Shown here one piece after another: positions 1 to 23,769 of a stretch of DNA of 23,769 nt. Position 1 is the stretch's first letter, and the number at the start of each line of letters is the position of its first letter. This DNA is from a virus: positions 1-23,769 of IMG/VR virus record IMGVR_UViG_3300021960_000513; one strand, given 5' to 3'. The notes beneath the pieces were generated by a model. The model made no database searches. It was not told where the DNA came from and was given only the letters and a program-made list of their open reading frames with translations. Position numbers and translations under genes: made by a program.

Positions 1-8
1 TAAATCAA

Positions 9-14
9 AAGGAG
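9..14 (+). promoter_or_regulatory. Strong Shine-Dalgarno for the muralidase gene
   Basis: AAGGAG lies eight bases before the ATG at 23, which fixes that start. A TAA at 1-3 may be the stop of an upstream gene, but this cannot be confirmed from three bases. Confidence 0.7.
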
Positions 15-22
15 TAATCCCT

Positions 23-610
23 ATGAAAAATATAAAACAAATTGGTATAATCCTATTCACAAGTTTATCTTTAGTAGGATTTACCAACTACATGATGAGA
101 GCGGAAGAGAAATCAGTTATTTCTCTTTCTTCCAAACCAATAGAACCGATGTTAATACAACTCGGATTTGATATCAAACCAATAGAGATAAATCAAACAG
201 AATTATTTTTGAACGCCATAGGACATAGAGAATCTTCAAACAGATACGATATCGTAAACAAATGGGGTTATATGGGAAAATATCAGTTTGGTAAGAAAAC
301 TTTAAAGAACCTTGGATACGATGTTTCTAAAAAAGAATTCTTAAATTCACCATATCTACAAGAAAAAGCAATGTTAGATTTACTTGAACATAACAAAAAG
401 ATATTACAATCATATATTGATTATTGGGATGGTAGAAAAATAAATGGTAAGGTAATTACCGAAAGTGGAATTCTTGCAGCTGCTCATCTTGCTGGTGCGG
501 GTAACGTTAAGCGTTTTTTGAAAAAAGGTGAAGAATTTAAAGATGGGAATGGTACAAAATTAACTTCGTACCTTACCCAATTCAGCGGATACGATATAAA
601 TTTAGATTAA
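23..610 (+). CDS. Exported or membrane-anchored SLT-type lytic transglycosylase/muralidase (likely endolysin or virion muralidase)
   Basis: The 195-residue protein begins with a short basic stretch and a hydrophobic segment (about residues 6-22), read as a signal peptide or signal anchor. After a linker comes a compact lysozyme-like domain. HRESSNRY (68-75) supplies the probable catalytic Glu70. GYMGKYQFG (82-90) matches the G-x-x-Q-F pattern of SLT/goose-type muralidases, and AAAHLAGAGNVKRF (152-165) matches the later helix motif of that fold. The expected role is cleavage of peptidoglycan glycan strands in the periplasm at lysis; a particle-borne role in DNA entry is possible. An AAGGAG ribosome site supports the start. 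The next gene follows after one base, so the two are co-translated. Family assignment is by motif only. The Sec-type N-terminus would suit a signal-arrest-release endolysin that does not need a holin for export, but that part is inference. Confidence 0.75.
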   Translation: MKNIKQIGIILFTSLSLVGFTNYMMRAEEKSVISLSSKPIEPMLIQLGFDIKPIEINQTELFLNAIGHRESSNRYDIVNKWGYMGKYQFGKKTLKNLGYDVSKKEFLNSPYLQEKAMLDLLEHNKKILQSYIDYWDGRKINGKVITESGILAAAHLAGAGNVKRFLKKGEEFKDGNGTKLTSYLTQFSGYDINLD

Positions 611-611
611 T

Positions 612-887
612 ATGTTAGAATTATTTACGACCTATAACATCATTATAGGTATATCAGTAGTACTCAATCTTATCTTATTGATTGGGGTACGAAATTTGTT
701 AAAACAAAACGAACAACTCGAAGATAGAGTTGTTCAGATAACAGATACAACAATAGAAAAAGTTCAGAGTGCTCTTAGTAGAATGAGAGATTTGGATAAT
801 AGAGAAGTATTTGAGAAAGATGATGAAGTTGGAGTTACTTTCAACGAGTTAAAAAAAGTAGTAGAAGATTTAAACGACCAACTATAA
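612..887 (+). CDS. Small single-span membrane protein with coiled-coil tail, unknown function
   Basis: This 91-residue protein has one hydrophobic helix near the N-terminus (about residues 8-28, rich in Ile, Val and Leu). It is followed by a charged, heptad-like helical tail that ends in an acidic segment containing FEKDDEVGVTF (about 67-77). No enzymatic motif is visible. It starts one base after the muralidase stop and ends one base before the sigma-factor start, so it belongs to the same operon. Its position beside a lysis gene allows a spanin-like or lysis-accessory role. Equally, the acidic tail resembles small uncharacterised proteins that, as I recall, sit near gp55 in marine T4-like phages. 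I cannot choose between these. Confidence 0.7.
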   Translation: MLELFTTYNIIIGISVVLNLILLIGVRNLLKQNEQLEDRVVQITDTTIEKVQSALSRMRDLDNREVFEKDDEVGVTFNELKKVVEDLNDQL

Positions 888-888
888 C

Positions 889-1671
889 ATGCCAAGACCA
901 AGAAGAAAAAAATCCAAAATATATTTTGGTACACCTGCACAAGAAGCAATTATAGAATATAATAAATGTAAAGACCCAGTCAAAAGGTCTAAAATTTATG
1001 AAGAAAGAATTAAATACCCTTTTGAAAAACTTGCAGAGAATGTTTTAAATACGTTTAAGTTCTCATATTTTGATGTTCCTAAAAAAGATATTCAAACAGA
1101 AGTGGTTTCTACAATGGTAGAAAAAATGCATATGTTCCAAGAAGGAAAGGGTAGGGCATTTTCTTACTTTACTATTATTGCCAAAAACCATTTGATTTTA
1201 AAGAACAATGGAAACTATAAGAGGTGGAAACAAAACGCACTTCTTTCTGAAATGCCAGAAACTTGGAATCCTGAAAATGATTATTACGAGGTAGAGGAGG
1301 CTGGTGAGTTTAAGGAATTTAAAGATATGATGATTGCCTATTGGGATATAAATCTAAATTACGTTTTTAACAAGAAAAGAGATTTACAAATTGCAGATGC
1401 GGTTCTTGAATTATTTAGAAGGTCAGACCATATAGAAAACTTTAATAAAAAACATTTATATCTTCTTATAAGAGAAATGACTGATTGTAAAACTCATTAT
1501 ATTACCAAAGTTGTAAATATAATGAAACAACATCAGAAAAAAATGTTAAACGAATATCTTGAACATGGTGAGTTTAAAGAACCAAACAAGAAAGCATTTT
1601 GGGAGCCTAAACAAATCATAGAAGATGATGATGAAGATGAAAACCCATATTTAGATAACGAATTTTTATAG
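889..1671 (+). CDS. 55: T4 gp55-like late-transcription sigma factor
   Basis: The protein has 260 residues, longer than T4 gp55 (185). It has a basic N-terminus (PRPRRKKSK) and a sigma region-2-like core. The core includes KGRAFSYFTIIAKNHLILKN (87-106), the aromatic helix typical of gp55-type sigma factors and related to the -10 recognition and melting helix of sigma70. No region-4-like helix-turn-helix is evident, as expected for gp55. The C-terminus is strongly acidic and ends with hydrophobic residues (NPYLDNEFL), which resembles the sliding-clamp-binding tail of T4 late factors; that reading is inference. Its expected role is to direct host RNA polymerase to phage late promoters. The recurring ATATTTATA motif in this window is the obvious candidate target. 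It is packed with one-base spacing after the membrane protein and six bases before the carbamoyltransferase. Confidence 0.75.
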   Translation: MPRPRRKKSKIYFGTPAQEAIIEYNKCKDPVKRSKIYEERIKYPFEKLAENVLNTFKFSYFDVPKKDIQTEVVSTMVEKMHMFQEGKGRAFSYFTIIAKNHLILKNNGNYKRWKQNALLSEMPETWNPENDYYEVEEAGEFKEFKDMMIAYWDINLNYVFNKKRDLQIADAVLELFRRSDHIENFNKKHLYLLIREMTDCKTHYITKVVNIMKQHQKKMLNEYLEHGEFKEPNKKAFWEPKQIIEDDDEDENPYLDNEFL

Positions 1672-1677
1672 AAGAAA

Positions 1678-3384
1678 ATGAAAGGTTACATTTTAGGAAT
1701 ATCGTGTGGATATCACGATTCGGCAGCAGCACTTATTAAAGATGGAAAGGTTTTAGGAGCAGTTGAAGAAGAAAGATTTACTGGTATAAAACACGATTCA
1801 TCATTTCCTATTAACACAATCAATTGGTTGTATAAAGAATTCAAAATTAGTGGTAAAGATATATCTTCAGTAGCATTTTACGATAATCCTAAAAACAAAC
1901 TTGATAGAATTGAAAAATCAGTTAAGAGAGGACCTCTAACTGAAATATTCAATCGAAGTAAAATACTTAAAAGAAATAAAGAAAAGTATAAATTATTTGA
2001 ATCACAAATATATAATATAACAAATCCAAATATTCAGTTATATTATTGTGAGCACCACCTTTCTCACGCAGCATATTCTTTTTATACATCACCATATGAC
2101 AGAGCATCTATCCTTTCGGTAGATGGAGTGGGTGAATGGGAAACAACTACACTTTGGTATGGTGAAGGAAATAAAATATCAAAACTACAAACAATTAACT
2201 TTCCACACTCATTAGGAATGTTATATTCCGCCTTTACTGCCTTTCTTGGATTTAAACCCAACGAAGGTGAGTATAAAGTTATGGGATTGGCTCCATATGG
2301 TGACCCAAAGCCGTTTCTTAATAAATTTAGGAAACTATACACCCTCACAGATGATGGTGGATTCGAACTGAATATGGAATACTTTACATATGATTGGTCA
2401 GATACTCATATGTTTAACGAGAAGTTGGGTAAACTCTTGGGTATTCCAAATCGGTTACCTGAAGATAATTTAAATCAACCTCACAAAGATTTATCAGCAA
2501 CTCTACAACACGAATATGAATTTCTATTCTTTAGGTTAGTAGATAGATTATTTGCATTGAGAGCTTCCAATACTCTATGTTTAAGTGGTGGATGTGCATA
2601 CAATGGAACTGCTAATGGAAAGATTCTAAATCAATCTAACTTTAAGAATGTTTGGATTCCACCCGCACCATCTGATGCAGGTTCTGCTATTGGAGCAGCA
2701 CTTCATGTATATTTTGAAAATGGTGGAACTAAAAGACAAGATAATAAATCACCTTACCTCGGCCCTTATTATTCAAACGAAGATGTAGAAACGGCATTAG
2801 AAGAATTAGAACTTGATGTTTGGTTTGAAAAGAAAAATCATTCTGAGATTATTCCAATTATTTCAAAAGAAATTACAGAAGGAAATGTAGTGGGTTGGTT
2901 TGAAGGAAAAATGGAATTTGGTTCTCGTGCATTAGGTAATCGTTCTATCTTAGCGAATCCTTGTGACCCACAAATGAAATCAAGGGTAAATCGTGTAATT
3001 AAAAAACGAGAAGGATTTAGACCTTTTGCTCCTATGGTAAAGGTAGAAGAACAAACAAAGTTTTTTGATTACAAAAAAGATGTTCCTTACATGAATCAAG
3101 TTGTACCTGTGAAAGAGGAATGGAGAGATAAACTTCCAGCAATTACTCACATAGATGGTTCTGCTCGTATCCAATCGGTTACACACCAACAACATAGAAG
3201 AATACATCAACTTCTATCTCAGTTACACAAAGATAATGGATTTCCAATCGTTTTAAACACCTCTTTTAACTTAAAAGACCAAACTATGGTGTTAGACCCC
3301 AAAACGGCAATAGAAACGTTCTTAGATTGTGAAATGGATACTTTGGTGATTCACAACTACATTATTAAGAAGAAGATACTCTAA
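1678..3384 (+). CDS. Carbamoyltransferase, NodU/CmcH/TobZ family
   Basis: This 568-residue protein is full length for the family. The N-terminal Kae1-like ATPase-fold domain opens with GISCGYHDSAAAL (7-19) and EEERF (30-34). It holds the metal-binding HHLSH (126-130, an HxxxH pattern), SVDGVGEWETT (147-157), the GEYKVMGLAPYG loop (197-208) and LSGGCAYNGTANGKI (302-316). The C-terminal carbamoyltransferase domain (about 365-565) carries EFGSRALGNRSILANP (413-428), REGFRPFAPMV (444-454) and LNTSFN (526-531). Known family members transfer a carbamoyl group from carbamoyl phosphate, through carbamoyl-AMP, to a hydroxyl on a sugar or antibiotic. The substrate here is unknown: host surface glycan, virion glycan or modified nucleotide are all possible. 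It begins six bases after the sigma gene, with GAAGAAA just upstream as a weak ribosome site. All key motifs look intact, so it is probably active. Confidence 0.93.
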   Translation: MKGYILGISCGYHDSAAALIKDGKVLGAVEEERFTGIKHDSSFPINTINWLYKEFKISGKDISSVAFYDNPKNKLDRIEKSVKRGPLTEIFNRSKILKRNKEKYKLFESQIYNITNPNIQLYYCEHHLSHAAYSFYTSPYDRASILSVDGVGEWETTTLWYGEGNKISKLQTINFPHSLGMLYSAFTAFLGFKPNEGEYKVMGLAPYGDPKPFLNKFRKLYTLTDDGGFELNMEYFTYDWSDTHMFNEKLGKLLGIPNRLPEDNLNQPHKDLSATLQHEYEFLFFRLVDRLFALRASNTLCLSGGCAYNGTANGKILNQSNFKNVWIPPAPSDAGSAIGAALHVYFENGGTKRQDNKSPYLGPYYSNEDVETALEELELDVWFEKKNHSEIIPIISKEITEGNVVGWFEGKMEFGSRALGNRSILANPCDPQMKSRVNRVIKKREGFRPFAPMVKVEEQTKFFDYKKDVPYMNQVVPVKEEWRDKLPAITHIDGSARIQSVTHQQHRRIHQLLSQLHKDNGFPIVLNTSFNLKDQTMVLDPKTAIETFLDCEMDTLVIHNYIIKKKIL

Positions 3385-3417
3385 TTTAACACTCACATAA
3401 CAATTTCTTAACATTGG

Positions 3418-3427
3418 TATATTTATA
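3418..3427 (+). promoter_or_regulatory. Candidate late promoter motif TATATTTATA
   Basis: TATATTTATA ends 15 bases before the ATG at 3443, with AAGAGGA (3431-3437) between. It lies in the gap after the carbamoyltransferase gene and shares its core with five other intergenic sites in the window. Confidence 0.6.
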
Positions 3428-3442
3428 CTAAAGAGGAATATT

Positions 3443-3817
3443 ATGAAAGAACAATTATTCTATGTAAAGATTGTTCAAATGATATCCATCTTGTTTTTAG
3501 CATTACTTACCATTCCGGCTTTTGGACAAGAAACAAAAGTTATAGAACAAGTGGATGAAAATCTTTACAATTACAGAGCCTACAACCAAGATGGTTCTTT
3601 ACAACAAAAAGGAATGTACTTTAAAACCAATGATAATAAATTACTTATCCATGATTATTGGAAAGATTCATTTGGTAATAAAGCACTTTACAACAAAGGA
3701 AAATTAGTTTGGTATAAACCAAATGGAGACAAACGATATACTTATGAGTATATAAGGATGGAAAAGCTTTCAAGGAAAGTCGAGAGTTTAGAAGCACTCC
3801 TAGCATCCAAGAACTGA
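3443..3817 (+). CDS. Secreted small protein with YwqK/MORN-like repeats, unknown function
   Basis: The 124-residue protein has a clear Sec signal peptide: basic start, hydrophobic core about residues 11-27, and a probable cut after AFG, before Gln-Glu. This signal form is common in Bacteroidetes exported proteins. The mature part has short repeated beta-type phrases such as YNQDGSLQQKGMYF and YNKGKLVWYKPNGDKRYTY, resembling MORN/YwqK-type repeats. A short helical C-terminus follows (MEKLSRKVESLEALL). No catalytic motif is seen. It stands alone between a late-promoter motif at 3418 and the terminator at 3849, so it is probably transcribed by itself. It may act in the periplasm or at the host surface during late infection, perhaps in lysis or exclusion of other phages, but no sequence feature proves this. 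Confidence 0.7.
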   Translation: MKEQLFYVKIVQMISILFLALLTIPAFGQETKVIEQVDENLYNYRAYNQDGSLQQKGMYFKTNDNKLLIHDYWKDSFGNKALYNKGKLVWYKPNGDKRYTYEYIRMEKLSRKVESLEALLASKN

Positions 3818-3848
3818 CCCTAATCGCAATTCAAATAGATTCGATATG

Positions 3849-3876
3849 AACCCACCCTTTGGTGGGTTTGGTGTTT
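3849..3876 (+). terminator. Rho-independent terminator (perfect 8-bp stem)
   Basis: AACCCACC (3849-3856), loop CTTT, then GGTGGGTT (3861-3868) form a perfect hairpin. It is followed by a T/G-rich stretch rather than a pure T run. It lies 32 bases after the stop of the secreted-protein gene and ends that unit. Confidence 0.8.
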
Positions 3877-4034
3877 AATTTATATATATTTCATTAAATA
3901 CTCTCATTATTTGAGGATGTAATATATATTCACTATTTTTTTTATTGACTTTACATAGTTATTCTTTGGATATCCCAATGTTTTGTAATATGAAAAAGTT
4001 ATAGATTGCTTAACCAAAACAAAGGAGATAATTT
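3877..4034. other. AT-rich intergenic leader of the two-helix membrane gene
   Basis: About 160 bases of very AT-rich DNA lie between a terminator and the next gene, so a promoter for 4035-4271 must be here. A TTGACT at 3945-3950 and several TATATAT runs are present. I see neither a clean host -7 element (TAnnTTTG) nor the ATATTTATA motif, so the exact promoter cannot be placed. AAAGGAG at 4021-4027 is the ribosome site. Confidence 0.4.
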
Positions 4035-4271
4035 ATGGAATTTCTAAAAAAGATTGGCTCTTGGGCTAGTTCACTAACAGAAATTGGTATAAGTATCATC
4101 GCTCTTGGAGTAGTACTTGAAGTATTATTCAAAGGTGCAAAGATTCCTTTCTGGCCAGATAACTCAGTAGTAGATAATCTAATGGGTATTTTGGGTGGAT
4201 TGAGTAATGAAGGACTACTTGGTTTAGTAGGAGCATTCATTTTATACCACATCCTTAAAAACAAATCATAA
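4035..4271 (+). CDS. Small two-helix membrane protein (holin-like candidate)
   Basis: The 78-residue protein has an amphipathic N-terminus (MEFLKKIGSWASSLTEI) and a first hydrophobic helix (about residues 17-35). A Pro/Trp loop containing IPFWPDNS follows, then a Gly-rich second hydrophobic helix (about 58-74) and a short basic tail. Size, two membrane spans and a charged C-terminus fit a class II holin, but many small phage membrane proteins look alike, so the function is inferred. A strong AAAGGAG site eight bases before the ATG fixes the start. The gene is isolated between the terminators at 3849 and 4299, meaning it is made from its own promoter, which suits a product whose timing or dose must be set separately from the structural genes. 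Confidence 0.75.
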   Translation: MEFLKKIGSWASSLTEIGISIIALGVVLEVLFKGAKIPFWPDNSVVDNLMGILGGLSNEGLLGLVGAFILYHILKNKS

Positions 4272-4298
4272 GGATTCAACTTCCATAACGCGTTGGAT

Positions 4299-4328
4299 AA
4301 AAACCTCTCTTCGGAGAGGTTTTTTTAT
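4299..4328 (+). terminator. Strong Rho-independent terminator with UUCG tetraloop
   Basis: AACCTCTC (4302-4309), loop TTCG (4310-4313) and GAGAGGTT (4314-4321) form a perfect hairpin, with flanking A and T runs extending the stem and a T7 tract. It is 30 bases after the stop of the membrane-protein gene and directly precedes the next late-promoter motif. Confidence 0.92.
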
Positions 4329-4330
4329 TT

Positions 4331-4358
4331 ACCATATTTATATACAACATAATATGGT
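4331..4358. promoter_or_regulatory. Candidate late promoter inside an 8-bp inverted repeat
   Basis: The core ATATTTATA is at 4334-4342. ACCATATT (4331-4338) and AATATGGT (4351-4358) are perfect inverted copies separated by 12 bases. The ATG at 4365 follows with no visible Shine-Dalgarno. The repeat could be an operator or an RNA hairpin near the start of the baseplate transcript. Confidence 0.5.
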
Positions 4359-4364
4359 ATAATC

Positions 4365-4775
4365 ATGAGTACAGATTTTGAATTATTTCCTGGTAAGAAT
4401 CTAAGTGGATTGTTTAAGGATATCTACGATAACCAACAAAACAAGAAGCAAAGAATCTCTGAACTGATTGCTGAAATGAAAAAAGTAATCAGACATGCTG
4501 GTGATATGGCAGTAATTGGTCCTATCATCAAAGATTTAGTTGATACCTCAGTAAAAAACGATGATGCCTTAATCAAGATGGCAGCAATTGCCCAAAGGAT
4601 TATTGGTGCTCAACACAAAGCAGAAGGGGATAGTGGATTCCTATCAGATGAAGAAAAAGAACAACTTCTAAAACAATTAGATGAAACTATTGCAGAAGTT
4701 GCTGATGAGCAAGATTTAAAAGTTGACGAACTTACTAACGAAATAGAAGAACTAAAACAAAAGGTAGGTAAGTAA
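4365..4775 (+). CDS. Small helical structural or assembly protein of the baseplate block, unknown function
   Basis: The 136-residue protein opens with FELFPGKNLSGLFKDIY (about residues 5-21). The rest is almost entirely helical and charged, ending in a coiled-coil tail (about 95-136, DELTNEIEELKQKVGK). No enzymatic motif or membrane span is present. It is the first gene of the baseplate transcript and overlaps the spike gene by one base (TAATG), so the two are translationally coupled. The context suggests a chaperone or small structural partner of the baseplate hub or spike. I recall similar small proteins in marine T4-like phages but cannot name a T4 counterpart. Confidence 0.75.
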   Translation: MSTDFELFPGKNLSGLFKDIYDNQQNKKQRISELIAEMKKVIRHAGDMAVIGPIIKDLVDTSVKNDDALIKMAAIAQRIIGAQHKAEGDSGFLSDEEKEQLLKQLDETIAEVADEQDLKVDELTNEIEELKQKVGK

Positions 4776-6055
4776 TGAGTAAAAGATTACAACAATCGTA
4801 TAACGCTTTACAAACTAACAAAATACCAATCACTAACAGAGTTAATAGTGGTATTGTAGTTGATGTTATCTTAGATGATACCCATCCTAAATTAGTTAAA
4901 GCAGATGAGGATACTCAAGATTATTATTCAGATAAAGAAACTGATGTTGTTGGATGTGCAATCATAAGACCTTTAAGTGATAATACGAGTAGTGAAACTC
5001 AGCTATTCAAATACCAACCACTAAATCCATCTTTATTAGAATTACCACTTGTTGGTGAAACTGTTGAAATTTATACAATAGGTGGAGTAAAATATTACAG
5101 AAGATATTCTAATATAAACATCAATACGGGTGGTGCTTCTGAAGATAAAAACAAAACCACATTTTCTAAAGTAGAAAAAGAACAAGGTGGTAAAGATTAT
5201 AATACGGTTTCTCAAACAAGTACTACGAAAAATTCATCATCAAATGATAGAAGTACTAAATTAGGTAAATACTTTGAAGAACAACAAGTAAATAAATTAA
5301 AGTTTTACGAAGGAGATTCTATATTACAATCTCGTTTTGGACAATCTATTAGATTTTCTGCATATAACAATTCAGAAAATAAATATTCTCCAACAATAAT
5401 ACTTCGTAATAGACAGAATGATGAATCTGTAAATAATCTAAAACCACTTGATTTAGTAGAAGAAGATGTAAACAAAGATGGTTCTATAATTGCACTAACT
5501 TCACAAGATTATAAAATACCATTTCAACCTGGTCTTATAGATGATGGTGGTTCTTCCAACTTTGAAACAACTCCAATTAAATTTGAGTTACCTGAAGAAT
5601 ATGTAGGACAAGACCAAATTTTAATAAACTCAGAAAGAATTATATTATCATCAAAGGCAAATGAAATGATTTTCTTTTCAAAAGGAAATTATGGATTTAT
5701 TTCAGATGGTAAGTTTACAATAGATAATGGAAATGCGGGAGCAGAACTAGATTTTGGTGGAGATGTTATCTTAACCGCAGATAGAAATAACTCCAACTTT
5801 ATAGTTCAAACTGGAAATGGTCAAATTAGGTTAAACACAAATGATGATAATACGGGAGGAACTGGTAAAGTAGAACCTCTTGCAAGAGCACAAACATTAG
5901 TAGATATTTTAGATGCAATGATTACTGCAATTTCAAATCAAATTTATGCAACACCAGCTGGTCCAAGTGGTAAAGGCCCTTTAAACTTACCGGAGTTTGA
6001 AGCAATTCAAGCAAGGTTAAACGATATAAAATCTACTAAAAACTTTACGGAGTAA
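4775..6055 (+). CDS. 5: gp5-like baseplate central spike/hub protein, without lysozyme domain
   Basis: In this 426-residue protein, residues about 24-110 look like the OB fold of gp5/VgrG-type spikes: SGIVVDVILDD, then VVGCAIIRPL (58-67), then LPLVGETVEIYTIGGVKYYR (90-109). A low-complexity Ser/Thr/Lys linker follows (about 115-165), then GDSILQSRFGQSIRFSAYNN (180-199), a sequence typical of the region before the spike. The C-terminal half has repeated short beta strands (about 284-355, including IILSSKANEMIFFSKG and GGDVILTADRNNSNFIVQTG), which fit a trimeric beta-helix needle. T4 gp5 has a lysozyme domain between these parts; none is visible here. The start overlaps the preceding stop. It forms the membrane-piercing tip at the centre of the baseplate. 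Confidence 0.75.
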   Translation: MSKRLQQSYNALQTNKIPITNRVNSGIVVDVILDDTHPKLVKADEDTQDYYSDKETDVVGCAIIRPLSDNTSSETQLFKYQPLNPSLLELPLVGETVEIYTIGGVKYYRRYSNININTGGASEDKNKTTFSKVEKEQGGKDYNTVSQTSTTKNSSSNDRSTKLGKYFEEQQVNKLKFYEGDSILQSRFGQSIRFSAYNNSENKYSPTIILRNRQNDESVNNLKPLDLVEEDVNKDGSIIALTSQDYKIPFQPGLIDDGGSSNFETTPIKFELPEEYVGQDQILINSERIILSSKANEMIFFSKGNYGFISDGKFTIDNGNAGAELDFGGDVILTADRNNSNFIVQTGNGQIRLNTNDDNTGGTGKVEPLARAQTLVDILDAMITAISNQIYATPAGPSGKGPLNLPEFEAIQARLNDIKSTKNFTE

Positions 6056-6058
6056 GTC

Positions 6059-7027
6059 ATGTCTTGGAAATTGTTCAAAGTAAATATGTTACTCTATATG
6101 AACAATCCACTAGCTATTAGTGGATTTCCTTTATATGGTGCAAAATTAGCACTCGAATATGATTTGTGTATGAGAAGAGGAGGTCAGTTGATAAACAAAA
6201 ATCCTGTTGCAACTGGTAATATACCATTATTTACATCATTAATGAATGTTGCTCATACCACCGCTTTAACAAAAACACAACCAGGCCGCCATGCTTTCTT
6301 AAAAGATGTTGGTAACGCAGTAAAAGGATATTGGACTGGAGCAACATTACTTCCATTTCCTACACCCATAATACCTGCACCTGGCTCTGCTCAAAACATA
6401 ATTGCAAATTCTGCAATGGTAACTTCACCTGGTACTTGGCCTAATGTTCCATTTGAAATACCAACAGATTCCTGCTTAACATTTTTGGATATGATGACAT
6501 TGTTTATGCAAATACACCTTTTAACAATTAAAGGAATGTATATGACTACATCATTGTATCCATCGGCACCATCACCGATACCTGGACCTGGCGTAGTTCA
6601 GTTTACAGGTTATTCAATACCAATGATACCATTTCCATCTTTAAAATTAGGTAAGGGTAATGTTGCTGGTAAACCAGCAGAAGAATTCGGAACAGATGGA
6701 AATTTTGGTTCATTAGATGGAAATACATTTGGAGGGAAAAGTGTACCACTTAATGCAGGTCAACAAGGTGGTGATGCTGAACAAATTGATAATCAATTAA
6801 GAGCAAGATTATCGAGTGGAGGTACACTAGAAGAAAATTTAGATGATATTCTTAGAGCGGAAACTGAGAAGGATAAATTGGGTAGAGAACGATTTTTTAC
6901 AGAAGCTGAATTGATGGTTGCAAAGTTAATAGATGAACAACCTAACAAACAAATTCAAAAATCATTAGCACAAATACGAGCTGAACTTATAGAAGAAAGA
7001 AATAAGTGTTGTGATGATTGTGATTAA
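6059..7027 (+). CDS. Baseplate-cluster protein with hydrophobic N-terminal half and Cys-rich end, unknown function
   Basis: The first ~200 residues of this 322-residue protein are unusually hydrophobic and rich in Pro, Met and Gly, with many aromatic residues. Examples are the segments around LFKVNMLLYMNNPLAISGFP and TFLDMMTLFMQIHLL. They do not form regular membrane helices of standard length. A Gly/Asn-rich linker follows, then a charged helical region (about 260-315), and the protein ends in CCDDCD. It begins three bases after the spike stop, with a GGAG site inside the previous gene. It is the last gene before the next late-promoter motif. Its position points to a hub or spike partner, but I do not recognise the family. 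The Cys-rich end could bind metal. Confidence 0.7.
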   Translation: MSWKLFKVNMLLYMNNPLAISGFPLYGAKLALEYDLCMRRGGQLINKNPVATGNIPLFTSLMNVAHTTALTKTQPGRHAFLKDVGNAVKGYWTGATLLPFPTPIIPAPGSAQNIIANSAMVTSPGTWPNVPFEIPTDSCLTFLDMMTLFMQIHLLTIKGMYMTTSLYPSAPSPIPGPGVVQFTGYSIPMIPFPSLKLGKGNVAGKPAEEFGTDGNFGSLDGNTFGGKSVPLNAGQQGGDAEQIDNQLRARLSSGGTLEENLDDILRAETEKDKLGRERFFTEAELMVAKLIDEQPNKQIQKSLAQIRAELIEERNKCCDDCD

Positions 7028-7048
7028 AACCTATAAAACTAACAAAGA

Positions 7049-7058
7049 TATATTTATA
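7049..7058 (+). promoter_or_regulatory. Candidate late promoter motif TATATTTATA
   Basis: It lies in the 57-base gap between the 322-residue gene and the gene at 7085, 26 bases before that ATG. It is the last such motif before the run of genes ending at 19031, so it may drive gp25, gp6 and the rest. No terminator hairpin is visible in the gap. Confidence 0.55.
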
Positions 7059-7084
7059 TTAGAATAAACAATTAAAAAATAGAA

Positions 7085-7672
7085 ATGGATTCAAAACAAT
7101 TAGTAAAAGTTATCAAAACTATTGTAGAGGCTGAAGTTGCTAAAAAACACGAACAGTTCTTAACTAAAACCTTTCCTAAGATTTTAGAAGAAGAAGTTAA
7201 TCGTAGAGTGAAAACTCTATTGGAGGAGAAGGGGGGTGTAGCCGCTTCCTCCACGCAATATATCGTGGAAGATGAGGTAGACCCATTCTTAGTAGCAGAA
7301 CAAGCTTTACAAGAAGAAAGAGAACAACCAAAAAGACAATTCACTAAAAATAGTGCAATTAACGAAGTTCTTAACAATACACAACCATTCACTAAAGAAC
7401 AAAGGGCTGGTGGTACACAAGTAAAGTCAGTATTAGATACGTTTAAACCTGTAAATGAAAATATGGATAAAACAGTTTCATTTACTCAACAAGGTTCACC
7501 CTTGGGTTTAGAAGGAATGAGAACATCAATGGCAGCACAAATGGGATATGGTGATTTACAACCAAATAGTGGGCCTAAAAAACAAGGATTGGGTGTAACA
7601 ACAGGTTTACCTGGTTTAGATAGAATATTAAACAGAGATAACTCTGAGTTAGTTAAAAGATTTAAAAGATAA
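7085..7672 (+). CDS. Structural-cluster protein with helical N-terminus, unknown function
   Basis: The 195-residue protein has a basic/acidic helical N-terminal third (MDSKQLVKVIKTIVEAEVAK to about residue 55) that could form a coiled coil. A Gln/Asn/Pro/Gly-rich, probably disordered remainder follows, ending in a basic FKR tail. No catalytic motif or membrane span is seen. It is first in its unit, 26 bases after a late-promoter motif and without a convincing ribosome site. It overlaps the Cys-rich peptide gene by one base. A tail-assembly or baseplate scaffold role is suggested only by context. Confidence 0.7.
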   Translation: MDSKQLVKVIKTIVEAEVAKKHEQFLTKTFPKILEEEVNRRVKTLLEEKGGVAASSTQYIVEDEVDPFLVAEQALQEEREQPKRQFTKNSAINEVLNNTQPFTKEQRAGGTQVKSVLDTFKPVNENMDKTVSFTQQGSPLGLEGMRTSMAAQMGYGDLQPNSGPKKQGLGVTTGLPGLDRILNRDNSELVKRFKR

Positions 7673-7791
7673 TGATTGAAGGATTAATCATATTAGTAAT
7701 GTTGGGAGCTTCTGTATTTGTACTTGCCAAAACTTTAAAAAAGAAAAGTTCTGGTGATTGTGGATGTGGAAACTGTCAATGTGGAGGATAA
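7672..7791 (+). CDS. 39-residue membrane peptide with CxCxxCxC tail (FeoB-associated Cys-rich type)
   Basis: The ATG overlaps the stop of the upstream gene (TAATG) and the frame runs 39 codons to TAA. Residues about 3-19 form one hydrophobic helix. A basic stretch (KTLKKKSS) follows, then DCGCGNCQCGG with four cysteines spaced C-x-C-x2-C-x-C (30-37). This layout, a short N-terminal helix followed by lysines and a Gly/Cys-rich tail, resembles the FeoB-associated Cys-rich membrane peptides found in many bacteria including Bacteroidetes. Its stop is three bases before the GTG of gp25, and its last codons hold the GGAGG ribosome site of gp25, so it may act partly as a coupling frame. The tight fit and coherent features support a real gene. 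Its role in a phage is unknown; metal or Fe-S binding is plausible. Confidence 0.65.
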   Translation: MIEGLIILVMLGASVFVLAKTLKKKSSGDCGCGNCQCGG

Positions 7792-7794
7792 AAA

Positions 7795-8223
7795 GTGGCT
7801 TACGAATTAGGAAGAAAAGTTGTATTAGATACCGAAGAATTTGATTCTTATGCGTATGGTATTGCTTCTCCTACAAAAAGAGGTAATGTAATGTTTGAAC
7901 AAACATTTACTTCTTTCGATGCCGCTAAATCAAACCTTCGAAATTTATTATTAACTCGAAAAGGAGAACGAGTAATGCAACCTGAGTTTGGAACTGGATT
8001 ACATGAATTACTTTTTGGCCAAATCGATGATGAATTTGAAACAAACATACAAACAACACTAACAGATAGTGTAAATTATTGGTTACCTTACATTACGATA
8101 GAAGAAATTGCAATAGAAGCAACCAATGAAATGAAAGATAAAAATCAAGTAGGATTAGAAGTTACATTTAGAGTTGATGATAATGAACAAATAAGTACAT
8201 TGGGAATAACGTTTCAGGGGTAA
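7795..8223 (+). CDS. 25: Baseplate wedge protein, gp25 family
   Basis: The 142-residue protein has the size and motif order of T4 gp25 / P2 gpW. The central segment FTSFDAAKSNLRNLLLTRKG (38-57) leads into GERVMQPEFGTGLHELLFG (57-75), the family signature: the usual R-x-P-x-F/Y-G pattern appears here as MQPEFG. A beta-strand C-terminus follows. gp25 joins the inner baseplate to the sheath and is needed for sheath initiation. Translation starts at GTG, preceded by GGAGG at 7783-7787 within the Cys-rich peptide gene. gp6 follows after three bases. Confidence 0.92.
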   Translation: MAYELGRKVVLDTEEFDSYAYGIASPTKRGNVMFEQTFTSFDAAKSNLRNLLLTRKGERVMQPEFGTGLHELLFGQIDDEFETNIQTTLTDSVNYWLPYITIEEIAIEATNEMKDKNQVGLEVTFRVDDNEQISTLGITFQG

Positions 8224-8226
8224 ATT

Positions 8227-10242
8227 ATGGCTTTAAACGCACGAAATAATACAAGTGGTAGAAATATAAATTATCTAAATAAAGATTTTAATCAATTTAG
8301 AAATAATTTAGTTGAATATGCTAAAACGTATTTTCCACAAACTTATACTGATTTCAATGAATCATCACCTGGTATGATGTTTATCGAAATGGCATCTTAT
8401 TTAGGAGATGTTCTTGGATATTATATTGATGATACATTAAAAGAATCATTTATAACAACCGCTACTGATAGGGAAAATGTTGTTGCTCTTGCAAACTTTT
8501 TAGGGTATAAACCAAAAGTTGTTTCTCCTGCAATAACTACGTTATCACTCTACCAATTAGTACCAAGTAAATTAAAATCGGGTCAAAATGGAGAATACGA
8601 ACCGGACTCAAGATTTTATTTGAGAATTAAAGAAGGTATGTTAGTGGAATCTACTGATAACTCAGTAACTTTTAGAACTTCTGAATTAGTTGACTTTAAT
8701 GATTCTACCGACAGAGAAATCTCAATTTACCAAAGAGATGAAAATGGAAAACCAGAATATTATTTAGTAAAAAAACAAGTTTTAGCCCTTTCTGGTACTT
8801 TAAAATCCGTTCAAGTAACTGGAAACGCATCTGATTCTTTTCAATCGTTTACACTTGGTGAAACAAATATAATTCACATACACGATGTTCGTGATTCAAA
8901 TGGAAACAAGTGGTATGAAGTTCCTTATCTTGCCCAAGAGATGGTTTATATTGATTATCCAAATACAGAACAATACGATAAAGACCTTTCTCAATTTAAA
9001 AATTCAGTATCTAATGTTTTAAAAGTATTAAAAACATCAAGAAGATTTGTGAGACAGATAAATCCTGATAATACAACTTCTATTGTATTTGGAGGTGGAA
9101 CTGCTTCAAATGATGAAACGTTAATACCAAATTTTAAAAATGTTGGATTGGGATTAAATTCTTCAATTGATAGATTAGATGCATCATTTGACCCATCAAA
9201 CTTTTTAAAAACTAAATCATATGGTCAATCTCCAAGTGGGACAATGACAATACAATATTTAGTTGGTGGTGGGATTGAATCAAATGTATCTAAGGGACAG
9301 CTTGTTAAAATAGAATCTATTTCATATGATGAGGATACTGGAGTTTTCACCCCAAGTGAACTATCATTATATAACTTTTGCAAAAACTCAGTAGCATGTG
9401 ATAACGAAATCCCAGCAACAGGTGGTAGAGGACCAGAAACGATTGATGAAATTAGAGAAAATGCACTTTCACAGTTTGGTTCACAGAATAGAGCAGTAAC
9501 AAGAAAAGATTATCAAGTAAGAGCATTATCATTACCAGGAAAATATGGAGGAATTGCAAAAGCATACTGTGCACCAGATGGCGAGTTAGATAACAACTCT
9601 CCCGCTTCTATATTAGCTAGTCCACAATCTTTACAACAATTTTCAGATTTAGTTATATCTCTTAAAGAAAAAGATTTATCAGAAATACAAATTAAAGAAG
9701 AACTAAATAAATTTTTAGTTGGTAAAAAATCTAATTTAGATGAAAAAAATAATCCATTTGCTATCAATTTGTATTTGCTTGGATATGATAGTAATTATAA
9801 ATTATCAACTTTAAACAGAGCTATTAAAGAAAATTTAAAAACTTATTTAGGTGAATTTAGACTTTTAACAGATGGATTAAATATATTAGATGGATTTATC
9901 ATAAACATTGGTTGTGATTTTGAAATAAGAGTTTATAGTGGATATAATACAAGAGAAGTATTAACATCTTGTATAACTGAAATAAAAAGATTTTTCGATA
10001 TAAACAAATGGGGTTTTAATACACCAATTAATTTATCAGAATTGGAATTAATAATAGCAAGTGTTGAGGGAGTACAATCTGTACCTAAATGTGAAATAAC
10101 AAATAAATGTAGTGGTAATTATTCAAATGTTAAATACAATATTTCATCAGCTACTAAAAACAAAATGGTTTATCCATCACTTGACCCATCGGTATTTGAA
10201 TTAAAATTTCCTGATAAGGATATAAAAGGGAGGGTTGTATAA
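8227..10242 (+). CDS. 6: Baseplate wedge protein, gp6 family (P2 gpJ-like)
   Basis: The protein has 671 residues against 660 in T4 gp6. The N-terminus has NINYLNKDFNQFRNNLVEYA, then FPQTYTDFNESSPGMMFIEM (about 37-56) and SYLGDVLGYYIDDTLKESF, the conserved gp6/gpJ start. A central beta-rich part follows. The J-type motif comes next: ENALSQFGSQNRAVTRKDYQ, followed by SLPGKYGGIAKAY, where the conserved TRxDY opens the C-terminal domain. The last domain (about 500-640) includes INLSELELIIASVEGVQSV, matching the strand-helix end of the family. gp6 forms the inner ring of the baseplate. The next gene overlaps it by one base, and GGGAGGG at 10228-10234 is a strong ribosome site for that gene. Confidence 0.93.
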   Translation: MALNARNNTSGRNINYLNKDFNQFRNNLVEYAKTYFPQTYTDFNESSPGMMFIEMASYLGDVLGYYIDDTLKESFITTATDRENVVALANFLGYKPKVVSPAITTLSLYQLVPSKLKSGQNGEYEPDSRFYLRIKEGMLVESTDNSVTFRTSELVDFNDSTDREISIYQRDENGKPEYYLVKKQVLALSGTLKSVQVTGNASDSFQSFTLGETNIIHIHDVRDSNGNKWYEVPYLAQEMVYIDYPNTEQYDKDLSQFKNSVSNVLKVLKTSRRFVRQINPDNTTSIVFGGGTASNDETLIPNFKNVGLGLNSSIDRLDASFDPSNFLKTKSYGQSPSGTMTIQYLVGGGIESNVSKGQLVKIESISYDEDTGVFTPSELSLYNFCKNSVACDNEIPATGGRGPETIDEIRENALSQFGSQNRAVTRKDYQVRALSLPGKYGGIAKAYCAPDGELDNNSPASILASPQSLQQFSDLVISLKEKDLSEIQIKEELNKFLVGKKSNLDEKNNPFAINLYLLGYDSNYKLSTLNRAIKENLKTYLGEFRLLTDGLNILDGFIINIGCDFEIRVYSGYNTREVLTSCITEIKRFFDINKWGFNTPINLSELELIIASVEGVQSVPKCEITNKCSGNYSNVKYNISSATKNKMVYPSLDPSVFELKFPDKDIKGRVV

Positions 10243-11297
10243 TGTATCACTTTGTAACAGCATCCAAAGATGCATCAATCTACTTACAACAGCCAACTCA
10301 AAATACAGGGTTAGATGAAATTTTAGAAGTTTCTAAAACTTATTATGGAAACTTAAAAGATGTTGCCCACAGTTTAATTAAGTTTGAAACTACTCCACTA
10401 TCTCAATCAATTGCAAGTGGTGAGATAACAATGAGTTCAGCAGAACTTATTCTTAAAGAATGCGAATCATCTGAAATTCCAATTAATTATACCATTTATG
10501 CTCATATAGTTTCTCAATCGTGGGATATGGGTATTGGTACTCGTTTCGATAATATTAGTACCGATGGAGTATCTTGGAATAAAAGAACAACATCTAATTG
10601 GTTAATCAATGATTATGAAGTGGGTACAACTGGTTCATTTAATGGTAAGGGTGGAACTTGGTATACTGGTTCTGCTTCTTCCCAATCATTTTCATACGAA
10701 ACATCTGATATCGAGATGAATATTTTGAACACTATGAATGTATGGATTAGTGGTTCTTTGCCGAATGAGGGATTTATTTTAAAATATGATTCTTCATTAG
10801 AAAATGATACTGTTGACTATGGACAATTAAAATTCTTTTCAAAAGAAACAAATACCATTTACCAACCTAAAGTAAGAATTGGTTGGGATGATTCTTCTTT
10901 TGTAACTGGTTCTCTAACTTCACTTACCGCTGATGATATTCATGTAACGTTCAAAAGATTAAAGACCAGATACAAGCGTGGAAGTAAACCTGAAATCAGA
11001 GTTTTCGGTAGAGAGAAATACCCTCTTAAAACTTACACCAATCAATACTCTTACACAGATGTAAAATATTTACCATCAACCACATATTATCAAATTAAAG
11101 ATGTGGTAACTGAAGATGTGATTGTACCATTTGGAGATTACACAAAAGTTTCATGTGATTCAAGTGGTAACTACTTTAAATTGGATTTAACAAATTGGGA
11201 ATATAGTAGAGATTATTATATTGAAATTAAAGTGGAAAGAAATGGTGTAATCGAATACTTTGAAGATAAGGATTTAACTTTTACGGTAGAGAAATAA
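10242..11297 (+). CDS. Virion structural protein with DNRLRE-like N-terminal domain
   Basis: In this 351-residue protein, residues 3-120 show the pattern ASKDASIYLQQPTQNTGLDE, then LEVSKTYYG, a SLIKFE strand and WDMGIGTRF. This resembles the DNRLRE/disaggregatase-related beta domain (D-x-x-I, then N-x-G-x-x-x-L-x-V, then a-LIkFd). A second beta region follows, and the C-terminal part (about 215-351) looks like one or two Ig-like domains (VKYLPSTTYYQIKD, IEIKVERNGVIEYF). Its place right after gp6 with a one-base overlap suggests an outer wedge or fibre-attachment protein. I do not see a specific T4 homologue. Binding to glycans through the DNRLRE-like part is possible but unproven. Confidence 0.7.
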   Translation: MYHFVTASKDASIYLQQPTQNTGLDEILEVSKTYYGNLKDVAHSLIKFETTPLSQSIASGEITMSSAELILKECESSEIPINYTIYAHIVSQSWDMGIGTRFDNISTDGVSWNKRTTSNWLINDYEVGTTGSFNGKGGTWYTGSASSQSFSYETSDIEMNILNTMNVWISGSLPNEGFILKYDSSLENDTVDYGQLKFFSKETNTIYQPKVRIGWDDSSFVTGSLTSLTADDIHVTFKRLKTRYKRGSKPEIRVFGREKYPLKTYTNQYSYTDVKYLPSTTYYQIKDVVTEDVIVPFGDYTKVSCDSSGNYFKLDLTNWEYSRDYYIEIKVERNGVIEYFEDKDLTFTVEK

Positions 11298-11298
11298 A

Positions 11299-12477
11299 AT
11301 GGCAATAGATAATCAATTTAGAATTAACGAACTTATAAGTAGTGGTTCTCGTGCTATCATATCAAAAGATAGTATTACGGGAAATCATACCTTTGTACAG
11401 GGTTCTAAAATGATTGTACTCGGTAAATCAGATGGTGGAGAGGCCCCATATACTCACTTGAGTGGTGAAAGAGATGGTGAACAAATCGGCCGTATTGAGA
11501 AACCAAAATATAATGAAGAAGAGCTTGTAAAGGCAGTAGATACTAAAGTTGATGAGTTAATTGGACCACCAAAAAAACCGCAACCTGATGTAGTACCAAG
11601 ACCTGTATATGAAGATTTAAGAAGATTATATAACGAAGCCCTTAGAAGAATATCTGAGTTAGAAAACTTAGTTTCAGAATTAGAATCTCGAATTGCTCAA
11701 CTTGAGGCAGAAAACGAAGCTCTTAGAATAGAAAATGATTCTTTACAACTAAGAACCGCTACGGCAGAAAATGAAGCACAGGCTGCAAATCAGAGATATG
11801 GAGATTTGTTAAAAGATTTTTCAAACTCTATTGTAAAAGGAACACGAGATGCAATCGAAAGAGTTTCCTTAAAAGCACAAGTAGAAGGTTTAAGAGCACA
11901 GAAAGAAACTTTAAGAGAACAACTAAAATCTCTTAACTTAATAATCAGTCAGTTGCAAGCACAAGTAGAGGCAGAACAAGTTAGACAAGCTGCATCTGAA
12001 GCTCTTGAGGGTGTAGTTGGAACGTATGAGCAAAAAACAAATACAGGTTGGAAATTACCTCAATCTGAAATTAAGAAACAAGATAAACAATTATATCTTG
12101 AAATTTGGACAGTAAACAATAAAAACGATATTAGGGTTGTTCAAGGAACTGCGATTAATGTTTATAACTTCAATGAAGAAGAACCACAAACATTTACTGC
12201 ATCAAGTAACGTTGATTGGTTAAAGGTTGGAGGACCTATAACAGTTGAACCAAGAGATGGTAACGAGGCAGGTAAAGGTTATATAGGAGTTCAATGGTCA
12301 AGAGGACCGAGAACGAGCAAGAGAAAATTAGAAATACCTGGTACAGTTACAATAACAGCTTCACCAAGTGGAGAACAACACACCATATCTGCTAGTATGT
12401 TCAAAGAAGTTCAAAGATTAAATGATAATTTTACAAAAGGTAGCACACGAAGTTCTGCTGGTTCGGAGAAAAGTTAA
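11299..12477 (+). CDS. Long coiled-coil structural protein with BACON/Ig-like C-terminal domain
   Basis: Three parts can be seen in this 392-residue protein. Residues 1-100 form a beta-containing head, with a GPPKKPQPDVVPRP linker near its end. Residues about 105-245 are a long uninterrupted coiled coil of heptads (for example LENLVSELESRIAQLEAENE). Residues about 250-375 are a beta domain with SNVDWLKVGGPITVEP, then GYIGVQWSRGP and IPGTVTI, which resembles the BACON domain: core W, then I-x-V, then a late hydrophobic strand. BACON domains are common in Bacteroidetes carbohydrate systems and in their phages. The likely form is a trimeric rod or whisker-like fibre tied to the baseplate, with a terminal domain for glycan contact. 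It begins one base after the preceding stop and ends three bases before the next start. Confidence 0.7.
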   Translation: MAIDNQFRINELISSGSRAIISKDSITGNHTFVQGSKMIVLGKSDGGEAPYTHLSGERDGEQIGRIEKPKYNEEELVKAVDTKVDELIGPPKKPQPDVVPRPVYEDLRRLYNEALRRISELENLVSELESRIAQLEAENEALRIENDSLQLRTATAENEAQAANQRYGDLLKDFSNSIVKGTRDAIERVSLKAQVEGLRAQKETLREQLKSLNLIISQLQAQVEAEQVRQAASEALEGVVGTYEQKTNTGWKLPQSEIKKQDKQLYLEIWTVNNKNDIRVVQGTAINVYNFNEEEPQTFTASSNVDWLKVGGPITVEPRDGNEAGKGYIGVQWSRGPRTSKRKLEIPGTVTITASPSGEQHTISASMFKEVQRLNDNFTKGSTRSSAGSEKS

Positions 12478-12480
12478 CAA

Positions 12481-14106
12481 ATGGCAATTAGTAATTTTAA
12501 AAATATAGAAAATACCAAAGGATACCTTGTTGATGACAAGGATAGAAAAATCTTTGAGAGAGAAATCTCCAAGGGTTATTTTGGTATGAATATAGGTGAT
12601 GTTATTGAGTTTGTCATATACGATTCTAACGATAACATATTACCACAAGAATCGAACAAAGGAAAATATGTAAGATACATTGAATACAACGATGATTCTG
12701 AAAAGAAATATTTTGGTAAAGTTCAAAAAAATAAGACAACACTAAAATCAAATGATTCTGATGAGTTCTTTATTGATACTGAAAAACTAATTAGAGAAGC
12801 TGGATATAGAAACGGAGTTTTTAAGACTCAAATATCTCTTTTAAATAGAAGATTGGGTTCTGAAGATAGAGAAAATGATAAAGTGTGGATTCATGAAATT
12901 GCTCCTTCAAGAACAGAAATAAGATTATTACCAACAATTGATGATAAGACAGGAAAACCAAACTCTGATTTAGAAGAAAGATATAATTGTTTTATAAACG
13001 AAAAAACATTCTATTCAGATATGTCTCCGTTTATAGATTCCTTTGTTGAACAGTTTGATGTTGAAAAAGTAATAAGAGACTTTTTAACATTAAATGGGGA
13101 TGTTAACTCAGGTCAATCCTATATAAATTTAATTAAAAATGAATTTAAAATTGAAAGCTTTGATTTACTAATTCAACAAATAAAAGAAAGATTTATTAAA
13201 TCGGTTAATCACTATAAACAAAATAGAGATTCAAATATTTTATCAAATAAATATGGGCAACCTTTATCTAATAATATAGGAATCTGTACAGATGATAATA
13301 CTGTTTTAAATGATATAGTAAATATCATTGGTAACTGCGTAGAATATTCTTTACCAAAACGAGATATTCGCTCTGAAAACTCATTAACAATTGAACAACA
13401 AGAAACACTCGATGAAGTAAATAGAATATTAAAAACGGTAACAAGTAATTCAAAATATACATCATCTATACCCCCATCGGTATCCGCAAAAAGAGTGGGA
13501 TGTAAAGACCCCAATGCAGCTAATTATGACCCAGATGCTGAAATAGATGATAGAGGACTGTGTGTTTATGTTGAAGAGGTGAAAGAAGTAGTAAAACCCC
13601 AACCAAAACCAATACCTAAACCCATACCTATTATTGATTATGGTGAAAGACCAAAACCTCAGGTAGTAGATGTTAAACCAATACCTATTCCAGAACCCAT
13701 TCCTGTTCCACAACCAAAGGTTGACCCTGATTTCATATTAAATGATTCAGTTGACTTTACGAGAGAGGTGTTATCTGCAGAAGATGGGTTAGACAGAACT
13801 GGTTTAAGAGAAAGATATGATACGGGAGATTTTGGCCCATTGGGAGCTATATTAGAAGATTATGTTGAACCTATACGAGCGTATTCACCACCTGCACCTC
13901 CAAGACCTCAACCTATTATTACAATAAATCCTATTGTTTTAAATCCAATTAGTGATACCACAACGTATAGTGGTAGGGCTATAGAATCTGGTCGTGGAGA
14001 ACCATTTGGTGCGATTTTGGAGTTTGATAGAAACGAATCTTTCGGATTTAGTTCTATTCAAAACACAGAACCAATAACGAATAAAAAACTTTTTAATTTA
14101 CGATAA
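12481..14106 (+). CDS. Large baseplate-associated structural protein with GCxDPxAxNYD motif and Pro-rich hinge
   Basis: In this 541-residue protein the N-terminal ~160 residues are beta-rich, including WIHEIAPSRTEIRLLP (about 136-151). A helical middle follows (about 185-320). Residues 340-363 contain GCKDPNAANYDPDAEIDDRG and a closing Cys. This is a short Cys-bounded, Asp-rich motif often repeated in marine Bacteroidetes secreted proteins, probably a calcium-binding loop with one disulphide. A Pro-x hinge (372-413) of repeated KPIP/PEP units comes next. The C-terminal part has two copies of a short phrase, FGPLGAILEDY (451-461) and PFGAILEFDR (508-517), around a second Pro-rich stretch. No T4 homologue is recognised. 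Position before the gp7-like giant suggests an adapter or fibre component. The start is supported by GGAGA upstream and a three-base gap. Confidence 0.7.
   Translation: MAISNFKNIENTKGYLVDDKDRKIFEREISKGYFGMNIGDVIEFVIYDSNDNILPQESNKGKYVRYIEYNDDSEKKYFGKVQKNKTTLKSNDSDEFFIDTEKLIREAGYRNGVFKTQISLLNRRLGSEDRENDKVWIHEIAPSRTEIRLLPTIDDKTGKPNSDLEERYNCFINEKTFYSDMSPFIDSFVEQFDVEKVIRDFLTLNGDVNSGQSYINLIKNEFKIESFDLLIQQIKERFIKSVNHYKQNRDSNILSNKYGQPLSNNIGICTDDNTVLNDIVNIIGNCVEYSLPKRDIRSENSLTIEQQETLDEVNRILKTVTSNSKYTSSIPPSVSAKRVGCKDPNAANYDPDAEIDDRGLCVYVEEVKEVVKPQPKPIPKPIPIIDYGERPKPQVVDVKPIPIPEPIPVPQPKVDPDFILNDSVDFTREVLSAEDGLDRTGLRERYDTGDFGPLGAILEDYVEPIRAYSPPAPPRPQPIITINPIVLNPISDTTTYSGRAIESGRGEPFGAILEFDRNESFGFSSIQNTEPITNKKLFNLR
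13498..13569 (+). other. GCxDPxAxNYD Cys-bounded motif
   Basis: This codes residues 340-363 of the 541-residue protein: Gly-Cys at the start, DPNAANYDPDAEIDD in the middle and Cys-Val-Tyr at the end. It is a single copy here, while bacterial proteins with it often carry tandem copies. Calcium binding is inferred from the spaced Asp/Asn residues. Confidence 0.6.
13594..13719 (+). repeat. Proline-rich hinge repeat
   Basis: Imperfect repeats of codons for Lys-Pro-Ile-Pro, Pro-Glu-Pro and Val-Pro-Gln-Pro cover residues 372-413 of the 541-residue protein. They are likely to form an extended stiff linker between the Cys-bounded motif and the C-terminal part. Confidence 0.65.
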
Positions 14107-14114
14107 GGAGAAAA

Positions 14115-17100
14115 ATGGCAAGTACAGCAAAACCAACAAGAAATGGTAACTTCGATGGCGAGCGAGTAGGAGATTGGGCTTGGTCTCAATCACTCCAAAC
14201 TTGGTTTGACACCGTTGCTCTTGCTAGTATTTCTGCAGGTACTTTTGATTTTGGATTACCATCAACGATATCAGTAGACCCACTTGGTCTTGCTGGATTA
14301 TCAGATAGAATTCAAAAATCAAATATTACGGCAAATGTTGCTGAATCTGTTAGAGCACAACTTGGAAATATAGGTGAAATAAGTCAAGGACTTGCTAGAC
14401 TTCAAAATCCAAGTAACTTTACAATACCTCCTATTGAAGTATCTGTTTTCCCAAAAAGAAGTGTACCAAGGGGAGATATTTATGTAAATGGTAGTTTAAA
14501 TAATTCATCTGTTACAAGATACTCCGCTACAGAACTTTCTAATTCAGTAACTTATGATATAAGAGAAAGTGGTAAGAAAACCAAAGAATCGTATAAGATA
14601 TACAGCAAACAAGTTAGTGATATCACGAGTATATCAAATACAAAATTGGTTGTATATGTAGACAAATATATTAATGATGTATATAACTCAAGACAGATAT
14701 ACAAAACTAATTTAGATTTAATATTTTTAGATTTTGATACATCAATATGGGATGGGCAAAAACAAATAAACGAAGTAAAAGTAGCTAGTGAGCCTACTAT
14801 TCAAGATAATATTATTGCTATAGAAGAAGTAAGTGAAAATGTAAACAGTTATGTAAAAACTTACAATAAGACAATACCTGCATCTGGTGCTACTGTATCT
14901 TTAACAAAACCAACTATATCTGTATCCCCATCATCTACATCTTATAATCTAAATGATAGTGGAGTTAATATTAGTTGGAATACCACAAACGCAACATCAG
15001 TAAACTTTACTTTAGGAAAGACCCAAAGAACTTTGGGAATTCGTGGTTCATTAACACTAAGACCATCTGATTTTCCGAATGGAGCTGGTCAATACACCGC
15101 ATACTTACAACCTATTGGTGATGGGGGTAGTGGTGAATATGGTGCTGTTGTATTTAATGTATTACAAAAATCAGAATTACCAGGTCCTGATATTACTCAT
15201 ATTACATATCCACAAAATATTATTGGTAAAGATTTTCAAGGATATAATGTTGATTTTAGAATTGACTGGGCATCTGTTAATACTGATTGGGTTGATGTGT
15301 ATGTTGGTAAAAAGTCAAATACAACTTCATTGGCTTCGAAAAGAAACCCACAAGGTTCTTTAACTCTAAATATTAAAGATGTACTTACAAAGGCGGGTGA
15401 TAGATTATCTGAAGATGTAGATATTGTACAGTTTAAATTAATTTTAATTCCTTATAATGATAGAGGTGATTCAACTGTAAGTGGTGAAGAAGAAGAAATT
15501 TTAATTAATTTTGATAAAGGAAATCTTAAACTTCGTAGAGGTGATGTTGTAAGAGATATAAGAGAAAGCATTAAAAAACAATTTAGTACTAATGGTTTAA
15601 ATCAAGAATCTTCTAAATATCTTACACACTTACTTCACTTGGGGGATGCTGATAATAAATTAATATCTACTTGGGGAATCGATACTGAAACTTTTTCTGA
15701 GTATAAAGTTGTTGATGAGTTAACAGGTAGAGAAGAAAAAGTTAAAGAAGTTAAAACTCTTGTTTTAAAATTATACGAACCGTTACCAAAAGACGTTCAA
15801 CCGAATCAACAAGCTTGGTTATCTAAAATACAATCGATTCCAATTATAGAACAGATAACTGTTATAGATGAAGGAGATGATGATTGTATAATTTTACAAC
15901 CAAATTTGAATGAAAAATTTGTTGATAATGTTGGTTTACAAATTTACGATGATTTAATTTCAAGCGGTTCATCCACATCAACTGATATTGTAAACCAGTT
16001 AGTAAGTTCATCTGGATTTAATTTAGAAAAATTAGATATTCAATTTGTATCTGAATCAGTATCATTGGTTGGTTCAGATGAAACAGGCTGGGTTTACCAG
16101 AGTTCAGGAGAAACTTATGCATGGGATAATTTTGTAAAATATTCATCTGCATCAGAAAGAGTAGAAAACTTTTGGTACAAATTACAACTTATTGAATTTT
16201 ATGATAATAAACTTGATTTAATTACATCTGGTTCACATTATACCGGTTCAATTTCTTTATTAAATGAAAAAACAAAAGTTGAAAGAACTAAAAACGAAGT
16301 AAAACTTGGGTTTGATGCATTTGAAAAGTGGTTGTATACGAGCTCTTCTTTAGGAGGACTTACTTATCCTGGAGCAGGTCAAGCTTCCGTATCATCTTCT
16401 ACTCATAGTGATTCTGTATCTTGGTATAGTGGTATATTAAACTCTGCTCAAAATTATGATAGATATAACATATCTCGATTAGTAAATAATCTACCATCCC
16501 ATGTTCAGAATGAAGAAGTAGGACAGGAATTTGTTCTTTTCTTTGATATGTTAGGACAACACTTTGATATTCTTTGGTTATATACTAAAGAATTTTCTAA
16601 AAGTAGAAAACTTGAACATAAGCAAAAAATTGGTATCAAAGATGAGTTTTTATATCAAATGTTAGAATCTCTTGGATGGGATGCTGATTTGGGAACTCAA
16701 TCTCAAGCTCTTTGGGAATATGCTTTTGGTAAATCAAGTGATTCATCAGTAGAAAGACTAACAAGTGGTAAGGATAGACAAAATGAAATATGGAGAAGAA
16801 TTTTAAATAACTTACCATATCTTTTAAAACACAAAGGTACTAAAAGAGCACTTCATGCTTTAATGTCTTGTTATGGAGTTCCTGCTTCATTATTAACAGT
16901 AATGGAATTTGGTGGACCAAGAGAAATCACCGAATCTGGCACAACCAAATTTACTTATGAAGATAGAACCTGTGCAATTAATATTAGTGGTTCTGCTGCT
17001 ATTACAATTCCATGGAAAACATATACTACCGAGTATCCAAACTCAGTTGAAATTAGATTAAACACTCAGGTAAAACAAGACCATCAAATAATTAGTGGGT

Positions 17101-19031
17101 CTGAATGGTCTTTAGATGTTTTAAAAGATACTGGTTCGTTGGCTAAATTCCAATTAACAGTAGGTTCTCTTTCTGCATCTACTCAACCAATGCCATTTTT
17201 TAACGATGAATATACTCAAATTGTTGTAAATAGAGTTACTGGTAGTAGTGGAGATACCTTTACATTGTATGCTAAAGAAGGTTTCCAAGAAAGAATTAGA
17301 AATGAAGTATCTGCAACTTTATCTGCAACAACTAAAGCTTGGACAAGTGGTAGTGAAATAAAAATTGGTGGTAGTACATTTAATGGTTCTGTTGATGAGT
17401 TTAGACTATGGAGAATTCCATTAAACGAAGTAAATATTGAAAATCATACATTATTACCAGATGCAATAGATGGAAATTCACCATCAGCATCTACCGAAGA
17501 TTTGATTTTAAGACATGATTTCGAATATCCAAAAGATAGAGGTACTGATACTCAGATTAAAAACGTTTCTATAACAAGAACATATACAACGTCATCCATT
17601 GCTAGTGGATTTGATAGCGTTGGTTCTTATCCATACCAATACACTCCTTATGATAGAACAGTAACTGCCCAAGTACCATCAAGTGGATTTAATCTTAATA
17701 ATAAAGTAAGATTTGAAAATCAATACGAAATCGGTTCGACTGCATCTTTAACCGCAACTTCATCTATTGATTTATCATATCGTTCTCGTTCAACTAAAAA
17801 ATCTTTTGATAAATCACCAATTGACTCTGATAAATTAGGATTATTTTTCTCTCCTGTAAAAGAGATTAATATGGATATTTTAAAATCAGTTGGACCTTTA
17901 AACATTGATGATTATATAGGAGACCCATCTGATAATTACAATGATACATATTCATCTTTAGAAACCTTTAGAAATTATTATTTCCAAAGATTTAATTTAA
18001 ATTTTAATGAATACGTTCAATTAGTAAGATACATTGAAAGGGGGTTATTTGAACAACTCGAATCTCTTGCACCAGCAAGAGCTAAAGTAGCAAGTGGATT
18101 ACTAATAGAACCACATATACTTGAAAGAAGTAAAACAAAATGGAGCAAACCAACAGGACAAGAAAACTATCATGAAGTTTCCATAAATACAACAGATGAT
18201 ACTGTTATAACTTCAGAAAACCCACAATATTTAGTTTTGGTATCCGCATCAGAAGATACAAATCTTACAGGCCATACTTCATTTTATGATGGTCATATAA
18301 GTGAATCAAACGATTTAAGAGTATCAACTGAAATATTAAATTATACAGGAACCCATTCATCTTTTGATGATACTTCTTTAAGTGGAGTAATTACAAGAAA
18401 TAGTGGGTCTACTATGGGTGGGTTTGAAATAGACATAGATGCTAAATTAACAGGTTCTACAAACGCATTTTATGATTCTACAACATTTACTCAAGTGGGT
18501 GGATTTGGACCAGAAGATTTGGCAGTAGCTGGATTTGGTTTGTATGGTAGTGGTTCTCATGCTATTAGAACAAGATTAGACTTATATGGAAACGTTGTAA
18601 AAGATAGAATTAAAGTATTTAAAGTTAAAGAATCATATACTGAGTACGAAAGACAACAGATATTGGGCTATCCCACAACAACCGGTTCTAATGACCAAGT
18701 TGCATATGATGTTGTGGAGGTGACTAAATATAGAACAAAAGTTACTATATTACCATTTACTGGTTCAAATGGATTGGAAACAAATGATATAGTAGTTGGA
18801 GGGGATATTACAGAGGTTACTCCTCTAAATGGATTCTTTTCAACACACTATACTAATGTTGAAGATTTAACGACTGGATTGGAAAATTCTTATTATAATG
18901 GTTCAAAACAAACAAGAGCAACTACCTTGGATGGTGGTTTGCCTGTACAAACATTTACTACTAATCCTAATACATTGAGAGTTTCTGATAGTGGTAGAGG
19001 TAGTGGAGAACCAATTTTAGAAGTAGATTAA
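14115..19031 (+). CDS. 7: Giant baseplate wedge protein, gp7/P2 gpI-like, with Ig-like and LamG-like domains
   Basis: The protein has 1638 residues; T4 gp7 has 1032. The N-terminal ~260 residues are not recognised. Residues about 262-352 look Ig-like (PTISVSPSSTSYNL, NISWNTTNATSVNFT), and about 356-430 appear to be a second such domain. The core (about 785-930) has RLVNNLPSHVQ, FFDMLGQHFDILW, IWRRILNNLPYLLKHKGTKR and LHALMSCYGVP. The NLPxLxxxKGTxxAL-type signature is that of P2 gpI/T4 gp7 proteins. Next is a concanavalin/LamG-like domain (about 970-1115) ending in FNGSVDEFRLWRIPLNEVNI. The C-terminal part includes LESLAPARAKVASGLLIEPH and many SGS/TGS turns. It should be the large wedge protein linking gp6 to outer baseplate parts, with LamG-like glycan binding built in. 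AAGGAG at 14105-14110 precedes the ATG. The gp7 symbol is by structural role, not by close similarity. Confidence 0.72.
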   Translation: MASTAKPTRNGNFDGERVGDWAWSQSLQTWFDTVALASISAGTFDFGLPSTISVDPLGLAGLSDRIQKSNITANVAESVRAQLGNIGEISQGLARLQNPSNFTIPPIEVSVFPKRSVPRGDIYVNGSLNNSSVTRYSATELSNSVTYDIRESGKKTKESYKIYSKQVSDITSISNTKLVVYVDKYINDVYNSRQIYKTNLDLIFLDFDTSIWDGQKQINEVKVASEPTIQDNIIAIEEVSENVNSYVKTYNKTIPASGATVSLTKPTISVSPSSTSYNLNDSGVNISWNTTNATSVNFTLGKTQRTLGIRGSLTLRPSDFPNGAGQYTAYLQPIGDGGSGEYGAVVFNVLQKSELPGPDITHITYPQNIIGKDFQGYNVDFRIDWASVNTDWVDVYVGKKSNTTSLASKRNPQGSLTLNIKDVLTKAGDRLSEDVDIVQFKLILIPYNDRGDSTVSGEEEEILINFDKGNLKLRRGDVVRDIRESIKKQFSTNGLNQESSKYLTHLLHLGDADNKLISTWGIDTETFSEYKVVDELTGREEKVKEVKTLVLKLYEPLPKDVQPNQQAWLSKIQSIPIIEQITVIDEGDDDCIILQPNLNEKFVDNVGLQIYDDLISSGSSTSTDIVNQLVSSSGFNLEKLDIQFVSESVSLVGSDETGWVYQSSGETYAWDNFVKYSSASERVENFWYKLQLIEFYDNKLDLITSGSHYTGSISLLNEKTKVERTKNEVKLGFDAFEKWLYTSSSLGGLTYPGAGQASVSSSTHSDSVSWYSGILNSAQNYDRYNISRLVNNLPSHVQNEEVGQEFVLFFDMLGQHFDILWLYTKEFSKSRKLEHKQKIGIKDEFLYQMLESLGWDADLGTQSQALWEYAFGKSSDSSVERLTSGKDRQNEIWRRILNNLPYLLKHKGTKRALHALMSCYGVPASLLTVMEFGGPREITESGTTKFTYEDRTCAINISGSAAITIPWKTYTTEYPNSVEIRLNTQVKQDHQIISGSEWSLDVLKDTGSLAKFQLTVGSLSASTQPMPFFNDEYTQIVVNRVTGSSGDTFTLYAKEGFQERIRNEVSATLSATTKAWTSGSEIKIGGSTFNGSVDEFRLWRIPLNEVNIENHTLLPDAIDGNSPSASTEDLILRHDFEYPKDRGTDTQIKNVSITRTYTTSSIASGFDSVGSYPYQYTPYDRTVTAQVPSSGFNLNNKVRFENQYEIGSTASLTATSSIDLSYRSRSTKKSFDKSPIDSDKLGLFFSPVKEINMDILKSVGPLNIDDYIGDPSDNYNDTYSSLETFRNYYFQRFNLNFNEYVQLVRYIERGLFEQLESLAPARAKVASGLLIEPHILERSKTKWSKPTGQENYHEVSINTTDDTVITSENPQYLVLVSASEDTNLTGHTSFYDGHISESNDLRVSTEILNYTGTHSSFDDTSLSGVITRNSGSTMGGFEIDIDAKLTGSTNAFYDSTTFTQVGGFGPEDLAVAGFGLYGSGSHAIRTRLDLYGNVVKDRIKVFKVKESYTEYERQQILGYPTTTGSNDQVAYDVVEVTKYRTKVTILPFTGSNGLETNDIVVGGDITEVTPLNGFFSTHYTNVEDLTTGLENSYYNGSKQTRATTLDGGLPVQTFTTNPNTLRVSDSGRGSGEPILEVD

Positions 19032-19061
19032 AAAAAGAAAATAATTAAAAATAAAGATTGT

Positions 19062-19071
19062 TATATTTATA
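19062..19071 (+). promoter_or_regulatory. Candidate late promoter motif TATATTTATA
   Basis: It is 25 bases before the ATG at 19097, in a 65-base gap after the gp7-like gene. AAGAGGAA (19083-19090) is the ribosome site downstream. Confidence 0.65.
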
Positions 19072-19096
19072 TATTGAATAACAAGAGGAATAAATT

Positions 19097-19726
19097 ATGG
19101 CTTATTTAGATAATTCAACTATTACAGTAGATGCAATTCTCACCAAGAAGGGTAGAGAAAAACTTGCAGCTGGTCAAGGTTTAAACATTACAAAGTTTGC
19201 TTTGGGTGATGATGAGGTAGATTACACATTGTATGAACCCGCTCATCCAAAAGGTTCTGCGTACTATGATGCAGCAATCAGAGCAATTCCAATCACCGAA
19301 GCTTCACCAGATGAAACGCAAGTATTAAAATATAAATTGGTAACTTTACCAAAAGGAACAAAGAAAATTCCAAAAGTAGAATTTGGTGTACCAAACATTT
19401 CGGTAAATCAAACTTCTGGTCAAGTTGCTCTTTCGCCAACTACATCACCAAGTGGTAATTCACAAAGTGGATATACTGTTGTTCTTTCTAATAAGAATGC
19501 TGGTACAGTTGTTGGAGCTGGTGCGGGTGCTGGTAGTGGAACTGTTCCAATATTCTTGGGTGATGAAATTACAACAACTGCAGCAGTTGAAACTGGATTA
19601 ACATTTACATTTATTCCTAATCCAAATATCACAACAAGTATTAGAACAACACTTACTGTATATGGTAATGAGACGGGTGGTTCACAAACTATTCCTGTTA
19701 CAGTAACTTATGTACAACCAACATAA
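19097..19726 (+). CDS. Virion structural protein, LTKKGREKLA family
   Basis: The first ~95 residues of this 209-residue protein form a compact domain: NSTITVDAILTKKGREKLAA (6-25), then ITKFALGDDEVDYTLYEPAH and GSAYYDAAIRAIPITEA. I recall this pattern from structural proteins of marine T4-like phages, without a T4 name. A low-complexity beta C-terminus follows (100-209), with Thr/Ser/Gly-rich strands and a Gly-Ala run (VVGAGAGAGSG) that look like an Ig-like fold. No enzyme motif is present. It heads a two-gene transcript with the gene at 19746, from the motif at 19062 to the terminator at 20970. A baseplate or tail-fibre-connecting role is likely. Confidence 0.72.
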   Translation: MAYLDNSTITVDAILTKKGREKLAAGQGLNITKFALGDDEVDYTLYEPAHPKGSAYYDAAIRAIPITEASPDETQVLKYKLVTLPKGTKKIPKVEFGVPNISVNQTSGQVALSPTTSPSGNSQSGYTVVLSNKNAGTVVGAGAGAGSGTVPIFLGDEITTTAAVETGLTFTFIPNPNITTSIRTTLTVYGNETGGSQTIPVTVTYVQPT

Positions 19727-19745
19727 TAACGAGGAACAATAAAAG

Positions 19746-20951
19746 ATGGCACAAATACAAGGACAAGCTGGAGTAAATCTTTCTACCGAATTAGCTAACT
19801 ATCTATCAGCTAATCAAGGTAATCTTACTTCAGAACAATTAACACAAATCATTAATAATTACCTTACAGGTGGTGATAAAATCGCAGCACAAGGTGGTTC
19901 GATTACTCAAGGTATTTATAAAAGATTTGGAGAGTTTGATAGAGTAACAGGAAAGGTTGAAGTTGTTACCACCGGTTTATGGAGTGGTGATACTGGAAGT
20001 TTAACCTCTTTCTTTACTTCTTCTACACAAGTAGCACAGTCGAGTGGTGATTATTATTATAATATTTATGACACTGCAGCAACTTCATCAGCTCAATTTG
20101 CAATAACGTATGGACACAGATTAGGAAGTGGTTCTGTATCACTTGCAAATAATGATGCATCTACTTTAGCCACCAAAGCTACTTACGCTCAGTACAAACA
20201 AATTCTTTTAGAACAAGACGATGCACAATTCACATTTGTTTCATCTTCTTCAGCAGGAACACATGATTCAGATGCCATCTATGTAATCAATGTTGCTCGT
20301 GCAAGATATAGAGAAAAAATGGATGCTGGAAACTGGTCATTAAAGTTAAGTGGTTCTAATGGTATTACTACTTTAATTGATGATAGTGGTAAGAAATTTG
20401 ATGATACAGTTGGTAAAGCTGGTAGAGTATTTAATGTAGTTAGTGGTTCGCTTAATTTAGGAACTGAAAATGCTGCAACAGTAAATACTACAACAGGTTC
20501 AAACGGTCAAGGATTTGGATTATTTTATCCAGACCAAGGACTTATTATACTTAATCCAACCGCGATATCAACAGTAGTTGGTTCAGTACCAACTGGTGAT
20601 TTATCTGGTTCGGCATCAATAACCTCTGAACAACAAAATCATAAACATTTATGGAATGCTATTAAATTGGGTGGTGATTTTGAAGCAAGAAGAACTGAAA
20701 ACGTTTCTACTTCACACTACTTTGTAAGAGCTACAAACAGAGAATTTAATTATTCAAATAACCCATCATTTGTAACAGGTTCTGATGGAACATTTGCAGA
20801 ATCTACTTTTGAGAAAGACCCAAAAACTTTCATTACAACAGTAGGACTTTATTCAGATGCAAATGAACTATTGGCAGTAGCTAAAACTTCACAACCAATT
20901 GCTAAATCATTTGATAAAGAAGTATTAATCAAAGTAAAACTTGATTTCTAA
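19746..20951 (+). CDS. Virion structural protein with AxAKxxQPI C-terminal module
   Basis: The N-terminal segment of this 401-residue protein is helical and Asn/Gln-rich (MAQIQGQAGVNLSTELANYL). The body is beta-rich and rich in Ser, Thr and Gly, with SGDYYYNIYD, AQFAITYGHRLGSGS (about 116-130) and VINVARARYREKMDAGNWSL. The end (333-401) has EFNYSNNPS, then FITTVGLYSDANELLAVAKT and QPI. The same phrase pattern ends the next structural protein, so this is a shared module. It is followed by a strong terminator. I recall similar proteins in marine myoviruses annotated only as structural. Probable tail, baseplate-periphery or fibre component. Confidence 0.72.
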   Translation: MAQIQGQAGVNLSTELANYLSANQGNLTSEQLTQIINNYLTGGDKIAAQGGSITQGIYKRFGEFDRVTGKVEVVTTGLWSGDTGSLTSFFTSSTQVAQSSGDYYYNIYDTAATSSAQFAITYGHRLGSGSVSLANNDASTLATKATYAQYKQILLEQDDAQFTFVSSSSAGTHDSDAIYVINVARARYREKMDAGNWSLKLSGSNGITTLIDDSGKKFDDTVGKAGRVFNVVSGSLNLGTENAATVNTTTGSNGQGFGLFYPDQGLIILNPTAISTVVGSVPTGDLSGSASITSEQQNHKHLWNAIKLGGDFEARRTENVSTSHYFVRATNREFNYSNNPSFVTGSDGTFAESTFEKDPKTFITTVGLYSDANELLAVAKTSQPIAKSFDKEVLIKVKLDF

Positions 20952-20969
20952 TAGAACTTAACCTCTAAT

Positions 20970-20997
20970 AACCCCACTTCGGTGGGGTTTTTTGTTT
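20970..20997 (+). terminator. Strong Rho-independent terminator with UUCG tetraloop
   Basis: AACCCCAC (20970-20977), TTCG (20978-20981) and GTGGGGTT (20982-20989) form a perfect stem, with a T-rich tail TTTTTTGTTT. It ends the 19097-20951 unit and lies just before the next late-promoter motif. Confidence 0.93.
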
Positions 20998-21000
20998 CCA

Positions 21001-21010
21001 TATATTTATA
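21001..21010 (+). promoter_or_regulatory. Candidate late promoter motif TATATTTATA
   Basis: It follows the terminator at once and is 15 bases before the ATG at 21026. AGAGGA at 21012-21017 is the ribosome site, so the leader would be very short. Confidence 0.65.
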
Positions 21011-21025
21011 TAGAGGAATTATCTT

Positions 21026-22156
21026 ATGTTAAAATCAATACCAAAATCAAATATATCTCGTAGGAGTTTCAAGGTCTATAAAAGATTTACAGCAGACCAA
21101 TCAGACTATCCTGTAATTAAGGCATATTCTGAGAGCGGTATATTTGATTCAGAAACCTTTACGAAAGACGAGGGTGTTTATGTACACTTGATTTACAAAT
21201 CAATTCAGAAAAAGTATTATACTGATAATGGTTTATTAAATAATTATGGTACTATTCCAGCTGATAGTAATTTTGTAGCTGATAGAGAATTTGGAAATAC
21301 AATTTACATAATAAAAATAAATCAATCCAAGTTTGGAGAAAAAATAAAACCAGGTTCCTTATCAATAACAGATACTGATAAAAATGTTACTTATTTTGAT
21401 AGTGGTGCTGGTAGAATTATATCATCAAGTCCTTCTTATGTAATTACAAGTTTAGATATTGAAAACCAAACCCTTATTTTATCAATAGATGGTTCACCCA
21501 TAACTCTTACAGTAACATCAATTGATTTACAAACAGGAGCTGCGGTTTTAACTTACGGTTCAAGTACTGATACTGAGTATTTAGTTTCTATTGATTTTGA
21601 AAATGGTTTGGTAATATTTACTGCAGAAATAACGATAGGTAATTTTAGAGTAAACAGACAAGATTATGGTAATATATTCTATTCAGACGGTTTGATTGTA
21701 TTTACTGAGTTGGAGGATGATATTGATAATTATGAGATAGAATATCGAGCAACTCAAACAATTCACGAAACTGAAATTTTACTTGAAGCAAATTCAGGAG
21801 AATTTAACTTTTCACAAAACCCATCTGCAGTAAATGTTACTTTAAGTGGTTCGTATGATTTTACTACAACTGCAATTACGAATGTATCACCTGCTAAAAC
21901 AGTTAAGATAAAAGAAGTATTAGATATTTCCCAAAGAACATCATATAGTGGTTCTTATGGTTCTACAACTGGTTCTTGGGATGACTATGATAATTACAAA
22001 TTAACTGACCCAACTGGTTCATATTTAGCTCCATTCGTAAGTACAATTGGTATTTATGATAATGATGGTGATATGGTTGCAATTGCTAAATTACCACAAC
22101 CAATAAAGAATTTATCAGATTATGATGTAAACTTTATTGTTCGTTTTGATACTTAA
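21026..22156 (+). CDS. Virion structural protein with AxAKxxQPI C-terminal module (fibre-like)
   Basis: The N-terminal part of this 376-residue protein (1-100) is beta-rich and basic (SRRSFKVYKRFTADQSDYPV). The middle (about 100-245) consists of repeated beta strands with SLSITDTDKNVTYFDSG and LSIDGSPITLTV. The C-terminal part (259-376) starts with EFNFSQNPS and ends with FVSTIGIYDNDGDMVAIAKL and QPI, matching the end of the preceding 401-residue protein apart from a 45-residue insertion rich in Ser, Gly and Tyr. The unit is a single gene between a terminator plus motif at 20970-21010 and the next motif at 22158. The function is probably a tail or baseplate appendage; receptor binding is possible but not shown. 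Confidence 0.7.
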   Translation: MLKSIPKSNISRRSFKVYKRFTADQSDYPVIKAYSESGIFDSETFTKDEGVYVHLIYKSIQKKYYTDNGLLNNYGTIPADSNFVADREFGNTIYIIKINQSKFGEKIKPGSLSITDTDKNVTYFDSGAGRIISSSPSYVITSLDIENQTLILSIDGSPITLTVTSIDLQTGAAVLTYGSSTDTEYLVSIDFENGLVIFTAEITIGNFRVNRQDYGNIFYSDGLIVFTELEDDIDNYEIEYRATQTIHETEILLEANSGEFNFSQNPSAVNVTLSGSYDFTTTAITNVSPAKTVKIKEVLDISQRTSYSGSYGSTTGSWDDYDNYKLTDPTGSYLAPFVSTIGIYDNDGDMVAIAKLPQPIKNLSDYDVNFIVRFDT

Positions 22157-22157
22157 T

Positions 22158-22167
22158 GATATTTATA
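22158..22167 (+). promoter_or_regulatory. Candidate late promoter motif GATATTTATA
   Basis: It begins at the end of the previous gene and is 23 bases before the ATG at 22191. AAAAGAGGAA (22175-22184) is the ribosome site. It supports starting the small lysine-rich protein at 22191 rather than at an ATG inside the previous gene. Confidence 0.6.
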
Positions 22168-22190
22168 CTTATATAAAAGAGGAACATACT

Positions 22191-22376
22191 ATGGCTTCAA
22201 TTAAAGACTTATACGATAAATCAGAATTTTCTAAATTTCCAAAAGGAACTAATTTAGACAAAACTCCTATCGAAGCAGATGGTGGTAAAGATTTATCAAA
22301 AGATGAAAAAGCTCTTGAAAAAGCAAGAGGTGCTAAATTAAATCTGAAAAAATACTCAGATTCAATTAAATATTAA
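22191..22376 (+). CDS. Small lysine-rich protein, unknown function
   Basis: This is a 61-residue soluble, highly charged protein with many Lys, Asp and Glu residues, beginning MASIKDLYDKSEFSKFPKGT and containing KDLSKDEKALEKARGAKL. No cysteine, membrane span or known motif is seen. The ATG at 22191 is preferred over an in-frame ATG at 22137 because it has a good AAAGAGGA ribosome site and a promoter motif just before it. The longer form would overlap the end of the structural gene and lack a ribosome site. The sulfotransferase follows after 11 bases. Size and charge suggest a nucleic-acid-binding or small virion protein, but this is only a guess. Confidence 0.65.
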   Translation: MASIKDLYDKSEFSKFPKGTNLDKTPIEADGGKDLSKDEKALEKARGAKLNLKKYSDSIKY

Positions 22377-22387
22377 ATTACTCTCTT

Positions 22388-22957
22388 TTGAGTTTATTAA
22401 TCAATCATTTTAACAAGTGGGGATTTGTTCATATACCAAAAACTGGTGGAACTACAATATCAACTGTATTAAAACAAGACGTTAATACAGAATTGATAGA
22501 TTCTCATGACTCGATAAATAGATTATCTAATATAGATAATTATTATATTTTTTCATGCGTTAGAAATCCATTTACAAGATTAGCTTCTACTTATTATCAC
22601 GAATGTAGAAAAACTAAGCAAATACCTTTTTCTAAATTTTTAAAAGGTATAGATATGAACTATATATTATATCTACCCCAAAGTTATTACTTAAAAACCG
22701 GTAAGGAACTTAATAAAAATATATCGTACATTTGTAGGTACGAAAATTTTTTAAATGATTTTAAAACTGTACTTAGTAAATTAAACATATTAAGTGGAAT
22801 TCCTCACCTAAACCGTAATCCAATTTATGATAGACATCCAAATCTAAATCAAGAACAATACTATAAATTCTTGTATGAAGAGGAGTGGATGAAAGATTGG
22901 GTACGAGAGAGGTACTTAAATGATTTCAAAATTTTTAACTATGACATGGACATATAA
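22388..22957 (+). CDS. Sulfotransferase family protein (PAPS-dependent type), TTG start
   Basis: In this 189-residue protein, WGFVHIPKTGGTTISTVLK (11-29) is the 5'-phosphosulfate (PAPS) binding loop of membrane-type sulfotransferases. SCVRNPFTRLASTYYHEC (56-73) is the 3'-phosphate motif with the R-N-P-x-x-R-x-x-S pattern. His40 and Asp41 lie in between. Such enzymes move sulfate from PAPS to a sugar or tyrosine. The protein is shorter than most in the family (about 250 or more), so it may be a compact form. No ATG lies before the PAPS loop; an in-frame stop at 22367 limits the start, leaving TTG at 22388, without a clear ribosome site. Its 3' end overlaps the nuclease gene. Substrate unknown: host surface polysaccharide or lipopolysaccharide, or a virion glycan, are possible. 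Confidence 0.85.
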   Translation: MSLLINHFNKWGFVHIPKTGGTTISTVLKQDVNTELIDSHDSINRLSNIDNYYIFSCVRNPFTRLASTYYHECRKTKQIPFSKFLKGIDMNYILYLPQSYYLKTGKELNKNISYICRYENFLNDFKTVLSKLNILSGIPHLNRNPIYDRHPNLNQEQYYKFLYEEEWMKDWVRERYLNDFKIFNYDMDI

Positions 22958-23408
22958 CGGACAACCAATAACAGAATTAAAAGATATGCCAGAGGGAACT
23001 TATGGTTTTATCTACAAAATAACAAATGGAGAAACTGATGAATACTACATTGGAAAAAAACAAGTAGTATCAGTTAGAAAACGAAAATTTGGTAAAAAAG
23101 AAATTGTGGCTCTTGAAGATAAAAGAATGAAAAAGTACGAGATGGTTGAAAAAGAATCAGATTGGAAAGATTATCGTTCTTCAAACCCAACAGTAAAGTT
23201 ATGGTTTATGGAAAACCAAAGACTTCTTGAACAAAATAAAAGAGATGAAATTAACGATAAATTAGAATTAAGGATACTTAGATTCTGTTCAAATAAAAAA
23301 TCACTAACATATTACGAACTACAAGAACAATTTGCACATGATGTATTGGCAGATGAATCTTCTTTAAATGATAATCTTCTTGGAAAATTTTTTAGAAAAG
23401 ATTTGTAA
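22920..23408 (+). CDS. GIY-YIG-like nuclease domain protein
   Basis: In this 162-residue protein, GTYGFIYKITN (26-36) and EYYIGKKQ (41-48) form the two-part GIY-YIG signature. A basic stretch with Arg53 and DWKDYRSSNP (81-90) follow in the order expected for Seg-type phage nucleases. The C-terminal half is helical and charged, ending DESSLNDNLLGKFFRKDL. The metal-binding Glu cannot be placed with certainty; Glu143 in YYELQEQF is one option. T4-like phages carry many such nucleases, some acting as free-standing homing enzymes. The ATG at 22920 has AGAGAGG seven bases upstream and overlaps the sulfotransferase by 38 bases; a second ATG at 22941 has no such site. It is the last gene before the replication-side promoters. 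Confidence 0.7.
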   Translation: MISKFLTMTWTYNGQPITELKDMPEGTYGFIYKITNGETDEYYIGKKQVVSVRKRKFGKKEIVALEDKRMKKYEMVEKESDWKDYRSSNPTVKLWFMENQRLLEQNKRDEINDKLELRILRFCSNKKSLTYYELQEQFAHDVLADESSLNDNLLGKFFRKDL

Positions 23409-23433
23409 AATTAAAATATTTTTCGTATATTTG
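23402..23433 (+). promoter_or_regulatory. Host-type (Bacteroidetes) promoter P1
   Basis: TTTG (23402-23405), a 20-base spacer, then TATATTTG (23426-23433) match the Bacteroidetes consensus TTTG-N17-23-TAnnTTTG. The -33 element overlaps the end of the nuclease gene. Transcription would start about 23438, at the edge of the palindrome at 23438-23453. Confidence 0.75.
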
Positions 23434-23437
23434 TAGT

Positions 23438-23453
23438 AAAGTGTATACACTTT
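23438..23453. promoter_or_regulatory. 16-bp perfect palindrome, candidate operator
   Basis: AAAGTGTATACACTTT is fully symmetric and lies at the expected start point of promoter P1. The same half-sites AGTGTA and TACACT recur at 23495-23500 and 23507-23512, split by six bases. This suits a dimeric repressor binding the region between the two promoters. Confidence 0.55.
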
Positions 23454-23474
23454 TGTTAAATAATATGTAGTAAA

Positions 23475-23512
23475 TCGGACAAAATCCGAATAATAGTGTA
23501 TTTTATTACACT
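23475..23512. promoter_or_regulatory. Two further inverted repeats between the promoters
   Basis: TCGGA (23475-23479) and TCCGA (23485-23489) form a 5-bp hairpin. AGTGTA (23495-23500) and TACACT (23507-23512) form a spaced repeat of the operator half-sites. They would lie in the leader of the P1 transcript and upstream of P2. Confidence 0.4.
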
Positions 23513-23525
23513 TTATGATAAAATA

Positions 23526-23557
23526 TTTGGATATCTAAAATATTTTTCGTATCTTTG
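23526..23557 (+). promoter_or_regulatory. Host-type (Bacteroidetes) promoter P2
   Basis: TTTG (23526-23529), a 20-base spacer and TATCTTTG (23550-23557) have the same geometry as P1. Both share the 17-base block TAAAATATTTTTCGTAT (23412-23428 and 23536-23552). The leader to the primase ATG at 23580 would be about 18 A-rich bases without a Shine-Dalgarno. Confidence 0.8.
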
Positions 23558-23579
23558 TATAAAATTTAAAAGTAGCTAA

Positions 23580-23769
23580 ATGCTATCACATCACGAAAAA
23601 CAACAAGTTATAAACATCTTAGATGATGTATTAGGACCAGGTACATCCATGAAAGGGGATGAACAAGCACACTATTGTCCTTTCTGTCATCATCATAAAA
23701 AGAAGTTACAGATAAACCTTCAAACACAACAATGGCACTGTTGGGTTTGTGATGCGAAAGGAAAACGTA
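23580..23769 (+). CDS. 61: DNA primase N-terminal zinc ribbon (partial, runs off the window)
   Basis: The first 63 residues are present and the gene continues past the right edge. CPFC (33-36) and CWVC (54-57), with the intervening KKKLQINLQTQQWHCW, form the four-Cys zinc ribbon typical of primases: CPxC, a basic strand ending in L-x-I-N, and WHCWxC. It fits gp61-type primases of T4-like phages, which make RNA primers with the replicative helicase; a primase-helicase fusion cannot be excluded from this fragment. The ATG follows promoter P2 by about 18 bases and has no Shine-Dalgarno, as is common in Bacteroidetes. It marks the change from late structural to replication genes. Confidence 0.8.
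   Translation, partial: MLSHHEKQQVINILDDVLGPGTSMKGDEQAHYCPFCHHHKKKLQINLQTQQWHCWVCDAKGKR

Follow-up and report, generated by a model that had tools for sequence, protein, structure and literature searches.

The primase locus

Why should a viral primase gene be preceded by two promoters of the same build, with a perfect palindrome lying between them? The question is raised by the window analysed here, that is, the whole stretch of 23,769 nt of virus record IMGVR_UViG_3300021960_000513 (positions 1 to 23,769). On its plus strand, a gene for a SegE-type GIY-YIG endonuclease-like protein (22920-23408; Pfam PF19835 SegE_GIY-YIG, E 1.9e-19) is followed by promoter P1 (23402-23433), a non-coding spacer (23438-23525), promoter P2 (23526-23557) and the 5' part of a DNA primase gene (23580-23769), which is truncated by the window end and whose orthologue in the related locus L008 matches PHROG 47 DNA primase (E 9e-45). 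Directly upstream of the GIY-YIG gene, and overlapping it, is a sulfotransferase-like gene with a TTG start codon (22388-22957; PHROG Galactose-3-O-sulfotransferase, E 9e-10).

A preliminary description of this DNA had proposed that two Bacteroidota-type promoters of identical geometry stand around a palindromic operator, forming a compact, probably repressible switch for the replication genes. The sequence facts behind this proposal were confirmed. P1 reads TTTG-N20-TATATTTG (TTTG at 23402-23405, TATATTTG at 23426-23433) and P2 reads TTTG-N20-TATCTTTG (TTTG at 23526-23529, TATCTTTG at 23550-23557). Since the TAnnTTTG box lies at -12 to -5 of the starts mapped in Flavobacterium psychrophilum (PMC9723704), the predicted +1 positions are 23438 for P1 and 23562 for P2, in agreement with the preliminary description. 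Both promoters contain the 17-base block TAAAATATTTTTCGTAT, at 23412 and 23536, and no further copy with up to 3 mismatches occurs elsewhere in the window. The perfect 16-bp palindrome AAAGTGTATACACTTT covers +1 to +16 of P1 (23438-23453), and the same half-sites recur, split by six bases, as AGTGTA-TTTTAT-TACACT at 23495-23512. The spacer also holds a small inverted repeat, TCGGA-CAAAA-TCCGA (23475-23489), within its predicted fold.

A promoter class at the replication genes

Related viral loci were collected by protein scan, 43 of them with the GIY-YIG query and 80 with a 63-aa stretch of the primase. In most of these loci P1 follows the GIY-YIG tail at the same place, and in almost all of them a promoter is found upstream of the primase gene, P2 being kept directly before it. 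The relatives yielded 65 distinct 32-mers of the class, TTTGGAwAwT...TTTTCGTATMTTTGTA, with fixed spacing. The search pattern preset the TTG, the TAT[AC]TTTG box and the 32-base frame, so that only the bases left free are informative, and among these the additional conserved ones were the last base of TTTGG (G in 58/65), TTTCG before TATM and TA after it. Judged from the conservation in these 65 distinct copies, the promoter pair far exceeds what chance would give. Moreover, full-consensus copies in the large relatives follow the direction of the genes: in G006 they are distributed 9/0 between the strands, on the gene strand only, while in G025 and G019 all are on the minus strand, which is the gene strand there, the reversed-pattern control giving about zero.

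The extended form of the promoter occurs in no fewer than 120 viral stretches, whereas not one of 148 Bacteroidota genomes has it. The plain core TTTG-N19-21-TATNTTTG was enriched in two Bacteroidales genomes (46 copies against 14 in the reversed control, and 95 against 7) and was at control level in one Lachnospiraceae genome (17 against 16). On unrelated contigs, the genes lying shortly 3' of the extended form encode a DnaB-like helicase, UvdE, primase, a gp32-like SSB and DNA polymerase (family A), and include a clamp-like gene that was assigned by eye, Pfam giving no match. A PD-(D/E)XK nuclease, ClpP and GroEL-like genes also follow the extended form.

With regard to the known consensus positions of Bacteroidota promoters (PMC7366714, PMC9723704), both P1 and P2 have TTTG at about -33, TAnnTTTG at about -7 and between 19 and 21 bases separating them; they also lie just upstream of genes, in gene direction, and are selectively conserved. 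That the two are promoters is thus strongly supported by these sequence data, and their type fits the consensus of the Bacteroidota housekeeping sigma factor (TTTG / TAnnTTTG), in a tighter, extended form. Compared with sigma ABfr / SigA promoters, which share the TTTG at about -33, the TAnnTTTG at -12 to -5 and a spacing within 19-21, the class described here is stricter, with a fixed N20, TTTGG, and a -7 box that is preceded by TTTTCG, followed by TA and has A or C as its variable base. The earlier expectations of Bacteroidota-type tandem promoters upstream of the primase, heading replication genes, were in this way borne out by consensus and conservation and by the place of the class before replication genes in related phages; the promoter type would likewise fit a Bacteroidota host, the phylum that had been read directly from the DNA signals. 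P1 and P2 would accordingly both be members of one phage-wide promoter class, belonging to a group of T4-like Bacteroidota phages and heading replication and other non-structural genes.

P2 has a 55-bp match, at 91%, in the human gut crAss-like phage cr108_1, where it falls in non-coding DNA upstream of tRNA-Asn (L045 2501-2555). Shared ancestry was rejected, as cr108_1 has only one good copy, TTTGGAAATGTAAAATATTTTTTGTATATTTG, and the match is therefore ascribed to convergence on a single strong promoter, or to its exchange. As for Flavobacterium phage immuto (L046), it has a gene order in common with the window, and no copy of TTTG-N19-21-TATNTTTG was found in its 160 kb.

The departure of the extended bases from the host average means that a phage factor may take part. 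It is possible, if rather doubtful, that P1 and P2 represent a phage-specific, middle-type class in which such a factor reads the extra TTTGG or TTTTCG bases. Conservation of these bases is much higher than among Bacteroidota matches: G follows TTTG in 58/65 phage copies against 9/50, and C is found at -14 in 52/65 against 15/50, although all 50 host sites are from one MAG and part of the phage consensus was already set by the search pattern. The spacing fixed at 20, instead of 19-21, and the lack of the extended form in the 148 Bacteroidota genomes point the same way, as does the middle promoter of the T4 primase gene 61 (PMC2988021). Nevertheless, no element of the host consensus is missing (-33, -7, spacing and G at -13), so that no replaced box is needed, and T4 early promoters carry extra consensus bases yet use the host polymerase (PMC2988021). 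These T4 early promoters are host-type, with extra conserved bases, and are repeated across the non-structural part of the genome (PMC2988021), a likeness to the class described here, which is built on the Bacteroidota consensus and not on -35/-10 boxes; a further difference is the middle promoter of the T4 primase gene. The gene content of the class (replication, repair, non-structural) would fit early or middle expression.

The P1 box inside the GIY-YIG tail

The primase unit would originally have been headed by P1, the -33 box of which lies within the end of the preceding gene. The last codons of the GIY-YIG gene, GAT TTG TAA, contain this box, and its TTG doubles as the Leu codon of the protein tail ...GKFFRKDL. 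Of 58 distinct genes, 54 use TTG at this position, while TTG makes up 32 of 497 codons at nine other conserved Leu columns. In six loci (four distinct genes) the tail Leu is encoded by TTA, and five of these six loci have no P1 match. The excess of TTG at this position, together with the lack of a P1 match in most TTA loci, indicates that selection acts on the DNA and not on the protein.

Gene gain and loss between the promoters

The tandem arrangement can be understood from what related viruses carry at the same position. Among 79 primase loci, 37 have a single promoter between the GIY-YIG and primase genes, 41 were scored as double (three of them, L118-120, having no P1 match and a gap of just 80 nt) and one has no GIY-YIG gene. 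The distance between the two genes varies from about 80 to 2625 nt, and the DNA between them may hold an O-fucosyltransferase gene (L014), a gene with a weak GDSL match (L012), one of several further, unknown genes or a short non-coding stretch. On the primase tree, which is short (189 bases), supported branches imply no fewer than 5 changes between the single and the double state, and parsimony gives 10. The closest relatives of the window by primase are all double, with genes or short spacers in the slot.

Tandem promoters thus recur (41/79) because the P1-P2 slot is a site of cargo insertion, which explains the arrangement better than a repressible switch does. Lineages would insert and delete cargo genes in the DNA between P1 and P2; an incoming gene would be transcribed from P1, while the primase gene would keep a promoter of its own, P2, driving it directly. 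In three loci (L093, L116 and L124) the bases upstream of P2 repeat the GIY-YIG tail, which gives P2 the look of a P1 copy. Furthermore, the L093 spacer and the L116 cargo insert have 59 nt in common at 96.6%, at the 3' end of the latter and spanning the last codons and the P2 region, from which at least one non-coding spacer can be recognised as the relic of a gene-bearing insert. In the window, the slot is about 88 nt long and non-coding. Comparison with related loci gave weak, chance-level matches and no detectable relative, and the TCGGA hairpin had no exact match in viral contigs. An origin as an emptied slot thus rests on analogy, and by that analogy the spacer is probably the remnant of a cargo slot.

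Promoter copies flanking genes that are shuffled between related T4-like phages are also the mark of the PeSL mobile regulatory cassettes of T4-type phages (Arbiol 2010; Comeau 2014), as far as these are presented in a paper citing them (PMC4503421). On that account the likeness holds for a strong promoter adjoining a gene that varies between related T4-like phages, which is what was found here. The differences are that PeSL cassettes carry a terminator stem-loop next to the promoter, where in the present loci some spacers fold and no terminator was called at the site, and that the -33 box of P1 overlaps the end of the preceding coding sequence. Free-standing GIY-YIG endonucleases of the SegE type in T4-like phages (PF19835) offer another likeness, a GIY-YIG gene adjoining a variable site. 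Unlike these free-standing genes, the predicted GIY-YIG gene lies beside the primase gene in nearly all relatives and is therefore a fixed neighbour. The case described here would share the logic of housekeeping-sigma promoters, of T4 early promoters and, within what the citing paper conveys, of PeSL cassettes.

The palindrome and the spacer

The part of the preliminary description that did not stand is the repressible switch, since the palindrome has no counterpart in relatives that retain both promoters, a finding which that description had itself named as telling against it. No match to AAAGTGTATACACTTT with up to 1 mismatch was found in 28 relative records, nor any exact match in about 2.2 Mb of related loci (mutually overlapping), and the closest sisters having both promoters (L076, L066, L070 and L084) do not contain it. 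The element is not retained at P1 of close relatives, nor are copies of it present at other promoters of a would-be regulon. In the related loci 255 distinct promoters of the class were compared, and their perfect palindromes near +1 (+1 to +40) did not exceed 14 bp; four reached this length, all composed of A+T only.

A true operator would imply that a dimeric repressor, from phage or host, binds AAAGTGTATACACTTT and the split pair, shutting P1 and perhaps looping to P2. The perfect symmetry over 16 bp exactly at +1, and the second pair of the same half-sites, speak for such a device. A palindrome of at least 16 bp arises in 4% of Markov-simulated 178-bp regions, which makes it weak alone, while 0.08% of them show one combined with a further pair of its half-sites, a value scored after seeing the data. 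It is unlikely, then, that the repetition of half-sites is pure composition, and it is noteworthy even though the score is post hoc. On the other hand, the second pair has a different centre, owing to its 6-bp gap, and a single dimer would not bind it alike. Given also its absence from the relatives, the operator reading was rejected: the palindrome is probably not an operator on these comparisons, and we regard such a function as very improbable.

Two candidates can be put forward for its origin, a primase leader relic and an RNA hairpin. According to the former, its left half would descend from the primase leader, AGTAAAGTGTATA, and would have stayed behind on the arrival of a cargo segment and P2 in between. 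The single-promoter locus L021 carries AGTAAAGTGTATAAACT directly before the primase ATG, and AAAGTGTA-like leaders are recurrent in single-promoter loci, but the match is short and A+T rich and no intermediate was found; such an origin is conceivable, yet hardly to be expected.

As regards the RNA, the spacer would act through a stem-loop formed where the P1 transcript begins, or through a weak one ahead of P2, by which the P1 transcript would be stabilised, paused or ended, as in the promoter/stem-loop cassettes of T4-type phages. The window spacer folds better than its shuffles (z -2.45), and so do four other long spacers of differing sequence (L065, L097, L093 and L104; z -1.8 to -2.4), while the 35-nt spacers do not. 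However, the long spacers L076 and L098 fold at chance level, the stems are A+T-rich and alignable covariation is absent; a terminator scan called none in the window spacer, with a clear one at 20970, and no known structured RNA (Rfam) or tRNA matched the spacer. A role as RNA is, on balance, unlikely. The palindrome would best be seen as a lineage-specific by-product, due to chance or to a hairpin-prone leader relic, and most likely no operator. Taken as a whole, the explanation by a promoter class, a cargo slot and a by-product palindrome is given a probability of about 0.8.

The structural region and a putative late motif

In the window and three relatives, none of the class copies lies inside the structural block of 22-28 kb, and 24 are outside it or at its borders. 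The class stays out of this block, and P1 and P2 therefore mark the border between structural and replication regions. Within the structural region another motif, TATATTTATATA, is found at 4334, 19063 and 21002 of the window, 13-23 bases upstream of genes, and in G006, G025 and G019 it likewise stands before genes, nearly always oriented as they are. This putative late promoter resembles the T4 TATAAATA, to which it is not identical. A conserved helical protein without a database family is encoded at 889-1671. Its homologues gave one weak match to a PHROG late sigma factor (E 0.015) and two weak SigF matches, and several sigma factors are among the best, non-significant PDB matches of its low-confidence model (pLDDT 62), which makes it a candidate for a phage late sigma factor.

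Other signals were seen in the same block. G+C-rich hairpins followed by T runs at 4299-4324 and 20970-20989, and one with a shorter T run at 3849-3868, are likely intrinsic terminators, as judged from their form. Late-region genes have GAGG/GGAG-like stretches before the ATG (19080-19096, 21013-21025 and 4020-4034), which are missing from most leaders seen in the replication class. Bacteroidota mRNAs usually lack Shine-Dalgarno sequences.

Tentatively, and as a scheme that we would not yet expect to hold in full, this group of T4-like Bacteroidota phages may combine an extended replication class, aided by a phage factor, with a one-box late class, TATATTTATATA, read by the putative sigma factor of 889-1671, and may use promoter copies as joints for cargo.

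Biological meaning

No description of the promoters of T4-like Bacteroidota phages was found in the literature searched. The motif marks replication genes, avoids the structural block and is common to many uncultured phages, and can therefore serve to call early-type and late genes from metagenome contigs. In addition, the class offers strong candidate promoters for Bacteroidota genetics. The locus itself is a spot of repeated gain and loss of extra genes among related viruses, and provides a clear case of promoter copies bordering such a site.
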